Shown here piece after piece: positions 1-64,000 of a stretch of 64,000 bases of DNA; position 1 is the first letter of the stretch, and every line of letters begins with the position of its first letter. Position numbers and translations under genes: made by a program. Source of the stretch: Chloroflexi bacterium bin20 (GTDB taxonomy: Bacteria > Chloroflexota > Anaerolineae > Aggregatilineales > Phototrophicaceae); assembly GCA_002238485.1 (NCBI GenBank), contig MPMG01000007.1, positions 99,940 through 163,939 on the forward strand, given 5' to 3'. The notes under the pieces were generated by a model that was not told the origin of the DNA, made no database searches, and saw only the letters and a list, made by a program, of their open reading frames with translations.

Positions 1-859
1 CGCCTTCAGAATCAGCATAGAAGAATTGGCTCAGCCGCTGCAAGTCCGCATGACGGGTTGATTTCGCAACGATTTTCTCAAGGCGCAGCGAGACGCTGGC
101 CCGAGAGAAGGCCTCCTCGAGTCGCTGCCTGGCGCTGCGACTGCGGCTGGCTGATGGCGCATCGGTCGCCTGTGTCAGGGTGATGTGCAGCCGGGGGATT
201 GCCCTCGCCAGCGCCGCCAATAGTTGTGCTTGCACGCGGGTAAATTGGTCGAAGCCATCGACAAGCAGCAATTCAGGTCCAGCCACGATTTGCGTCTGCT
301 CTTGCAGTTTCGCCAGCGCCAGCCATCCCTCGCCTTCAAGATCTGCCAGCCGATTTTCGCGCAGCTGCCGCTGATACCGCGCATAGATTGCGGCTAGTTC
401 GCGGTCTTTGGGATTTTGCGAGGCTTTTGCATAGGCATCCGCGCTGATGCCGCACTGCTTGAATTCGTCAAAGAGCCGCGCCAGCACCGTGACGAATCCG
501 CGTGTGTCGGCGATGCCATGGAAGACGCGCAGCTCGTCCGCCGCATGCATATCCTGCAACAGACCGCGCAAAAAGCTGAAGCGCGCTGCTTCATTCAGGC
601 GGCGCACAGGCTCTTCTGCCAAGCGCAGCAAATGGGCGTTCAAACCATAAAAGTCGAAGAAGTCGATATTGAAGTGCACATGCTGGCGATCATCGTCCAG
701 CGCCAGACGTTCGCGAAAATATAGCTCTTGACGGCGCGTCGCCAGCAGCATCCAAACGCGCGGGAAACCAGCCTGCGACCGCACTGTCCTCCGCAACAAG
801 TCCAGCATCGCTTGCGTTTTGCCGATGCCTTCTGGCGCAAGATGCAATATGCCCGCCAC
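1..859 (-). CDS. AddB/RexB-like helicase-nuclease subunit (3' end outside window)
   Basis: Partial gene of about 286 codons that runs off the left edge. The start is a GTG at 859 preceded by a perfect AGGAGG (865-870) at 5-nt spacing. The Shine-Dalgarno overlaps the stop of the upstream gene, so the two are co-translated. The N-terminus has a P-loop-like APEGIGKT at residues 8-15, then a mostly helical region with motifs LLVDGFDQF and HITLTQATDAP. These resemble the Walker B and motif III segments of the inactivated UvrD-like helicase fold in AddB. AddB proteins work with AddA in double-strand break processing and usually carry a C-terminal PD-(D/E)XK nuclease, which would lie outside this window. 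A UvrD-family protein of other function is possible. Confidence 0.65.
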   Translation of the reverse strand, partial: MAGILHLAPEGIGKTQAMLDLLRRTVRSQAGFPRVWMLLATRRQELYFRERLALDDDRQHVHFNIDFFDFYGLNAHLLRLAEEPVRRLNEAARFSFLRGLLQDMHAADELRVFHGIADTRGFVTVLARLFDEFKQCGISADAYAKASQNPKDRELAAIYARYQRQLRENRLADLEGEGWLALAKLQEQTQIVAGPELLLVDGFDQFTRVQAQLLAALARAIPRLHITLTQATDAPSASRSRSARQRLEEAFSRASVSLRLEKIVAKSTRHADLQRLSQFFYADSEG

Positions 860-868
860 CGCCGCCTC

Positions 869-1609
869 CTAGTGATAAAGCAGATCAACCGCCTGCTGGG
901 TTCTGCGCGCGTCCAGCCGCCGCGATGCAAAATAGCTGTTGCGCAGCCCCGGCACAAAAGCGCTGGCATGCACGACCGGCACAGCTGGCTGCTGCAAACG
1001 AATTTGCGCTGCTGGCTCTTCGCGCATGAAGACCACCGCCGCGAATACGGGCACGCCGACCAATCCTCGCGCTCGCATTGCCGACTTGACTCGCAGCGCG
1101 CTCGCAAGCACCTCTCGCGTGGGGTTCCAGCGCAGCGCCCGCCATTTGCCAGCGCGTCCTCGCCGCAGCCAACTGCCGCCTTCATTGAAGTACTCGCCGC
1201 GCCGCCGGGTGATGCGCAGCAACAAAACGCCATGCCCGCTGACCAGCGCCGCGTCCACATAGCCGGTGCCGCGCTGGCTGATATTGCGGATGAAGACAAA
1301 ATGTTGATCCAGCTGCGTCGCCAACTGCTCGCCCAGTTCCCAAGCCAGGGCGTTGTCGGTGCGCCAGCTCACAGCCCGCAGCGCCAGCAGCATGGAGGCG
1401 ATGCACAGCAGCGCGCCCACCGGCAGCATGCTTTTGCGCGCCAGATCATACAAGGCGTATGCGCTGTTGCTGGGCACAGCCAGATTTACGATATGCAAGC
1501 CGATTCCCGCCATCAGCAGCGCCGCGCCCAGCAGAAAAAGCACAGCCGCCGCGAGCAGGGCATCGCGCGAGCGTCGATTCAGCCGCCGTGTCGGGGCGAC
1601 ATTTTGCAT
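869..1609 (-). CDS. membrane-anchored NERD-like domain protein
   Basis: The protein has 246 residues. The ATG at 1609 is chosen because GGGAGG lies 5 nt upstream; an in-frame GTG at 1624 is the alternative. There is a basic N-terminus followed by two hydrophobic segments at about residues 18-41 and 60-78. The soluble part contains GYVDAALVSGHGVLLLRITRR, shortened here to the key features VDAAL and GHGVLLL. This matches the core of NERD (nuclease-related) domains, but the usual Lys after the second strand is Arg. NERD proteins are linked to nucleic acid processing. The stop overlaps the Shine-Dalgarno of the AddB-like gene, so the two form an operon. Function is unproven. Confidence 0.55.
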   Translation of the reverse strand: MQNVAPTRRLNRRSRDALLAAAVLFLLGAALLMAGIGLHIVNLAVPSNSAYALYDLARKSMLPVGALLCIASMLLALRAVSWRTDNALAWELGEQLATQLDQHFVFIRNISQRGTGYVDAALVSGHGVLLLRITRRRGEYFNEGGSWLRRGRAGKWRALRWNPTREVLASALRVKSAMRARGLVGVPVFAAVVFMREEPAAQIRLQQPAVPVVHASAFVPGLRNSYFASRRLDARRTQQAVDLLYH

Positions 1610-1709
1610 GCGCGCCTCCCGCACCCTTGGTCTCGTCTAAGAGTGTAGCCCATCGCGCCGAGCTGGCAATCTGCGCCTGCATTGCCGCGCGTGCCTGGAC
1701 GGTCGCTAC

Positions 1710-1715
1710 TATAAT
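1710..1715 (+). promoter_or_regulatory. -10 element (TATAAT) upstream of the histidine kinase
   Basis: A perfect TATAAT lies 56 nt before the kinase start codon. No good -35 hexamer is present at 16-18 nt, so this is either a weak promoter or one that needs an activator. Confidence 0.35.
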
Positions 1716-1771
1716 GGCAGCTACTTGGCGGCAGCCACATCGACTGGGCAGGCCAGACCGCGGAATCCAAT

Positions 1772-2995
1772 ATGAGCCACTTGCCACGCGAAACCCGCAG
1801 CGAAGCAGATGCTGGCTTGGGCGGCGTACACCGTTTTGGCAGCGCCAGCGAATCGCTCTTCCGGCGTTTGTATTTGCGCCTCAGCCGTCAGCGAGCTGCA
1901 CAAATTGATGGTCTGCAAGCGCGCCTGAGCACCCTGCAGCAGCGGCAGCAGAGCCAAAGCAGCCAACTGGAACGTCTGCAAGCCATCTTCGCCAGCCTCG
2001 AAGAAGGCATTATCGTGCAAGATACCAGCGGCAAGGTCACCATGATGAATCGCACCGCCGAAGCCATGCTGGGCGGCAAGCGCAATTTCTGGGGCAGCGC
2101 GCTGGGCACGCTTTTTGAGCAATACCGCCATGTGCAGACTACCAGCGCCGAGTTGATGCCCCTGGGCGAATCGGACGAGTTGCCGCTGAACAACCGCATC
2201 GTGCGCGCGCAGTTGAGCGCCATAGGCGACGAAAGCAATCAGCGCATCGGCACAGTCATGATTCTGCGCGATGTGACGCACGATGCCCTGGCCCTGCGCT
2301 TGAAAGACGGCTTCGTGGCGCATATCGCACGCGAGCTGGCTAGCCCTGTCAACGTGATCAAATTGGCGGGCGAACTGCTTATGGCTCAGCCCGAAGATGC
2401 TGCTGTCAACCAGCGCCTGCTCGACAAGTTGCTGCACAATGTCGATATGCTGGACCAGTTGGCCTTGGAGCTGCTGGATATCGCACAGTTGAAGGCTGGC
2501 AGCCTGGATGTGCTTCGCGAGCCGCTGCGCATAGAACAGGTGGTTTGGTCGGTGGTCAATGGAATGGACGCAGCGCTTTCCAGCCGGGGCATCGACCTGT
2601 TGGTGATGACGCGCGGCATCAGTGGCCTGCATGTGCGCGGCGACGATACGCGGCTGCAGTGGGCGCTGGGACATCTGGTCCGCAATGGCGCTGATTATGG
2701 GCGCGAAGGTGGTTATGTGGCGGTGGCTGCACGCGGCGAGGATCGCGGTGGCAAGCGCTATGCTCTGGTCAGCGTGAGCGACAATGGCATCGGCATCAAG
2801 CCAGCCGATATGCCGCATATTTTCGAGCGATTTTATCGGGGCGATGCTGCCCAGGCGCCGCGTGGCCTCGGGCAAGGCTTATTTGTTGCGCGCGCCATTG
2901 CCCAGGCGCATGGCGGCTTTTTGAACGTCGAGAGTCGCGAGGGCGTCGGCAGCATTTTCACGCTGGGCATCCCGCAAGTCGCGGCGACCGGCTAG
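1772..2995 (+). CDS. orphan sensor histidine kinase-like protein lacking the H-box histidine
   Basis: The protein has 407 residues and no membrane segments. A coiled coil (about 40-70) is followed by a PAS domain (about 70-170), a HisKA-like dimerisation region (about 178-245) and a HATPase domain (about 285-400). ATP-binding boxes are recognisable: N box (HLVRNGAD), G1 (DNGIGI), F box (FERFYRG) and a slightly unusual G2 (GLGQGLF). In the H box the family normally reads SHELRTP. Here it reads AHIARELASP, so the canonical His is Arg187 and the nearest His is His184, three residues upstream. No response regulator is adjacent. It may be a pseudokinase that senses ATP or partners, or it may use His184. 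Confidence 0.85.
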   Translation: MSHLPRETRSEADAGLGGVHRFGSASESLFRRLYLRLSRQRAAQIDGLQARLSTLQQRQQSQSSQLERLQAIFASLEEGIIVQDTSGKVTMMNRTAEAMLGGKRNFWGSALGTLFEQYRHVQTTSAELMPLGESDELPLNNRIVRAQLSAIGDESNQRIGTVMILRDVTHDALALRLKDGFVAHIARELASPVNVIKLAGELLMAQPEDAAVNQRLLDKLLHNVDMLDQLALELLDIAQLKAGSLDVLREPLRIEQVVWSVVNGMDAALSSRGIDLLVMTRGISGLHVRGDDTRLQWALGHLVRNGADYGREGGYVAVAARGEDRGGKRYALVSVSDNGIGIKPADMPHIFERFYRGDAAQAPRGLGQGLFVARAIAQAHGGFLNVESREGVGSIFTLGIPQVAATG

Positions 2996-3043
2996 CCATT
3001 GTCAGCGCCGAAACCAGCGTATGCTTGTGCAGGACAGATTCTC

Positions 3044-3535
3044 ATGCCGCACTTGATTGACGGACACAACCTCATCGCCAGCCTGCCTGATATCGGCATG
3101 GACGACCCGCACAAAGAAGCCAAACTCGTCAACAAGCTGAAAAGTTGGGCGGCCGCCACGCGCAAGAAGTGCACGATCGTCTTCGACCGCGGATTGCCTG
3201 GCGGCGCATCAAAAATGGGCAGCAGCGTTGTCAAAGTCATCTTCGCGGCAGATCAGCGCAGCGATGCCGACACGTTGATCAAGAGCCGCATCAGTCGCGC
3301 CCGCGATCGCAGCGCCTATACCATCGTCTCGTCCGACAGCGATGTGCGCATCTTTGCCCAGCGCAATGGCCTGAAAGTCATCACATCCGCCGCTTTCTCT
3401 GGCGAATTGCAAGTCAAAGCGCGCCCGCAGCCCGCCCGCGGCGAAGAGGTCAATCCAGTCATCAGCGAAGCTGAAGTCGATGAACTGCTCGAATTGTTCG
3501 ATGCCCCCGACCCCAACCCTCCTCCCCCAAAATGA
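3044..3535 (+). CDS. YacP-like NYN domain RNase
   Basis: The protein has 163 residues starting at MPHLIDGHNL; a TTG at 2999 would add 15 poorly conserved residues. NYN/PIN-fold signs are LIDGHN (residues 4-9), an acidic DADTLIK, and VSSDSDV near residue 105, which supplies the metal-binding aspartates. It matches the YacP (DUF901) family of predicted ribonucleases, which in Bacillus is Rae1, a ribosome-associated RNase. The tail DPNPPPPK and the stop lie within a CCCTCCCCC-type intergenic repeat, so the C-terminus is probably repeat-derived. It follows the histidine kinase by 48 nt. Confidence 0.8.
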   Translation: MPHLIDGHNLIASLPDIGMDDPHKEAKLVNKLKSWAAATRKKCTIVFDRGLPGGASKMGSSVVKVIFAADQRSDADTLIKSRISRARDRSAYTIVSSDSDVRIFAQRNGLKVITSAAFSGELQVKARPQPARGEEVNPVISEAEVDELLELFDAPDPNPPPPK

Positions 3536-3544
3536 GGGCGGCGG
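3515..3544 (+). repeat. C-rich dispersed repeat, AATGAGGG subtype
   Basis: This is an imperfect palindrome of a CCCTCCTCCCCC run, an AAAATGA centre, then GAGGGCGG. Related copies are at 50641 and 56146. It covers the last codons and the stop of the NYN gene. Confidence 0.45.
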
Positions 3545-3650
3545 CTTTCTTTCGCTTTTTTTCCAAGTTGTCGACGGTTTTCGCTCATTCTTTGCCTCCC
3601 ATCGTCTTTTCTGGGGGCGAAGGAGGTACTCCGCACGAGACTCTTGCGGC

Positions 3651-3679
3651 TTTACGCGCCCGCGCAAGTTCTGTATCAT
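3651..3679 (+). promoter_or_regulatory. sigma-A promoter of the tRNA-Pro/Gly/Met cluster
   Basis: The -35 is TTTACG, the spacer is 17 nt and the -10 is TATCAT. It ends 10 nt before tRNA-Pro, which fits a short tRNA leader. Confidence 0.55.
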
Positions 3680-3689
3680 CTGGGGCAGG

Positions 3690-3766
3690 CGGGGCGTGGC
3701 GCAGTCCGGTAGCGCGCGCGGTTTGGGTCCGCGAGGTCCTCGGTTCAAATCCGGGCGCCCCGACCA
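3690..3766 (+). tRNA. tRNA-Pro (TGG)
   Basis: Full cloverleaf: acceptor CGGGGCG/CGCCCCG, anticodon stem CGCGG/CCGCG with loop TTTGGGT (anticodon TGG at 3724-3726), and T loop TTCAAAT. The CCA end is encoded (ACCA at 3763-3766), unlike in the other tRNAs here. Confidence 0.95.
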
Positions 3767-3767
3767 G

Positions 3768-3838
3768 GCGGGTATGGTGTAACGGTAGCACTCCACCCTT
3801 CCAAGGTGTCAGTACGGGTTCGAATCCCGTTACCCGCT
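3768..3838 (+). tRNA. tRNA-Gly (TCC)
   Basis: Acceptor GCGGGTA/TACCCGC, anticodon loop CTTCCAA (TCC), T arm ACGGG-TTCGAAT-CCCGT. The outermost anticodon-stem pair is C-T. No CCA is encoded. It begins 1 nt after tRNA-Pro, so they share a transcript. Confidence 0.93.
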
Positions 3839-3854
3839 TCGTTGCAAGACCGCC

Positions 3855-3927
<73 letters not shown>

Positions 3928-3930
3928 TCA

Positions 3931-4725
3931 TCACCGCCAGCGCCGATGCGTTCGAATGCGGTCATAGGCGCGTTTGACTTCTTTGAAGCGCCGCTCGGCT
4001 TCGCCTTTGTCGTGCGCGCTGACATCGGGGTGATATTCGCGAGCGAGCTTGCGAAACGCTTCTTTGACAGCGGCTTGCCCTGCGCCCACCTCGATCTCCA
4101 ATGCCAGATACGCCGCGTTGATGGGTTCGCCGTCGCCCCCCTGGCTGCCTTGGCTGCGATAATGAAAACGTTGGCGGGCTCGTTCTTCGCTGATGCGGCG
4201 TTTGAAATGCTGCGAGGCGATATCGCCCACAAACCAGCTGCCACGGATATTCGTCTGATAATCGCGCCGCCGCACAGAAACGGCATCGCAGGGGAAGTCG
4301 CCGCTGTGCCAAACCATGAATTCGCCGCGCTGGGGACTTTCATCCAGATTGACCTGGAGAATCCGCAGCCCTTCTTTGCCTTGGCTGTAGGCATAAATCG
4401 CGCCCAATGTCATCACGCGCAGGTCATCTTGCCAATCGCGCAGGCGTCCACAATATCCATCGCCGGGCAGCAGCGCCACATCCACCAGAAAAAGCGTGCC
4501 GATGCCGCCGCTGGTGTTCTGCTTGAGGATGCTCTTTATCTGACGCGGCTTGGGCGCTTTGGCGAGCAGGTAGATGTGCAGGTGGCTGTTCATCCAGGTT
4601 TCGACCACGATATCGGGTTCATGCGATCGCGCGGTCAATGCGGGTTCTGGGCGCGCGCTGGCGAACTTGACATCCTGGATATGGCGGAAGCGCTCGCGGA
4701 TCTGCTCGCTGATCGGCTGGGGCAT
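3931..4725 (-). CDS. DnaJ (J-domain) protein with an unusual N-terminal domain
   Basis: The protein has 264 residues. The J domain is at the C-terminus (about 200-260) with the diagnostic HPD in REYHPDVSAHD, preceded by the helix VKEAFRKLA and followed by RRFKEVKRAYDRI. This is the reverse of classical DnaJ, which starts with the J domain. The first 190 residues (including HLHIYLLAKAP, GTLFLVDVALLPGDG and GEFMVWHSGDFP) are not a family I recognise. It probably recruits DnaK/Hsp70 to a specific client. It is convergent with the tRNA cluster and has its own promoter upstream. Confidence 0.75.
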   Translation of the reverse strand: MPQPISEQIRERFRHIQDVKFASARPEPALTARSHEPDIVVETWMNSHLHIYLLAKAPKPRQIKSILKQNTSGGIGTLFLVDVALLPGDGYCGRLRDWQDDLRVMTLGAIYAYSQGKEGLRILQVNLDESPQRGEFMVWHSGDFPCDAVSVRRRDYQTNIRGSWFVGDIASQHFKRRISEERARQRFHYRSQGSQGGDGEPINAAYLALEIEVGAGQAAVKEAFRKLAREYHPDVSAHDKGEAERRFKEVKRAYDRIRTHRRWR

Positions 4726-4754
4726 GGGCGGCTGCTTTTGACTGTGGCGGACAG

Positions 4755-4783
4755 ATTATACTGAATGCAGCGGGATTCGTGAG
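4755..4783 (-). promoter_or_regulatory. promoter of the J-domain gene
   Basis: A perfect -10 TATAAT (4755-4760, minus strand) has CTCACG as a partial -35 at 17 nt. The predicted start is about 22 nt before the ATG. Confidence 0.45.
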
Positions 4784-4794
4784 CGGCGAAAATC

Positions 4795-4965
4795 ATGCAA
4801 TGGATTGCCACAGAGGCGCAGAGGCGCAACCTTGTATTCTATGTTCACTCTCGTGATCAGCTGCGCTACCAGCTTGATCAAAATCCGGGCGTGGTGATTT
4901 CGGTGGATGTGCACCATCACATCGCAATGCAGGGACGACTTCGTACGGCACCCAAATTCAAGTAG
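4795..4965 (+). CDS. small ORF of 56 codons, doubtful
   Basis: The ORF encodes MQWIATEAQRRN followed by a segment ending HHHIAMQGR. The early part is made by a CACAGAGGCGCAGAGG dispersed repeat that often gives spurious ATEAQRR peptides. Base composition is lower in GC than in neighbouring genes. There is no clear ribosome binding site. It could be a decayed gene fragment. The rest of the 4726-5158 gap holds promoters, one palindromic repeat and no other gene that I can see. Confidence 0.2.
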   Translation: MQWIATEAQRRNLVFYVHSRDQLRYQLDQNPGVVISVDVHHHIAMQGRLRTAPKFK

Positions 4966-5051
4966 TTACTGCTGCGGGCGACTCACAGTGTCGTCCCTGC
5001 CAATGACTTGATGTCCACAGATTTCAGCACTCCCGAAAAAATCTCGCAGAT

Positions 5052-5091
5052 ACCCCTTCCTCCCGACTTTTCGTGTGGGGACCGAGGGAGG
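5052..5091 (+). repeat. GACTTTTCG palindromic intergenic element, copy 1
   Basis: The core CTCCCGACTTTTCG is followed by GTGTGGGGACCGAGGGAGG. It is slightly degenerate in the 3' arm. It lies in the gap upstream of the tRNA-Val promoter. Confidence 0.6.
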
Positions 5092-5112
5092 TAAACTGAA
5101 GAAGCGAATACC

Positions 5113-5140
5113 TTGCATACCGTGCACAACGGGTTATACT
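5113..5140 (+). promoter_or_regulatory. sigma-A promoter of tRNA-Val
   Basis: -35 TTGCAT, 16-nt spacer, -10 TATACT. The predicted transcription start is about 12 nt before the mature tRNA 5' end. Confidence 0.65.
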
Positions 5141-5158
5141 TGATGCGCAAAGATGTAG

Positions 5159-5231
5159 GGGCCGTTAGCTCAACTGGCAGAGCGCCTCGTTGACGTCGAG
5201 GAGGTTACAGGTTCGAGTCCTGTACAGCCCA
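5159..5231 (+). tRNA. tRNA-Val (GAC)
   Basis: Acceptor GGGCCGT/ACAGCCC has one C-A mismatch at pair 5-68. Anticodon stem CCTCG/CGAGG with loop TTGACGT gives GAC. T arm ACAGG-TTCGAGT-CCTGT. No CCA is encoded. The 3' half overlaps the antisense end of the B12 transporter ATPase gene. Confidence 0.92.
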
Positions 5232-6023
5232 CAGTCTATAGGACCGTCCTCTGAGGCGGTCATTTTTGTTGTGATTGGCTGCAAAGCTGAAGTTATCAAT
5301 GCCAAAAGTCTCGCTCAGGCTGCCATCTCGCAGCACGGCTGCCGGCGAGCCAACTTTCATCCCGCTTTCGTTCATCAGCCACAATTCATCACAATAGCGC
5401 AGCGCCAGATCCAGCTCGTGCGTGCAAACGAGAACGGCCCGATCGGCATCCCGGGTCAGCCGCCGCAGCAGGCGCAACGTTTCCAGCCGGCGCGGATAAT
5501 CCAGGAAGGCGGTCGGCTCGTCCAGCAGCATAAGCGGGCAATCTTGCGTCAATGCGCGTGCGATCATCAGCTTTTGCCGCTGCCCATCACTAAGCTGGGA
5601 GACGCGCTGCTCTGCCAGATCGGTCGCGCCCACCGCCTGCAATGCCCAGGCGACCTGCGCGTGGTCGGACTTGCTGAGCCTGCCCAGCCAGTCGCTGTGC
5701 GGGTATCTGCCCAATGCCACGAGCGCATAGCCATTGAGCAGACTGGCTTGAGGCGCAGCCGTCAACACGATGCACAGCCGCCGCGCCACATCGAGCGGCA
5801 ACATGCGGGCTGCCTCTTCGCCATCTAGCAGCACTTGACCGGCCAGCGGCGCCTGCATACAAGCCAGCGTACGCAGCAATGTCGATTTGCCGACGCCATT
5901 CGCGCCCAATATGCCGACCAGGCTGCCTCGCCCCAACTGCAAGTCCAGGTCGCGGGCCAGCACGATGTTGCCCCGCCGCCGCCGATAACCGATAGTCAGC
6001 GCTCGCGTTTCCAGCGCCATCAT
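5205..6023 (-). CDS. btuD: cobalamin ABC transporter, ATP-binding protein
   Basis: The protein has 272 residues. Walker A is GANGVGKST (about 41-49), the signature is QLSDGQRQK, Walker B is LMLLDEPTAFLD, and the switch His is in CTHELD. The first ATG (6023) shares its A with the TGA of btuC (TGATG), so translation is coupled. It is the last gene of the riboswitch-controlled btuFCD operon and drives import by ATP hydrolysis at the inner face of the membrane. About 20 codons at the 3' end run antisense through the tRNA-Val terminator and tRNA body. The stop TAA lies within the tRNA T-arm region, so these residues (after SFAANHN) are probably not functional. Confidence 0.9.
   Translation of the reverse strand: MMALETRALTIGYRRRRGNIVLARDLDLQLGRGSLVGILGANGVGKSTLLRTLACMQAPLAGQVLLDGEEAARMLPLDVARRLCIVLTAAPQASLLNGYALVALGRYPHSDWLGRLSKSDHAQVAWALQAVGATDLAEQRVSQLSDGQRQKLMIARALTQDCPLMLLDEPTAFLDYPRRLETLRLLRRLTRDADRAVLVCTHELDLALRYCDELWLMNESGMKVGSPAAVLRDGSLSETFGIDNFSFAANHNKNDRLRGRSYRLWAVQDSNL
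5242..5267 (+). terminator. intrinsic terminator of tRNA-Val
   Basis: Stem GACCG/CGGTC extended by CCT/AGG with a 3-nt loop, followed by ATTTTTG. It starts 11 nt after the tRNA. Confidence 0.6.
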
Positions 6024-7108
6024 CAAGACAGCCCCCGCGCCTGTCGCAGCACGACCAGCATAACCACCGGCGCGCCCATCAAGGCAGTCACCACATTCAG
6101 CGGCAGCACGATATTGCTGCCCGGAAGCTCGGCGATCAGCCCGGCCGCCAGCGCCACGCAAGCCCCCGCCAAAATCGTGCCCGGCAGCAGCAAACGATGG
6201 TCGGAGCTGCTCAGCAAGCCGCGACAAATGTGCGGCACGGCAATGCCGATGAAAGCGATGGGTCCGCAAAATGCCGTGACCGCGCTGACAAGCAGAGCTG
6301 TCGCCAGCACGATGCCCAGCCGTGTCTGCCGCATGGGCACGCCCAGACTGCGCGCATAATCCTCGCTCAGCAACAGCGCATTGAGCGGTTTGACTTGCGC
6401 CGCCGCCAGCAGCAAGCCCGCCACGACAATCAACGTCAGGATCGGCAGCTGTTGGCTGGTTACGCCGCTGAACGAGCCGAAAGTCCAGTTGATGTAGGCC
6501 TGGATGCGCTCGGGCAAAGCGAAGTAGAGCAGCAGGCTGACCAACGCCGCTACCAGATAACCGAACATCAGCCCCAGGATGAGCAGGGTAACGCCATTGG
6601 GGATGCGCGCCGCCACCAGCAAGACCAGCGTCATTGTCAATGCCGCGCCCAGCCCGGCCGCCGCCGTCAGCAGCAGATCGCCAGCCAGGTTCTGGCCAGC
6701 CAGCAGGATGCCACCAGCCGTGCCCGCTCCAAGCACCACCAGCGCCACACCCAGACTCGCGCCCGACGACACGCCCAGCACAAATGGCTCGGCCAGCGGA
6801 TTGCGAAAATAGGTCTGCATCAGCAACCCGCTGACTCCCAGCGCCATGCCCGCCAGCATGGCTGTCAAGGTCTTGGGCAAGCGGAACTTGAGCACAATGT
6901 TGGTCCAGGCAGCGTTCTCCGCTTCTCCACCCAGCAGTGTTGCGATGATCTGCTCCAGCGGAATAGATGCCGAGCCCAGCGCCAGGCTCAACATCAGCAG
7001 CAGGCACATCAGCAGCGCCAGCGCGACCAGCAGCAATGGTTTTGCGCCGGCGTATTCGCGCCCCTGCCAGGCGCTTAGCACGATGGGCAAGCGTGGGGGG
7101 CGCAGCAT
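6023..7108 (-). CDS. btuC: cobalamin ABC transporter, FecCD-family permease
   Basis: The protein has 361 residues with about ten hydrophobic segments, typical of the BtuC/FecD family. Motifs include GVSSGASLG near residue 137 and the coupling-helix region ITAFCGPIAFIGIAVPHICR, of which the key part is GPIAFIGIAVPH. It starts 1 nt after the btuF stop and overlaps btuD by 1 nt. The family carries B12, siderophores or heme. The cobalamin riboswitch at the head of the operon points to B12 or a corrinoid. Confidence 0.92.
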   Translation of the reverse strand: MLRPPRLPIVLSAWQGREYAGAKPLLLVALALLMCLLLMLSLALGSASIPLEQIIATLLGGEAENAAWTNIVLKFRLPKTLTAMLAGMALGVSGLLMQTYFRNPLAEPFVLGVSSGASLGVALVVLGAGTAGGILLAGQNLAGDLLLTAAAGLGAALTMTLVLLVAARIPNGVTLLILGLMFGYLVAALVSLLLYFALPERIQAYINWTFGSFSGVTSQQLPILTLIVVAGLLLAAAQVKPLNALLLSEDYARSLGVPMRQTRLGIVLATALLVSAVTAFCGPIAFIGIAVPHICRGLLSSSDHRLLLPGTILAGACVALAAGLIAELPGSNIVLPLNVVTALMGAPVVMLVVLRQARGLS

Positions 7109-7109
7109 A

Positions 7110-8303
7110 TCAAGCCTCGCTCAAGCGGCGATAAAAGGTGAACTCGTGGTCGGGCAACAGCTGCGGATGAAAGATCGCCAGCAAGTCCGCCAGCACCAGA
7201 TGCGGGTTGATGATGCCCCATTCGTAATAATTGTTGCCGCCATTTGGATTCTCATCGCGGTTGTTGTTCCAGATCGCGCCCGACTGGAATGCTGCGAAGT
7301 CGGCAAAGCGACTGTCCAGCGCCAGCAAGTCATCGGCTGTGTCGACGCCGAAAGTTTCCAGCAACCAGATATCGGCGTCCAAGCCCTGTTCGTAGGCGGC
7401 CTCGAAGCTATACGGCTGGCTGGCGGTCGGGTCAGCGCTCGAAAGCATCAGGTCTGCGCCGGCCCCGCGTATCAGCTGCCCGACATAGGTATCTGTGCCC
7501 GGGCTATACCAGGCATCGGCATAAGACAGGTATGAATTGAGCAGCACGCGTGGCTGCCCTTCGTCGGGTATGTCAGCAGCCAACTCGCGCATCGACTCGT
7601 ACTGATCGCGGATATCGGCATAAAGTTCGTTGGCGCGCGCTTCTTGATTATAAAAGAGCGCCGGCAGCTTCAGCCACTCTGCCCGTCCCAGCGGCGAGTT
7701 TTCCCGCCAGCTGGCATCAAGCGCCGTGAATATGCCGGCTTCCAGCAAAACCGGGTGCGCATCGGCGTCGGGATTGTAACTATAGCTCAATACCAGGTCG
7801 GGCGTCAGCTCCAGCGCCAGCTCGATATTTACTTCCGCGCCGAAGCCAATCTCGGCGATCGCGCCAGATTCGATGCCCTCGAGCACTGCTGGGCTGCTGA
7901 TGTAATAGCCGCCATCCACCGCCACCAGCTGGTCGACAAGCCCCAGCAAGGACAGCGCGGGCAGTTGCGTGGTGGAGAGCACGATCAACTTGCCGGCCGG
8001 GACTTCTAAGAACTGCGCGTTTTCGGCGAAGTTCTCAACAGGCGGGGCCGGCGCGCCACACTGCACCAGCACATATTCGAAGGGCGGCGCGCCAGCAAAA
8101 GCATTCCCTACGCGCACAATTTTGTAATGACCATGATAGGAGACGGTCAAGTTGGTGGCATCGACAACTTCGGCTTTATGCGGGAAGTAATCGACAGCGG
8201 CGTCGAAGTCAGTGATGCAACCTGCGGTCAGATTGCCGTCTTGCGCGGCAGTTGCAGCGGTCGTGATGAGCAGCAGGATGAACGCCAGCAGCGCGGTTTT
8301 CAT
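7110..8303 (-). CDS. btuF: cobalamin-binding lipoprotein-like periplasmic protein
   Basis: The protein has 397 residues. It has a clear signal peptide (MKTALLAFILLLITTAATA) with cleavage near residue 20, and no lipobox Cys. The mature part is a TroA/BtuF-type type III binding protein with a long helix between lobes. It has typical segments such as ELTPDLVLSYS and VLLNSYLSYADAWYSPG. GGAGGG stands 5 nt before the ATG. It captures the ligand outside the membrane and delivers it to BtuC. Expression should fall when cobalamin is abundant, because a riboswitch and terminator lie between promoter and start codon. Confidence 0.9.
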   Translation of the reverse strand: MKTALLAFILLLITTAATAAQDGNLTAGCITDFDAAVDYFPHKAEVVDATNLTVSYHGHYKIVRVGNAFAGAPPFEYVLVQCGAPAPPVENFAENAQFLEVPAGKLIVLSTTQLPALSLLGLVDQLVAVDGGYYISSPAVLEGIESGAIAEIGFGAEVNIELALELTPDLVLSYSYNPDADAHPVLLEAGIFTALDASWRENSPLGRAEWLKLPALFYNQEARANELYADIRDQYESMRELAADIPDEGQPRVLLNSYLSYADAWYSPGTDTYVGQLIRGAGADLMLSSADPTASQPYSFEAAYEQGLDADIWLLETFGVDTADDLLALDSRFADFAAFQSGAIWNNNRDENPNGGNNYYEWGIINPHLVLADLLAIFHPQLLPDHEFTFYRRLSEA

Positions 8304-8344
8304 GTTGTCCCTCCATTGGACGAAGGAGGGCGCGCGCAGACAAC

Positions 8345-8367
8345 AAAAACGCCCATGACTGTGGGCG
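8345..8367 (-). terminator. riboswitch-linked transcription attenuator
   Basis: Hairpin CGCCCA-CAGTCA-TGGGCG followed by a run of five T. It lies between the riboswitch and the btuF ribosome binding site, which suggests control by premature termination when cobalamin is bound. Confidence 0.7.
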
Positions 8368-8421
8368 GATTGAGTTTCTGTAGTCCATGCTCGTCTTCCT
8401 CTTCACGCGAAAGTCGACTGA

Positions 8422-8545
8422 GCTAAGTCTCGGTCTGGCATTCGGACTTCTGGCTATTTGCCAGTCACCGCTGCGCGACAGTGTCGGATTCTCACCGACT
8501 TCCCCAGTGCACGCCCGGATTATGGACGCGCCCGAGACCTAGATT
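8422..8545 (-). promoter_or_regulatory. cobalamin (B12) riboswitch
   Basis: Read on the minus strand, the conserved core GGGAAGTCGGTGAGAATCC, the box GCGCAGCGGTGA and the 3' AGTCCGAATGCC appear in order. A closing P1 helix pairs CTAGGTCTCGG (8533-8543) with CCGAGACTTAG (8423-8433). It lies about 120 nt upstream of btuF and controls btuFCD. Confidence 0.93.
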
Positions 8546-8660
8546 AGTAATACAGTACCACTCTGGCACAGGCTGCGCGCGCTGTCAACCGCAAACAGGC
8601 TTGGGAATGTCAATATTCCTGGATACAACTTTTCGTCATGCTTGACACAAGGTCAATTCA

Positions 8661-8697
8661 CCACAGAGACACAGAGCGCACAGAGAATCTCTGTGTC
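8661..8697. repeat. CCACAGAGACACAGAG dispersed repeat with inverted partner
   Basis: CCACAGAGACACAGAG is followed by CACAGAGAATCTCTGTG, which is self-complementary. Related copies are at about 4810 and 24493. It lies in the 8546-8841 gap, which otherwise holds one palindromic element and no gene that I can see. Confidence 0.4.
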
Positions 8698-8790
8698 CCA
8701 AATCCACGCTAATCGCCCCGGGAGTGGCGACTTCCGTGTATATGGCGTTTCCCCATCCCCGACCTGCCGACAGAATCCGCGTGTGCCGTT

Positions 8791-8827
8791 GCCTCCCCCT
8801 GACCTGTCGGGGGGACCGAGGGGGGTC
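8791..8827 (+). repeat. GACTTTTCG palindromic element, copy 2 (variant core)
   Basis: CCTCCCCCTGACCTGTCGGGGGGACCGAGGGGGG. The core is TGACCTGTC rather than CGACTTTTC, but both arms match the family. Confidence 0.6.
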
Positions 8828-8841
8828 TTTATCCAATGAGA

Positions 8842-9831
8842 CTAGCTTTCGAATGGATAGCGCAAGCCCCATTGGGCGCGCATCCGATCCAGCGTCTGCA
8901 TGATAGCCAAGGTCTCGTCCAGCGGCATGATATCGCTTTCGGTCTTGCCCGCGCGGATGCACTCGCCCACTGCCGCCGCTTCGTAGTTGAAGCCATTGCC
9001 CACATTGGCGAAGCGAATTGTCTCCGGCTCTTTGCCGCTGGCTGCCACCGTCAGTTCGCTGGGCATCCACCAGTTGGGGATGGAGATGGCGCCGCCCGTG
9101 CCCATGATGCGCGCTTCGTGTGGCGTATTCAGGCGGATGGCGGTTGTGAGGGTTGCCATCTCATAGTCGCTGTATTTGAATACCGACACCGACAGTTCGT
9201 CAACGCCGGTCGAGCCGATGGTAACCTGGCTGCTGATGTCGCTGGGCTGTCTGCCATAGACCATGGAAGCCAGCTGCACGCAATAGGAGCCGACATCCAG
9301 CAGCGCGCCGCCCGCCAGCGCTGGATTGTAGATGCGGCTTTCTGGGACGACTTGCCCGGTACGATAGCCAAAGTCGACTTGCACCAACATGACATCGCCG
9401 ATAGCTTTGTCTGCCAGCAGCTGCCGCAGCTTGACCATGCCGGGGAAGAAGCGCGTCCAAAAGGCGTCCATCAGGAAGCGGTCATTTTCGCGCGCGCAGT
9501 CGATCATGGTTTTGGCTTCGTCCGCGTTGACGGCGAAGGGTTTTTCGCAGAGCACATGCTTGCCGGCCTCCAGGCATAGCAAGGTGTTGGGCATGTGGTA
9601 GTTGTGTGGCGTGCCGATATAAACGACATCGACATCGGGGTCAGCCGCCAGCGCTTCATAGCTGCCATAGGCTTTGGTCGCGCCGCAACGTGCGCCAATT
9701 TCCTCCGCTTTTTCTTGTGAGCGCGAACCGACTGCATAAATCTCTGCATCGGGCAGAAAGCCCAAGCCGGTGGCGAACTTGCTCGAGATCGTGCCCAAGC
9801 CCATCAAGCCCCATCTGATTTTGTCGCTCAT
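8842..9831 (-). CDS. Gfo/Idh/MocA family NAD(P)-dependent oxidoreductase
   Basis: The protein has 329 residues starting at MSDKIRWGLMGLGTISS. The N-terminal Rossmann fold has GLGTIS (residues 10-15), and the family signature is CEKPFA. The C-terminal part is the alpha/beta substrate domain, with GALLDVGSYC. Members oxidise or epimerise sugars, inositols and related polyols. The start overlaps the upstream aldo/keto reductase stop as ATGA. The two enzymes therefore probably act in one sugar or polyol redox step. The exact substrate is unknown. Confidence 0.88.
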   Translation of the reverse strand: MSDKIRWGLMGLGTISSKFATGLGFLPDAEIYAVGSRSQEKAEEIGARCGATKAYGSYEALAADPDVDVVYIGTPHNYHMPNTLLCLEAGKHVLCEKPFAVNADEAKTMIDCARENDRFLMDAFWTRFFPGMVKLRQLLADKAIGDVMLVQVDFGYRTGQVVPESRIYNPALAGGALLDVGSYCVQLASMVYGRQPSDISSQVTIGSTGVDELSVSVFKYSDYEMATLTTAIRLNTPHEARIMGTGGAISIPNWWMPSELTVAASGKEPETIRFANVGNGFNYEAAAVGECIRAGKTESDIMPLDETLAIMQTLDRMRAQWGLRYPFES

Positions 9832-10805
9832 TGCGGTTTGTCCTCCGTTTTCATCTCCAGCCAGGCGATTTCGTCGGCGCTCAGCTGGATGTCTGCGGCT
9901 GCGGCGTTTTCGGGGATTTGCTCGGCTTCCCAATTGGCGACGATGGCATGGTAGCGCGCATTGTTGCTCAAGACATAGGCAACGCCGATCTGCGCCGGGC
10001 TTGCGCCTTTGTCCGCCGCCAGCTCCAGGGCGCGGTCGAGGCGTTGGAAGTTGCTTTCGTAAGCATAAGCGCCGATCGGGTTGGTGTCCCAATAATCGCT
10101 GAACTCGGCGAGGTTTTCGCGCGTGAACTTGCCGGTCATGAATCCGCCAGCCAGGCTCGACCAGGTGAAGAGCGAGATTTCGTTGTCGTTGTACCAGCGC
10201 CGGTCTGCTTCGCCCTGCACGCCACTGACGCTGATACAGCCAGCCCAGGGGGGCTCGATCATCTCGGCGATGCTGAATTGCGGGCTGCTGACGCCAAAGG
10301 GTGTTTTGCCATTGTCTGCCGCATAGGCATTTGCCGCCGCCACACGATCCGCCAGCCAGTTCGAGCCGCCATAAACGCCGATGTATCCCTTGTCCTTGAA
10401 TTCGTGCAGGACATCGACAATCTCGCCGACCGGCATATCACGGCTGTCGCGGTGCAGCAGGTAGAGCTCGACATAATCGGTCCCCAGCCGTTCCAGGGAT
10501 TCTTCCAGGTCGCGGCGGATAAATTCTGGCGCGACGCGGTCGGGTTCGCCTTGATAGGGGTGCGCGCCTTTGGTGAGGATGACCACCTGGTCGCGGATGC
10601 CCCGCGCGTTGATCCAGGCGCCCAGCTCGCGTTCGCATACGCCGCCACCATAGCCATGCGCGGTATCGAAAGTATTGAATCCGTTTTCATAGCAAGCATC
10701 AAGCAGGCGGAAGTTGCTGTCGCGGGCATCGGCTGTAAGCATGACTGTGCCCTGCAGCAGGCGAGCCACCGGCTTGGCGACGCCGGGGATATTCGCATAT
10801 TTCAT
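9828..10805 (-). CDS. aldo/keto reductase
   Basis: The protein has 325 residues from the ATG at 10805, with AAAGGA about 9 nt upstream. An ATG at 10823 would overlap that signal. The TIM-barrel AKR tetrad is visible: Asp and Tyr in FDTAHGYGGG, Lys in ILTKGAHP and His in YLLHRD. NADPH-binding segments near SLAGGFMTGKF fit the family, with substrate usually a sugar aldehyde or ketone. It is the first gene of a two-gene operon with the Gfo/Idh oxidoreductase, sharing a 4-nt overlap. Confidence 0.87.
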   Translation of the reverse strand: MKYANIPGVAKPVARLLQGTVMLTADARDSNFRLLDACYENGFNTFDTAHGYGGGVCERELGAWINARGIRDQVVILTKGAHPYQGEPDRVAPEFIRRDLEESLERLGTDYVELYLLHRDSRDMPVGEIVDVLHEFKDKGYIGVYGGSNWLADRVAAANAYAADNGKTPFGVSSPQFSIAEMIEPPWAGCISVSGVQGEADRRWYNDNEISLFTWSSLAGGFMTGKFTRENLAEFSDYWDTNPIGAYAYESNFQRLDRALELAADKGASPAQIGVAYVLSNNARYHAIVANWEAEQIPENAAAADIQLSADEIAWLEMKTEDKPQ

Positions 10806-10863
10806 GGAGCAGAATCCTTTCATTAGAGGCGTATTGCGCTAGTTTTACCACAGTTGCGAGCGC

Positions 10864-10904
10864 CTGGGGGAGGCGCCCCCCTCGGCCCCCTCGAAAAGTC
10901 GGGG
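10864..10904 (-). repeat. GACTTTTCG palindromic element, copy 3
   Basis: On the minus strand it reads CCCCGACTTTTCGAGGGGGCC then GAGGGGGGCGCC. It lies in the 150-nt gap between ftsK and the aldo/keto reductase gene. Confidence 0.6.
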
Positions 10905-10955
10905 AAAACAAGATACGCGCGATGATTCTATCGACAGGTGCGGCTGGGGGCAGCC

Positions 10956-13900
10956 TCAGGCCAGCGGCAGCACATCACGCGGCTTGGAACTGCCTTCTTT
11001 GGCAGGACCGACCACGCCACGCTCTTCCATCATGTCCATCAGGCGCGCCGCCCGCCCATAGCCGATGCGCATTTTGCGCTGCAGCAGCGATATCGACGCC
11101 CTGTCCAGCCGGCGCACCATCTCCACCGCGGTCGGATAGAGCTCGTCATCCCCGTCGCTGGCTTGATGTTTGGCATCGGGCTTGGGCATCTCCCAGAATG
11201 CCGCTTGTTCGCCTTCGATGCCTGTGCTTGCGGCTGGCGGGTGCGCAGACGTGGATTCGAGCGAGCGTTGGGGCGGCGGGATGGGATCAACGGCCTCGAT
11301 GCCAGCACCGCGCATGCGCCAGAATTTGCCGATGCGCTGTTTCTCGTCTTCAGAAACGAAGACGCCTTGCATACGTCTTGGCGCGGGGGCATCGCCCGAC
11401 AAATAAAGCATATCGCCCTTGCCCAGCAGACGTTCTGCGCCCGGCGTGCCGAGGATGACGCGGCTGTCGACCCCGCTGGCGACCGAAAAAGCGATGCGCG
11501 CGGGACAATTCGCCTTGATTACGCCTGTGACCACATCGACCGATGGGCGCTGGGTAGCCAGGATCATGTGGATGCCTGTCGCGCGAGCCACCGCCACGAT
11601 GCGCCGAACAATCAGCTCGATTTCTTTCGGAGCCAACATCATCAAGTCCGCCAATTCGTCGATGATGACAACGATATAGGACATGGGCGGCAGGTCGGGG
11701 TCGAGAGTCTTGTTGTAGTCGATGATGTTGAGCATGCCAGCCTGGTAGAGCGTCTGATAGCGCTTTTCCATCTCGGCAGTGACCCAGCGCAAAACGCCGA
11801 TCGCGCGTTCCAGCTCGACCACCACTGGCGCAACCAGGTGCGGCAAGCCATTGTAGCTGGTCAGCTCGACGCGCTTGGGGTCGATCATGATGAACTTGAC
11901 CGTTTCTGGCGAGTTGCGCAGCAAGATGCTGTTGATGATGGCGTTGATACAGACTGACTTGCCGGCCCCGGTTGCCCCGGCGATGAGCAAATGCGGCATC
12001 TGCGCCAGGTCGGCGGCGACAGGACTGCCATCCACCGTCATGCCCAAGGCGATCGCCAGCGGCGATTCCAGCTTGCGATAACTTTCCGATTCCAGCACAT
12101 CGCGCAGGCTGACTCGCGCCGAGAGCGGATTGGGCACTTCAATGCCGACATAGCCTTTGCCGGGCACGGGCGCTTCCATGCGAATGGACTTTGCGCCCAG
12201 CGCCAACTGCAAATCCTTGTCCAATTTGGCGATATCGCCCACTTTGACGCGGCTGCGTTTGCCCGTGCTGGCAGTTTGCTGCAGCGGTTCGACGCCATAT
12301 TGCGTGATGACCGGCCCGCTGTTGATCTCGATGACATTGCCTGGCGCGCCGAAAGCTGCCAGCGTATCTTCAATGATCTGGGCTTGCTGCATCAGCGGTT
12401 CCTGCTCCAGGTCGCTGGCGCTGGTGCTGTCGAGCAAGTCTTGATAATCCGGCAGCTCCCATTTGGGACGGGTTTGGGCTGGGGCAGCAGGGACGGACCT
12501 CGGCTGTGGCGGAGGCGATTCGACGGGCGCTGGCGTCGGTGACAGAATCCTGGGCGGCGCAGGCTTTGGGCCGGGCGGGGCGCTCTGTGGGCGGCTGATT
12601 GGCGCAGTTCTCGCTGGCGGGGCGGGCAAATCATCGCCCAGATTCAGAAATCGTTCCAATGCGTCGCTTCGCTGTGTCGGGCGCGCAGCCGGTTGCGCCT
12701 GACGTGGCATTGGCGGCGCTGCATAGGGACTTTCGATAGGCGATCTGTACCGGACAGGCGATTCTGGGGCCACGGCGCTTTGCAAGTCCGCTTGCGGAGC
12801 GGCTGGTTGGCGGCGACTGAACAAGGACCGCAAACGAGCGGGTATCGGCATCCAGTCGCTGCGTGGCACTGGCAAGGCTGGCGCTGCTCGCGCGGTACTG
12901 CCCAGGCGCGGCGCATCCGGCTTGCGAATATGCAGCGGTGGCTGGATATCTGCCTGGGTCATCGGCTGCTGTGCTTGCATGTGGACAGCGCGTCGAGCAG
13001 CCGCATATTGCCCCAGTTTGGTGCGCGCGCCACGCCACAAGCTGATGCCGGCCAGCACCAATTCGGTCGTGCTGGATCGGGTAATCAACATCGCGCCGAC
13101 AGTCAGCAGCATGCCCACAGCCACCAGCCCGCCCAGCTCAGTCAGGGTGTTGACGAGCGCGCTATACAGCCAGCCGCCGATGACTCCGCCGCCGCGCGCA
13201 TGCTGATACGATTCTTGCACCAGCGCTTCCATGCAGGCGGACGAAGTCGTATTGACGCAAGCGGGAGTGGTCGGCATGATGGCTGTATAGCCTAGGCTGT
13301 CCAGGTATTGCAGCAGGGCCAGCGCCCCCAGAAATGCCAACGCAGCCCCAGCCATGCGCAGCGGATCGATGATCGGCGGCTCGTCTCCGAAGTGGCGAAC
13401 GATCAACCACAGGCCGATGGCGAACATGGCGACAGGCAATGCTACCGCGCCCCAGCCCAGCAGCTGCCCGATCAACTGATGAAGCGCGCCGATAGCTGCC
13501 TGTTCTGCGGAGAGCGCGCTGATGGTGAAGAGGATCGCCCCGAAGACCAGCGCCACACCGACCAGGTCGAGCTTGCGGTCGAGGTCGAGCCAGCCGCTGG
13601 GGGCGATCTTTGGGGCGCGGCTCGGTCGCTCGGATTGGCGCTGCTGGCGTGGCGGCTGTCGCTGAGACTTGGTTTCGGAACTAGCGCCTCTGCCGAAGCG
13701 GGAGCGCAAACCGCCAACCCCCCTGCCAACTGTTGCAAAAGGCGTTGTCCGCTTGGATTGCGCGGACTTTTTGCTGCGCTCGGTTTCTTTCTGGCTGCGG
13801 CCAAAACGAGCGCGCAGCTTGCTAAATCGTCCGGTCTCACGTTGAGCGTGGACGGGTGCTGCTGGCTCTTCACGGCTGCTGGATGGACCTTCTTCCCTGG

Positions 13901-14168
13901 CCTTGTGCTTGCCAGCCAGTCGGGCGCGGCGTTCTTGGTCGCTGGCTATGGAAGGCGACGGATTGCGCGCTTTCTTGGCAGCTTTTTTAGAGCGCCGCTT
14001 GGCATTCGGCTGGCGCGCAGCAGCATAATCTTCTGGCGGTTGCTCGAATTCCTGCGGCTGACGCGATCCACTGCCGCCCAATACCCGCGAACGTCCGCCA
14101 AGCGACTCGGGGTCGAAGAAGTCATCGTCCTCAATGTATTCTGGCTCATCATCGCGCCGATAGGCCAT
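10956..14168 (-). CDS. ftsK: DNA translocase FtsK/SpoIIIE
   Basis: The protein has 1070 residues. A 190-residue, very basic and Ser/Arg-rich cytoplasmic extension comes first. Four membrane segments follow (about 201-220, 237-259, 273-289, 346-363), then a Pro-rich linker to about residue 560. Next are the FtsK alpha and RecA-like beta domains with Walker A GATGAGKS near 729-740 and Walker B YIVVIIDELADLM, and a C-terminal winged-helix gamma domain (about 1005-1065, RKMRIGYGRAARLMD). It pumps DNA and resolves the terminus at division. The N-terminal extension is longer than in typical FtsK. Confidence 0.97.
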   Translation of the reverse strand: MAYRRDDEPEYIEDDDFFDPESLGGRSRVLGGSGSRQPQEFEQPPEDYAAARQPNAKRRSKKAAKKARNPSPSIASDQERRARLAGKHKAREEGPSSSREEPAAPVHAQRETGRFSKLRARFGRSQKETERSKKSAQSKRTTPFATVGRGVGGLRSRFGRGASSETKSQRQPPRQQRQSERPSRAPKIAPSGWLDLDRKLDLVGVALVFGAILFTISALSAEQAAIGALHQLIGQLLGWGAVALPVAMFAIGLWLIVRHFGDEPPIIDPLRMAGAALAFLGALALLQYLDSLGYTAIMPTTPACVNTTSSACMEALVQESYQHARGGGVIGGWLYSALVNTLTELGGLVAVGMLLTVGAMLITRSSTTELVLAGISLWRGARTKLGQYAAARRAVHMQAQQPMTQADIQPPLHIRKPDAPRLGSTARAAPALPVPRSDWMPIPARLRSLFSRRQPAAPQADLQSAVAPESPVRYRSPIESPYAAPPMPRQAQPAARPTQRSDALERFLNLGDDLPAPPARTAPISRPQSAPPGPKPAPPRILSPTPAPVESPPPQPRSVPAAPAQTRPKWELPDYQDLLDSTSASDLEQEPLMQQAQIIEDTLAAFGAPGNVIEINSGPVITQYGVEPLQQTASTGKRSRVKVGDIAKLDKDLQLALGAKSIRMEAPVPGKGYVGIEVPNPLSARVSLRDVLESESYRKLESPLAIALGMTVDGSPVAADLAQMPHLLIAGATGAGKSVCINAIINSILLRNSPETVKFIMIDPKRVELTSYNGLPHLVAPVVVELERAIGVLRWVTAEMEKRYQTLYQAGMLNIIDYNKTLDPDLPPMSYIVVIIDELADLMMLAPKEIELIVRRIVAVARATGIHMILATQRPSVDVVTGVIKANCPARIAFSVASGVDSRVILGTPGAERLLGKGDMLYLSGDAPAPRRMQGVFVSEDEKQRIGKFWRMRGAGIEAVDPIPPPQRSLESTSAHPPAASTGIEGEQAAFWEMPKPDAKHQASDGDDELYPTAVEMVRRLDRASISLLQRKMRIGYGRAARLMDMMEERGVVGPAKEGSSKPRDVLPLA

Positions 14169-14274
14169 ACGCGCAACCTGTTGGCTGTGTGTGCAGGCTG
14201 TCTACAGGATAACACAACCTGCCGAATCGGGCGATATCAACTAGAACATATTTGCGCTATGGAGTTGTTGATGC

Positions 14275-15249
14275 CTAGAGCGTCAACACGATTTTGCCCT
14301 GTGCGCGCCGTTCCATCAGCATACGCAGCGCCTGGTCCGCTTCGTCCAGCGTGAAACTCTGCTGGATATGCGGGTGCAGCTGCCCGGCCGCGTGCCAGGC
14401 TTGCAGTTGCGCAATCGAATCGCCTGCGACAGCCAGATCATGTTCCCAGTATGCGCCCCAATAGACCCCCACCAGCGACGCATTTTTCAGCAGTGCGATA
14501 TTGGCAGGCAGCGCGGGAATCCGCCCGCTTGCGAAGCCAATGACCAGATAACGCCCTTCCCAGGCGATGCGCCGGACAGCCTGGTCAAATTGATCGCCGC
14601 CGACGGGATCAAAGATCACATCTGCGCCGCGCCCTTCTGTCAAGTCAATGATGCGGTCGCGCAAACTTTCGCTGCTGTAATTGATCCCTTCTGTCGCGCC
14701 ATAATGTTGCGCCAGCGCCAGCTTTTCGTCCGTGCTGGCCGCGGCAATCACGCGCGCGCCCAGCAGCGACCCGAGCTCGACAGCCGCCAAACCCACGCCA
14801 CCGGCCGCGCCCAGCACCAGCAAGGTCTCGCCAGCTTGCATGCGACCGCGCTGCACGAGAGCCACATGCGCCGTGCCATAGACCAGGGCGAATCCCGCGC
14901 CGACTTCATCGGGCATCGAGTCAGTCAAGGGCAAGGGCGCGCTCGCCGGCACGACGACTTCTTCTGCGAAGCCGCCATAAGGCAATATCGCCATCACGCG
15001 CTCACCGAGCCGAGACGACTCGACGCCTGCGCCAACTTCGATGATCTCGCCGGCGATTTCCAAGCCCGGGCTGAAAGGCAGCCGCGGCTTTAGTTGATAC
15101 AAACCCTGCACCAGCAGCACATCGGGGAAATTGACGCCAGCTGCTCGTACACGAATCTTGACTTGCCCCGCGCCGACAACCGGTGATGGCAGATCGGCGA
15201 CGACCAGCGACTCGGGCGCGCCGTGTTCTGTGCAGAGGACAGCTCGCAC
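14275..15249 (-). CDS. zinc-independent quinone oxidoreductase (MDR family)
   Basis: The protein has 324 residues with a GTG start at 15249, one base after the stop of the M42 peptidase gene. The N-terminal GroES-like domain is followed by a Rossmann fold with LGAAGGVGLAAVEL (about residues 145-158). The zinc-binding Cys residues of alcohol dehydrogenases are absent, which fits NADPH:quinone reductase or an enoyl-reductase-like MDR. Other supporting motifs are GADVIFDPVGG and the C-terminal RMLMERRAQGKIVL. It forms an operon with the peptidase. The substrate is unknown. Confidence 0.9.
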   Translation of the reverse strand: MRAVLCTEHGAPESLVVADLPSPVVGAGQVKIRVRAAGVNFPDVLLVQGLYQLKPRLPFSPGLEIAGEIIEVGAGVESSRLGERVMAILPYGGFAEEVVVPASAPLPLTDSMPDEVGAGFALVYGTAHVALVQRGRMQAGETLLVLGAAGGVGLAAVELGSLLGARVIAAASTDEKLALAQHYGATEGINYSSESLRDRIIDLTEGRGADVIFDPVGGDQFDQAVRRIAWEGRYLVIGFASGRIPALPANIALLKNASLVGVYWGAYWEHDLAVAGDSIAQLQAWHAAGQLHPHIQQSFTLDEADQALRMLMERRAQGKIVLTL

Positions 15250-15250
15250 G

Positions 15251-16225
15251 TTAAAGCTCGATCGGGTTGGCGAGCAAGCCCGTCAGCAAGTCGATGCACG
15301 CGCGCGCATCGCCCATATCGACCGTCTCGCTGGTGGTGTGCAGGTAGCGAGTCGGGATGGATATGCAGCCACTGGGCACGCCGGCCTGGGTCAGCTGAAT
15401 GGCCGAGGCGTCTGTCGTGCCGCCCGCCAGCAATTCCAGCTGATAAGGGATGCCATCGGCTTCGCAGCGGGCGATCATCCAGTTTTTGATGGCGACTGGA
15501 ACGACCAAGCCAGGATCCTGCACTTTGATTGCGGCGCCCCCACCCAGCTTGACGAGCATCTTGCGTCCGCGGATCTCGTCGCCGCTGCCAGTCACATCAA
15601 TGGCGATGCCGATATCGGGCTGCACACCTTGTGCCGCGGTTTTGGCGCCTCGCAAGCCGACTTCTTCTTGCACGGTGAAGGCAAAGTAGCATTCATTTGG
15701 CGTCGATCTGTCGAGCTTGCGCATGGCTTCAATCGCGACCACGCAGCCGATGCGGTCGTCCAGCGATTTGGCGACGATCCGTTCGCCGCGCAGCTGCATC
15801 TCGCGCATGAAGCCGGCTGGCTGCCCGACTCGCGTGGCGCTGCCGTTGCCATCTTGCACATCAATATAAAAGTCGCCCAGCGATTTGCCGCCGCCATTTT
15901 GCACCGCGATGACGCCGATTGTGCCGTCTTCAAAGAGTACGCGATTGCCATTGAGCGTGTCGTTGCGCAAGCCGCCCAGGCTGCTGAAGCGCAGGTAGCC
16001 ACTCTCTGGCTCTTGATAATTGGCCATTAAGCCAATCTCGTCCATGTGCGCCGCAACCAGCGCTTTTACCCCGCCACTGCCCACGCGGCAGATCAAGTTG
16101 CCCAAGCCGTCGGTCCAGATTTCGTCCGCCAACCCGCGCGCCTCGTCATGGATCATCTCGCGGATGCGATGCTCATAGCCGGGCGGTCCCCAGCATTCGA
16201 CCAGTTTCTTCGTCAGTTCCTTCAC
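15251..16225 (-). CDS. M42 family metallo-aminopeptidase
   Basis: The protein has 324 residues. Dinuclear zinc ligands and catalytic residues of M42 enzymes are visible: His60 and Asp62 in AHMDEIG, Asp156/Asp157 in SLDDRIG, Glu187/Glu188 in QEEVG, Asp210 in IDVT, and His296 in RYLHTTSE. It is a cytosolic peptidase or deblocking aminopeptidase that forms large tetrahedral assemblies in relatives. Some members were annotated as cellulases (FrvX/YsdC), so the name varies. It is directly followed by the quinone oxidoreductase gene. Confidence 0.92.
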   Translation of the reverse strand: MKELTKKLVECWGPPGYEHRIREMIHDEARGLADEIWTDGLGNLICRVGSGGVKALVAAHMDEIGLMANYQEPESGYLRFSSLGGLRNDTLNGNRVLFEDGTIGVIAVQNGGGKSLGDFYIDVQDGNGSATRVGQPAGFMREMQLRGERIVAKSLDDRIGCVVAIEAMRKLDRSTPNECYFAFTVQEEVGLRGAKTAAQGVQPDIGIAIDVTGSGDEIRGRKMLVKLGGGAAIKVQDPGLVVPVAIKNWMIARCEADGIPYQLELLAGGTTDASAIQLTQAGVPSGCISIPTRYLHTTSETVDMGDARACIDLLTGLLANPIEL

Positions 16226-16262
16226 AGCTGTGCTCCTACTCTGTCATTCGTATTGCAGTCGA

Positions 16263-17618
16263 TCATCCCGCCGTTCTTGCTTCCAGGCGCATGGGCAAGC
16301 CATCGCGCGGGTACATGGTAATCAACGCCGCGGGCTTGATTTCTACGCCTTCGAGCAGCCGTAGCTGATAGCGCTGGGCGATCGCCGCCAGCAGCAAGTT
16401 GGCTTCCATGGTGGCAAAGCTGTTGCCAATGCAAATGCGCGGACCAGCGGCGAAAGGCACATAGGCATATTTGTGTCGGTTTTCGATCTCCGGGTCTGCC
16501 CAGCGTTCGGGCATGAAATCGTTGGGCTGCTTCCAGTGCTCGGGATGGCGATGCAGCAGGTAGATCATGACTTGGGCAGTGGTGCCGCGCGGCATGGGAT
16601 AACCGCAAACTTCTGTGTCTTCGCTGGCGGTGCGGCTGACCGACCAGACAGCTGGCATGAGGCGCAATGCTTCTTTGATCACCATGTCGGCATAGGGCAG
16701 GCTGCGCAGGTCTTCCAGCTTGGGCGCGCGTCCAGCCAGCACAGAATCCAGCTCGGCGTGCAGGTTGGCTTCGACCTCGGGATGCTGCGCCAACAGCCAC
16801 CAAGTCCAATTGAGCGTATTGGCAGTGGTTTCGTGCCCAGCCAGGAAGAGCGTAACCGCTTCGTCACGCGCTTGCAGGTCGGTCATGCGCTCGCCATCGG
16901 CATCTTCTGCCAGCAGCAGCATAGAAAGCAGGTCGCCACGGTCTTCGCCGGTTTTGCGCCGGTCGTTGATGAAGCCATAGACGATCTTGTTGAGCGCCTC
17001 GTTGGCGCGCCACGAACGCAGCCGCAGCGGCGTGGGAATCCAGTGCGGCAGGATGCTGGCGGTGTTGTTGGCTTGCTGCACAACCGCGACGGCTCTTTTG
17101 ACTTGGCTGACTGTGCTCGAGGCATCGGCGTCAAAGAGCGTGCGCGCCACAATGTTCAACGTCAATTCCATCATCTCATCATCGACATCGACAACCGCGC
17201 CATCATGCCAGCCCTCCAGGCGTTGCAACGTATAGTCGACCATGGTATCGGCGTAGGCATGGACGCGTATGGCATGAAAAGCCGGCGCCACCAAGCGTCG
17301 CTGTCGCTTCCAGAATTCGCCATTGCTGGTCACCAGTCCCTCGCCCATAAAACGCGCCAGCCCCGACTTCCTGCTGGTGTAGGCAGGTCCCTTGATGAAG
17401 ATCTTCGATTGACGCACAAATAGCTCATAAGCCATGTCGGGATTGGCAACCGAATAATTGTGCGTATCGCCAATCAGGTAATGCCAGACATCGCCATAGG
17501 TTTCCATCCAGCGCGTAACATAGCCCAAAGGGTCTTTGAAAAACTTGCGATAGAAGAGGTAATTCTGCCATTTGCCTTCGCCCATCTCGGTGGGACCTGG
17601 CGGGAATTCGCTGGGCAT
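16263..17618 (-). CDS. cytochrome P450
   Basis: The protein has 451 residues. I-helix AGHETTANT holds the oxygen-activating Thr. The K-helix ExxR is EALR, followed by the PERW segment (MPERWADPE). The heme-binding loop FAAGPRICIGN supplies the Cys thiolate. The N-terminus has no membrane anchor, so it is a soluble bacterial P450 close to the CYP110/CYP102 heme-domain type. Neither ferredoxin nor reductase is adjacent, so electrons come from elsewhere. The substrate is unknown. Confidence 0.95.
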   Translation of the reverse strand: MPSEFPPGPTEMGEGKWQNYLFYRKFFKDPLGYVTRWMETYGDVWHYLIGDTHNYSVANPDMAYELFVRQSKIFIKGPAYTSRKSGLARFMGEGLVTSNGEFWKRQRRLVAPAFHAIRVHAYADTMVDYTLQRLEGWHDGAVVDVDDEMMELTLNIVARTLFDADASSTVSQVKRAVAVVQQANNTASILPHWIPTPLRLRSWRANEALNKIVYGFINDRRKTGEDRGDLLSMLLLAEDADGERMTDLQARDEAVTLFLAGHETTANTLNWTWWLLAQHPEVEANLHAELDSVLAGRAPKLEDLRSLPYADMVIKEALRLMPAVWSVSRTASEDTEVCGYPMPRGTTAQVMIYLLHRHPEHWKQPNDFMPERWADPEIENRHKYAYVPFAAGPRICIGNSFATMEANLLLAAIAQRYQLRLLEGVEIKPAALITMYPRDGLPMRLEARTAG

Positions 17619-17760
17619 CTGCGCATCCTTGCTCCGTGTGCATACCCCGCATTATACACGAAGTCGCGCGGTCTTTGGGCGCGTGCTGCGACCTCTCGTT
17701 AATCTGGTCTCGAGAGAGATGTTACCTCTGCGCTTCAAACAGGCTTTGCGGTTCTCCCCT

Positions 17761-17797
17761 TCCGCCATTTGCCATCCGCAGGCGACTTCGGCATAAT
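17761..17797 (+). repeat. 37-bp direct repeat, left copy, carrying a sigma-A promoter
   Basis: Identical to 19473-19509. It contains TTGCCA (17769-17774), a 17-nt spacer and CATAAT (17792-17797), one base each from the TTGACA and TATAAT consensus. It drives the methyltransferase gene, whose start is 33 nt downstream. Confidence 0.85.
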
Positions 17798-17829
17798 GAT
17801 GATGATCAACACAAAGGGCTGGATTGCGC

Positions 17830-19446
17830 ATGAACAAGCTCTACTACGGTGACTGCCTGACGATTATGCGGGAGAAGATGACTCCCCAGAGCGTAGATAT
17901 CGTCTATCTTGACCCACCGTTCAATTCCAACGAAGACTACAACGCCATTTACAAGGATGAAACGGGACGCCCTTTGCCCGACCAGGTGGAGGCGTACACC
18001 GATACATGGGAACTGGATGAAGCGCGCGCTTGGACTATCCAACAAATGCCCGTGATTCTTAGTGAGCACGGAGTTAATGGACACAACGCCGATTTTCTCT
18101 CCACTCTTCTCAGCGGACTGAGCAGTACACTTCCTGATATGGCAGCATACCTGGCTTACATGACCGAGCGTCTGCTGTGGATTCGGCGAATGATGAAGCC
18201 CACTGCCGGTGTCTTCCTGCACTGTGACGACACAGCAAGCCACTACTTAAAAATCGTAATGGATGTGATCTTTGGCGCGCAGAATTACCGAAACGAGATC
18301 ACATGGAAACGGAGACAAGACCGGCATAACCTTGCCAGGAAGACTCTGGGGCGAACAGTTGACACGATCTTTTGGTACGGCATGTCGCCCGACCATAAGT
18401 ACAACGCGCAATACCTGCCTTACTCGCCAGAATATATCAGGTCCGCATACAGGCACACGGACAGTCGTGGCACTTACCGTCTTCTTCCTTGCACAAATGA
18501 GTCTGGCGGCAACAAGATCTACGAGTTCCGCGGTGTCAGTAGAGCCTGGCGATTCAAGCCATCCAGAATGCAAGAAATGTACGACGCAGATATGCTTGTT
18601 CAGGCGCGACCTGGTTCGCCGTTTCAATACAAGAAGTATCTGGACGATGCCAAAGGCATAAAGCTGGATAACTTGTGGGTCGATATTCCTGGCGCGCGTG
18701 GCAACGAGCGATTGGGCTACCCTACGCAAAAGCCAGTTGCATTGCTTGAACGCATCATAGAAGCAGGGAGCAATAAAGGAGACCTTGTCTTTGACCCTTT
18801 CTGTGGTTGCGCGACAACCATTGAAGCTGCGAGCAAACTGAACCGTCGCTGGATTGGAATCGACATCACGATCCACGCCATCAAGCGTGTGGCACGGCGA
18901 CGTCTGCAAGACCGATTGCATCTGACATTGGGCAAAGATTATGTTATTGAAGGCGTCCCGCAGAATTGGGAAGGCGCATTTGAACTATGGAATCAAGACA
19001 CCTACCAATTTCAGAAGTGGTGCGTGGAGCAGGTCGAAGGCTTTGTCAATGTCAAGAAGACTGCTGATGATGGAATCGATGGGCGCATCTACTTTGCGAT
19101 GCCCGGCGAGGCGGTCTTGCAGAGCATGGCGTTGGAAGTAAAAGGCGGCGAAAACCTAAGCATCAATCATGTGCGCCAAATGAAAAGTGTGTTGATGTTC
19201 GACAATGTGCAAATGGCAGGACTAATTACCTTGCGCGAGCCAGGCAAGCAACAGATGAAAAATTTCCGTCAGACGATGGCAATGGCAGGACATGTCGAGA
19301 TTGATGGCAAGGTCTACCCCCGCATTCAATTGCTAACAGTTGCCCAGATTCTGGACGGCGCACGATTTGCCATGCCCAGCCCCGCTGGACGCACGGCATC
19401 TGGTTATGATTCCGACCTGTGGAATGTGCCTCATAGCCAATCTTAG
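17830..19446 (+). CDS. DNA methyltransferase fused to a PD-(D/E)XK-like nuclease domain
   Basis: The protein has 538 residues. The methyltransferase part (about 1-370) is of the N6-adenine/N4-cytosine beta type. The catalytic motif DPPF (28-31) comes first and the SAM-binding FDPFCGCATT (about 320) comes later, with a target-recognition stretch between. The C-terminal 150 residues contain DDGIDGRIYF (about 411) and ALEVKGG (about 434), spaced like the active site of Mrr-type restriction nucleases. It may therefore methylate and cut in one polypeptide. AAAGGG lies 5 nt before an in-frame TTG at 17824 and 11 nt before the ATG, so either start is possible. GC is visibly lower than in its neighbours, and exact 37-bp direct repeats flank it. 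It is likely a transferred cassette. Confidence 0.85.
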   Translation: MNKLYYGDCLTIMREKMTPQSVDIVYLDPPFNSNEDYNAIYKDETGRPLPDQVEAYTDTWELDEARAWTIQQMPVILSEHGVNGHNADFLSTLLSGLSSTLPDMAAYLAYMTERLLWIRRMMKPTAGVFLHCDDTASHYLKIVMDVIFGAQNYRNEITWKRRQDRHNLARKTLGRTVDTIFWYGMSPDHKYNAQYLPYSPEYIRSAYRHTDSRGTYRLLPCTNESGGNKIYEFRGVSRAWRFKPSRMQEMYDADMLVQARPGSPFQYKKYLDDAKGIKLDNLWVDIPGARGNERLGYPTQKPVALLERIIEAGSNKGDLVFDPFCGCATTIEAASKLNRRWIGIDITIHAIKRVARRRLQDRLHLTLGKDYVIEGVPQNWEGAFELWNQDTYQFQKWCVEQVEGFVNVKKTADDGIDGRIYFAMPGEAVLQSMALEVKGGENLSINHVRQMKSVLMFDNVQMAGLITLREPGKQQMKNFRQTMAMAGHVEIDGKVYPRIQLLTVAQILDGARFAMPSPAGRTASGYDSDLWNVPHSQS

Positions 19447-19472
19447 TTGACGCCAAGAATTGCTCACTCCCA

Positions 19473-19509
19473 TCCGCCATTTGCCATCCGCAGGCGACTT
19501 CGGCATAAT
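19473..19509 (+). repeat. 37-bp direct repeat, right copy, promoter of the araB-like gene
   Basis: Exact copy of 17761-17797. TTGCCA, 17 nt, CATAAT. The -10 ends 35 nt before the ribulokinase ATG. This copy is probably the ancestral promoter of that gene. Confidence 0.85.
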
Positions 19510-19544
19510 CGCGCCAGCAATCCACTCAGCTGACAGGCGCGCGC

Positions 19545-21203
19545 ATGTATACAATCGGATTGGACTTTGGGACGCTTTCTGGACGAGCTGTACTGGTCGA
19601 CACGCGCGATGGCAGCGAGATCGCCGAGGCGGTATTCGATTATCCACATGGCGTCATGGACAGCCAGCTGCCCTCGGGCACAAAGCTGCCACCCGACTGG
19701 GCCCTGCAGCATCCGCAAGATTATATCGATGTCTTGGGCCACACAGTGCCGGCCGTGCTGCGACAAAGCGGCATCGACTCGGCCGATGTCGTGGGCATCG
19801 CCATTGACTTCACCGCCAGCACACCCATGCCCACCACCAGCGATGGCAGGCCCCTCTGCTATCTGCCCGAGCTGATTGACGAGCCGCATGCCTATATCAA
19901 GCTGTGGAAGCATCACGCCGCCCAGCGCCAGGCCGACCACATCAACGAAACCGCCCGCCAAATGGGCGAAAGCTGGCTGCCTCGTTATGGCGGCAAGATC
20001 TCTTCCGAATGGTTTTTCAGCAAGCTGCTGCAGATCTTGCAAGAGCGCCCGGATATCTATGCCAAAATCGACCGCTTTGTTGAAGCCGCCGATTGGGTCA
20101 TCTGGCAGCTGACCGGCACAGAAACGCGCAATACTTGCACAGCCGGCTACAAAGCCATGGTGCAAGATGGCGACTTCCCCAGCCGCGCTTATTTCAAAGC
20201 GCTGGACCCGGCTTTTGAACATGTCGTTGACGAAAAAGTCGGCCGCGAATTCGCCGAACTGGGCGACAAAGCTGGTGAATTGACTGCGCAGATGGCGGCG
20301 CTGACGGGCTTGCGAGCCGGCATTGCGGTGGCAGTTGCCAATGTAGACGCCCATGTTACCGCGCCGGCTGTCAAGGCGACCGACCCGGGCATCATGGTCA
20401 TGGTCATGGGCACATCCTGTTGCCACATCCTGTCTGGCACGCAGCTGCAAGTGGTGGACGGTATGTGCGGCGTGGTCAAAGGCGGCATCATCCCGGGCCT
20501 CTATGGCTACGAAGCCGGTCAAAGCGCTGTGGGCGACATCTTCGCCTGGTTTGTGGATCATGCTGTGCCGCCGGCGTATCACCGCGCGGCCGCGGATGCC
20601 AATCTCAATCTGCATGCCTACCTGGAGCGCGAAGCGGCGCAGCAAGCCGTTGGGCAGCATGGCTTGGTCGCTTTGGACTGGTGGAATGGCAACCGCAGCA
20701 CCCTGGTCGATGTCGACCTGACCGGTCTGATGCTGGGCATGAACCTGGCAACGCGCGCGCCCGACATTTATCGCGCCTTGATCGAAGCAACCGCTTATGG
20801 CACGCGCGAGATCATCGACGCCTTTGATGCGCAAGGTATCGATGTGAATCAATTGGTTGCGGCGGGCGGCTTGCCCGAGAAGAATGCGCTGCTCTGCCAG
20901 ATCTTTGCCGATGTGACGGGCCGTCCACTGAAGCTGGCGGGTTCTGCACAAGCGCCGGCGCTGGGCGCAGCCATGCACGCCGCTGTCGCCGCCGGCATCT
21001 ACCCCGATATTCATGCCGCCGCCGAGAAAATGGGCAAGCTCAAAGACCAGGTTGTAAAGCCAATCGCCGAAAACCAGCGCCAGTATGACAAGCTCTTCGC
21101 TGAATACAAGACGCTCTACGACTATTTTGGGCGCGGCGCAAACGATGTGATGAAGCGCCTGAAAGCTATCAAATATGCTGCCTTGGGCGAAAGCCAATCC
21201 TAG
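19545..21203 (+). CDS. araB: FGGY carbohydrate kinase, L-ribulokinase-like
   Basis: The protein has 552 residues. The N-terminus YTIGLDFGTLSGRAVLVD and the segment YPHGVMDSQLP are typical of ribulokinase rather than xylulokinase or glycerol kinase. Also present are VGIAIDFTASTPMP, a YGYEAGQSAVGDIFAW segment and the C-terminal GGLPEKNALLCQIFADV of the FGGY fold. It phosphorylates L-ribulose (or a related ketose) with ATP. No araA or araD is beside it. Because the rhamnose genes at 58-61 kb lack a kinase, this enzyme might have a wider role, which is speculation. Confidence 0.85.
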   Translation: MYTIGLDFGTLSGRAVLVDTRDGSEIAEAVFDYPHGVMDSQLPSGTKLPPDWALQHPQDYIDVLGHTVPAVLRQSGIDSADVVGIAIDFTASTPMPTTSDGRPLCYLPELIDEPHAYIKLWKHHAAQRQADHINETARQMGESWLPRYGGKISSEWFFSKLLQILQERPDIYAKIDRFVEAADWVIWQLTGTETRNTCTAGYKAMVQDGDFPSRAYFKALDPAFEHVVDEKVGREFAELGDKAGELTAQMAALTGLRAGIAVAVANVDAHVTAPAVKATDPGIMVMVMGTSCCHILSGTQLQVVDGMCGVVKGGIIPGLYGYEAGQSAVGDIFAWFVDHAVPPAYHRAAADANLNLHAYLEREAAQQAVGQHGLVALDWWNGNRSTLVDVDLTGLMLGMNLATRAPDIYRALIEATAYGTREIIDAFDAQGIDVNQLVAAGGLPEKNALLCQIFADVTGRPLKLAGSAQAPALGAAMHAAVAAGIYPDIHAAAEKMGKLKDQVVKPIAENQRQYDKLFAEYKTLYDYFGRGANDVMKRLKAIKYAALGESQS

Positions 21204-21431
21204 TAATAATGTACAAAGTTGCCGCTGGCGGCACACCACAGACTGGCGCCTGGACGCTGACAACTGCTTTTATCATGACGAATCCGCGAGCGAATTCCCG
21301 CGCCTTGTAAGAATTAACCAAAACAATGGCTGCAAATTGGGGTACTATTGTTCTACAGACTTCTTACAGACAGCCGTAGACTAGGCGCACATCGCATTTA
21401 GCAGCGACTGCGACCGCATGGAGGGCTGACC

Positions 21432-22841
21432 GTGAACAAAAGAAAGTTCGTCTACCGACTAATTTCCATATTCATCGGAGTAAGCATTCTCTACAGCTTC
21501 GGCTTTGGCACAATCGCACAAGACGATCCCCCCGCCGAAGAAGCCACCGCAGTCGAGACGGTTGAAATGACCGCTGGCGACGCCTACGCAAAGGCGGAAG
21601 AAGTACAAAACAACCTCGACCATGTCTGGATTTTGCTGGCGGGCTTCTTGGTCTTCTTCATGCAGGCCGGCTTTGCCATGCTGGAAGGTGGCATGATCCG
21701 CGAAACGGGTGTGGTTAACTCGCTTGCGGAAAACTTCATGGACGCCTGCGTCACCGGCATCGTCTTCTTCATCGTTGGCTTCGGCATCGCCTTTGGCAGC
21801 GCAGAAAGCAGCGGCTTCTTCCCTCAGGTAGAGCTGTTCCTGGGCGGCGCGACAGGGGCGGGCGAGGGAGATGGCTCGCTGTTTGTGAACTTCTTCTTCC
21901 AGTTCGCGTTTGCGGGCGCGGCGGCGACCATTGCCACGGGCGCCATGGCCGAGCGGACAAATTTCGTCGGCAAGCTGATCTACAGCGCGATCCTGGGCGC
22001 TGTCATCTATCCGGTGGTCGTATTCTGGACCTGGGGCGGTGGCTGGCTCACAGAGCAGGGCTTCGTTGATTTCGCTGGTTCGACCATCGTACACATGACC
22101 GGCGGCGTCGTGGCGCTTGTCGGCGCATATATGCTGGGTCCCCGCGCTGGACGAGTCTTCGGGCGTCCGCCAGCGGCATCCAACCTGGCGATCGCCGCTA
22201 TGGGCACATTCATCTTGTGGTTCGGCTGGTATGGCTTCAATGTCGGCTCAACGCTGGGCGCGGGCGATGTCAATCAACTCGGATTAGTCGCTGTGAATAC
22301 CACGCTGGCTGCCACGGCTGGCGCGCTTGGGGCGATGTTCCACACCTATTTCGTCACCAAGACCTGGAATGTCAGTTTTATCTTGAACGGCTCATTGGCA
22401 GGCCTGGTCGCCATTACCGCAGGCTGCGCATTTGTCACGCCGATAAGCGCAGTGATCATTGGCGCGCTGGCTGGCGTTGTCTTGGTCATCTCGATAGGCG
22501 TGGTCGAATCGCTGAAGATCGACGATGCGGTGGGCGCATTCTCGGTGCATGGCGCTTGCGGGGCATTCGGTACGCTGATGATCGGCATAGTCGGGTCTTC
22601 GGCTCTCGGCGCGCCGAGCCTCTTTGACGGCGGCTCACTGGATCTGCTGGGAGCTCAGGTTATAGGCGTGGTCGGCGTTGCCATTTGGGTTGGCGTCACC
22701 AGCTTTATCATGTTTGGCGTGCTGAACCGCCTGAATGTCCTGCATGTGGATCCAGAAGCCGATCGCATCGGCATTGATGCCTACGAACACCACGCATCGG
22801 TTTGGCCCAATGTGCTGCCCCTGCGTGAAGAGGACGAATAG
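21432..22841 (+). CDS. amt: ammonium transporter
   Basis: The protein has 469 residues with a GTG start behind GGAGGG. A hydrophobic leader (residues 8-28, probably a signal sequence) and an acidic linker precede eleven membrane segments. Amt hallmarks are present: the twin-His pore residues in STIVHMTGG and FSVHGACGAFG, the motif WILLAGFLVFFMQAGFAMLEGG (key part FMQAGFAMLE), and FGWYGFNVGS. No glnK gene follows, which is unusual for amt operons. The 228-nt gap upstream (21204-21431) contains an AT-rich stretch near 21310-21360 and no gene. Confidence 0.96.
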   Translation: MNKRKFVYRLISIFIGVSILYSFGFGTIAQDDPPAEEATAVETVEMTAGDAYAKAEEVQNNLDHVWILLAGFLVFFMQAGFAMLEGGMIRETGVVNSLAENFMDACVTGIVFFIVGFGIAFGSAESSGFFPQVELFLGGATGAGEGDGSLFVNFFFQFAFAGAAATIATGAMAERTNFVGKLIYSAILGAVIYPVVVFWTWGGGWLTEQGFVDFAGSTIVHMTGGVVALVGAYMLGPRAGRVFGRPPAASNLAIAAMGTFILWFGWYGFNVGSTLGAGDVNQLGLVAVNTTLAATAGALGAMFHTYFVTKTWNVSFILNGSLAGLVAITAGCAFVTPISAVIIGALAGVVLVISIGVVESLKIDDAVGAFSVHGACGAFGTLMIGIVGSSALGAPSLFDGGSLDLLGAQVIGVVGVAIWVGVTSFIMFGVLNRLNVLHVDPEADRIGIDAYEHHASVWPNVLPLREEDE

Positions 22842-22868
22842 TCCGCTGACGACAAATCAATATCCAGA

Positions 22869-22894
22869 GGCGATCCAAATGGGTCGCCTTTTTT
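22869..22894 (+). terminator. intrinsic terminator of amt
   Basis: Stem GGCGATCC/GGGTCGCC with AAAT loop followed by TTTTTTG, 28 nt after the amt stop. Confidence 0.85.
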
Positions 22895-22914
22895 GTTTTC
22901 CATTTTACGCATAA

Positions 22915-23364
22915 TTACAGGTAGTCGCTGTCCAGCCAGATGGTCACAGGACCATCGTTGTGAATTTCGACTTGCATATATGCGCCAAACACGCCCTGCT
23001 GAACAAGTTGCACGCCAGCCACGGCCAGGCAATCGGCAAAGTGGCGCACCAGCGGCTCAGCCAGTTCTGGTTGTGCGGCGGCGATGTAACTGGGCCGGCG
23101 GCCCCTTCGCGCATCGGCATAAAGCGTGAATTGCGATACCACCAGCGCGCCGCCACTCACATCCAGCAGCGACAGGTTCATCTTGCCCCCCGCATCGCTG
23201 AAGACGCGCAGGTTGGCTGTCTTCTCTGCCAGTCGCCGGGCGGTCTCTTCTGTGTCGTCCTTCGTCACGCCGACCAGGGCCACCAATCCAGGACCGATTG
23301 CGCCGTTCATCCTGCCATCGACGCTGACAGACGCGCTGCGGACTCGCTGCAAGAGGACACGCAT
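22915..23364 (-). CDS. dtd: D-aminoacyl-tRNA deacylase
   Basis: The protein has 149 residues, the full family length. Key motifs are SQFTLYAD (active-site loop, about 77-84) and NDGPVT (about 136-141, with the Gly-Pro that reads the chirality of the substrate). It removes D-amino acids (and Gly from tRNA-Ala) mischarged onto tRNA. It is the last gene of a small operon with the VOC protein and a 96-residue protein, and is convergent with amt. Confidence 0.95.
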
Positions 23365-23380
23365 CGTGTTGGCCCTTTCT

Positions 23381-23671
23381 CTACGCGCGCTGGTTGAGAA
23401 TCTGCATCACGCGCAGCAGGAAGGCTTTGCAGCAAGTATCGACATGGTAGCGCAGGTCCATCTGCTCTGTCGCGCGGTCATATACGCCGCTGATGGTGAA
23501 CTTGGGTGCGCTGCCGTGTTCGCCGCAAATGACAGTCGCAAACTTGCGCCGCAGGGCATCGCCAGCCGAACGTCGCGTGCCGGCAAACATCAACTCCAGC
23601 TCGGTCGAATCCAGAAAGGCATCGGGCTGCTCGTCTCCCTCGGCGCGCAGGTCGAATACGATTTGCAGCAT
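23381..23671 (-). CDS. hypothetical protein, 96 residues
   Basis: I do not recognise this family. It is a mixed alpha/beta protein without signal or membrane segments. It has a CC pair near the C-terminus ([10 protein letters not shown]) and an [11 protein letters not shown] segment. It starts 1 nt after the stop of the VOC gene and ends 16 nt before dtd, so it is clearly part of that operon. Confidence 0.6.
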
Positions 23672-23672
23672 G

Positions 23673-24065
23673 TCAGTCGATCATCTTTTGGTGGCGCTGC
23701 ACAAGTTGAATGGTGTAGCCCCAGGGGTCGCGCAGAAATGCCAGTCTGTCGCCATTGGCTCGGTTGTTGATGTCGCCATCCAGCGCCGCGCCAGCCCCCA
23801 CCAGTTCTTCGCGTTTCGCCTCGATGTCATCGGCGGTGAAAGCCAGATGGAATGTTACGGGATGATGCTGAGCATAGTCGATCATGCTGCCATCCGCATC
23901 GCTGTAGATCTCGATCAGACTCTTGCCTGCGCTGTCGGCCAAGAAATGAATGTAGGGTGGTTCGTCAACAGCGCGGACGATCTGCATGTCGAGGTTGGCG
24001 ACATACCACTTCGCAAGCGCTTGCACATCGGGCACATTAAAGGCTATATGTTCCAATCGCATCAT
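23673..24065 (-). CDS. VOC family (glyoxalase-like) protein
   Basis: The protein has 130 residues, one vicinal-oxygen-chelate fold with paired beta-alpha-beta-beta-beta modules. His in LEHIAFNVPD, Glu in SLIEIYSD, His in VTFHLAFTADD, and a C-terminal FLRDPWGYTIQLVQR are placed as in metal-binding VOC proteins. Dual ATG codons start the ORF. The reaction is unknown (a dioxygenase, lyase or resistance protein). Confidence 0.82.
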   Translation of the reverse strand: MMRLEHIAFNVPDVQALAKWYVANLDMQIVRAVDEPPYIHFLADSAGKSLIEIYSDADGSMIDYAQHHPVTFHLAFTADDIEAKREELVGAGAALDGDINNRANGDRLAFLRDPWGYTIQLVQRHQKMID

Positions 24066-24094
24066 TGTCTCGCTTTCCGCCAGGTTGTCACAGT

Positions 24095-24271
24095 TTATTC
24101 CAATTCAAAGCCTTCGCCATCGGTTTCGAGCCGGTCGTCTTCGGTTTCATCGTCGATCTGCTGGCTGCGCAGCCAACTGACGCCCATCATGCCCAGGAAG
24201 GCAACGGCGATGCCCAGGAAGATGATCTCATCGTAGGCTCCCAGCGCGCCATGCGCCAATATCGGGGGCAT
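24095..24271 (-). CDS. small single-pass membrane protein, 58 residues
   Basis: An AGGA 7 nt before the ATG at 24271 supports this start. One hydrophobic helix (about residues 16-34, EIIFLGIAVAFLGMMGVSWL) is followed by a very acidic tail (DDETEDDRLETDGEG). It has no recognisable family. It is upstream of the VOC-dtd genes in the same direction, with a 29-nt gap, and has a TATAAT box before it. Confidence 0.5.
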   Translation of the reverse strand: MPPILAHGALGAYDEIIFLGIAVAFLGMMGVSWLRSQQIDDETEDDRLETDGEGFELE

Positions 24272-24303
24272 CTGCACATCCTGTTGCCGGGCGAATGCCG
24301 CAA

Positions 24304-24309
24304 ATTATA
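24304..24309 (-). promoter_or_regulatory. -10 element (TATAAT) upstream of the small membrane protein
   Basis: A perfect TATAAT on the minus strand, 33 nt before the ATG. Only GTGCAG is found as a weak -35 at 17 nt. Confidence 0.4.
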
Positions 24310-24373
24310 TGCGCAAAGCGCTCGTTCTGCACGGGGCGTCTCTCTTGGGAGTGTCGAATTCTCTGGTTAAAGA

Positions 24374-24411
24374 CACCCCCCTCGGTCCCCCCGAAAAGTC
24401 GGGGGCAGGCA
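24374..24411 (-). repeat. GACTTTTCG palindromic element, copy 4
   Basis: On the minus strand it reads CCTGCCCCCGACTTTTCG then GGGGGGACCGAGGGGGG. The flank AGGCAACGGCGCGC resembles that of copy 2. A degenerate half copy (GTCGGGGGGATGAGG) follows at about 24437. Confidence 0.65.
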
Positions 24412-24492
24412 ACGGCGCGCGCGGATTTCTACGCATGTCGGGGGGATGAGGAAAGCCCCACATACACGAAAATAGACACTCCCCCTCTCTTG

Positions 24493-24519
24493 CCTCTGTG
24501 TCTGCACTGTCCTCTGTGG
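24493..24519. repeat. CACAGAG dispersed repeat
   Basis: CCTCTGTGTCTGCACTGTCC then TCTGTGG. This is the inverse orientation of the copies at about 4810 and 8661. The 24278-24560 gap otherwise holds repeats only. Confidence 0.35.
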
Positions 24520-24560
24520 TTTAATCGTCGCGCAATCCCTCGAAGAAAGAGTCTTGTCCG

Positions 24561-26207
24561 ATGCAGATCCTCCGCGTAAGCCAGCTGCAGAAGTATTACG
24601 GCGCGAAGCTCATCCTCGATGAGATAAATCTTAGCTTGAATCGCGGCGACCGGGCGGCGCTGGTTGGCGAAAATGGCGTCGGCAAGTCGACCCTGGCGCG
24701 GCTCATCTTGCAGCAGGAAGCGGCGGAGCGCGGCAATATCTGGCTGATGCCCGGTGCGCAAGTGGCATATCTGCCGCAAGAAGTGCAGGTCCACGCCCAG
24801 CTTACTGTGGGCAACTACATAGAAGCGCGCATCGGCGAGCTGCACAACATACGCGACCGCCTGCACGAGCTGGAAAGGCAGATGGGGCAGGGCGGCGATC
24901 TGGACGACTTGCTGGACGAATACGGGCGGCTGCAAGAGCGCTTTGAGGCCCGTGGCGGTTATACGCTGGACAGCCGAATCGAGCAGATATTCGCCGGGCT
25001 GGCGCTTGAGCACATCCAGCCTGAGCGCAGCATGGTGTCACTCAGCGGTGGCGAACAAACGCGCGTGGGTTTGGCTGCGCTGCTGTTGCAAGCGCCTGAT
25101 TTGCTCATCCTTGACGAGCCAACCAATCACCTTGACTTCGCCGGCTTGGCTTGGCTGGAAGATTACCTGCTGGGTTACCCGCATGCCCTGCTGATGATCA
25201 CCCACGACCGGCGCTTCATCAATCGGCTGGCGACCTGCCTATTGGATTTGTCCGCGGTGACGCGCAGCCTGACTACCTACCATGGCAACTACGACGATTA
25301 TCTGACGCAGCGGCAAGCGCAGTATGATAGCCAAGTCGATGCTTATCACGCGCAGCTCAACCAGATGAAGACGCTGCGGACGCGCATGAAAAAGGAAACG
25401 CATGGACACCGCCGCCCAAAACGCCCCGACGATGGCGACAAATATATCAAGTTCACCGCCCAGCAGCAGGTCGCGCGCACTGTCGGCAAAGCGGTGCGCA
25501 GCGCCAAAACCCAGCTGCAGCAGCTGGAGGCGAACGCGCTGGAGAATCCGCGCCATGTCTGGCATATCGAATTCGACTTCGACCCGCTGCCGCTGACCAG
25601 CCAGGAACCGCTGCGCCTGGACGACCTGGCATTGCATTTTGGATCGCTTGAGATTTTTTCAGGAGCGAATGCCGTGCTGCGCAAGGGAGAGCGCGTTGCC
25701 CTGGTCGCGCCCAATGGCGGTGGCAAAACCAGCCTGTTGCGCCTGATCACTGGCGAACTGATGCCCAGCAATGGCGCCGTCACGATCATGCCCGGCGCAG
25801 CGCTCGGTTACCTCGACCAAACAGGCGAGTCCTTTGATGAAAGCCGCAATATCGTCGACCTGCTGAACGAAATCGGCAGCGACAGTCCCGACAGCCTCTT
25901 GACCCTGCTGCACCGAAGCGGGCTATTCCGCGACGCGCATCTGGCTCGTAAATCTGTCGCTGAGCTGAGCCTGGGGCAGCGGCGCAAACTGGGCCTGGCT
26001 CGCTTGATCCACAGCCGAGCCAATCTGCTGTTGCTGGATGAACCGACCAACCACCTGGATCTGTTGAGCCTGGAAGCGCTGGAACGGGCGCTACTGGCTT
26101 TCCCCGGCGCGATCCTGGCGGCCACGCACGACCGCGCTTTCATCGAAGAAGTCGCTACGACCATTTGGCGTCTGCGCGATGGCCGATTGATCATCGAGCC
26201 AGTCTAG
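24561..26207 (+). CDS. ABC-F family ATPase
   Basis: The protein has 548 residues with two ABC domains in one chain and no membrane segments. The first Walker A is GENGVGKST (about 37-45) with signature LSGGEQTRVGLA. The second is APNGGGKTS (about 385) with signature LSLGQRRKLGLA. A charged linker rich in Lys/Arg (MKKETHGHRRPKR) joins them, as in ABC-F factors that bind the ribosomal E site and act in translation or antibiotic resistance. Its stop shares a CTAG palindrome with the convergent TPR gene. Confidence 0.92.
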   Translation: MQILRVSQLQKYYGAKLILDEINLSLNRGDRAALVGENGVGKSTLARLILQQEAAERGNIWLMPGAQVAYLPQEVQVHAQLTVGNYIEARIGELHNIRDRLHELERQMGQGGDLDDLLDEYGRLQERFEARGGYTLDSRIEQIFAGLALEHIQPERSMVSLSGGEQTRVGLAALLLQAPDLLILDEPTNHLDFAGLAWLEDYLLGYPHALLMITHDRRFINRLATCLLDLSAVTRSLTTYHGNYDDYLTQRQAQYDSQVDAYHAQLNQMKTLRTRMKKETHGHRRPKRPDDGDKYIKFTAQQQVARTVGKAVRSAKTQLQQLEANALENPRHVWHIEFDFDPLPLTSQEPLRLDDLALHFGSLEIFSGANAVLRKGERVALVAPNGGGKTSLLRLITGELMPSNGAVTIMPGAALGYLDQTGESFDESRNIVDLLNEIGSDSPDSLLTLLHRSGLFRDAHLARKSVAELSLGQRRKLGLARLIHSRANLLLLDEPTNHLDLLSLEALERALLAFPGAILAATHDRAFIEEVATTIWRLRDGRLIIEPV

Positions 26208-27031
26208 TCGTCGACAGGGATTTTGAAGGCGGCTGATGCAGGCGGATCGTCTGCGGCTGGCTCGTCATCCCCCGTGCTGATATCAATCCGCACGGACCGT
26301 TTGCCCAACTGCGGCAATATGCGGCGGCGAGCGGCTTTCCTGGCGGGCGGGAGAACGGTGACTGCGACTTCATGCTCGGCTGCGTCGACAACAGAAGTGT
26401 CTTCTGCGGCGCGTAAGTCGATGCGCTGTTTGCCGACGCTCTTTTCTGTGGACGGACTGGCTGCGCTTGGGGGCAATGGCGCTGTCTCTTTGCTGATACC
26501 GGCTGCGATTTGCGCTGTCTCTACGCTCTCCAGCCTCGCGCGCATCTGTCGCACCACCTGCTTGATATCGTCTTCAAAGACATCCCACCGCGAAGGCGCC
26601 AGCGACTCCAGCATTAATTCCAGCGCGTCCAGCACAGCCAGTCGATGCGCGCCAGTGGCTTCCAGCGCGAAGATCTGCCAGGCGCGCAGCGGACGATAAT
26701 TCGGATGCAATTGCAGTCCCGCTTTGGCGATCTCCAGCGCCTCTTGGCTTTCGTCCAGCTGATGCAGGGTCGCGCAGAGCTGCGTATACAGGCGCGGCAG
26801 GTCTTTGGGCGGCAGGCTCTTTGCTTTGGGCAGCGCCAGCAGCTCGCGGTAATGGGGCAAGGCGTTTTCTGGCACGCCAAATGCCAGCCAGCAATTCGCC
26901 AACTCGAACTGGATGCGCGCGTTTTCCGGATAGGTCGCATGCAGCTGGCGGAAGTGCTCAATAGCGCCGCGCAATTTTTGCTGCTGCTTCAGGCGCAGTC
27001 CGCTGTCAATCAGTTCGCTGATGACCGCCAC
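26204..27031 (-). CDS. TPR-like protein with a disordered tail
   Basis: The protein has 275 residues from a GTG at 27031, chosen because AAAGGA lies 8 nt upstream. Residues 1-130 form helix pairs of TPR type (LRGAIEHFRQLHATYPENA, LPHYRELLALP, SQEALEIAKAGLQLHPNY). The last 110 residues are Pro/Ala/Ser and charge rich and probably unfolded. TPR proteins are scaffolds, and no partner can be named. Upstream lies the 37-bp tandem repeat. Confidence 0.7.
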   Translation of the reverse strand: MAVISELIDSGLRLKQQQKLRGAIEHFRQLHATYPENARIQFELANCWLAFGVPENALPHYRELLALPKAKSLPPKDLPRLYTQLCATLHQLDESQEALEIAKAGLQLHPNYRPLRAWQIFALEATGAHRLAVLDALELMLESLAPSRWDVFEDDIKQVVRQMRARLESVETAQIAAGISKETAPLPPSAASPSTEKSVGKQRIDLRAAEDTSVVDAAEHEVAVTVLPPARKAARRRILPQLGKRSVRIDISTGDDEPAADDPPASAAFKIPVDD

Positions 27032-27074
27032 TTGGCTGATCCTTTCAACAAGGTATGAATCAGTATAACACGCG

Positions 27075-27259
27075 CTTAGCCTTCCCCGACCCATCGGCGA
27101 GACGGCACGCGCTTAGCCTTCCCCGACCCATCGGCGAGACGGCACGTACTTAGCCTCCCCCGACCCATCGGCGAGACGGCACGTACTTAGCCTCCCCCGA
27201 CCCATCGGCGAGACGGCACGTACTTAGCCTTCCCCGACCCATCGGCGAGACGGCACGTA
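27075..27259. repeat. minisatellite: five tandem copies of a 37-bp unit
   Basis: Unit starts are at 27075, 27112, 27149, 27186 and 27223, exactly 37 bp apart. A sixth unit begins at 27260 and passes into the palindromic element at 27264. Copies differ only in CTTCCCC/CTCCCCC and CGCG/CGTA. Each unit contains CCCGACCCATCGG, which echoes the CCCGACTTTTCGG core of the element. Copies are contiguous with no spacers, so this is not CRISPR. Confidence 0.95.
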
Positions 27260-27260
27260 C

Positions 27261-28709
27261 TTAGCCTCCCCCCGACTTTTCGGGGGGATTGAGGGGGGTA
27301 GATCCACCCGCGATGGGCACGACAAGACCTTCATCCAGCCAGCTGTGCAGTCTCTCTGTGTCGACCGCTGAGCCCGCGAAACCAGCTGGGTCTTCTCGCG
27401 CCAGTCGCAGCAAAGCCTCGTCAAATGTGTAATCGCTGCGGAAGTCGTGAAATATGCCGCGCCGGGCAGACAGTGAACACCAGGGCGCCAGTCGATATCG
27501 CGTGGACTCGTCCAGCCGCGGCAGCCGATAATCTAGCGGCGGCAGCTTGCGCGCGTTGATGATGACATCGGCATAACGCGACACCATCTGCTCCAGTGAG
27601 AAATGCGCGCGCAGATAAGCTTGTGCGGCGGCGGATGTGCGGCGGCGCGTTCGCAGCAACTGGTCGGCAACAGCGGTGGCGGCATCGATATCGCCATAAT
27701 CGACGCGGCTGATATACTCGTCCGGCAGCAGATCGCGATACGTCGCCACCCGCGCGGCGATCACGGGCGTGCCACAGCCCAGCGACTCGAAGACCGTGTT
27801 GCCAAAAGTCTCTACGCAACTGCCGATGCACAAGGTCGCATCCGCCAGGCTGTAATATTCGGCGATTTGCGCTTCGTTGATCCAATCATGAAAGACAAAA
27901 ATGTCGTCCAGAGCGGCTTCGTGTATGGTCTGGCGCAGCTTGGTGTAATAATCGCGGTTGGCAGGCGCGGTATCGGCATCCAGCCAGCGCGGCAACAAAA
28001 CACGCAAGTCGTGCCAACCGCGCTCGTGCACCAGCTTGCTCGCGACTTGTAGGACTTCGTAAATGCCTTTTGCCTCTTCGGGACGATGTGGGAACAGCAA
28101 GGTAGGATGCCCGACGATACTGCGCGGAATGATCTCGAAGATACGCTGCGGCGGCGTAAATTGGAAGACATCCCAGTCGAAGCCGTTGTGTATGGCGTGC
28201 ATGCGCTCGCCGACCAGGGGGGCAAATTGCGCAACCGCTGCGTGATAGCTGTCGCGCGTATGTTCTGACGGCAGAATCCAGGCATCGCCCTGAAACAGAA
28301 AGGCGCATTGCATGGTCTCTGGATAGATGATGCTGCGCAGCGAAATCACGGTCGGCTTGCGCTGATAAACATAGGGGAAGATCAGACCGCCATCATGGCT
28401 GTAATGCACATCGGCGGCGTCGATGGCTGCGCCCACATAACGCATGGCATTGGCAATGTGATAGAGCGGCGTGAAGTAGGGCTCGGGATAGGGCTGCTTG
28501 AAGCGCAGGCAGGGCAAAATCTCGACATGTTCGTGCCATCGGAAAGGCGCCTGCGAACCCTCTCGGCGCGTCGACAAGATCGTTAGCTTGTGTCCCAGCT
28601 CGCCCAGATGCAGCGCAACCTTTTTCAGCTGCGCCTGCCCGCCACCCATGACAAATTCAGGGAAGAGCGGCGTCATGGAAAAAACGGCGATACGTTTGCC
28701 TTGCGCCAT
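27261..28709 (-). CDS. glycosyltransferase family 4
   Basis: The protein has 482 residues starting at MAQGKRIAVFSMTP. GT-B fold: an N-terminal Rossmann-like domain with the glycine loop GGGQAQLKKVALHLGELGHK (key GGGQAQL), and a C-terminal nucleotide-sugar domain with ETFGNTVFESLGCGTPVIAA, the usual EX7E region. It transfers a sugar from an activated donor to an unknown acceptor. It follows pyrH by 17 nt, in the place often taken by frr. The final residues PLNPPEKSGGG and the stop codon are encoded by a palindromic intergenic element. Confidence 0.88.
   Translation of the reverse strand: MAQGKRIAVFSMTPLFPEFVMGGGQAQLKKVALHLGELGHKLTILSTRREGSQAPFRWHEHVEILPCLRFKQPYPEPYFTPLYHIANAMRYVGAAIDAADVHYSHDGGLIFPYVYQRKPTVISLRSIIYPETMQCAFLFQGDAWILPSEHTRDSYHAAVAQFAPLVGERMHAIHNGFDWDVFQFTPPQRIFEIIPRSIVGHPTLLFPHRPEEAKGIYEVLQVASKLVHERGWHDLRVLLPRWLDADTAPANRDYYTKLRQTIHEAALDDIFVFHDWINEAQIAEYYSLADATLCIGSCVETFGNTVFESLGCGTPVIAARVATYRDLLPDEYISRVDYGDIDAATAVADQLLRTRRRTSAAAQAYLRAHFSLEQMVSRYADVIINARKLPPLDYRLPRLDESTRYRLAPWCSLSARRGIFHDFRSDYTFDEALLRLAREDPAGFAGSAVDTERLHSWLDEGLVVPIAGGSTPLNPPEKSGGG
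27264..27299 (+). repeat. GACTTTTCG palindromic element, copy 5 (best match)
   Basis: GCCTCCCCCCGACTTTTCG then GGGGGGATTGAGGGGGG. It encodes the last residues of the glycosyltransferase on the minus strand and adjoins the minisatellite. Confidence 0.75.
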
Positions 28710-28726
28710 GGCGGTTGCTCGTGCGG

Positions 28727-29455
28727 CTAGTCGCAGATCAATGTGCCCACGCTGGTATCGCCCTGCAGCGCCTTGACCAGGTCGGCGGGATTCCAGAAGT
28801 TGAGCACGATGATGGGCATATTGTTTTCCTGGCAAAGTGTGAACGCGGTGGTGTCCATCACGCGCAGCTGCCGATCCAGCACATCCTGATGACGAAGCCG
28901 CTTGTATCGCTGCGCATCGGGCTCTTGCAGGGGGTCGGCAGCATAGACGCCATCGACCTTGGTGGCTTTTACGATGACATCGGCGTGGATCTCGCTGGCA
29001 CGCAATGCCGCCGCCGAGTCGGTGGTGAAGTAAGGGCTGCCGATGCCACCGCTGAGGATGACCACGCGCCCCTTTTCCAGATGACGGATGGCGCGCAGGC
29101 GAATGTAGGGCTCGGCCACGCTGTTCATTTGCACAGCGGTTTGCACGCGCGTGACGATGCCCAGGCCTTCGATAGCATCTTGCAGCGCCAGGCCATTCAT
29201 TACCGTGGCGATCATGCCCATATGGTCGGCGGTGCTGCGGTCCATGCCCAGGCGGGCAGCTGGCTCGCCGCGCCACAGGTTGCCGCCACCGATTACGATC
29301 GCCACTTGCATGCCCAGCTCATAGACTTCGCGGACGCGCTGGGCGATGTAGGCGGCTTTGTCAGGATCGATGCCGGCGCCACCATTGCCAGCCAGCGCCT
29401 CGCCGCTCAGCTTCAGCAATATGCGCCGATAGGGCAGGGTATCGCGTTGAGTCAT
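28727..29455 (-). CDS. pyrH: uridylate kinase
   Basis: The protein has 242 residues from the ATG at 29455, which has AAGGAG upstream; an ORF start at 29509 is less likely. Amino-acid-kinase fold: ILLKLSGEALAG at the N-terminus, VIGGGNLWRG, the UMP-binding ADHMGMIATVMNGLAL segment (key DHMGM), and the ATP-side KATKVDGVYAADP. It converts UMP to UDP. It sits after rpsB and tsf as in most bacteria, but separated from tsf by the MerB-like gene. Confidence 0.96.
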   Translation of the reverse strand: MTQRDTLPYRRILLKLSGEALAGNGGAGIDPDKAAYIAQRVREVYELGMQVAIVIGGGNLWRGEPAARLGMDRSTADHMGMIATVMNGLALQDAIEGLGIVTRVQTAVQMNSVAEPYIRLRAIRHLEKGRVVILSGGIGSPYFTTDSAAALRASEIHADVIVKATKVDGVYAADPLQEPDAQRYKRLRHQDVLDRQLRVMDTTAFTLCQENNMPIIVLNFWNPADLVKALQGDTSVGTLICD

Positions 29456-29509
29456 GCTCGCTCCTTGTTTTGTGTTGACCAGCAGCGCCGATCTGGCATT
29501 GTCCGCCAA

Positions 29510-30193
29510 TCATGCCGGCGCATCAAACCAGAATTCTCCTGTCAAGCCGAGCTGGCGAAAGATGGCTTGCGCACCGCCTGCTGTCCGACCGCGAAAATCC
29601 GGCGACATGCGATCAGCATACCAGCGCTTTGCCAATTCCCAAACGCGAGGCAAGCTCAAAACGGCTCCTCGGTCAAGGCCCTCATGCCGCAGCCAGCCAA
29701 CAATCTCCTCGTCCGACCGGAAGAGCAAGATGCCCGCTCAGGTTTCTACAATATCATCGTACCAGTGGCGAAATGGCTGGGCGAAATGCACAAGCCCGCC
29801 CTCCGCCCCGACCAGTTGCCCGCCGCTTATCGCATAGCGAATTGGCTGGCGCGTCGAGGGATGCAGCGCTTCAATCTGTGCATCTTGCCCAAGCATGGCG
29901 GGTATGCCCAGCGAATCCCAGGCACAGTTGGCATAGAGCCAGCGACCGTCGATGCGCGCGCGGTAATCGGTTTGCACTGCCGAAAGCGGATGCGCCATCA
30001 GCACAGCGCCGCCATCTGCCAGCACCAGGGCATGCGCGTCGTGCAGCCGCTGCAAAGCTGCCTGTGCATGAGCGGGCTGGATGTCAAACTGCGCGGCGAT
30101 GTCACGGATGTCGGGCGCGCGTCCCGTTGCGACCAGGCGCGCATAGATATGCTGGCGGATCTGCCAGTCGGCTTCAGTGGGTGTCAATCTCAT
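29510..30193 (-). CDS. MerB-like alkylmercury lyase family protein, putative selenoprotein (UGA at codon 152)
   Basis: A single reading frame of 227 residues interrupted only by a TGA at 29738-29740. Residues 1-60 form the winged-helix-like part (IRDIAAQFDIQPAHAQ). LYANCAWDSLGIP gives Cys90 and Asp93, matching Cys96 and Asp99 of organomercurial lyase MerB. The TGA falls at residue 152, 62 residues after Cys90. In MerB the second catalytic Cys159 is 63 residues after Cys96. The frame continues with AGILLFRSDEEIVGWL, the conserved segment after that Cys. A hairpin with a GGUC loop starts after the UGA. I infer Sec152. The family cleaves carbon-mercury bonds, and many chromosomal homologues have unknown substrates. 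The gene lies between tsf and pyrH. An ATG at 30193 or TTG at 30187 starts it. A plain nonsense mutation is the alternative. Confidence 0.75.
29703..29731 (-). promoter_or_regulatory. SECIS-like hairpin of the MerB-like gene
   Basis: Directly after the in-frame UGA. Stems CUC/GAG and UCC/GGA are separated by a U-C mismatch and capped by a GGUC tetraloop. A lower AUCU/AGAU stem lies beyond a small internal loop. There are 19 nt between UGA and loop. Bacterial SECIS elements have this size, place and a G in the apical loop, and E. coli fdhF also presents GGUC in its loop. Confidence 0.6.
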
Positions 30194-30240
30194 GCTCCAG
30201 CCAGCTGTGATTTTCGCTCGATTACCGGCTGGCAGCGCGT

Positions 30241-30846
30241 TTAGCTGTCGCCGCCGATAGCAAAGCGCTGGAAGCGGCCGATGTTGATGGTCTCGCCCAC
30301 CTCGGCCACCGTCTCTTGCAGATATTGGCTGACTGTCTTGTCATCGTCCTTGATGAAGCCTTGCTCGAGCAAGACGATATCTTCGTACCATTTGTTCATT
30401 CTGCCTGCGACGATCTTGTCGGCGATATGCGGCGGCTTTCCCTCACCCAGCGCGCGCTCCAACTGGACGCTGGATTCTTTGGCCACTTCATCGGCGGGCA
30501 CATCCTCGCGCCGCACATAGCGGGGGTTCATGTTGGCGATGTGCATGGCGATATCTTTGGCGAAGGCTTTGAAAGGCGCGGTGGCGGCTACGAAGTCAGT
30601 CTCGCAATTGACCTCCACGATGACAGCTAGCCGATTGTCAAAGTGCAGATAATTGCCGATGACGCCTTCGTTGGCGCTTCGTCCTTTGCCTTGCAGCTTG
30701 ATGCCGTCTTTCAGCGCCTTTTCGCGCAGGAATTCGGCCGCCGCGTCAATATCGCCGTCGTGCATGACCAGCGCGTTCTTGCAATCCAGCGGTCCAGCGC
30801 CAGTCTTTTCCCGCAGTTGCTTGACTTGCTTTGCCGTTACTGCCAT
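30241..30846 (-). CDS. tsf: elongation factor Ts
   Basis: The protein has 201 residues, the short form of EF-Ts. The UBA-like N-terminus has REKTGAGPLDCKNAL (family RxxTGAGxxDCKxAL), followed by the core VEVNCETDFVAAT. The Tuf-binding residues TDFV are intact. It exchanges nucleotide on EF-Tu. It lies 138 nt after rpsB. That spacer contains a GTAGGGG hairpin that might attenuate read-through. Confidence 0.96.
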   Translation of the reverse strand: MAVTAKQVKQLREKTGAGPLDCKNALVMHDGDIDAAAEFLREKALKDGIKLQGKGRSANEGVIGNYLHFDNRLAVIVEVNCETDFVAATAPFKAFAKDIAMHIANMNPRYVRREDVPADEVAKESSVQLERALGEGKPPHIADKIVAGRMNKWYEDIVLLEQGFIKDDDKTVSQYLQETVAEVGETINIGRFQRFAIGGDS

Positions 30847-30922
30847 TTCCGCGTATGTCTCCCTCGTTCAATTGCTTGCGTATGTCTGCAAGTCCTGGTT
30901 TAGAAACTTGCGTTTCTTAAAA

Positions 30923-30948
30923 CGGGCGACCGAATGGCTCACCCCTAC
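30923..30948 (-). repeat. GTAGGGGYGAGCC hairpin repeat in the rpsB-tsf spacer
   Basis: On the minus strand it reads GTAGGGGTGAGCC then ATTCGGTCGCCCG, followed by TTTT. It is related to copies at 38927 and 54334. The short T run could make it a weak internal terminator. Confidence 0.5.
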
Positions 30949-30984
30949 AGTCTCTCTCAACTCTCGCGCTGGTGAGCGGCTGGC

Positions 30985-31878
30985 TCACTCCTGGGCTTTT
31001 GCTTCTTCGCTTGCTCCGTCTTCGCTTGTTTCGCCTTCTCCGTTGTCTGTGTTTGCTTCGCCATCGTCAAAGAGGCTGGAATCGCGCAGCTTCGCCAGGG
31101 TCGATTCGCCCAGCAGTTCTTCATCGGAAAGGTCGTCATCATAGACATCGGTGACTTGTTGCGCTTCGTCGTCTTCGATACCAGCCGATTGGCGCAGGTT
31201 GTGCCCTTCCATCACAGCGTCAGCCAGCGCGCCGATCAACAAGCGGATGGAGCGCATGGCGTCATCGTTGGCGGGCAAGATATGGTCGACCAGGTCGGGA
31301 TTGGCATTGGTATCGACGAGCGCCAGCACGGGGATCTTGAGAATGTTGGCTTCTTTGACCGCTGTGTGCTCGCGTTCGGCATCGACGACGACCAGCAATT
31401 CGGGTGTGCTCTTCATCTCGCGGATGCCACCCAGACGCAACTGCAGCTTGGCAATCTTGCGCTCCAAGACCAAGCCTTCTTTCTTTGTCAGCCGGTCAAA
31501 TTCGCCGGCATCGCGGCGCTTTTCCAGCTGCTTTAGTGTGTCGATGCGGCTGCGGATGGTTTTCCAGTTGGTCAATGTCCCGCCCAGCCAGCGGTAGTTG
31601 ATATAGGGCATGCCACAGCGAACGGCTTCGCGCTGGACGATCTCCTGCGCCTGACGTTTGGTGCCGACGAATAGCACGTTGCCACCGCCCGCAACCAGAT
31701 TGCTGATCATGTCATGAAAGCTGTGCAGGTTCTTGAGCGTAATCTGCAAGTCGATGATGTGAATCCCGTTGCGCTGCGTGAAGATGAACTCGTCCATCTT
31801 GGGATTCCACTTGTTGGTGCGATGCCCGAAGTGCACGCCGGTTTCGAGCAAGGCTCGCATTCGTACTGCGGAAGGCAT
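30985..31878 (-). CDS. rpsB: 30S ribosomal protein S2
   Basis: The protein has 297 residues. Family signatures are LLETGVHFGHRTNKWNPKM (key GVHFGH) at the N-terminus and PVLALVDTNANPDLVDHILPANDDA (key VDTN and IPANDD-like). The last 60 residues form a very acidic tail not present in the E. coli protein. AGGAG stands 7 nt before the ATG. It is the first gene of the rpsB-tsf-(MerB-like)-pyrH-GT operon. Confidence 0.97.
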   Translation of the reverse strand: MPSAVRMRALLETGVHFGHRTNKWNPKMDEFIFTQRNGIHIIDLQITLKNLHSFHDMISNLVAGGGNVLFVGTKRQAQEIVQREAVRCGMPYINYRWLGGTLTNWKTIRSRIDTLKQLEKRRDAGEFDRLTKKEGLVLERKIAKLQLRLGGIREMKSTPELLVVVDAEREHTAVKEANILKIPVLALVDTNANPDLVDHILPANDDAMRSIRLLIGALADAVMEGHNLRQSAGIEDDEAQQVTDVYDDDLSDEELLGESTLAKLRDSSLFDDGEANTDNGEGETSEDGASEEAKAQE

Positions 31879-32000
31879 AAGGATACTCCTGTCGGTGGTG
31901 TTTTAGGCTCGCACATCATTCATCCTCCGGTGCAAATCCGCCATTGCGGACAACACCCACCGAGAGTCCTGATGTGTGGGATTTGTTGGCGAAAGCGCCG
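31879..32000 (-). promoter_or_regulatory. structured leader of rpsB, possible autoregulatory RNA
   Basis: CGGTGGGTGTT (31952-31962) can pair with AACACCACCG (31893-31902) as about 10 bp with one bulged G. This closes just before the rpsB Shine-Dalgarno (31886-31890). Inside is a perfect UCCGC-AAUG-GCGGA hairpin (31937-31950). Such a shape fits translational feedback by S2, but I do not recognise a described S2 leader family. Confidence 0.4.
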
Positions 32001-32006
32001 CGCGGC

Positions 32007-32035
32007 AGTGTAGCAGATGCGGATGGCGGCGGCAA
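32007..32035 (-). promoter_or_regulatory. sigma-A promoter of the rpsB operon
   Basis: -35 TTGCCG, 17-nt spacer, -10 TACACT on the minus strand. The start is about 125 nt before the rpsB ATG. Confidence 0.65.
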
Positions 32036-32053
32036 TGCTGTGTTTTGCCCCGC

Positions 32054-33166
32054 TCAGCCCAGGCACTGCGCCAGCGCTTCGACAAATGCCAGGTTCATCG
32101 CGCGCGTGCCCAGGCTGACGCGCATGCAATATGGCAGCCCGATTCGCGTTTGCGGACGCAAGAAAAAACCGCGCTCCAGCATCTTTTTGTTGAGTTCGTC
32201 GGCGGGCATGTTTGTCTCGAACATGAGAAAATTGGCGGCCGGCTTCCAATAGCGGATGTCCAGTTGGTCGAGTTGTTCGCAGAGCCAGCGCGCTTCGCCT
32301 TGCAAGAACGCCACCGCGCGCAGTAGATGCGCCTGGTCTTCGCAAGCCGCGATGCCAGCCGCCAACGCGCACTTGTTCTGATGAAAACCTCGGTGCAAGC
32401 CGGCGATATAGTCGGCGATTGCTGGCTTGGCAATGCCATATCCCAGACGCAGGCCGGCCATGGCATAGGCTTTGGAAAAGCTGTGCACGATGACGAGGTT
32501 CGCTCCGTCCAACACATATTGCAGCGAGTCGGGATACGCCACGTCTGACACAAAATGGTGATACACCTCGTCAGCCACCACCAGCACATGCTCTGGCAAG
32601 CCGCTCATCAACTCGTCCATGGCGTCGGCTGTGATGACCGTGCCGGTCGGGTTGTTGGGATTGCAGACCATGATCAGGCGCGTCTTTTCTGTGATGGCAG
32701 CCAGCACAGCCTGCGGACGATAGCGAAAAGTCTCGGCTTCTAGCGGCACATCAATCACGCGCGCGCCCAAAGGCAGGGCAACTTTCTCGTATGCGCCTCT
32801 GAAGGTGGGCGAGGACAAGATCAGCTCGTCGCCAGAACGTAGAAATGACCGCGCGATCAACTCTAGCGCTTCAAAGCCGCTGCAGCCCGTGTAGATATGC
32901 TTCGCTGTCAGTCCACGCCCCAAGGCATCGACTATGGCGCGCCGCAAGCCGATATCCGACCAGGCAGGATAGGCATTCAGCTCAGGCGCGGCATTGGCGA
33001 TGGCTGCTATCACGCGCGGCGACGGACCCAGCGGATTTTCATTGTTGGCCATGTTGTAGACGCGCTCCACGCCGGACTGCTGTTGGATATCGGGCATGGT
33101 GTCGCGTTCGCCCGTGCGCGTGAATGGCTGGATATGCGGGTTGAGCTGCAGTGTGTCAAGGCTCAC
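32054..33166 (-). CDS. hisC: histidinol-phosphate aminotransferase-like PLP enzyme
   Basis: The protein has 370 residues from a GTG at 33166 that has GGAGA about 8 nt upstream; an ATG at 33211 overlapping the previous stop is the alternative. Fold-type I signs: NENPLGPSP at the N-terminus, CNPNNPTGT with the PLP-contacting Asn, DEVYHHF, SFSKAYAMAGLRLGY with the Schiff-base Lys, and a C-terminal MRVSLGTRAMN with the carboxylate-binding Arg. It probably makes histidinol phosphate or acts on another aromatic or amino-alcohol substrate. No other his gene is nearby. Confidence 0.85.
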   Translation of the reverse strand: MSLDTLQLNPHIQPFTRTGERDTMPDIQQQSGVERVYNMANNENPLGPSPRVIAAIANAAPELNAYPAWSDIGLRRAIVDALGRGLTAKHIYTGCSGFEALELIARSFLRSGDELILSSPTFRGAYEKVALPLGARVIDVPLEAETFRYRPQAVLAAITEKTRLIMVCNPNNPTGTVITADAMDELMSGLPEHVLVVADEVYHHFVSDVAYPDSLQYVLDGANLVIVHSFSKAYAMAGLRLGYGIAKPAIADYIAGLHRGFHQNKCALAAGIAACEDQAHLLRAVAFLQGEARWLCEQLDQLDIRYWKPAANFLMFETNMPADELNKKMLERGFFLRPQTRIGLPYCMRVSLGTRAMNLAFVEALAQCLG

Positions 33167-33210
33167 AGATGGTGTCTCCAATCGGTCGCAACGGGCTCGT
33201 GCCGAAGACA

Positions 33211-33615
33211 TCAGCGGCGGTTGTCGCGCAGCATAGCGGCGCATTCTTTCTCGCTGAAGCCAAACTTGGCATAGAAGGACGCCAGTTCAACATCACAATC
33301 CAGCATTACCTGCTCAATGTGTTCCAGACGTTTCAACAGCGTGTCCAGCATATGCGAAGCGATGCCGCGCCCGCGATAGTCGCCGTCCACTACCACATCG
33401 TCAATCAGCGCGCGGTAGCGGTCGTCGGTGATGACTCGCGCGAAGGCGATCAAGCGCTCTTCGTCCCAGACACCCAGGGTCAACTGGCTGTTGTCGAGCA
33501 TAAACTGGATATCGAGCGGGTCGCGCGTTTGCGCCCAGTCGGTCTGTTGGAGCAGCCGATGTAAGTCTTCGGGATTGATCGGCTCGCCAAACGAGTAGAT
33601 ATAGCGTGCCGGCAT
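33211..33615 (-). CDS. GNAT family N-acetyltransferase
   Basis: The protein has 134 residues starting at MPARYIYSFG, with AAAAGGAG before the ATG. The acetyl-CoA loop is DYRGRGIASHML (about residues 82-93, the R/Q-x-x-G-x-G/A motif). The C-terminal LASFYAKFGFSEKE has the usual Tyr general acid. Its TGA overlaps an ATG of the hisC frame (TGATG), so the two genes are co-transcribed. The substrate is unknown. Confidence 0.88.
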   Translation of the reverse strand: MPARYIYSFGEPINPEDLHRLLQQTDWAQTRDPLDIQFMLDNSQLTLGVWDEERLIAFARVITDDRYRALIDDVVVDGDYRGRGIASHMLDTLLKRLEHIEQVMLDCDVELASFYAKFGFSEKECAAMLRDNRR

Positions 33616-33723
33616 GTCTCGCTCCTTTTGCATTTTCCGGCGCTGATGCCCGATTATCATAGCGCAAGCGGACGGCTCTCGCGCAAGATGTCGGCGGCAT
33701 TTTCGCCAATGCCCGGCAGATGC

Positions 33724-33729
33724 TACAAT
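33724..33729 (+). promoter_or_regulatory. -10 element (TACAAT) of the esterase-like gene
   Basis: TACAAT overlaps the first ATG of the ORF (33728), so that ATG cannot be the start. The -35 is poor. Confidence 0.35.
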
Positions 33730-33742
33730 GCCTCTGCGCAAT

Positions 33743-34966
33743 ATGCTGCGAGAAGGCGTTGTGGCTACTTATCGTTGGAAGTCGTTCATCCAGTTCTTGT
33801 GCGAAGTCTATCAGACACCCGCGCGAAACCGACAAGCGCTGGCTGATGAGCTGCTGGCGAGCCCGGGTGGCTTCCCCTGGGTCGAGCGTAACAAAGCCAC
33901 TTTCGTCTTCGACTCGCCCAGCGCCCAGAATGTCGCGCTGAATATCGACATCGTCAATCGAGACCCGCCCTTCGAAACGATGATTCGCCTCGACGACACC
34001 AACCTGTGGTACTATCAGCGCCACTTTGAGCGAGATGCGCTGGTCGATTACATGTTCGCGGTCGATGACCCCGGCACGCCACTCGCGCAAGAGCTCGACC
34101 TGATGCAGCGCGTCGGACGGCACTGGCAAGCCGACCCGCTGAATGCGCAGTCCATCCAGGCGCAGTCGGTAGACACATCGATCTTGCAGATGCCGCGCGC
34201 GCGGCCTGTCCCCAGTTGGCGGTCGATGCCCGGTGTGCCGCGTGGACGCATTTATCGCCACCGCTTCAGCTCGACCCAGCTACATTTCAGCCAGCGCAGC
34301 CTGTGGGTCTACACGCCGCCCGACTATGACGCAGCCGAGGTAAAGAGCTACCGCCTGCTAATCTTGCTGGATGGGCAATGGGCGATGAACGCGCTGGAAG
34401 TGCCGTATATTGTCGATGCGCTGATCAAGCATGGACGCATGCAGCCCATCATCATCGCCATGCTGGCCAGCGGGTCACAATCCGAGCGTCTGGACGAATA
34501 CATCGGCAACGAGAAGCACTATGCCATGCTTGCGGCAGAGTTGCTGCCTTTCTTGCAAGCCGAACATCGCATTCAGCCGCTCAATCTGGGCTTGGGCGGG
34601 GTTGGGGAAGGCGCGGTGGCTGCGGCGCATGCGGCATTGAAGAACCCGGCGATCTTTGGGCATCTCATCATGATTTCCCCGCCGCTGGGCAGTCGTATGG
34701 CTGTGCATCTGCTGAAAGAAGTAGCCGAGCGCTTTCGTGACCTGCCCATATTGCCCAACCGCATCTTTCACTCGGTCGGACGCTACGAGCATGATATGCG
34801 CTATGTGCAGCCGGCGCTGGCGCTGCGTGGCATCTTGGAACGGCGCATGCTGCACGACCCCGACCTGGCTTATCGCTTTGTAGAGCTGGGCAGCGGGCAC
34901 AGCCTGGCCGCCTTCAAGAGCGTCATGCCCGAGGCGCTGGCGCACGCATTCCCCCCAGAAAGCTGA
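33743..34966 (+). CDS. enterochelin-esterase-like alpha/beta protein without the nucleophilic Ser
   Basis: The protein has 407 residues from the ATG at 33743; a GTG at 33758 with AGAAGG is also plausible. An N-terminal Fes-like domain is followed by an esterase D fold (about 175-405) with LWVYTPPDYD and YRLLILLDGQW. The nucleophile elbow, normally GxSxGG, reads GGVGEG, with Val encoded at 34601-34603. The C-terminal His motif GSGHSLAAFK is kept. It is therefore probably not a Ser esterase, and may bind rather than cleave. The gene ends 2 nt before rsmI. Confidence 0.75.
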   Translation: MLREGVVATYRWKSFIQFLCEVYQTPARNRQALADELLASPGGFPWVERNKATFVFDSPSAQNVALNIDIVNRDPPFETMIRLDDTNLWYYQRHFERDALVDYMFAVDDPGTPLAQELDLMQRVGRHWQADPLNAQSIQAQSVDTSILQMPRARPVPSWRSMPGVPRGRIYRHRFSSTQLHFSQRSLWVYTPPDYDAAEVKSYRLLILLDGQWAMNALEVPYIVDALIKHGRMQPIIIAMLASGSQSERLDEYIGNEKHYAMLAAELLPFLQAEHRIQPLNLGLGGVGEGAVAAAHAALKNPAIFGHLIMISPPLGSRMAVHLLKEVAERFRDLPILPNRIFHSVGRYEHDMRYVQPALALRGILERRMLHDPDLAYRFVELGSGHSLAAFKSVMPEALAHAFPPES

Positions 34967-34968
34967 CC

Positions 34969-35799
34969 ATGGGAACGCTTTATATCGTGCCGACGCCGAT
35001 CGGCAATCTCGAAGACATGACCCTGCGCGGATTGCGGATTCTGCGCGAGGTTGCGCTGATCGCCGCCGAAGACACGCGCACGTCTCGCGTGTTGCTGCGC
35101 CACTTCGAGATCGACAGTCCCATGACCAGCTATCACGAGCACAACAAGCTGACCAAGCTGGACAAGCTGTTTACGGCGCTGGACTCTGGCGATGTCGCGC
35201 TGATATCCGATGCCGGCACACCGGGCATTTCCGACCCCGGCTTGGAACTGATCCAAAAAGCGATTGAGCGCGATTATCCGGTCGTGCCCTTGCCGGGCGC
35301 CTGTGCCTTGACGACAGCGCTGGTCGGGGCGGGGCTGGCGACCGACCGCTTTTTGTATGTGGGCTTCTTGCCGCGCAAACCGGCTGCGCTGCGCGATCTG
35401 CTGCACAATCTGAAAGAGCGGCGCGAAACGCTGGTCGCCTATGAAAGTCCCTATCGGCTGGGCGCTGCGCTGCAAGCGATTGTTGATACTCTGGGCGCAG
35501 AACGACCCGTCTGTGTGGCTCGCGAAATAAGCAAGAAGTTCGAGCGATTTTATCGCGGCACAGCAAGCGAACTCTGCCAGCTATTCGCGGAAGAATCGCC
35601 TCGTGGCGAAGTGACTCTTGTGATCGCTGGCGCAGAAGCAAGCCAGAGCAACTGGTCGCAGCGGCAGGTAGAGGCGGCGCTGGCGCAACGGCTGGAGGCT
35701 GGCGAGTCTCTATCCAGGGCGGCGCGCCATGTCGCTCGGCTGACTGGTTGGAAGAAAGGCGCTGTCTATCAACTGGGCATTGACTTGACGCGTGACTAA
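34969..35799 (+). CDS. rsmI: 16S rRNA (cytidine-1402-2'-O)-methyltransferase
   Basis: The protein has 276 residues. The tetrapyrrole-methylase fold has the family's N-terminal TPIGNLEDMTLR, AAEDTRTSRVLL and SDAGTPGISDPG, then the SAM-contact GACALTTALVGAG. It adds the ribose methyl at C1402 in the P-site region of 16S rRNA. The stop TAA overlaps the stop of the convergent gene in CTAA. Confidence 0.96.
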   Translation: MGTLYIVPTPIGNLEDMTLRGLRILREVALIAAEDTRTSRVLLRHFEIDSPMTSYHEHNKLTKLDKLFTALDSGDVALISDAGTPGISDPGLELIQKAIERDYPVVPLPGACALTTALVGAGLATDRFLYVGFLPRKPAALRDLLHNLKERRETLVAYESPYRLGAALQAIVDTLGAERPVCVAREISKKFERFYRGTASELCQLFAEESPRGEVTLVIAGAEASQSNWSQRQVEAALAQRLEAGESLSRAARHVARLTGWKKGAVYQLGIDLTRD

Positions 35800-37523
35800 C
35801 CAGGCCCGCGTTCCAGGCGCGAGGTATCCACATCGATATCGTCTTCGCCAAGACGCGCTTGCAATTGCTGCCACTGGTCGGCGCGCACAACGCAAGCCAT
35901 CGCCCCCAGCCGCGCGCCCAAATAGCGGCGATAAGCGGGAAACGCGAAGATTTTGTCCATTTCTTCTTGTGATGTCGTGCGCAGAACGATGTGCGTCTCC
36001 AGGCTTACGCTGGTTCTGGCGCCCGTTCCCCAATCGCGCAGCAGCTTGATGATGGGCAGCGGCAGCGGACTCCCCGACAGCTGCTTGGTGATGAAAGTTT
36101 GGATCTGCTGTCGGCTGATGCCTTGCGCCTCGGCCCGCTCGATGCTCTCGCCATTGATAATGTAGATATAGGGATCTGCGGCCAGCAAACAGCGGGCGAA
36201 GCGCGCCAGCTGAAAGCGCTCGAAGCGGTTAACCCGCCGCGATACCAGCAGCGCGCCATCGTCGCGAGCGCCGAAGGGCGTGGGCTGCTCGCTCATTTGG
36301 GGCCAATCGCCGTTTTCGAGGAAAGCACGACCATAAGCCGTCAGCCGCAGCAGATCATCGCCGATATCCACCAGCCCCAGCCAGTGCATGGGTTCGGTGA
36401 TCAGATGCTCGATCAAAGCGCCTTCCACCGCGTCCCAACTTTCAAATCCCCGCAGGAATTCGCCCTCGTCGTTGCGGATATACCAGCTGTCATAATCGCC
36501 ATCGGGCCGCTGAAAGTCAGGTTGAGTTGCTTTGATCAGCTCGATCAGCTCGCTGAGGGAGACCCAGCCTTGCGCCGGCAGCAGGTCTGCCAGCAAGCCC
36601 ATGACGGCATTTCGCGCCGCCGCGGCATCATAAGCCCAACCAGAGTCGTCTGGCAACAGGCCTTCAATATGCCACATATCGCGCCAGCTTTGGCTCTTGC
36701 GCCAGGCATGGGCCAGCGTCTGCACTTGCAATGCGCGCGTGGCAGACAGCCAATTCCGCGCTTCCTGGCGGCGGGGCAGGGCTTTGTCTTCTTCAATCAC
36801 GATCAGTTTCGCGCTGCTGCCAATCCCCAGCAGAAAGGACAAACGGCTGGCATCGTGGCGCAGCAGTGCCGGGGCGATTTGCGGCAGGCTGTCGGGGTGA
36901 AAATGCGCGCCTTGCACCGCCACTGTGCCCGCCTGCAAGATCGCCAGCAAACTGGTCATGTCATCGACGATGGAGGTATCGGCCCGCTGAAAGGCGTCGG
37001 CTGGCAGCGAATCAATGATTTCCAGAGCCTGCAAGTCGGCAGCATGCGAAGGGTCCGCCGCGTCCAGGCTGCCATAACTGGTCTTCTGCAGCGGCAGGCG
37101 CGCCACCAGGTCGCCGGGCACATAGACGAAGCTGACGATGTTGCCAGCGGCTTTGTCGTGCGCCTCGCCGATCAGTCCGCGGTAATACAAGGTCTCGGCG
37201 ATGCTCTCGGATTCGAGATGCGGTCGCAGTCGGGCGATTTGCGCTCTGCCCAGCTTGCGGATTTTGCCGTTGCCCGTGTGCGCGAACAAACTGCTGGTCA
37301 TTCTGCCCTGCGCGCTGCCGGCCAGGGTGCGCAATGCACCTTGCGAGCTTTCGTCCAGCTTGTCCCAGACTGCCAGGACCGCTTCTTCATCCTGCATGTG
37401 CGTATGCAGCGCTTCGATCAGCTCTTCATCGTTGAAACGTTTGGCATCTGCGCCCCAAACATCGGCCAGCGCCGGCAGCATGCCCGGGTCATAATCGTGC
37501 AGTGTCGCCAGCAGATTTTTCAT
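35796..37523 (-). CDS. helicase_C_3 (XPB-like N-terminal) domain protein, no ATPase motifs
   Basis: The protein has 575 residues from an ATG at 37523 that overlaps the previous stop as ATGA. The body is a row of winged-helix-like repeats (RAQIARLRPHL, WVSLSELIELI, AYGRAFLENGDWP). The C-terminal region (about 450-560) holds the pattern GISRQQIQTFITKQLSG then PLPIIKLLRDWG, typical of the helicase-associated domain Helicase_C_3. No Walker A or DEAD box is present. In other bacteria such proteins accompany XPB-type helicases in DNA repair, but none is adjacent here. The function is uncertain. Confidence 0.7.
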   Translation of the reverse strand: MKNLLATLHDYDPGMLPALADVWGADAKRFNDEELIEALHTHMQDEEAVLAVWDKLDESSQGALRTLAGSAQGRMTSSLFAHTGNGKIRKLGRAQIARLRPHLESESIAETLYYRGLIGEAHDKAAGNIVSFVYVPGDLVARLPLQKTSYGSLDAADPSHAADLQALEIIDSLPADAFQRADTSIVDDMTSLLAILQAGTVAVQGAHFHPDSLPQIAPALLRHDASRLSFLLGIGSSAKLIVIEEDKALPRRQEARNWLSATRALQVQTLAHAWRKSQSWRDMWHIEGLLPDDSGWAYDAAAARNAVMGLLADLLPAQGWVSLSELIELIKATQPDFQRPDGDYDSWYIRNDEGEFLRGFESWDAVEGALIEHLITEPMHWLGLVDIGDDLLRLTAYGRAFLENGDWPQMSEQPTPFGARDDGALLVSRRVNRFERFQLARFARCLLAADPYIYIINGESIERAEAQGISRQQIQTFITKQLSGSPLPLPIIKLLRDWGTGARTSVSLETHIVLRTTSQEEMDKIFAFPAYRRYLGARLGAMACVVRADQWQQLQARLGEDDIDVDTSRLERGPG

Positions 37524-37891
37524 GAGTGGGCTTTCCCCTCGCCCACCAGCGCGGCAACCAGGTCGAAGTGACAAGTGGAGCTGCTGCTGTCGGTTACGCT
37601 ATAGACGATGCGCGTTGCCGCCTGGCAGGTCGGGCAGAGGAAGTCGAGGCAGTTGCCCGCGTCCAGCTTGGGTGTCAGGTCATCAAGGACTCGCTGCACG
37701 TTGCGCTTGAAGGGGCTGCCGCCAGCCGCCTGGTAGAAGCTGCGCCAGCGAAAGCGGATGCGATGCCGACAACGCGGACAGCCGTAAATGCAACTGCCGC
37801 CGACGCGATTCGCAAATTCCGCGCCCTGCAGCAAGCCACGAAAGACCGAGCGCGCCTCAAAATATTCGATGACGCCACGCCGCATTTTCAT
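37520..37891 (-). CDS. small zinc-ribbon protein
   Basis: The protein has 123 residues. Two CxxC knuckles (CPRC near 38-41 and CPTC near 85-88), plus an earlier YGC, suggest one zinc ribbon. It overlaps the helicase_C_3 gene by 4 nt, so the two are translationally coupled and may work together. The -10 box TACACT ends 7 nt before the ATG, which implies a leaderless mRNA. I do not recognise the family. Confidence 0.6.
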   Translation of the reverse strand: MKMRRGVIEYFEARSVFRGLLQGAEFANRVGGSCIYGCPRCRHRIRFRWRSFYQAAGGSPFKRNVQRVLDDLTPKLDAGNCLDFLCPTCQAATRIVYSVTDSSSSTCHFDLVAALVGEGKAHS

Positions 37892-37897
37892 GGCGAG

Positions 37898-37925
37898 AGT
37901 GTACCATATTCCACGCTTGCGGCAG
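37898..37925 (-). promoter_or_regulatory. promoter giving a probable leaderless mRNA
   Basis: CTGCCG, 16-nt spacer, TACACT on the minus strand. The predicted +1 coincides with the A of the zinc-ribbon ATG. Confidence 0.4.
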
Positions 37926-37927
37926 AC

Positions 37928-38821
37928 CTAGTCCAGCAGCAGCTTGCCAGCGCCGAGATAGACAGATTCGCCGCCGACCGCCACTTGGGTGATCTTTCCG
38001 CGCCGCCGCCCGACGCGCACCTTGATCAAACTGGGGCGGCCCATCTCAAAACCCTGCTCGACCAGCATGTTCTCGGTCTCTGCCAGCCCATAACGCAGCA
38101 GGTATGCCCCCAGCGGACCACTGGCAGAACCGGTCGCCGCATCTTCTGCGATGCCCAGGCCCGGCGCAAACATGCGGCTGTGCGCGGCTGACTCGGGCTG
38201 GCTTGTTTCTGTTGTCGTTGCAAAGATCTGTGGAGCGCTGGACTCGGCGAAGCGCTCGCGCCAGATCTCCAGTCGCAGGCTGATTCGCGACATGGCGTCC
38301 AATCCCGTCAGGGGTACGAACAGGAATGGCAGCCCACTGCTAACTGCCTGGATGGGCGCGCGCGTGGACAGGCTCACTTCATCCAGCGACAGCATCTTCG
38401 CCACCAGCGCCCGATCGTCCACGATATCGCCGAATTTGGGGATGGGTTGCTGCATCCAGGTTTCGCGCGGCTGTCCAGCCTCGTCTCGCACGATGGTCAC
38501 GCCGATGGGACCAACACCCTCTTCAAAAACGATGCGCTCGCCACTTGCCAGGCCCAGCTTTGCCAGCAGCCAGGCGCTGCCGACTGTCGGGTGGCCCGCC
38601 ATGGGCAATTCTGCGGCCGGCGTAAAGATGCGCAGACGGAAGTCCTTGTCTGCATCGGCGGGGGGCAGCACAAATGTCGTCTCGCTCAGATTCAGCTCTT
38701 TGGCGATCTTTTGCATGATGCTGGCGGGCAAATCTGCTGGTGGCCCGGGAAAGACCGCCAGCTGGTTGCCGCCGAATGGCTGGTTGGTGAAAACATCCAA
38801 CAGATGATAATCGAGCTGCAT
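37928..38821 (-). CDS. PhzF family isomerase/epimerase-like protein
   Basis: The protein has 297 residues from an ATG with GGAGG 6 nt upstream. PhzF-fold marks: DVFTNQPFGGNQLAVF with GN, the catalytic Glu in LNLSETTFVLP, RIFTPAAELPMAGHPTVGSAW (key GHPT) and EDAATGSASGPLGAYL (key DAATGSA). Known members are diaminopimelate-epimerase-like isomerases, including the phenazine enzyme. No phenazine genes are nearby, so the substrate is unknown. Confidence 0.9.
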   Translation of the reverse strand: MQLDYHLLDVFTNQPFGGNQLAVFPGPPADLPASIMQKIAKELNLSETTFVLPPADADKDFRLRIFTPAAELPMAGHPTVGSAWLLAKLGLASGERIVFEEGVGPIGVTIVRDEAGQPRETWMQQPIPKFGDIVDDRALVAKMLSLDEVSLSTRAPIQAVSSGLPFLFVPLTGLDAMSRISLRLEIWRERFAESSAPQIFATTTETSQPESAAHSRMFAPGLGIAEDAATGSASGPLGAYLLRYGLAETENMLVEQGFEMGRPSLIKVRVGRRRGKITQVAVGGESVYLGAGKLLLD

Positions 38822-38926
38822 GCTGCGCCTCCACGGATTAGCGACCTGGTTTGTGCCCTGCGCGCCCTGTGAGGGTACAATACCATACGGCTCTGCAGAA
38901 CTTGCCAATGAGGCGCAGAGGATAAT

Positions 38927-38955
38927 GTAGGGGCGAGCCAGTGGGTCGCCCGCCA
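38927..38955 (+). repeat. GTAGGGGCGAGCC hairpin repeat
   Basis: GTAGGGGCGAGCCAGTGGG then TCGCCCGCCA. Self-complementary GGGCGA/TCGCCC. Other copies are at 30923 (inverse) and 54334. Confidence 0.55.
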
Positions 38956-38988
38956 CACAATGCGATTGCGATCGAATAGGGGGAGACG

Positions 38989-39702
38989 ATGCATCCAGGC
39001 CTGCTGGATAAACTGCGACAATACGACACCGCCACGATTTGCAATGTCATCGAGCTGTTTGAGTTGCGACCGCGCAACCGCGGCTTCATGCACCAACGTG
39101 TCAGAGCCGGCTTCCCCGAACTGCCGCCCATGGTTGGCTTTGCATCGACCGCCACCTGCCGCACTTTCACGAGTCCACCCGTGCGCCAGCTGCCTATCGT
39201 GCCCGACCTGATCAGCCGCTGGGACGAGCTGGATGGACCAGCGGTGGTCGTCATGCAAAACCTGGATACGAATGGCGCGGCGGCTATTTTTGGCGATGTG
39301 CTCTGCAATTCCTTTGCGGCATTTGGCGCGGCCGGGCTGGTCACCGATGGGCAAGGCAGAGACTTTGCTGGCATCGCGCCTTTGGGCTTCCCTGTCTTCT
39401 GCGATGGCATCGTCTGCGCGCACGGCTACATGCACCTGCTGACCCTTCACGAGGCTGTGCAGGTGGGCGGGATTGTTGTGCAGCCCAATACCTTGCTGCA
39501 TGGCGATGCCAATGGCGTGACCACCATCCCCAGCGGCATTGCGGCTGATGTGGCCGATGCCTGTGCAGAATACGCCGCGGCAGAAGCAGTGGTCATCGAT
39601 GCGGCGCAAACCGGCACAGCCAGCCTGGACGACCTGCGCGCGGCTTATGCAGAAATGGCGGGGCGTATCGCCAAGCTCAATGCGCGCTTGCGGAAGAACT
39701 GA
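38989..39702 (+). CDS. RraA family (HMG aldolase-like) protein
   Basis: The protein has 237 residues. RraA/4-hydroxy-4-methyl-2-oxoglutarate aldolase fold: FGDVLCNSFAAFGAAGLVTDGQGRD supplies the Gly-Asp and the Asp-x-x-x-Arg-Asp ligand group (key TDGQGRD), and HGDANGVTTIP is the typical C-terminal GDxxGV. Members are divalent-metal aldolases/decarboxylases, or RNase E inhibitors in E. coli. It precedes the RmlD-like gene by 8 nt. A role in sugar-acid breakdown is likely but unproven. Confidence 0.83.
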   Translation: MHPGLLDKLRQYDTATICNVIELFELRPRNRGFMHQRVRAGFPELPPMVGFASTATCRTFTSPPVRQLPIVPDLISRWDELDGPAVVVMQNLDTNGAAAIFGDVLCNSFAAFGAAGLVTDGQGRDFAGIAPLGFPVFCDGIVCAHGYMHLLTLHEAVQVGGIVVQPNTLLHGDANGVTTIPSGIAADVADACAEYAAAEAVVIDAAQTGTASLDDLRAAYAEMAGRIAKLNARLRKN

Positions 39703-39710
39703 GGTGTGAG

Positions 39711-40667
39711 ATGAAATTGTATGTAACAGGCGGCACGGGACTGGTCGGCAGCAATGTGATTCGGCTGGCGCGGCAGCGCGGCATGGAGATCGTAGCTTCG
39801 CAATTCGGACCCGAGCCAGAATGGACTGTGGACTACACGCTCGACCCGCTGGATTTGTCTGATCACGAGGCGATCCGCCGGTCGATACTGCGGCACGAAC
39901 CCGATGCTGTGATTCATGCCGCGGCCATCCTCGATCATGAACTGATGTACCAGCGCCGCGAAATGTGCTGGTCGATGATGGTCGATGGCACGCGCGTAAT
40001 GGGCGAGGCTTGCCGTGAGGTTGGCGCGCGCATGGTTTTCGTGTCCTCCGACTGGGTCTTTGATGGCAGAGCCGGACTGGTGGACGAAAGCTCTCCGCCC
40101 AATCCCGTCAATTATTATGGCGTGATGAAAGTTGCGGCCGAGCGCGACCTGCTGGCCATGGATGGGCTGGACGCCGCGGTGGGCAGGCTGGCCGGCATCT
40201 ATGGGCTGAATTATGCGGCCCAGTCGCTACAACGCAAAGACAACGGTTTGGGCTTCGACTTTTCGGTTTATGTAAGCTACCGGCTGGCGGCGGGTCTGCC
40301 GGCTGCGGTCTGGACAGGCCCCAAAGTCAATGACGAAGCCAACCCGACATTGGCGTCTGACTGCGCCGATATGCTGCTGCGGCTGGCGGCGCACGACGGG
40401 CAGGGCATCTTCCATTGCTTCGGCAGCGAATGGATTGGGCGCATGGACCTGGCCTATCGAATCGCCGTTGCCTTTGATGCCGACCGCTCGCTCATCTATC
40501 CCACGCTCACGCCCGAAGCGGTGCTGGACGAGACCCTGCATATCGGCATCCCCTATCGGACGCGCGCCAGCACAGAACGCACCGCCGCGGCCTTGGGCAG
40601 ACGGGCCTGCAATGTGGACGAAGGACTGGCTGCCTTCCGTCAGGAATGGGACGCTTTTTGGGGCTAG
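39711..40667 (+). CDS. RmlD-like NAD(P)-dependent sugar reductase/epimerase
   Basis: The protein has 318 residues. Extended SDR: TGGTGLVGSNV (residues 6-16), VFVSSDWVFDGRAG, and the catalytic YYGVMK (YxxxK). The SSDWVFDG signature is that of dTDP-4-dehydrorhamnose reductase (RmlD), though the rml biosynthetic genes are absent. It could reduce a free keto-sugar or sugar lactone. It is operonic with the RraA-family gene. Confidence 0.85.
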   Translation: MKLYVTGGTGLVGSNVIRLARQRGMEIVASQFGPEPEWTVDYTLDPLDLSDHEAIRRSILRHEPDAVIHAAAILDHELMYQRREMCWSMMVDGTRVMGEACREVGARMVFVSSDWVFDGRAGLVDESSPPNPVNYYGVMKVAAERDLLAMDGLDAAVGRLAGIYGLNYAAQSLQRKDNGLGFDFSVYVSYRLAAGLPAAVWTGPKVNDEANPTLASDCADMLLRLAAHDGQGIFHCFGSEWIGRMDLAYRIAVAFDADRSLIYPTLTPEAVLDETLHIGIPYRTRASTERTAAALGRRACNVDEGLAAFRQEWDAFWG

Positions 40668-40674
40668 CCGCGCC

Positions 40675-40704
40675 TTGACTCGCGCCATTGTCGGCAGGTT
40701 ACAT
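40675..40704 (+). promoter_or_regulatory. possible promoter of the secreted SH3 protein
   Basis: -35 TTGACT, 18-nt spacer, -10 TTACAT. The start codon is 18 nt downstream. Confidence 0.4.
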
Positions 40705-40721
40705 TGAAAGAGAGGACGCCA

Positions 40722-41414
40722 ATGAAAACCGCAATCTGCCTGCTTGTGCTGCTGCTCGTGTTGGCAATGCCCGCCCTCGCGCATGAGGAGGATTTGGGCA
40801 GCTTCAAGTATCCGATCCCGCTTGGCGATGGCGCAGTTGTTGCTGGCATGGTTGTCAGCGTCATCGACATTGCGCGACCGCTAGACGATGCCAAACCGAT
40901 GTCTACTTACCCCAATCAGGAATCTGTCGAAATCAGCCTGGATATCCATTGCCAGAGCGACCGGCAAGTTGATTGCCAACTCGAACCGTATGATTTTGCA
41001 GTGGCGGGCGAATTGGGCTTGATCTATGAAAATGCGAGCATCGAGTCGCATCAGCTTGGTCCTGGCGCTACAACCCAGATTGTCGTGACGGCCTTGATCG
41101 ACAGGCCAGACTCCTCGCTGCTGCTGCTCTACAGCCACTTTGGCGTGACGCCCTATACCTATCCGCTGGTATTCGCAACCGAGGCAGCGCGCATCAGCCA
41201 GCAGAGCATTGAGATTACGGCAGCTGTGGGCATGCTGGCGCGCGTGGGACCAAGCAGCGAGCTCGACTTCAGCGGTGTATTCGGACGCGGCGAAGCCTTA
41301 ATGGCACAGGGTCGCAATGCGAATGGCAGCTGGCTGGAGATCGCCTTTGGCTGGGTGCCCGTCGAGCGCATCGAAACAGCGGGCGACATCATGAGCCTGC
41401 CCGTCACCGGCTAG
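40722..41414 (+). CDS. secreted protein with a C-terminal SH3-like domain
   Basis: The protein has 230 residues from the ATG at 40722 (AGAGGA 5 nt upstream). Signal peptide MKTAICLLVLLLVLAMPALA. The middle region (about 40-150) is a beta-rich domain that I do not recognise. The last 65 residues (LARVGPSSELDF to WLEIAFGWVPVERI) have the spacing of bacterial SH3b domains, which bind cell wall or glycans. The sulfatase gene follows after 19 nt. Confidence 0.65.
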   Translation: MKTAICLLVLLLVLAMPALAHEEDLGSFKYPIPLGDGAVVAGMVVSVIDIARPLDDAKPMSTYPNQESVEISLDIHCQSDRQVDCQLEPYDFAVAGELGLIYENASIESHQLGPGATTQIVVTALIDRPDSSLLLLYSHFGVTPYTYPLVFATEAARISQQSIEITAAVGMLARVGPSSELDFSGVFGRGEALMAQGRNANGSWLEIAFGWVPVERIETAGDIMSLPVTG

Positions 41415-41433
41415 CAATCGCGAGGCGCGCAGC

Positions 41434-42774
41434 ATGACCAAACCCAATGTCGTCTTTCTGCTGACCGACCAGTGGCGTCTGCAAGCGCTGGGATATGCCG
41501 GCAACACCCAGGTTCAGACGCCAAATATCGACCGACTGGCGGACGAAAGCATCCGCTTCCCGAATGCCATATCCGGTTATTCGGTATGCTGTCCCTGGCG
41601 AGCCAGCTTTTTGACCGGTCAATATCCCTTGACGCATGGCGTGATCGTCAATGATGTGCCTATCAGCAGCGATCCGGTTGGCTTGGGCGAGGCATTCAAA
41701 CGGGAAGGCTACAGCACCGCCTACATCGGCAAGTGGCATGTAGACGGGCGCGGACGCAGTAGCTACATCCCGCCAGAGCGCCGACTGGGCTTTGAGTACT
41801 TCAAGGCGCTGGAATGCAGCCACGACTACAACCGGTCGGCCTATTACGCCGGCGATGACGACGGACTGCGTTATTGGGATGGCTATGATGTCTTCGCGCA
41901 GACAGCCGATGCGCGGCGCTACATCGAGTCGCGATCGGGCGAGCAGCCGTTCATGCTCGTGCTCAGCTGGGGGCCGCCGCACAATCCGTATGAAACAGCG
42001 CCACAGCGATTCCGCGAAATGTACGCTGACGACGCCATAGCCTTGCGAGCCAATGTGCCGCCGGAGATGGCAGCGCGCGCGAGGCATTGGCTGGCTGGCT
42101 ATTATGCCCATTGCAGCGCCATCGACCAAAGTGTCGGCGAACTTTTGCGCACGCTGGACGATTGCGGGCTGGCGAACGACACTGTGCTGGTTTTCGCCTC
42201 GGATCATGGCGATATGCTGGGCTCTCAAGGCGCAGAGCGCAAGCAAAAACCCTACGAAGAGTCGATTCGCGTGCCCTTTTTGCTGCGTTATCCAGCCAAA
42301 TATGGCTGTCAGCCGCGTGAAGCCAGCTCCTTTTTGAACGCCCACGACATCATGCCGACCCTGCTGGGCGTCTGCGATTTGCCCATCCCCGCCACTGTCG
42401 AAGGCAAGAATCTGGGGCCGGCGCTTCCGGGCGAGTCAACACAAAGCGACTGTGCCCTGTTGGCTTGCTTTCATCCTTTCGGCGAATGGCCGCGGGCTGT
42501 CGGCGGGCGTGAATACCGTGGCATCCGCACGGCGCGCTATACATATTGCCGCACCTTGGATGGTCCTTGGCTGCTATTCGACAACGAGACCGATCCCTTC
42601 CAGCTGGACAACCTGGTCGATCTCCCGCAATGCGCCGAACTGCAAGCTGAACTCGAAGCGCTGCTACAACGCGAACTGGCTGCGCTGGGCGATGAATTCC
42701 TGGACGGCATGGCCTACATCAATCGCTGGGGATACCCGCTGGACGAAACGGGCACTGTGCCGTTCCGGGGCTGA
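41434..42774 (+). CDS. type I (formylglycine) sulfatase
   Basis: The protein has 446 residues. The metal-binding N-terminus LLTDQWRLQALG is followed by the activation signature C52-C53-P54-W55-R56 and SFLTG, so Cys52 should become formylglycine. Further conserved parts are YIGKWHVDG and VLVFASDHGDMLGSQG (the DHG metal ligand). There is no signal peptide, so it acts in the cytoplasm on imported sulfated sugars or sulfate esters. An anaerobic or aerobic maturase is not in the window. Its neighbours suggest glycan breakdown. Confidence 0.92.
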   Translation: MTKPNVVFLLTDQWRLQALGYAGNTQVQTPNIDRLADESIRFPNAISGYSVCCPWRASFLTGQYPLTHGVIVNDVPISSDPVGLGEAFKREGYSTAYIGKWHVDGRGRSSYIPPERRLGFEYFKALECSHDYNRSAYYAGDDDGLRYWDGYDVFAQTADARRYIESRSGEQPFMLVLSWGPPHNPYETAPQRFREMYADDAIALRANVPPEMAARARHWLAGYYAHCSAIDQSVGELLRTLDDCGLANDTVLVFASDHGDMLGSQGAERKQKPYEESIRVPFLLRYPAKYGCQPREASSFLNAHDIMPTLLGVCDLPIPATVEGKNLGPALPGESTQSDCALLACFHPFGEWPRAVGGREYRGIRTARYTYCRTLDGPWLLFDNETDPFQLDNLVDLPQCAELQAELEALLQRELAALGDEFLDGMAYINRWGYPLDETGTVPFRG

Positions 42775-42776
42775 GC

Positions 42777-42816
42777 TCCCTCCCCCTCTGTCCCCTCGAA
42801 AAGTCGGGGGGAGGCT
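42777..42816 (-). repeat. GACTTTTCG palindromic element, copy 6
   Basis: On the minus strand it reads CCTCCCCCCGACTTTTCG then AGGGGACAGAGGGGGAGGG. The flank GGAGGCTAGGTAC matches the GGAGGCTAAGTAC flank of copy 5. It supplies the stop of the PhyH gene. Confidence 0.7.
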
Positions 42817-43630
42817 AGGTACTCGCCAAATAGGGCTTGCTGCGGTGGTAGATCAACGGCGTTTGCATGTCATCGTCCAGCACATCGCCGATCTGGTAAA
42901 TGGCGACTTGTTCTTCCGACAAAATGTTGCGCTGGCCGTTGAACGTGCTGCCATCGGGCATATAGGCGCAGGTCATGGCGCGCCGCGCATAGGGCGTCAT
43001 GTTGGCAGCAGCGCCATGCGCCACCAAGCCGTTGTGAAATGAGCAGCTGCCGGCTTTCATCTCGACTGCGACAGCGCTCAGCCCAGCCCACTGCGGATAG
43101 GCGTTGAACAGGTCGCTGATATTGCTGCCGATGCCGACATTGTCATACGTCGCGGTTTTGTGTGTGCCGGGCAAAAAGTAGAGGCAGCCGTTGTCGCGGG
43201 TCACATCATCCAGCGCCACCCAGATGCTGATGGCATCGCGCGAATAGAATGACCAATAGGGATTGTCGAGGTGCCAAGCGGTCGGGTTGCCCCAGGCTGG
43301 TTTGATAAGCGCCTGGTCGTGCCAAATGCGCAGGCCGTCAATATCGGCCAGCTGCGCCGCCATGCTGCCCAGCCGCGCATCCAGCATCAACTCGCGCATG
43401 CCGGCGTGGTCGGTCCACAGATTGATGCGCTGAGCAAAGACCCGCGAATAATAATCATCTTCCTCCAGCCTGCTGCCGTCCGCCAGTTTGCGCTTGCCAC
43501 GATTGGCCACCGCCTCGCCGACAAATGCTCGCCAGGTTTCTAGCTCGTCTGCATTCAAAAAGTCTTCGATGACCACGAAGCCATTATTTTGATAATAGCC
43601 CACCTGCCCGGCGCTGATTTCACAATTCAT
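42815..43630 (-). CDS. PhyH family Fe(II)/2-oxoglutarate dioxygenase
   Basis: The protein has 271 residues, ATG at 43630 with GAGGAG 6 nt upstream. The iron facial triad is visible: His and Asp in AWHLDNP and His in NGLVAHGAAANMT, with the 2-oxoglutarate Arg in YARRAMTC. It hydroxylates an unknown substrate (phytanoyl-CoA-like enzymes act on many small molecules). It lies 10 nt after the GMC gene in the same operon, so the two oxidoreductases may act in succession. Confidence 0.88.
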   Translation of the reverse strand: MNCEISAGQVGYYQNNGFVVIEDFLNADELETWRAFVGEAVANRGKRKLADGSRLEEDDYYSRVFAQRINLWTDHAGMRELMLDARLGSMAAQLADIDGLRIWHDQALIKPAWGNPTAWHLDNPYWSFYSRDAISIWVALDDVTRDNGCLYFLPGTHKTATYDNVGIGSNISDLFNAYPQWAGLSAVAVEMKAGSCSFHNGLVAHGAAANMTPYARRAMTCAYMPDGSTFNGQRNILSEEQVAIYQIGDVLDDDMQTPLIYHRSKPYLAST

Positions 43631-43640
43631 TTCGCTCTCC

Positions 43641-45299
43641 TCACCACTTGGCAACGATAGTATCGGCTGTGCGCCATGCCAGCGCCATGATCGTCTCCAC
43701 CGGGTTGAATCCGCCGTTGGTTACATGCGGCGACCCATCGGCGACAAAGAGATTGCTTTGGCTGTGCACGCGGCAGAAACGATCGACAACCGAATGCGCC
43801 GGATCATCGCCCATGCGGCAGGTGCCAGCCTGGTGCTGCCCGCCCGACAGATATTGTTGCGGTTTCCGTCCCCATACTTTGACCGCGCCCGATGCCCGCA
43901 GCCACTCGATTGCTCGCTCGCGCATGAATGCGGCGCTGCGCACGGTCTCGGGATGGCTCGTCCCAGACAGATGCGCCACTGGGATGCCATAGCGGTCGCG
44001 AACAGCTGGATTGACCTGCACCCGCGCGTCTGGATTGGGTATCTCTTGCACAGGTCCTTTGATGTCGTTGATGCGGCGGAAGTTGTCGCGCATGAATTGC
44101 TTGGCAGCCAGCCCCCAGCGCGGCACATCGGGCGGATAATCGCGCTTCCAGAAGGTGATTGGCGTCACGATGTCTTCGTCCGTCAGCATGCCGCCGCCGA
44201 TGAGTCCGACGTTGCCATGATTGAATTCGCAAGTGGCCAGCGAACAGCCCGGACCGACGCCATCATACATCTGTTCCGGGAAGATGCCGACCGCGCCGGG
44301 ATAATAATGCCCTTGCAAGTGCCGCCCGACCTGGTCATTTGCATTGCCGATGCCGCCGGGTTCTTGCGCTGTCGCCGAGTTCAGCAGCAGACGCGCCGTC
44401 TCCACTGCGCCACAGCTGAGCACAACGACATCGGCGCTGATGCGTTCGCGCAAGCCATCGGCAGTGATGATTTTGACGCCAGCAACCGCCCCGCCCGCGC
44501 TGCACATCAGCCGCTCGACCATGACTTCGGTGCGCAACGTGCAGTTGCCGCTCTTCAATGCGCGGGGGATGGTGGTGTTATGGCTGCCGTTTTTTGCGTC
44601 CACAGGGCAGGCGTAACCGACGCAGTGCTGGCAATGGATACAGGCGGGACGGTCGTTGTAGGGCAGGGAATTGATGAGCCGAGGCACGCGCAGGCTCTGC
44701 CAGCCCAGCGCATCCAGGCCGCGTCGGTGCACGCTGGATTTCTGCGGCAGGGGCAAGGCCGGCATGGGATAAGGCTTGTCGTAGGCGGGCAGATGGGTCA
44801 TGCTGCGGTGGTCGCCACAGACGCCAATCTCCCATTCCACGCGCTCGTAATAGGGCAGCAGGTCCTCGTAGCGGATGGGCCAGTCGGCCAGGGAGCTGCC
44901 CTTTGGCACGCCATACTCGCTTGCCATGCGGAAGTCTTGCGGCATATAGCGCCAGGCTTGCCCGGCATACACGCGCGTGCCGCTGCCAACACAAGCGGCA
45001 TTGTTCTGGTAGCCCGGCTCGTGCGGACGCAAGACGCGATGCGCGCCCTGTTGCTCGCCCACGGGTATCGGGAAGGACGCGGGATCAAGTGTGCGGGGAT
45101 TGCCTTCAATATCGGGTCCGGCATTGTGTCCATAAATCGCCAGTCGCTGGTTGCGCAGATGATCGCGCCCGACCTGCTCAAAGCTCAGCGCCCGTCCGCG
45201 CTCCAGCAGCAGCACCGATTTGCCCGCCTCGGCCAGCACAGCCGCAGCCACGCCACCGCCAGCGCCAGACCCCACCACGATCGCGTCATAGTCGCTCAT
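43641..45299 (-). CDS. GMC family FAD oxidoreductase (sugar dehydrogenase large subunit type)
   Basis: The protein has 552 residues. FAD-binding VVGSGAGGGVAAAVLAEAGK (key GSGAGG) at the N-terminus and the C-terminal GMC block with HQAGTCRMG and FVADGSPHVTNGGFNPVETIMA. A Cys cluster CIHCQHCVGYACPVDAKNG (about 230) resembles the Fe-S-like motif of bacterial FAD glucose and glucoside dehydrogenases. It is coupled to the small subunit gene (ATGA overlap). The pair should form a membrane- or periplasm-linked dehydrogenase, but no signal peptide is seen on either chain. Confidence 0.9.
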   Translation of the reverse strand: MSDYDAIVVGSGAGGGVAAAVLAEAGKSVLLLERGRALSFEQVGRDHLRNQRLAIYGHNAGPDIEGNPRTLDPASFPIPVGEQQGAHRVLRPHEPGYQNNAACVGSGTRVYAGQAWRYMPQDFRMASEYGVPKGSSLADWPIRYEDLLPYYERVEWEIGVCGDHRSMTHLPAYDKPYPMPALPLPQKSSVHRRGLDALGWQSLRVPRLINSLPYNDRPACIHCQHCVGYACPVDAKNGSHNTTIPRALKSGNCTLRTEVMVERLMCSAGGAVAGVKIITADGLRERISADVVVLSCGAVETARLLLNSATAQEPGGIGNANDQVGRHLQGHYYPGAVGIFPEQMYDGVGPGCSLATCEFNHGNVGLIGGGMLTDEDIVTPITFWKRDYPPDVPRWGLAAKQFMRDNFRRINDIKGPVQEIPNPDARVQVNPAVRDRYGIPVAHLSGTSHPETVRSAAFMRERAIEWLRASGAVKVWGRKPQQYLSGGQHQAGTCRMGDDPAHSVVDRFCRVHSQSNLFVADGSPHVTNGGFNPVETIMALAWRTADTIVAKW

Positions 45300-45715
45300 C
45301 CGCGCACCTCGAATCCGACCATCTGCCAGGCGATTTGCTCGCGATTGCCGCCATTGCCCGGGTCGCTGTAATAGCCTTCGCCGCAATGTTCGACGATTTG
45401 CTGGAAGAACTTGCCCGGCTCAATCGTCCAGCTAGCCGCCAGCTGGTGTTTTTCGATTCTGTGCAACAAATCGCCCCGCGCCTCGACAGCCAGGTCAGCA
45501 AAATCTCGCTTGTGCAGGTGCTGCGCTTCGGCATCCAGGCAGCGCAAGAAGTCGCCATAGCTGGTCTGCAGATCCGCCAGATCGCCCTGTAATTGCCGCA
45601 GCAGATAATCGCCGACACCGGCTTCCCATGCGCTGGGGAAATCGTCAGGCGGGATCAACGTGTCCAACAATGCTTCCAAGCATCGCAACTGCTTCTCGTC
45701 AAAAAGCGCGCTCAT
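45296..45715 (-). CDS. gluconate 2-dehydrogenase subunit 3-like small subunit
   Basis: The protein has 139 residues. The helical pattern LEALLDTLIPPDDFPSAWEAGV (key LIPPDDFPSA-AGV) is the signature of the subunit-3 family that helps the GMC subunit fold or export. The usual Tat signal is missing. Its stop overlaps the GMC start by 4 nt. Confidence 0.85.
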   Translation of the reverse strand: MSALFDEKQLRCLEALLDTLIPPDDFPSAWEAGVGDYLLRQLQGDLADLQTSYGDFLRCLDAEAQHLHKRDFADLAVEARGDLLHRIEKHQLAASWTIEPGKFFQQIVEHCGEGYYSDPGNGGNREQIAWQMVGFEVRG

Positions 45716-45808
45716 GTTTTGAACTCATTTCCTGTGGGACATGATGCGCAATTGTAACCACTTTGTCCGCCGCAAGTGTACAAATTGACTGCTGCAAACG
45801 GCTGCGGG

Positions 45809-46690
45809 CTAGGAATCGCGCATGACTTCTCGCCATATCATCACAATGGCTATCTCGCGCAGCAGCAGGAATAACCCGCAGACCAGCCACAGGCGCGGCA
45901 CATTTAGCAGGACGGCGCCGGCAATCGCCACGATGTAGGAAAGCGCTTGCAACAGAGCGAATACGGCAAAGGCGGCGCTCGCCCGGTCCAGCGCGCCTGG
46001 TGCACGGATGCCAAAGAAGATGCCCAGCGAGCAGGCCAGCAGGCCAGATTGCCTGCTCTCCAGCGGGATGGCCAGCGCCAGCAACAGCATGTCCAGCAGC
46101 ATGGATGCCAGCTCATACCAGTCCACACGGTCGACGATCGCAAGCGCAACGCACAGCCCCATCAGCAGCATCAGCAGCGCTATGCCCGCCAAGACCTTGC
46201 GCAGCAGGTCCAGCCACCAGGCGGCATCGCTCTCGCTGAGAACGACCTGACAAACCGTTGTAAAAATGAAACGTCTACCCGCAGGGATCACGCTCAGTTC
46301 GTCCAATCTGCCCGCTCGTGACTGCCGAGACAGCAACGCAACGATTCTTGCCATCCAGATAACGCAGGGGCAGGCGCTCAGCAGCATCAGCCACAGCGGC
46401 AGCGACCACACTATGTCCGCGCTGAGGATCGTGTAGTTGTGAGCGGCGGCGCCGAAGACCAAAATGGCGCAGAACAGGCTGGCTGGCAGCACAGGCACAA
46501 GCCGAGATCTGCGGTTGTGGCGCGAAAGCTGCCTGCCGACAGGATGACGAGGATGCATGCGTAGCGATTCGTAAAGCGCTGCGCTGGTTGTGAATCGCCT
46601 TGCCAGCAGGGGGCGGCTGTCTGTGTTGGGCACGCGCGCGGATTCAACCCAGCGCTGGTGTTGCGACTTTCTGGCTGGCGGGCGCGCCAT
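45809..46690 (-). CDS. hypothetical multi-pass membrane protein
   Basis: The protein has 293 residues from an ATG at 46690 that lies inside the end of the upstream ABC gene (47-nt overlap). A later start near 46558 (MHPRHPVG) would avoid the overlap. About 70 basic residues come first, then six hydrophobic segments (for example ASLFCAILVFGAAAH, LMLLMGLCVALAIV, LWLVCGLFLLLREIAIV). No known family is recognised. Confidence 0.55.
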   Translation of the reverse strand: MARPPARKSQHQRWVESARVPNTDSRPLLARRFTTSAALYESLRMHPRHPVGRQLSRHNRRSRLVPVLPASLFCAILVFGAAAHNYTILSADIVWSLPLWLMLLSACPCVIWMARIVALLSRQSRAGRLDELSVIPAGRRFIFTTVCQVVLSESDAAWWLDLLRKVLAGIALLMLLMGLCVALAIVDRVDWYELASMLLDMLLLALAIPLESRQSGLLACSLGIFFGIRAPGALDRASAAFAVFALLQALSYIVAIAGAVLLNVPRLWLVCGLFLLLREIAIVMIWREVMRDS

Positions 46691-47693
46691 CGTCTTCAAA
46701 GAGGAAGCACTTCACGCTGCGCCCCTGATGCACGACGCTGGGCGGGATGTTGTCGTGGCAGATGTCCATCACGGCCGGGCAGCGACCCGCGAACTTGCAG
46801 CCGGTGCGCGTGTATTCGTCCGTCTCGATGACAGCCAGGTCGATCTTTTCGTTCCAGGCGTCGCTCGAGCGGATGCTGGGGATGGAGTTCTTCAGGTTTT
46901 GCGTATAGGGATGCAGCGGATTGCCCAGCACTTGTTCAGTCGGTCCCATTTCGACGATCCAGCCGCGCAGCATGACAGCGATGCGGTCGCCGGCATAAAA
47001 GGCGGTCGCCAAGTCGTGCGTGATGTAGATGACGCTGACCTCGCTGTGGTCTTTCAGATTGCGAAACATATTGACGATCGACATGCGCAGCGAAGCGTCC
47101 AGCATGGACACCGGCTCGTCGGCGACGATGAGCGATGGCTTGGTGATGAGGGCGCGGGCGATGGCGACGCGCTGTGCCTGCCCGCCAGACAGCTCGTTGG
47201 GATAGCGCCCGGCAATCTCTGCCAACGTCAAGCCGACTTCGCTGAGCACTTCGTTGATATAGCGAGGCGCTTCTTTCTTGTTCGCCATTTTGTAATTGGC
47301 TGCCGTTTCAAAGAGGTAGCTGTCTATGCGCTTGAGCGGACTGAAGGCGGCAAAAGGATCCTGGAATACCGGCTGCACCTCGCGGTAAAACCAGGTCTTC
47401 ATTTCTTTGGGGCTGATATCGTTGATGACGCGGTTCTTGTAGCGAAGGACGCCCGCAGAAACGGCCTCCATGCCCAGCACCATTTTTGCCAAGGTGGTCT
47501 TGCCACTGCCGCTTTCGCCGACGACCGCGAAGATTTCTGGCTTGTCTGAGTCGATGACGATGGAGGCATTGTCCACCGCGTGGAATTCTTGCGACGAGAA
47601 TCCTTGCCGTATGTGAAATACCTTGCTCAGGTTCTCGATCTGCAATAGCGGCTGCCGCGTAGACACTGGCAGATTCTCAGACTGCTGATGCAT
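46644..47693 (-). CDS. Opp/Dpp-type ABC transporter ATPase (OppF-like)
   Basis: The protein has 349 residues. Walker A GESGSGKTT (about 55-63), signature LSGGQAQRVAIA, Walker B LIVADEPVSMLD. The C-terminal oligopeptide-type domain has CKFAGRCPAVMDIC. It overlaps the partner ATPase gene by 17 nt. Together with OppD, the permeases and the binding protein it forms one importer. Given the sulfatases and rhamnose genes, the ligand may be an oligosaccharide rather than a peptide. Confidence 0.9.
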   Translation of the reverse strand: MHQQSENLPVSTRQPLLQIENLSKVFHIRQGFSSQEFHAVDNASIVIDSDKPEIFAVVGESGSGKTTLAKMVLGMEAVSAGVLRYKNRVINDISPKEMKTWFYREVQPVFQDPFAAFSPLKRIDSYLFETAANYKMANKKEAPRYINEVLSEVGLTLAEIAGRYPNELSGGQAQRVAIARALITKPSLIVADEPVSMLDASLRMSIVNMFRNLKDHSEVSVIYITHDLATAFYAGDRIAVMLRGWIVEMGPTEQVLGNPLHPYTQNLKNSIPSIRSSDAWNEKIDLAVIETDEYTRTGCKFAGRCPAVMDICHDNIPPSVVHQGRSVKCFLFEDDGAPASQKVATPALG

Positions 47694-48681
47694 GACTCAG
47701 TTCCTCTTCGACGACATGACAAGCAGTGAAGTGCTTGGGCGCGATTTCGATCAACGCTGGCTCTATCGTTTTGCAAATGTCCATCGCCAACGGACAGCGC
47801 TCGTGGAATCGGCAACCACTAGGCGGGCGATCCAGCGCCGGCGGCCGCCCGGGGATGCTCAGCCGCTCCTCGCGCGAATCCAGGCTGGGCAGCGATTCGA
47901 TCAAGAAGCGCGTATAGGGATGACGCGGATTTTCCAAAATCGTTTGGGTAGCGGCCTCTTCGACCAGTTTGCCAGCATAGAGGATGGCGATGCGGTCGGC
48001 CAGGTTGGCGTGAACGCCGATATCGTGTGTGATCAATATCAACGTGCTGCCTTCTTTTTGTTGCACATCCTTGAGCATCTGGATGACGCCGCGCTGCACG
48101 ACTACATCCAAGGCTGTGGTTGGCTCATCGGCGAATATCAGCTTGGGCCACAAGATCGTCGCCAGCGCAATCGTAACCCGCTGGCGCATGCCGCCGGAAA
48201 GCTGATGCGGATACGAAGCCATCACTTTCTCGGGCAGACCCAGGTCGCGCAGGTAGTTGGCGGTCAGCTCAAAGGACTCCGACTTGCTGACATCGCGGTG
48301 GGCGCTGATGAAGTCGTGAAAAGAATCGCGGATGCGCCGCACCGGGTTCAGCACATGCATCGAGCCTTGCGGGATGTAGGAGATCGTCCGCCAGCGCAGA
48401 TCGCGTTGATGCTCTTCGGTCATATCGGCGGCGTCGACCCGTTCGCCGTCCAGGTGATAGATGACCTCGCCACCGACGACCGTAAGCGGCGGCTCATAGG
48501 CATTCAACAGCACGCGCAGCAGGGTCGACTTGCCGCAGCCGCTCTCGCCGGCGATTCCATAGACCTCGCCTTCCTGAATGCGCAGTGTGATGTCATCGAC
48601 CGCTTTGACCGTGCGCTCGACACCGTAGGCTTTGGTGATGTAATAGGCGCGCAGGTTGTTCGTTTCGATTATCGTGCCCAT
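47677..48681 (-). CDS. Opp/Dpp-type ABC transporter ATPase (OppD-like)
   Basis: The protein has 334 residues. Walker A GESGCGKST (about 39-47), signature LSGGMRQRVTIA, Walker B LIFADEPTTALD. The C-terminal block has GCRFHERCPLAMDIC. The start shares one base with the stop of the permease gene (TAATG). Confidence 0.92.
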   Translation of the reverse strand: MGTIIETNNLRAYYITKAYGVERTVKAVDDITLRIQEGEVYGIAGESGCGKSTLLRVLLNAYEPPLTVVGGEVIYHLDGERVDAADMTEEHQRDLRWRTISYIPQGSMHVLNPVRRIRDSFHDFISAHRDVSKSESFELTANYLRDLGLPEKVMASYPHQLSGGMRQRVTIALATILWPKLIFADEPTTALDVVVQRGVIQMLKDVQQKEGSTLILITHDIGVHANLADRIAILYAGKLVEEAATQTILENPRHPYTRFLIESLPSLDSREERLSIPGRPPALDRPPSGCRFHERCPLAMDICKTIEPALIEIAPKHFTACHVVEEELSHASAV

Positions 48682-49604
48682 TAGACATCCTTCTCTTTGC
48701 GCGGGTCGGCATCGTCTGGGCTCGCTTCGCTGTTGTCGTCCGTATGCGCCTGCAAGCGGACGAGCCGTTTGCGCGGGTCGAGGTATTCGCCAAGCCCGAC
48801 CGACACCAGGTAGAAGCCCAGCACCATCAGGATGGCGGCGACAACGGGGGCGATCATCACCCAGGTGCGGCCCACAAAAATGGACTGATAATAGTTGCCC
48901 CAATAGATCATCGTGCCGATGGTCGGGCTATCCAGGTTCGCCAGGCCGAGATAGGAAAGCGTTACCTCGATGCCGATAGAAAACAGGAAGCCGCTGATGA
49001 CATCCGCCAGCATAAAAGGAATGATGAACGGCAAATGCTCGCGAATCACGATCTTGATTGTGCTCATGCCGCTGAAGATGGCCGTATGCGTAAACTCGCG
49101 CTCGCGCAGACTCAAGACCTGGGCTCGATAGCGCTTGGATGGATAGGCCCAGTCGAGCAAGCCGATCATGATACCCAGCGAATACATGGTCATGCTGCCG
49201 CGCAAAATAGCGCCGATCAATATGAGCAGGGGTAATCGCGGGATGACGATGACACTTTCCACAATAGACTGCGTGACGCGGTCGAATGTGCCGCCCAGGT
49301 ATCCCGACACCATGCCCAGCACCACGCCGATGCCGCGACCAATCACGACAGCGATGCTGGATATAACCAGGGTATTGCGGATGGCGTAGGTCAGAGTCCA
49401 AAAGACATCTTGCCCCTGCGATGTCGTGCCAAAGACATAGTTCGCGGCGGGCGGCTGGTTGCGCTTGACCTTGCGGCGCAGCTTGTCCTCCTCGTAGGGC
49501 GAAGCCGCCGAAAGCAGCACCAAAATGGCGACCACCAGCAAGATGAGCGAACCAAAACGAAATGAGGGGCTAAACCGGAATAAGTCGCGGATGGTCGTAA
49601 GCAC
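48681..49604 (-). CDS. Opp/Dpp-type ABC permease (OppC-like)
   Basis: The protein has 307 residues with a GTG start behind AAGGGG. Six hydrophobic segments and the EAA-loop region REREFTHTAIFSGMSTIKIVI, of which the key part is AAIF-like TAIFSG. An N-terminal stretch (PPAANYVFGTTSQGQDVF) is typical of the OppC subgroup. It overlaps the OppD gene by one base. Confidence 0.9.
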   Translation of the reverse strand: MLTTIRDLFRFSPSFRFGSLILLVVAILVLLSAASPYEEDKLRRKVKRNQPPAANYVFGTTSQGQDVFWTLTYAIRNTLVISSIAVVIGRGIGVVLGMVSGYLGGTFDRVTQSIVESVIVIPRLPLLILIGAILRGSMTMYSLGIMIGLLDWAYPSKRYRAQVLSLREREFTHTAIFSGMSTIKIVIREHLPFIIPFMLADVISGFLFSIGIEVTLSYLGLANLDSPTIGTMIYWGNYYQSIFVGRTWVMIAPVVAAILMVLGFYLVSVGLGEYLDPRKRLVRLQAHTDDNSEASPDDADPRKEKDV

Positions 49605-49613
49605 GATAACCCC

Positions 49614-50612
49614 TTATCTCAAACGCACGCGCGGGTCAAAGACCGGATAAAGCAGGTCAATGAGCAGCGAAGCTGTAGCGATGCCGACGATGGAAAGCAA
49701 GGTCACGCCCATGATGACGTTATAATCGCCGTTATAGATTGCGTTGTAGGTGATGAAGCCGATGCCCGGATAGGCGAAAACAACCTCGGTGATCAGCGCG
49801 CCTTCAAAGATAGCCCCCAGCGAAAGCGCGAGATCCGTTACTTGCGGCAGCATGGTATTGCGCGCCACATAATAGAGCATGATCTTGCGCTTGGGCACAG
49901 CCGCCAGCTCCGCATATTGCACATAATCGCTGGCGATCTCCGTGGTCGTCAGCGACTTCGCCATGATGAAGCGGAAGGCTGTCGCGCCGATCACGATAGA
50001 AAGCGCGGGCAGGAATCCGAAATAGAGCAAGGAACTAATGTATTCCCAGTTGAAGCCTGGGTCGCCCCGCGCGCCGCCGACCAAAGGAAACCACTGCAGC
50101 CAGGCAGCAAATATCAGGATGAGCACAAAGGCGATTATCAGATAGGGGATGGGATAGGCCACAACAACGAAGCGCTCGATGACCTGCGCCCAGCGCCGAT
50201 TGTGATAATAACCAGCCAGCGCGCCCAGTAAGACACCCGATGTCCACGATATGGCTGTCGCAGTGCCCAGCAGCCCGATCGTCCAGGGCAGGGCGGTGGC
50301 GATGATATCCGAGACAGGACGCGGAAAATTGCCAAACGAGGGACCCAGATCGCCCTGCAGCAAGCGCGACCAATAGGTGATGTATTGCTCTATTGGAGAT
50401 TTATCCAATCCAAAAAGCGCAATGGTCGATTCGCGCATGGCAGCGAACGAGTCGGGATCCATCGACTGAAAGGCGGTCATGCGCGCCAGCATCTCATCGA
50501 CAGGGTTCACGGGCGAAAGGCGCGGTATCAAAAAAGTTGCCGTAATGCCGACGAATACCACCATCACCCACTGGAGGAGTCGCGGCAGAATGTAAGTTCG
50601 CAGTAGATTCAT
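49614..50612 (-). CDS. Opp/Dpp-type ABC permease (OppB-like)
   Basis: The protein has 332 residues from the ATG at 50612 with GGGAAG upstream. Six membrane segments. The EAA loop YVQYAELAAVPKRKIMLYYVARNTMLPQ (key YAELAAVPK and ARNTMLP) fits the OppB subfamily. It ends 10 nt before the OppC gene. Confidence 0.92.
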   Translation of the reverse strand: MNLLRTYILPRLLQWVMVVFVGITATFLIPRLSPVNPVDEMLARMTAFQSMDPDSFAAMRESTIALFGLDKSPIEQYITYWSRLLQGDLGPSFGNFPRPVSDIIATALPWTIGLLGTATAISWTSGVLLGALAGYYHNRRWAQVIERFVVVAYPIPYLIIAFVLILIFAAWLQWFPLVGGARGDPGFNWEYISSLLYFGFLPALSIVIGATAFRFIMAKSLTTTEIASDYVQYAELAAVPKRKIMLYYVARNTMLPQVTDLALSLGAIFEGALITEVVFAYPGIGFITYNAIYNGDYNVIMGVTLLSIVGIATASLLIDLLYPVFDPRVRLR

Positions 50613-50640
50613 AGTGGCTTCCCTTTTGCGCCTTGTCCCA

Positions 50641-50675
50641 AAGCCCTCCCCCCAATGGCGCTGAGGGGAGGAAGC
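50641..50675. repeat. C-rich dispersed repeat, AATGG subtype
   Basis: AGCCCTCCCCCCAATGGCG followed by CTGAGGGGAGG. It lies between the binding-protein and permease genes. Related copies are at 3515 and 56146. Confidence 0.4.
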
Positions 50676-50762
50676 CTGCACGACTTTCGCATTTGTCCCT
50701 CCGCTGGCGAGTGGCGATTGGCGCCGCCACCAGCCAGGGAGAGGCATAGATCGGGACTAGGT

Positions 50763-52706
50763 TTAGCCGCCGGTCGGAGTCAGGTTCTGGATGGCGAACT
50801 TGCCGCCCATGAACCAGTACAAAGGCTGATAGTTCGGGTTCTCGGCAGTCGGGAAGCCAGTCCAGTACTTCTCGTCCCAGGTTACGAACTTCTTGAATGC
50901 GATGGTGGTGATATCCATCATGTTCTCGACCCAATGCTTGACGAACTCATGGGCGAGGGCGATATTTTCGGCTTCTTGCGAAACCGGGTTGACGCCTTCC
51001 ATCGCGTCGATCAGCTCGTCCAGGACTGTCTCTTGCTGGCGACGCAGCGAGTTGCCGCCCAGCGGATTGTAGTCTTCGCCGGCCGGGGCATAGTACTTGG
51101 AGTGGTAGCCGCGCACATTGGGCCACATATCGCCCGATGCCAGCGCAAAGCTCTGCCAGGGCGTGCTGACCTCAAAGGCGCCAACGCGATGATTCTGCGT
51201 CCAGGTGCTGCGGTCGAGCGTGATGAAGTTCACATCCACGCCAAACTCGGACCACATGTCGGCGGCAGCTTGACCCATGCGGTAGGCATCGTTCTCGCTG
51301 GGGTCGGACTGGATATCCAAGGTCCACAGCTCGCCATCGGGCGTCAGCCAGCGGCCATCGTCGCCACGGCTCATGCCGGCTTTCATCAGCAGCTTCTCGG
51401 CGGCATCTGGATCGAACTTCCACCAGCCGGTGCCAAAGACTTCGCGCGGTTCGCCCGGCACGGTATAGCCATAGTCTTCTGCCCATGCGGCGATCTGGTC
51501 GGGCACGGTCGGGTCGTAAGGGTTGTACATCTCGCCATCGCCCAGGTCGATCTGCAAGTCGATCAGCCATTGTTCCAGCGGACCATGATACAGCTCATAG
51601 AGTTTGGCGGTGGGCGGGATGTTAAAGGGAGTCACCTTGGCGACGCCGCCGATGTATTCTGACTGCAACTCGACGATGTTGATCGCCAAAGCCAGCGCCC
51701 AGCGGACATCCTTGTTGGCCGCCATCGAATCGCCTTCCAGGTTGAAGGCCATGGCGCGGCTGCTGACTTCGTTGGGATAGGCCCAGGGGAAGTCTTTGTA
51801 CCAACTGCGGGCGGTTGGCGCGGTATCCAGCGTCGTCTCGAAGGATTCGATATCGACATCAAAGTAGACATCCAGCTCGCCACGCGACATGGCGATGGCT
51901 TTCTTGATGTTCTCGTTGCCGTACCAAATGCCCAGCGCATAGGGAGGACCAGAACCGCCCGTGATGATGCCAGCCAGGGAGTTTTCTGGATCGGCGCGGC
52001 GCTCAAAGAGCTGCCAATAGCCGTTTTCGTCCCAGTCGATGGGCAGGTAGTTGCCCAGCACGACCATATCTTCGGCATCCCAGACCCAGGCGCTGAGGTT
52101 TTCGCCCTCGGCCAGGCTCGCTTCGACTTCAGCTGCGACATGGCTCGGCATCATATAAATGCCGTTCCAGCGCGATTCGAAGAGGGTGTGGAAGCGCGGG
52201 TTGGGACGCCCAATCGTGAATTTGACGCTGTATTCGCCGGTCTTCTCGACCATGGCATCAAAGTCGTTCAGCTGCACTTGCCAACCGCCCTGCGTGCCGT
52301 CGTATTTGTTCCTGAGGGCATCGATGGTGTAGACGACATCATCGGCGTTGAATTCTTCGCCATCGGTCCAGAGGACGCCCTGGCGCAACTCGACCGACAT
52401 TTCGGTGAAATCATCGTTATAGACGGGGTCGGCTGCCGCGAGCGCGTGGATGAACTCGCCGGTTTCCTGGTCGCGATTCCAGAATGTCTCGTGCATCAGC
52501 GCATGGAAGAAAGCCGTGTGGATGCCGCTCTTCCAGATATTCCAGTCGGCTTCGGTGGGCAATCTATAGATGCGGTCAAAGACCCAGAGGTTTTCGCGCC
52601 CCCCCGGAACTTCCACTGGCAAACCTTGCGGTTCTTGGGCGACGGCGACGAGCGCTGGCGCCACAATGAGCGCCAACAAAAGTAGGAATACGAACTTTCT
52701 GAACAT
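50763..52706 (-). CDS. ABC transporter substrate-binding protein, family 5 (OppA/DppA type)
   Basis: The protein has 647 residues from an ATG with AAGGAG 7 nt upstream. The signal peptide is MFRKFVFLLLLALIVAPALVAVA, about 23 residues with a VAVAQE cleavage site and no lipobox. SBP_bac_5 motifs follow: ADPVYNDDFTEMSVELRQGV (key DFTEMSVELRQGV), then WTDGEEFNADDVVYTIDA. It delivers ligand to the OppBCDF-like complex. It is longer than a typical DppA and similar to oligosaccharide-binding members. It is divergent from the sulfatase-like gene across a 242-nt gap without a clear promoter or other gene. Confidence 0.92.
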   Translation of the reverse strand: MFRKFVFLLLLALIVAPALVAVAQEPQGLPVEVPGGRENLWVFDRIYRLPTEADWNIWKSGIHTAFFHALMHETFWNRDQETGEFIHALAAADPVYNDDFTEMSVELRQGVLWTDGEEFNADDVVYTIDALRNKYDGTQGGWQVQLNDFDAMVEKTGEYSVKFTIGRPNPRFHTLFESRWNGIYMMPSHVAAEVEASLAEGENLSAWVWDAEDMVVLGNYLPIDWDENGYWQLFERRADPENSLAGIITGGSGPPYALGIWYGNENIKKAIAMSRGELDVYFDVDIESFETTLDTAPTARSWYKDFPWAYPNEVSSRAMAFNLEGDSMAANKDVRWALALAINIVELQSEYIGGVAKVTPFNIPPTAKLYELYHGPLEQWLIDLQIDLGDGEMYNPYDPTVPDQIAAWAEDYGYTVPGEPREVFGTGWWKFDPDAAEKLLMKAGMSRGDDGRWLTPDGELWTLDIQSDPSENDAYRMGQAAADMWSEFGVDVNFITLDRSTWTQNHRVGAFEVSTPWQSFALASGDMWPNVRGYHSKYYAPAGEDYNPLGGNSLRRQQETVLDELIDAMEGVNPVSQEAENIALAHEFVKHWVENMMDITTIAFKKFVTWDEKYWTGFPTAENPNYQPLYWFMGGKFAIQNLTPTGG

Positions 52707-52948
52707 AGGTAAACTCCTTGCCATGCGGATAGATTTGTAACGAGCGCCCATACAGCACCCGGTATTGCCAAAGCAACAGCGCGAGCTTATGTTAGCGCAC
52801 TATCGCCAGCCGGCAAAATGCCGCCGCGCAGAGAATGCCACTCTTGCCGCTCGTTGTAAAGAGATTGGCAAATATTGGTCTGTTCAATTTGTAGCGCGCG
52901 CCAGAATCCAGTGTTAGACTGCCGCCCAGCCCAAGGAGGAGCAGCCCC

Positions 52949-54337
52949 ATGCCACGACAGCCCAACATATTGCTTATCGCCATCGACTCGATCCGCGCCG
53001 ACCACATGTCTTGCTATGGTTACGATCGCCAGACCACGCCGCATATCGACCGCTTTGCCCAGTCTGGCACGCTTTTTGAAAACACGTTCAGCCCGCACAT
53101 CCCCACCACCCCCGCCTATGCCTCTATGCTGACGGGCCTCGATTGTTTCGGCACGCAGGTAGTCGCGCTGCGCCACAAAGGACCGCTGCGAGCGGAAGCG
53201 CCGACTGCCGCCGAGATCCTGCGTGAGCACGGCTATACCAGCACCTGCGTCGGCTTCACCGGCAACCCCAGTTCGCGCGGCTTTGACAACTATATCGACT
53301 ATGCCGGCTGGGGAAGCTGGAAGCAGGGCAGGAGCCCCAAAGCCGAAAATCTCAATCAAGTCGCCATACCCGAACTCGAGCGGCTCTGCGCCGATGACAA
53401 ACCCTGGTTCGTGATGCTGCGCCACATGGACCCGCACGCGCCCTACCTGCCGCCCGCGCCCTACGAGCGCATGTTCTATCACGGCGATGAAACCGACCCC
53501 GACAATCGCAGCATGGATCCCGTGCTGGCATTCAAGCCATTTGGCGACTTCTTCAAATCGTGGATGCCGCCGGGCATCAGCGACAAAGAGTATGTTATCG
53601 CCCAATATGACGGCGCGATCGCCTATATGGACGCCTGCATACAGAGCATTTTCGAGGCGCTGGATTCGCTGGGCGTGGCGGACGACACCATCATCGCGCT
53701 GAATGGCGATCATGGCGAAACGCTCTATGACCACGAATGCTGGTTCGACCATCACGGCATTTATGACAATGTGCTGCATGTGCCGCTGATCATCCGTTAT
53801 CCAGGCGCGGCACCGGCCGGGCTGCGCGTCAGCGGCTATAATCAGCACAAAGACCTGCTGCCCACCCTGCTGGAACTGGCTGGGCTGAAGACCGAACAGG
53901 AATTTGACGGTCGCAGCCTGCTGCCTATGGTCCGCGGCGAGGTCGCATCGCAGGAAAGCGAGTTCTTCATCAGCGAATGCACCTGGATGCGCAAACAAGG
54001 CTGGCGCACACCGACCTGGAAGCTGATGATCGCGCTCGAGCCTGACTTTCACTTCAAGCCGGAAGTCGAACTGTACAACCTGGTAGAAGATCCGAATGAA
54101 GATAATAACCTGGCGGAAACGCATCCCGATGTGGTCGCGGCGCTGCGAGCAAGGATGAATGCGTTCATATCCCGGCGCGAGGCAGAAACGGGCTTGCCCA
54201 ACCCCATGCTCAACCAGGGCGACTGGCACGGGAAGGCAGGGGTCGGCGCGTTCACTTCATCGCAGCAAGCCTATGACACGCTCTATATCGGCGACCTGGA
54301 CGAGGCAATCCGTCTGCAAGCCGAATCACGCAAGTAG
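52949..54337 (+). CDS. sulfatase-superfamily hydrolase with Thr in place of the formylglycine Cys
   Basis: The protein has 462 residues with AAGGAGGA before the ATG. Alkaline-phosphatase-superfamily fold: metal-binding LLIAIDSIRADHMSCYGY and the later ALNGDHGETLYDHE (NGDHGE). The activation site, normally CxPxR, is Thr53-Thr54-Pro55-Ala56-Tyr57 before ASMLTG. It therefore cannot form formylglycine and lacks the Arg. Thr is a nucleophile in phosphodiesterases of this superfamily, so a phosphodiester or phosphoglycan substrate is possible. It stands first in the rightward sugar cluster. Confidence 0.85.
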   Translation: MPRQPNILLIAIDSIRADHMSCYGYDRQTTPHIDRFAQSGTLFENTFSPHIPTTPAYASMLTGLDCFGTQVVALRHKGPLRAEAPTAAEILREHGYTSTCVGFTGNPSSRGFDNYIDYAGWGSWKQGRSPKAENLNQVAIPELERLCADDKPWFVMLRHMDPHAPYLPPAPYERMFYHGDETDPDNRSMDPVLAFKPFGDFFKSWMPPGISDKEYVIAQYDGAIAYMDACIQSIFEALDSLGVADDTIIALNGDHGETLYDHECWFDHHGIYDNVLHVPLIIRYPGAAPAGLRVSGYNQHKDLLPTLLELAGLKTEQEFDGRSLLPMVRGEVASQESEFFISECTWMRKQGWRTPTWKLMIALEPDFHFKPEVELYNLVEDPNEDNNLAETHPDVVAALRARMNAFISRREAETGLPNPMLNQGDWHGKAGVGAFTSSQQAYDTLYIGDLDEAIRLQAESRK

Positions 54338-54362
54338 GGGCGAGCCACCGGGTCGCCCGCCA
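54334..54362 (+). repeat. GTAGGGGCGAGCC hairpin repeat
   Basis: GTAGGGGCGAGCCACCGGG then TCGCCCGCCA. The TAG stop of the sulfatase-like gene (54335-54337) is part of the repeat. Confidence 0.55.
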
Positions 54363-54382
54363 ATAGAAAAGGAGATCCTTTC

Positions 54383-55399
54383 ATGACACTTCGCGTAGCC
54401 ATCATAGGCTTGGGCGGCATCGGCAACAACCACGGCCGCTGTTATACGCAGCATCCGGGCGCGGAAGTCGTCGCTGTCTGCGACATCATCCAGGAGCGCT
54501 CCGACAAAGCCGCGGAGACTTTCGGCTGCCAGGGCTTTTATTCTGTAGAGGCGCTGTTGGCCAGCGGAGTCGAGTTTGATGCAGCCAGCGTCACCACGGC
54601 AGGCGTCGAAAATGGCGGCGATCATTATCAGCCGACCATGCAGTTGCTGCGGGCCGGCTATCCTGTCCTGGGCGAAAAACCGATTTCCAATGATGTGTCC
54701 GAAGCCGCGGAAATGGTGGCGCTGGCGAAGGAGCGGAACCTGCGCTATGGCATCAACCTCAACCATCGTTTCACGCCGGCGGCCGAACTCGCAAAAGAAT
54801 GGGTCGATGCGGGGCGGCTGGGCGAGATCAACATGATCGATATGACCATGTGGATCAACAACCCCAATGAAACTTCGCCGCATTTTCACATGCGCGCGCT
54901 GCACCCGCATTCGCTGGATGTCATGCGTTATTTCGCTGGCGCAGAAGTTGTCAAGGTGCAGGCTTTCTATAAAAAGGGCGCCGGACGAAGGATCTGGTCA
55001 AACGCGCAGGTCAATTTGCTCTATGACAACGGCATCATCGGGCATCTGCGCGGCAGCTACGATGGCAATTTCGGCGCGACCAGCCTGGGGGGCGGCAGCT
55101 ATGGCCTGGAGACCTTGGATGTCTTCGGCTCGGACGGGCGTATCTTCCTGCGAGACGCCTGCGAAGAACTCACTTTCTATCCTCGTTTCACAGGCTCGCT
55201 GGAACGGTATGAGAATTACGGCGGTATGAGCCACTTCGGCGAGACTTTTTACAGCCGCATCTCGCGCTGGATCGAGCAGAATTTGGAAGGCGCAGCGCCA
55301 GAAGATATCGATGCCTCGGGCGCAGATGCCCTGCGCGTGCAGCAGGTGATCGAAGGCGCGATTGAGTCGTGGCGGACGGGCGAGGTCATCAGCCTGTGA
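54383..55399 (+). CDS. Gfo/Idh/MocA family oxidoreductase
   Basis: The protein has 338 residues with AAGGAG before the ATG. Rossmann motif GLGGIGNNHGR (residues 9-19), signature GEKPIS, and the substrate-domain segment GINLNHRFTPAAE. It is closely related to the 330-residue protein at 56203 (both share GINLNHRFTPAA and the GEKPISN block), so the two look like a duplicated pair. It ends in GTGA shared with the next gene. Confidence 0.9.
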   Translation: MTLRVAIIGLGGIGNNHGRCYTQHPGAEVVAVCDIIQERSDKAAETFGCQGFYSVEALLASGVEFDAASVTTAGVENGGDHYQPTMQLLRAGYPVLGEKPISNDVSEAAEMVALAKERNLRYGINLNHRFTPAAELAKEWVDAGRLGEINMIDMTMWINNPNETSPHFHMRALHPHSLDVMRYFAGAEVVKVQAFYKKGAGRRIWSNAQVNLLYDNGIIGHLRGSYDGNFGATSLGGGSYGLETLDVFGSDGRIFLRDACEELTFYPRFTGSLERYENYGGMSHFGETFYSRISRWIEQNLEGAAPEDIDASGADALRVQQVIEGAIESWRTGEVISL

Positions 55400-56202
55400 T
55401 CACCATCATCGGGCGCGGGCACAGCGGCACGCGGGCAATTTCGCATACGCTTTATGCCTCGGGCGTCTATATGGGGCAATCGCTGAACCCGTCGGGCGAT
55501 TTGGTGCCGCCCCATGCCATGTACGATGCCTGCCGCATCTTCGCCCGATATGTCGACTGGCAAGGCGGGCTGCGCTGGGATTTCAGCCGCGCGCACGCTG
55601 CTGACATACCGGCGCGATTCCTGCGCTTGCTGGAAAGCTATTTGCATTCGGTGCTGGCGCATGGCGGCGCTCGCAAAGGCTGGAAGATCCCCGAAACCAC
55701 GTTGATCTATCCCTGGCTGACGCGACTCTACCCCGATATGCACTACATATTCTGGATTCGCAACCCGCGCGACTGCATCATCGGCTCGCACAAAACCGAC
55801 GACCTGCGCGACTTTGGCATTCAATATCCCGTGCCATGCGAAAACGAAGCAGACCCGCAAAAGGCACAGACGAACGAAAGACTGCGCCGCGCCATCTCGT
55901 GGAAGTATCAATACGACCTGGTCAAGTCCATGCCCAAGCCGCAGCGCTGGATCGAAGTGCGCTTTGAAGATTTTGTCACACGGCAGGAAGAGCAATTGCA
56001 GCGGCTGGAAGCCTTCCTGGACATGCCACTGGCGCGCATTGTCATGCGGCAAGACACGATCGAACGGTGGCGGCGCGATACGGGCGTCAATTACTTCGAC
56101 TTCCTCGAGCCAGCCATGCGCGCCTACAACTACGAACTGCCGCCAAACCCCTCCCCCAATATGAATGAGGGGCTTTCAAACAAGGAACGGAGTAGTCCCT
56201 AG
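55396..56202 (+). CDS. sulfotransferase-like protein
   Basis: The protein has 268 residues from a GTG that overlaps the previous stop (GTGA). An upstream GTG at 55369 is possible. The N-terminal GRGHSGTRAISHTL resembles the 5'-phosphosulfate-binding loop of PAPS sulfotransferases (usual RSGTT). WIRNPRDCIIGSHK matches the 3'-phosphate-binding region (RNPRD), with IEVRFEDFV further on. It may transfer sulfate or bind a nucleotide. The last 20 residues (NPSPNMNEGL and on) come from a C-rich repeat. Confidence 0.7.
   Translation: MITIIGRGHSGTRAISHTLYASGVYMGQSLNPSGDLVPPHAMYDACRIFARYVDWQGGLRWDFSRAHAADIPARFLRLLESYLHSVLAHGGARKGWKIPETTLIYPWLTRLYPDMHYIFWIRNPRDCIIGSHKTDDLRDFGIQYPVPCENEADPQKAQTNERLRRAISWKYQYDLVKSMPKPQRWIEVRFEDFVTRQEEQLQRLEAFLDMPLARIVMRQDTIERWRRDTGVNYFDFLEPAMRAYNYELPPNPSPNMNEGLSNKERSSP
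56146..56175 (+). repeat. C-rich dispersed repeat, AATGAGGGG subtype
   Basis: AACCCCTCCCCCAATATGAATGAGGGGCTTTC, an imperfect palindrome that encodes the C-terminal tail of the sulfotransferase-like protein. Confidence 0.4.
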
Positions 56203-57195
56203 ATGAGTTTACGTACAGCCGTCATCGGCATGGGACCCATCGGCAATCGACATGCCAAGCTCTATGTCGAGGACGAACTGGCCGAGTTGATCGGACTCTG
56301 CGATATCGTGCCAGAACGGGCACAGCGCGCGGCGGCGGCACATGGCGCGCCAGCCTTCACCGATGCCGAGGATATGCTGCGTGAGCTTGCGCCCGATGTC
56401 GTCAGCGTGACCACCGGCGGCTTTGAAAACAGCAGCGACCACTATGCGCCGACCATGCAGGCGCTGGAAGCGGGCTGTCATGTGCTGGGCGAAAAACCCA
56501 TCTCCAACGAGATCCCGCTGGCCGAGGCGATGGTGGCAAAAGCGCGCGAAATGGGCGTCTGCTATGGCATCAATCTCAATCATCGCTTCACGCCGGCCGC
56601 GCGACTGGCGAAAAGCTGGATAGACGAAGGGCGGCTGGGGCATCTGCTCTTTGTCAACATGGCGATGTGGATCATGAATCCCGCCGAGACCTCGCCCTTC
56701 TATCACATCAAATCGCTGCATCCGCATACAGTCGATGTCATGCGCTATTTCTGCGGCGATGTCGAAGCGGTGCACTGCTTCGGGGCAAAAGCGCCGGGAA
56801 GGCAGATCTGGTCGACCGCCCAATTCAGCTTCCGCTTCCGCAACGGCGTGGTCGGCGCGCTGACGGGCAGCTATGATATTGAACGCGGACACCCGATGGA
56901 ACGTTGCGAAGTGGCGGGCACGGGCGGACGCTTCGTGTTGGACGACATGTGGCGCGAATTGACTTTGTACCCGGCCGGCGACTTACATAAAACCGTCTAC
57001 ACTGACCCGCTTTTTGGCGGCTTTCACAATTTTGAAAACACATTTCGCGAGCGAATCCATTGTTTCTTGCGGCAGGTCGGCGAGGGCGTCGCGCCCGACC
57101 AGATTGATGGCAGCGCAGAAGAGGGCCTGGCGGCGCAGAAGGCGCTGGCGGCAGCGATCGAATCGCTGGAGACGGGGTCGGTGGTTTATTTGTAA
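56203..57195 (+). CDS. Gfo/Idh/MocA family oxidoreductase, second paralog
   Basis: The protein has 330 residues. The ATG follows the previous TAG directly. GMGPIGNRHAK (residues 9-19), GEKPISNEIP, and GINLNHRFTPAARLAK. It differs from the paralog at 54383 in its C-terminal half, so the two may act on successive keto-intermediates or on different epimers. Confidence 0.9.
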   Translation: MSLRTAVIGMGPIGNRHAKLYVEDELAELIGLCDIVPERAQRAAAAHGAPAFTDAEDMLRELAPDVVSVTTGGFENSSDHYAPTMQALEAGCHVLGEKPISNEIPLAEAMVAKAREMGVCYGINLNHRFTPAARLAKSWIDEGRLGHLLFVNMAMWIMNPAETSPFYHIKSLHPHTVDVMRYFCGDVEAVHCFGAKAPGRQIWSTAQFSFRFRNGVVGALTGSYDIERGHPMERCEVAGTGGRFVLDDMWRELTLYPAGDLHKTVYTDPLFGGFHNFENTFRERIHCFLRQVGEGVAPDQIDGSAEEGLAAQKALAAAIESLETGSVVYL

Positions 57196-57238
57196 TAGCG
57201 CAAGCAAGAAAATGACAATACTAAGGAGAACCATCAAA

Positions 57239-58042
57239 ATGAAACTCGGCGCGAACTCACTTTTATTCGGTTCCTGGGATATGGAAACGGCTTTCAAATA
57301 CCTGGCGATGGCGGGCTATGACGGCATCGAAATGTCGGCAATCGACAGCATGAGCCAGCACCTCGTCTTGTCCCGCTGGCAAGAATGCGCGCCAGAAATT
57401 GTGCGCCTTTCAGCAGCCTACGACCTGGAACTGCTGGCTATGGAGCAGTCGTCTCGCGATGCCGACTTGATGGAACTGGCTTTCCAGGCGGCTGTCGAGA
57501 CCGGCATCCCGATCATCAACTGCGGTCCCGGCGGCGTGGCAGACGACGAATCCACCTATCCGCAGGTGCTGGACGAGCTGGGGCATCTCGTGCGCCGCGC
57601 CGAGCACTATGGCGTCATCCTGTGCGCCAAGGCGCATGTCGGGCAGTATGTCTACAATACGCCGACCAGTCTGCGCGTGCTGGAAGACATTCAATCGCCC
57701 AACTTCGGCCTGGATATGGATCCTTCGCACATCCACCGCGCTGGCGAAAACCCGGTCGAAGCCATCGAAGCGGTCGTCTCGCGCATCAAGCATGTGCATA
57801 TCCGCGATTGCAAGGGCAGGCAGCAAGGTCCTGGCGAGCCGCACGAACAAGCCAACGGGCGTGGCGATATTGACCTGGTCGGCTATATGCGCGTCTTGCA
57901 CAAGCACGGCTACACCGGCCCGCTCAATCTGGAAGTCATCGGCACCAGAGCCAAAGAGTATACGTTGGAACAATGCTGCATCATCGGCGCGGAATCACGC
58001 GGGCACATGCAAGCCTGCCTGCAAGCCGCTGGCGCGCGCTAA
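57239..58042 (+). CDS. sugar phosphate isomerase/epimerase (TIM barrel)
   Basis: The protein has 267 residues, ATG at 57239 with AAGGAG 10 nt upstream. AP-endonuclease-2-like TIM barrel: YLAMAGYDGIEMSAID, INCGPGGV, LCAKAHVGQYV, a metal-binding GLDMDPSHIHRAG with His/Asp, HVHIRDCKG, and a closing Glu in LNLEVIG. Members include IolE/IolI-type dehydratases and hydroxypyruvate-type isomerases. Its place between two dehydrogenases and rhamnose isomerase suggests a step in deoxysugar or inositol-like catabolism. Confidence 0.87.
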   Translation: MKLGANSLLFGSWDMETAFKYLAMAGYDGIEMSAIDSMSQHLVLSRWQECAPEIVRLSAAYDLELLAMEQSSRDADLMELAFQAAVETGIPIINCGPGGVADDESTYPQVLDELGHLVRRAEHYGVILCAKAHVGQYVYNTPTSLRVLEDIQSPNFGLDMDPSHIHRAGENPVEAIEAVVSRIKHVHIRDCKGRQQGPGEPHEQANGRGDIDLVGYMRVLHKHGYTGPLNLEVIGTRAKEYTLEQCCIIGAESRGHMQACLQAAGAR

Positions 58043-58063
58043 ACACAAGGACGGGACTGATCA

Positions 58064-59338
58064 ATGAACTTCGCTCCAACCGAATCACAATTGCGCGCCG
58101 CGTATGAACTGGCGCAGGAACGTTATGCCGCGCTGGGCGTCGATACAGCCGCCGCTATGGACATCCTGAAGGCTGTGCCCATCAGCTTGCATTGCTGGCA
58201 GGGCGATGATGTGCTGGGCTTCGAAGACCCCGAGCGCGGGCTCAGTGGCGGCATCATGGCCACGGGTAATTATCCCGGCAAGGCAAGCAATATCGACGAG
58301 CTGCGAGCCGACCTCGACAAAGCCTACAGCCTGATTCCCGGACGGCATCGCCTCAACCTGCACGCCTCTTACCTGGACAGCCAGCGCAAGATCCCTCGCG
58401 ACCAACTGCTGCCCGAGCACTTCGCATCATGGGTGGACTGGGCGCGTGAAAATGACCATGGAATCGACTTCAATCCTACGTTGTTTTCGCACGAGCTGGC
58501 CGATGACGGATTCACGCTGTCGCATGCCGACGCGGGTATCCGCGACTTCTGGATCGCGCATTGCATCGCTTGTCGTGAAATCGGCGCCAGCATCGGCCAA
58601 CAGCTGGGCAGTCCCTGCATCACCAATATCTGGATTCCCGATGGCTACAAAGATAGTCCCGCCGATCGTCTCGCGCCGCGCCAGCGCCTGCTTTCTGCAT
58701 TGGATGCTGTGTTCGCAAAGGAATTGAACCCCGCGCATAACCTGGACGCGGTTGAATGCAAGCTCTTCGGCTTGGGCTCGGAGAGTTATGTCGTCGGCTC
58801 GCATGAGTTCTATCTGGGCTATGCAGCTTCGCGCGACGTGCTGCTCTGCCTCGATGCGGGTCATTTCCACCCCACCGAGACCATCTCCGACAAGCTGTCA
58901 TCCGTGTTGCTCTATGTGCCAGAGATCTTGCTGCATGTCAGCCGCGGCGTGCGCTGGGACAGCGACCATGTCGTTACGTTGACCGACGATCTGCAAGCCA
59001 TCATGCAAGAGATCGTGCGCTGCGCTGCGCTGGAACGGGTGCATATCGGCCTGGACTTCTTCGATGCCAGCATCAACCGCATCGGCGCTTGGGCGATCGG
59101 TACGCGCAATGCCTTGCGCGCCCTGCTGATGGCGCTGCTGGAGCCGCGAGATTTGCTGCGCAGCTATGAAGATGCCGGCGACTACACCGGTCGACTGGCG
59201 CTGCTGGAAGAGCTCAAAGGGCTGCCTTTCGGCGCAGTCTGGGATTATCACTGCGCGCAGCAGGGTGTACCGGTCGGGATGTCATTCATGGACGAGATCC
59301 GCGCCTACGAGAGCCGCGTGCTGGCAGCCCGGCAATAG
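58064..59338 (+). CDS. rhaA: L-rhamnose isomerase
   Basis: The protein has 424 residues, standard RhaA length. Family segments: [21 protein letters not shown] (key [10 protein letters not shown]), [27 protein letters not shown], and the metal site [11 protein letters not shown] and [15 protein letters not shown] [11 protein letters not shown]. It converts L-rhamnose to L-rhamnulose using divalent metals. It lies 21 nt after the TIM-barrel gene. The next gene is the aldolase fusion. Confidence 0.95.
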
Positions 59339-59385
59339 TTTCCAAACCGCTGCCACCCTATTCAACAGTAATCTGTGGAGACGCC

Positions 59386-61581
59386 ATGCAATTGATAGAC
59401 CGCGCCGACTATCGCCATGTCAATTATCTGTGGGACGATGCCCATGCCGACGCGCTGGACTCGGTGGACCGGCTGGTGTATCGCTCCAATCTTCTCGGAG
59501 CAGACCAGCGCATCACCAACACGGGCGGCGGCAACACATCCAGCAAATTGACGCAGACCGACCCGCTAAGCGGCGCGCCCGTGCAGACCTTGTTTGTCAA
59601 GGGCTCGGGTGGCGACCTGCGCACTGCCCAGCGCGAGAATTTCGCCTCGTTGCGTATGGACAAGCTGCTGCAGCTGGAAGCGGTCTACAACGCAGCGGCG
59701 ATCAAGGGCGTCAAAACGCCGATTGAAGACCAGATGGTGGCCATGTATCCGCATTGCGTCTTCAACCTGAATCCGCGCGCCAGCTCTATCGACACGCCCC
59801 TGCACGCTTTCATCCCCGCCACGCATGTCGACCATAGTCATCCTAACGCCGCCATCGCCATCGCCGCCAGCAGCAATGGGCGCGAATTGACGCGGGAGAT
59901 TTATGGCGACGCTGTGGCCTGGGTCGACTGGCAACGTCCCGGCTTCGATCTCGGTTTGCAGCTGCGCGACTGTATAGCGACGAATCCCGGCATTGTTGGT
60001 ATCGTGCTGGGCGGGCATGGGCTGATCAACTGGGCGGACGACGACAAAGTCTGCTACGAGCTTTCGCTGACCCTGATTGAAATGGCCGCGCGTTATCTGG
60101 ACGAGCGCGATCTGGGTGCCCGCGTCTTTGGTGGCGCGAAGGTCAGCAGCCTGCCAGCGGAGGAACGAAACAACCTGTTTGCCGAGGTGCTGCCCCGGCT
60201 GCGCGGACTGGTCTCGCAGCAGAATCGCTTCATCGCCACCGTGCAGCACGACGCAGACACACTGGCTTTCGTCAACAGCCTCGATGCGGCGCGCTTGTCC
60301 GAGCTGGGCACATCTTGCCCCGATCACTTCCTGCGCACGAAAATCAAGCCGCTCTATATCGACTGGAATCCACAGCAAGAAGACAGTGCGGCGCTGCTGG
60401 ACAAACTGGAAGCGGGCATAACTACTTATCGCAGCGACTACGCCGCCTATTACAGCGCCTGCCAGCGCGCAGACAGTCCGCCCATTCGCGATGCCAACCC
60501 CACCGTGATTCTGATCCCGGGCTTGGGCATGATCGCTTTTGGCAAAAGCAAGAGCGAATCGCGCGTTACGGCCGAGTTTTATACCTGCGCGATTGCTGTG
60601 ATGCGCGGGGCAGAGGCGGTCGGAGACTATGTGGCGCTGCCCCGGCAAGAAGCCTTTGACATCGAGTATTGGGCGCTGGAAGAAGCCAAGCTGCGCCGCA
60701 TGCCGCCGGAAAAGTCGCTGGCGCGCAAAGTGGTGGTGGTGGTCGGCGCGGGCAGCGGCATCGGCGTCGAAACTGCGCAACGAGTTGCCAGCGAAGGCGC
60801 GCATGTCGTTTGCGCCGATCTGAATGCGGATGCAGCCCAGGCCACAGCCGACTCATTGACAGACCAATATGGGCAAGGCATCGGCGTGGCGGGCAGCGGC
60901 ATCTCCAGCTGCGGCCCAGCTCTTGCGCTGCCGGTGGATGTTACTTGCGGAGAGAGCGTAGAAGACCTGCTGCGGCAGACCATCATGGCTTACGGCGGGG
61001 TTGATGACATCATCGTAACAGCGGGCGTCTTCATCACGCCGGACGCGGATGGCCGCAACACAGCCGGGCAATGGCGCACGACTTTCGATGTCAATGTGCG
61101 CGGCGGCTATCTGGTGGCGGAGGCGGCGCGAGAAATCTGGGGGGCGCAGAGATTGCCGGGCGCGCTGGTGCTGACGACCAGTGTCAACGGCGTCGTGCCC
61201 AAGGCCGGCAGCCTGGCTTATGACACCAGCAAAGCAGCCGCCAATCACCTGGTCCGCGAGCTGGCGCTGGAGCTGGCGCCGCTCGTACGCGTCAATGGCG
61301 TTGCGCCGGCGACCGTCGTGGCCGGCAGCAGCATGTTCCCGCGCGAACGGGTGAAAAACTCGCTGCGCAAATATTCACTCGATTTTTGCGACGACGAAGA
61401 CAGTGCAATACTGCGCGACCGCCTGGCGCAATTCTATGCCCAGCGCACCCTGACCAAAGCAGCTATCCATCCAACAGACCAGGCCGAAGTCGCCTACCTG
61501 CTCATCAGCGATGCCTTCAGCAAGACGACCGGGCAGATCATCAATGTCGATGGCGGCTTGCACGAGGCATTCTTGCGTTAA
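59386..61581 (+). CDS. rhaEW: bifunctional rhamnulose-1-phosphate aldolase / short-chain dehydrogenase
   Basis: The protein has 731 residues. Residues about 1-420 are a class II aldolase/adducin-type zinc aldolase (TNTGGGNTSSKL, then HVDHSHP with zinc His ligands and GGHGL). Residues about 440-731 are an SDR with GAGSGIG near 452, DDIIVTAGVF, and the catalytic YDTSK near 611. In relatives the aldolase makes dihydroxyacetone phosphate and L-lactaldehyde and the SDR oxidises the lactaldehyde. The rhamnulose kinase step is not encoded nearby. Its TAA stop overlaps the convergent gene in TTAA. Confidence 0.94.
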   Translation: MQLIDRADYRHVNYLWDDAHADALDSVDRLVYRSNLLGADQRITNTGGGNTSSKLTQTDPLSGAPVQTLFVKGSGGDLRTAQRENFASLRMDKLLQLEAVYNAAAIKGVKTPIEDQMVAMYPHCVFNLNPRASSIDTPLHAFIPATHVDHSHPNAAIAIAASSNGRELTREIYGDAVAWVDWQRPGFDLGLQLRDCIATNPGIVGIVLGGHGLINWADDDKVCYELSLTLIEMAARYLDERDLGARVFGGAKVSSLPAEERNNLFAEVLPRLRGLVSQQNRFIATVQHDADTLAFVNSLDAARLSELGTSCPDHFLRTKIKPLYIDWNPQQEDSAALLDKLEAGITTYRSDYAAYYSACQRADSPPIRDANPTVILIPGLGMIAFGKSKSESRVTAEFYTCAIAVMRGAEAVGDYVALPRQEAFDIEYWALEEAKLRRMPPEKSLARKVVVVVGAGSGIGVETAQRVASEGAHVVCADLNADAAQATADSLTDQYGQGIGVAGSGISSCGPALALPVDVTCGESVEDLLRQTIMAYGGVDDIIVTAGVFITPDADGRNTAGQWRTTFDVNVRGGYLVAEAAREIWGAQRLPGALVLTTSVNGVVPKAGSLAYDTSKAAANHLVRELALELAPLVRVNGVAPATVVAGSSMFPRERVKNSLRKYSLDFCDDEDSAILRDRLAQFYAQRTLTKAAIHPTDQAEVAYLLISDAFSKTTGQIINVDGGLHEAFLR

Positions 61582-63752
61582 TCGCGCGCTTCAAAACTGC
61601 GCAGGTAGTTGACGATATGCCAGCGCTGGTTTTCTGTGAGTTCGTCCGCGCAGGCCCCCAAACCACGCCAGCCATCGCGCGCAGCCGCATAGAGGAAGTC
61701 ATCGCGGACATTGTGCAGGCGCTTGCCCAGCGCTTTGAAGTCCTCAGGCGCCTCTCTCCAGGCGGCGCAATGACTTTCAAATAGCGACTCGCCCCTCGCC
61801 AGCGAGTCGGCATCCGGCAGGACGTTATTCACAACGGCCGGCGGCGGATTCAAGGTGCGTTCATATACTTGCTGCTGTTGCGCGATTAGCAGCGCGCCGC
61901 CCACCATGACAGCGACAGAGATGGCAACTGCGCTCACGGCAATCAGCGCGCTGGCAGGCGTCAATTGCAGCGCTGTGATCAATCTCCGCGCATGTGGGAA
62001 CGCCAGATAAGCCAGCAGCCCCGCAATCCCCAGCAGAATCAGCAAATGCAGCAGGTTGGGCGCGCGCGATACGTTGATTGCGGCCGCCTCGCTGATATCC
62101 CAGCCGAAGGCAGCGCGTCTGACAGTTCCGTCCGATTCTGTGATATCGACCAGGGACCGCCACTTGCCAGCTTGGTCGATTTCATCGCCAGCCGCCACAT
62201 AGAGCCCGGCATCGACCGCTTCTGCCAGCTGCCAGGCGCTGCGCCGATCTCGCGTTGGATCGACCATCTGCACATGCACAGTCACATCAGCAACTGGCTG
62301 GTCGGCGCGTTCAATGACGATATCCATCGTGTTGACGCCCGGTCCTCCAGGCAGCAGGATCATGCTGATTCTATAGTCGGCGACTGTCTGGCTGGCTTGC
62401 GGCGCTTCCATATCGGCTTGCGGCGCGGCTGGTTCTGGCAGCGGAGTCGCGCTCAGCCAGGCCACCGCCACGAGCACAGCCAGCATACACATCGATTCCA
62501 GCCGCAGGAGTTGCAGATTCTTGGCAGGCAAGCCCGCTCGCAACGATCGTCTGTGCCAGCCACCCAGCAACAAGACCGGCGCGACCAGCAGCAGCTTCAT
62601 GCCCAGGGTTCGCCCGTAGCTGCTGACCAGGTCGCTCGGCACAGTCAGGTAGTTGAGCGCGTTGTATGCGCCGCTGACCAGCACAAGCAAGACCAGAGGC
62701 AAAACCAGATGCGAGAATCGACTCAAGACAGCTCGCAGCGCAACTTGCCGCGTTTCTGTGTCCAGCGGTTGCAGAGAAGCTGGCAGGATCAGGGTCAAGG
62801 TCAGCAAGCCGCCCAGCCAAAATGCCGCCGCCAGCGCATGCAGCCAGTCAACCGCAATGGCCAGCCAGGGCAGCAGCAGCGAACCGGCCGCGTGGCTGGT
62901 GACCATGCTCAGCCCGATGAAAAGCGCGCCCAGCCAGGGCAATCCGCGCCAGATGCCAAGCGCCAGCCCGGGGAATAGCTCGCGATAATAGGCAGCCGCA
63001 AAAAGCAGCGCCGCGCTGAAAACCAGCAGCACCATGCGGAATATCCAGACATCGCCAAAGCGCGAGCCGATCAGCACGACTTGCCAGAGGTTCTGCGAAA
63101 GCACTTGTGCCGCGCCAGCATTGAAGAAGACCATCGACTGCTGCGCGAGCGACACGATGTTGGCTGCTATCGCCAGCAGCAGCGCGCCCACGACCATGAT
63201 GCGCAGGCGGCGCATGACTCGCTCAGGCAGATTCTCTTTGTATCGCGCATTGCCCCAGGCCGGCAGCAGCACCAGCGCATACAGGCTGGATGCGCCAAAG
63301 AACAGGAAGTTCGCCAGGTTCAGCGCAACCCGCCAAAGCGCCTCCAGGGGGATGGCGCGGTCGTCTGCGACTGTTCCACTGATGCCGCCGACTGCCTCGC
63401 CCACGAAGAAGACGCGGCTTTCGGCAATGACATGCCCGTCGCTGGCAAAAGCCGGGCGCAACTCGACGATGTACGCGCCATCGGGCAAGTCCGCAGGCGC
63501 CGGCATGGTCAGCAGCGCCGAATTGCCTTCGTCGACGCCGCCACTGGCGATGATGCCCCCGGCTTGATCGCGCAGGTGAATCTCGCTGAATCTCGCTTCC
63601 AGCGCCTCGCTGAACCAGTATTGCAAACGGGTTGGCGGACGTTCCAGCGTGCTGCGGTCGGCGGGGATGGCGCGCACGACATACCCATGCGCCTGAACCA
63701 GGGAGGGGAGCAGCAGGATGACCAGCAGGATGAGCCAGCGCAGAGAAAACAT
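61578..63752 (-). CDS. CopC-CopD copper resistance fusion with a degenerate cytochrome c-like tail
   Basis: The protein has 724 residues. Signal peptide (MFSLRWLILLVILLLPSLVQA), then a CopC domain (HGYVVRAIPADRST with N-terminal His as copper ligand, to about 120), eight CopD membrane segments (about 150-440), a periplasmic YtkA-like stretch, one more membrane helix (about 600), and a C-terminal domain that looks like mono-heme cytochrome c (SLARGESLFESHC). The expected CxxCH reads CAAWR (61755-61769), so no covalent heme is likely. It probably handles copper at the membrane. Confidence 0.88.
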   Translation of the reverse strand: MFSLRWLILLVILLLPSLVQAHGYVVRAIPADRSTLERPPTRLQYWFSEALEARFSEIHLRDQAGGIIASGGVDEGNSALLTMPAPADLPDGAYIVELRPAFASDGHVIAESRVFFVGEAVGGISGTVADDRAIPLEALWRVALNLANFLFFGASSLYALVLLPAWGNARYKENLPERVMRRLRIMVVGALLLAIAANIVSLAQQSMVFFNAGAAQVLSQNLWQVVLIGSRFGDVWIFRMVLLVFSAALLFAAAYYRELFPGLALGIWRGLPWLGALFIGLSMVTSHAAGSLLLPWLAIAVDWLHALAAAFWLGGLLTLTLILPASLQPLDTETRQVALRAVLSRFSHLVLPLVLLVLVSGAYNALNYLTVPSDLVSSYGRTLGMKLLLVAPVLLLGGWHRRSLRAGLPAKNLQLLRLESMCMLAVLVAVAWLSATPLPEPAAPQADMEAPQASQTVADYRISMILLPGGPGVNTMDIVIERADQPVADVTVHVQMVDPTRDRRSAWQLAEAVDAGLYVAAGDEIDQAGKWRSLVDITESDGTVRRAAFGWDISEAAAINVSRAPNLLHLLILLGIAGLLAYLAFPHARRLITALQLTPASALIAVSAVAISVAVMVGGALLIAQQQQVYERTLNPPPAVVNNVLPDADSLARGESLFESHCAAWREAPEDFKALGKRLHNVRDDFLYAAARDGWRGLGACADELTENQRWHIVNYLRSFEARD

Positions 63753-63803
63753 GCCGCTATTGTACTGAAAGCCCAGTCCAGCTAAATCCCAATCCCGCAG
63801 ATT

Positions 63804-63838
63804 GCCCCCGACTTTTCGGGGGACCGAGGCGCCCCCGC
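63804..63838 (+). repeat. GACTTTTCG palindromic element, copy 7
   Basis: GCCCCCGACTTTTCGGGGG then ACCGAGGCGCCCCCGCC. It sits between the CopCD gene and the SH3 protein gene. Confidence 0.65.
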
Positions 63839-63839
63839 C

Positions 63840-64000
63840 TCAGTCGCAAAGGCCGATCGTCTCGACGAAGTCAGCGCTGAGCCAGCCCTTCTGCCCGTGA
63901 TAATCGACCTTGAACCAGCCCTCCGCGCGCGCCTCCGCTGTCAATGTCACATTGTAGGGGATGAGCGGTTGTATGACAGCGCCGCCGGGACTGGCGCGGA
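63840..64000 (-). CDS. SH3-domain protein (5' part outside window)
   Basis: Partial: the last 53 codons, ending at a TGA (63840-63842). The pattern RASPGG, ARAEGWFKVDYHGQKGWLS, then ADFVETIGLCD matches an SH3b repeat (WxKVxYxGQxGWLxxxxV), probably part of a secreted or cell-wall-linked protein. The stop overlaps the edge of the palindromic element. Confidence 0.6.
   Translation of the reverse strand, partial: RASPGGAVIQPLIPYNVTLTAEARAEGWFKVDYHGQKGWLSADFVETIGLCD

What the first reader, a model, noticed from the sequence alone, without database searches (positions are those of the whole stretch)
29510..30193. In-frame UGA at the catalytic cysteine position of a MerB-like protein: probable selenoprotein
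Seen: the two ORF halves are in the same frame and separated by one TGA at 29738-29740. The first half has Cys90 and Asp93 (NCAWD) and the TGA is codon 152. Known: E. coli plasmid MerB uses Cys96, Asp99 and Cys159, with a Cys96-Cys159 distance of 63; here the distance is 62. The sequence after the UGA (AGILLFRSDEEIV) looks like the family segment that follows this Cys. Inference: UGA encodes selenocysteine, giving a Cys/Asp/Sec active site. Selenolate binds mercury and other soft metals better than thiolate, so this could be a stronger or different lyase.
Basis: partly seen in the sequence, partly recalled or inferred. Interest (0 to 1): 0.93.

Follow-up and report, generated by a model that had tools for sequence, protein, structure and literature searches.

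The report
Selenocysteine MerB-like organometal lyase family
This uncultured bacterium, probably a Chloroflexota, carries a gene for a relative of the mercury-detoxifying enzyme MerB in which a UGA codon, likely read as selenocysteine, stands exactly where MerB has a catalytic cysteine; the same UGA recurs in relatives from six bacterial phyla, and a related group has UGA at both catalytic cysteine positions, so annotation cuts these proteins short and a family of predicted selenium-dependent metal-cleaving enzymes has likely been overlooked.

The parts
29510..30193 (-). MerB-like predicted selenoprotein gene, 227 codons plus TGA stop (29510-29512); one frame across the internal UGA
   Evidence: PF03243 93.7 bits; AlphaFold2 mean pLDDT 96.6, pTM 0.92 over the read-through chain, in which the final TGA was also read as one extra residue
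29738..29740 (-). in-frame UGA, codon 152, predicted selenocysteine at the MerB Cys159 column
   Evidence: TGA in 65 of 80 related loci
29924..29926 (-). Cys90 codon, column of MerB Cys96
   Evidence: Cys in 80 of 80 related loci
29915..29917 (-). Asp93 codon, column of MerB Asp99
   Evidence: Asp in 80 of 80 related loci
29708..29725 (-). predicted bacterial SECIS hairpin: stem of up to 7 pairs, GGUC loop starting 19 nt after the UGA; one U-C mismatch in the window's copy
   Evidence: covariation; model criteria in PMC13188914
30241..30846 (-). upstream neighbour: elongation factor Ts (tsf)
   Evidence: PF00889
28727..29509 (-). downstream neighbour: amino-acid kinase family ORF, probably pyrH (UMP kinase)
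   Evidence: PF00696; the name pyrH is recalled, not from a call

Best explanation
The gene is predicted to be translated through its UGA with selenocysteine, giving one 227-residue MerB-fold protein whose Cys90/Asp93/Sec152 site would likely break a carbon-metal bond as MerB does. Shown: the frame, the UGA at the Cys159 column, the Sec machinery in the genome, the conserved hairpin, the Cys-form relatives and a continuous predicted fold. Inferred: ribosomes at the UGA are served by SelB and tRNA-Sec, recruited by the hairpin 19 nt downstream. Inferred: Sec152 (selenolate) and Cys90 capture an organometal such as organomercury, Asp93 helps to protonate the carbon leaving group, and the metal leaves with cell thiols; the selenolate would be the better soft-metal ligand and more fully deprotonated at neutral pH (recalled chemistry). 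The gene sits between tsf and pyrH, so it is probably expressed with the translation genes and not induced by mercury. In a sister clade the other metal-binding cysteine is replaced by UGA as well, a predicted two-selenocysteine site with Glu (once Asp) at the Asp99 column. The confidence given is chiefly that of the selenocysteine reading; the substrate is much less sure.
Against: No protein or selenium measurement. The window's hairpin alone is not unusually stable (z -0.60) and has one mismatch; the two outer pairs form in only 52 and 40 of 66 rows; the number of further pair types does not exceed shuffles (353 of 500 as high) and two slid versions have more; 5 of 66 rows miss the MFE criterion. 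SelB is common in the class anyway (18 of 20 genomes without a match to the family), so its presence is weak evidence. Of 31 UGA genomes, three show no SelB (G021, G022, G026) and two only a fragment (G010, G028); G277 shows none at the stricter E-value. No conserved mer neighbours and no MerA over cut-off in the own genome, so the organomercury substrate is a guess. MerB's Cys160 column holds Ala153.
Confidence: 0.86

Rival explanations
1. It is a selenoprotein with the MerB fold, but not an organomercury lyase: it acts on another organometal or organometalloid (this part overlaps with the best explanation), or serves as a soft-metal binding or redox protein.
For: Housekeeping location: tsf and pyrH clusters flank it in 28 of 66 loci; no recurrent metal-related neighbour family among 96 proteins scanned around 28 other loci; MerA over cut-off in 1 of 32 single-UGA genomes; below the MerB equivalog cut-off, 62.2 against 193.
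Against: The Cys/Asp/Cys(Sec) triad of MerB is kept (C and D in 80 of 80 loci) on the MerB fold; 3 of 6 double-UGA genomes tested do have MerA over cut-off, though not beside the gene.
Confidence: 0.4
2. The UGA is a real stop: the gene makes a 151-residue protein, or is a pseudogene, and the sequence downstream is a decaying remnant.
For: Gene finders end the protein there (117 of 120 listed homologues).
Against: 65 loci share a stop at the catalytic column, always TGA, with an open extension and a conserved terminal FW; pN/pS under 0.6 after it in 20 chosen pairs; Cys in the column in Cys forms; one continuous high-confidence fold.
Confidence: 0.03
3. UGA encodes tryptophan or is read through by a near-cognate tRNA in these genomes, so residue 152 is not Sec.
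For: Many metagenome protein predictions in the sister clade show Trp at these columns.
Against: In loci read as DNA the column is TGA (65) or TGC (8), with 7 not covered, and no Trp codon was seen; Sec machinery and SECIS-like hairpin are present; the gene's own stop is TGA.
Confidence: 0.03
4. Sequencing or assembly error turned TGC/TGT into TGA.
For: No reads could be inspected.
Against: Independent assemblies at 84%, 84% and 75% protein identity (L020, L021, L022) carry the same TGA, and 62 more loci do too.
Confidence: 0.005

Closest known systems
MerB organomercurial lyase (PF03243; PDB 3f0o, 3f2g, 5c17 MerB2)
   Different: Predicted Sec instead of Cys159, Ala instead of Cys160, about 20% identity in the structural alignment, below the NCBIfam MerB equivalog cut-off, no mer neighbours, no MerA over cut-off in the own genome
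SaoL, MerB-like organometallic lyase selenoprotein (NF040728; Haft and Gwadz 2023, known here only from the table, text passages and reference list of PMC13188914)
   Same: MerB-related predicted selenoprotein, one Sec
   Different: 45.4 bits against a cut-off of 140; SaoL's profile has 159 positions and in the one alignment that reaches its end (L134) the last position falls on the Sec column, so SaoL seems to lack the roughly 75 residues after the Sec; listed motif CU against TU here. SaoL's own sequence was not compared
Other metal-related prokaryotic selenoproteins listed in PMC13188914 (putative mercuric transport protein; metal-binding protein with UxxU)
   Same: Sec predicted in proteins linked to mercury or metals
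   Different: Filed under other families there; in the passages seen none is a MerB with Sec at one or both catalytic columns apart from SaoL

Membership tests
MerB / alkylmercury lyase family PF03243 | Profile score over the curated cut-off (27 bits) | tested here: met
   93.7 bits read through; 86.3 bits in the genome search, stop read through
MerB / alkylmercury lyase family PF03243 | MerB fold | tested here: met
MerB organomercurial lyase (NCBIfam equivalog NF009710) | Score over 193 bits | tested here: not met
   62.2 bits
MerB organomercurial lyase (NCBIfam equivalog NF009710) | Cys96, Asp99, Cys159 catalytic residues (PMC8261052 and PMC4525700 passages) | tested here: inconclusive
   Cys and Asp met; the third column is UGA, predicted Sec, in place of Cys
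MerB organomercurial lyase (NCBIfam equivalog NF009710) | Cleavage of carbon-mercury bonds | not testable with these tools
   needs an assay
SaoL (NF040728) | Score over 140 bits | tested here: not met
   45.4 bits for the window protein; 24.6-56.0 bits for 10 relatives, two of them Cys forms
Bacterial selenoproteins | In-frame UGA aligned with Cys in homologues | tested here: met
Bacterial selenoproteins | Genome encodes tRNA-Sec, SelA, SelB, SelD | tested here: met
[quoted passage not shown]
   Loop GGUC, spacing 19 nt; MFE criterion met in 61 of 66 sequences over the 42 nt after the UGA; -20.4 kcal/mol over 56 nt in the window; covariation
Bacterial selenoproteins | Selenium in the protein | not testable with these tools
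   needs mass spectrometry or Se-75 labelling

The most novel reading that the evidence does not exclude
There is a multi-phylum family of selenium organometal lyases hidden by gene callers, in which bacteria move the metal-gripping residues of MerB back and forth between cysteine and selenocysteine; its extreme form, in Chloroflexota (probably Dehalococcoidia), is a double-selenocysteine site (Sec91, Glu94, Sec157) that cleaves organometals outside any mer operon, an enzyme chemistry not described before.
Probability: 0.55. Interest if true: 0.9.

Novelty: new variant of a known kind. Interest (0 to 1): 0.76.

Why it matters
Surveys that seek MerB by full-length proteins or by its three catalytic residues would probably miss these genes, because annotation ends them at the UGA; methylmercury-degradation capacity may therefore be undercounted in environmental Chloroflexota, Acidobacteriota, Gemmatimonadota and Actinomycetota. 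Natural Cys/Cys, Cys/Sec and Sec/Sec versions of one active site offer a direct test of what selenium adds to metal-carbon bond cleavage.

Tried and rejected
Read error, pseudogene and UGA=Trp were considered and judged unlikely (see rivals). A conserved functional operon was sought. In 28 of 66 loci the tsf and pyrH clusters of the window flank the gene, in L030 and L037 with about 2 kb more between tsf and the gene. Of 103 neighbouring ORFs computed for 28 other loci I scanned 96; no Pfam family occurs in more than 3 of them. The 16 fetched regions around genes of the sister clade share little. I found no convincing hairpin of its own for the first UGA of the double-UGA clade: CUGGC/GCUGG-type pairing is complete in 13 of 13 intact double-UGA loci (4 of 5 pairs in L161, which also has a TAG), but also in the four C/U loci of the clade (L144, L156, L157, L160) where that codon is Cys, so protein constraint may explain it. 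The two-UGA reading of L135 rests on one genome. Of the 80 loci, seven (L082, L086, L087, L090, L096-L098) did not cover column 152 in my alignment and eight (L088, L089, L091-L095, L099) have TGC there; these 15 were left out of the hairpin and frame counts. SaoL's own sequence and two papers by its authors (PMC9879109, PMC12013261) were not held, so whether its Sec is at the same column is open. Papers: PMC9312934, PMC13188914, PMC12013277, PMC8261052 and PMC4525700 were seen as found passages; PMC2398784 and PMC5029168 were searched in the main text and gave no passage for MerB, mercury, alkylmercury or Chloroflexi; other papers only as listings. That a two-Sec MerB is not in print rests on searches of one open-access library. 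Selenolate chemistry is recalled knowledge.

Full report
The frame. On the minus strand of the window, 30193 to 29510 is one frame of 227 codons with a single internal TGA at 29738-29740 and a TGA stop at 29510-29512. The read-through protein scores 93.7 bits against Pfam MerB (cut-off 27), matching residues 70-192, i.e. across the UGA. In the PDB sequence comparison codon 152 falls on Cys159 of MerB, Cys90 on Cys96 and Asp93 on Asp99. The gene lies between tsf and an amino-acid-kinase gene, probably pyrH.

The machinery. The window's genome (3.66 Mb, 22 contigs, 94% complete) holds tRNA-Sec (65.6 bits; ARAGORN: anticodon tca), SelB (342.5 bits), SelD (398.5 bits) and SelA (541.2 bits), each over its cut-off. 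SelD itself has an in-frame TGA in the motif CAGUASK, so this organism is predicted to make at least one other selenoprotein.

The family. A search of 5.8 billion proteins gave 248 homologues; of the 120 listed, one being the window's own, 117 are 132-171 residues long and all 117 end in threonine, the residue before the UGA, and three are full length with Cys in the column. A scan of genome contigs gave 80 kept loci (of 86 confirmed): all 80 keep Cys90 and Asp93; 65 have TGA at column 152, 8 have TGC and 7 do not cover it in my alignment. The 65 come from records named Chloroflexota/Anaerolineae, Acidobacteriota, Gemmatimonadota, Calditrichota, KSB1 and Actinomycetota; they stay open for 64-90 codons past the UGA and nearly all end near an FW pair. 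In 20 close pairs that I chose, the part after the UGA has pN/pS of 0.10-0.56 (the 60 codons before it 0.04-0.53).

SelB and the Cys forms. SelB is over cut-off in 26 of 31 tested genomes that carry the UGA gene; two more (G010, G028) have a fragment and three (G021, G022, G026) none. In a sample of 400 genomes of the phylum, 46 matched, the own one included. Of those, SelB was over cut-off in 15 of 16 genomes with the UGA form and in 0 of 4 genomes with a close Cys form; it was also found in three genomes with other UGA copies (G168, G042, G195) and in 18 of 20 genomes without a match, so only the Cys-form result is telling. The 4 Cys genomes come from two families; in one of these, f33, four UGA genomes have SelB and the Cys genome has none.

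The hairpin. After the UGA, 66 sequences (window plus 65) can form a hairpin with a 4-base loop starting 19 nt downstream (GGUC in 59, GUGA in 7). For seven pairs on 61 distinct rows, 89.2% of cells are paired against 82.7% in shuffles, the covariation score is 0.269 against 0.146 (0 of 500 as high), and five pairs have changes on both sides (14 of 500 shuffles as high); both the paired percentage and the score exceed all six slid versions, while the number of further pair types does not stand out. The codons are frozen: Arg is CGG in 55 of 55 and Ser TCG in 55 of 59, though these codons make up 20% and 29% of their kind elsewhere in the same genes; in four rows Arg becomes Trp and the partner base changes with it. 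The seven GUGA rows have Arg as CGT and Glu in place of Ser and are not in those counts. This fits the published bSECIS model (PMC13188914 passage); the MFE criterion is met in 61 of 66. Against: the window's own hairpin is not exceptional by itself (z -0.60) and has one mismatch.

Function. The triad and fold argue for MerB-like bond cleavage (mechanism of Cys96, Asp99 and Cys159: PMC4525700 passages). Against a mercury-specific role: no mer neighbours; MerA is over cut-off in 4 of 38 genomes and not in the own one (best 337.1 against 454.45). These four are 1 of 32 single-UGA genomes and 3 of 6 double-UGA genomes (G387, G682, G444; MerA lies on another contig there), so for the double-UGA form a link with mercury stays open. 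PMC8261052 remarks that MerB without MerA raises questions (passage).

Known work. Reviews list one MerB-like selenoprotein, SaoL (NF040728, motif CU). The window protein and ten relatives score far under its cut-off. In the searches made I found no MerB with two selenocysteines and no mention of this family; two papers by the authors of SaoL could not be read here.

Noticed in passing
L130-L133, L148-L155, L158, L159 (L143, L145, L147 and L148 are the same places as L132, L133, L131 and L130): Sister clade of MerB-like genes with UGA at both catalytic cysteine columns and Glu (once Asp) at the Asp99 column.
   Followed up: partly
L135:2011-2655: A more MerB-like gene in genome G042 with UGA at codons 88 and 163; a 7-bp stem with a CGUGC loop can be drawn after the first UGA and a CUUCUUCUGGUCAGAAGAA hairpin follows the second.
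   Followed up: partly
L017:1501-2436: SelD of the window's own genome carries an in-frame TGA in CAGUASK, so SelD is itself a predicted selenoprotein.
   Followed up: yes
L060, L063, L067, L070: Arg-to-Trp change in the protein is coupled with a compensating base change in the next codon, as if the RNA hairpin outweighs the residue.
   Followed up: yes
proteins P0123-P0187: Many metagenome proteins of the sister clade carry Trp at both catalytic columns, probably because TGA was read as Trp by the gene finder.
   Followed up: partly
genomes G387, G682, G444: Three of six double-UGA genomes tested have MerA over cut-off, on another contig than the double-UGA gene.
   Followed up: no
L161: Sister-clade relative in G743 with UGA at column 91 but an additional TAG, and Ala at the acidic column; possibly decaying.
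   Followed up: no
L082: Ilumatobacter locus whose match could not be read in one frame in my script; the UGA column was not resolved.
   Followed up: no
28727-30846: The gene is wedged between tsf and the pyrH-like gene; the same two neighbours flank it in 28 of 66 loci.
   Followed up: yes
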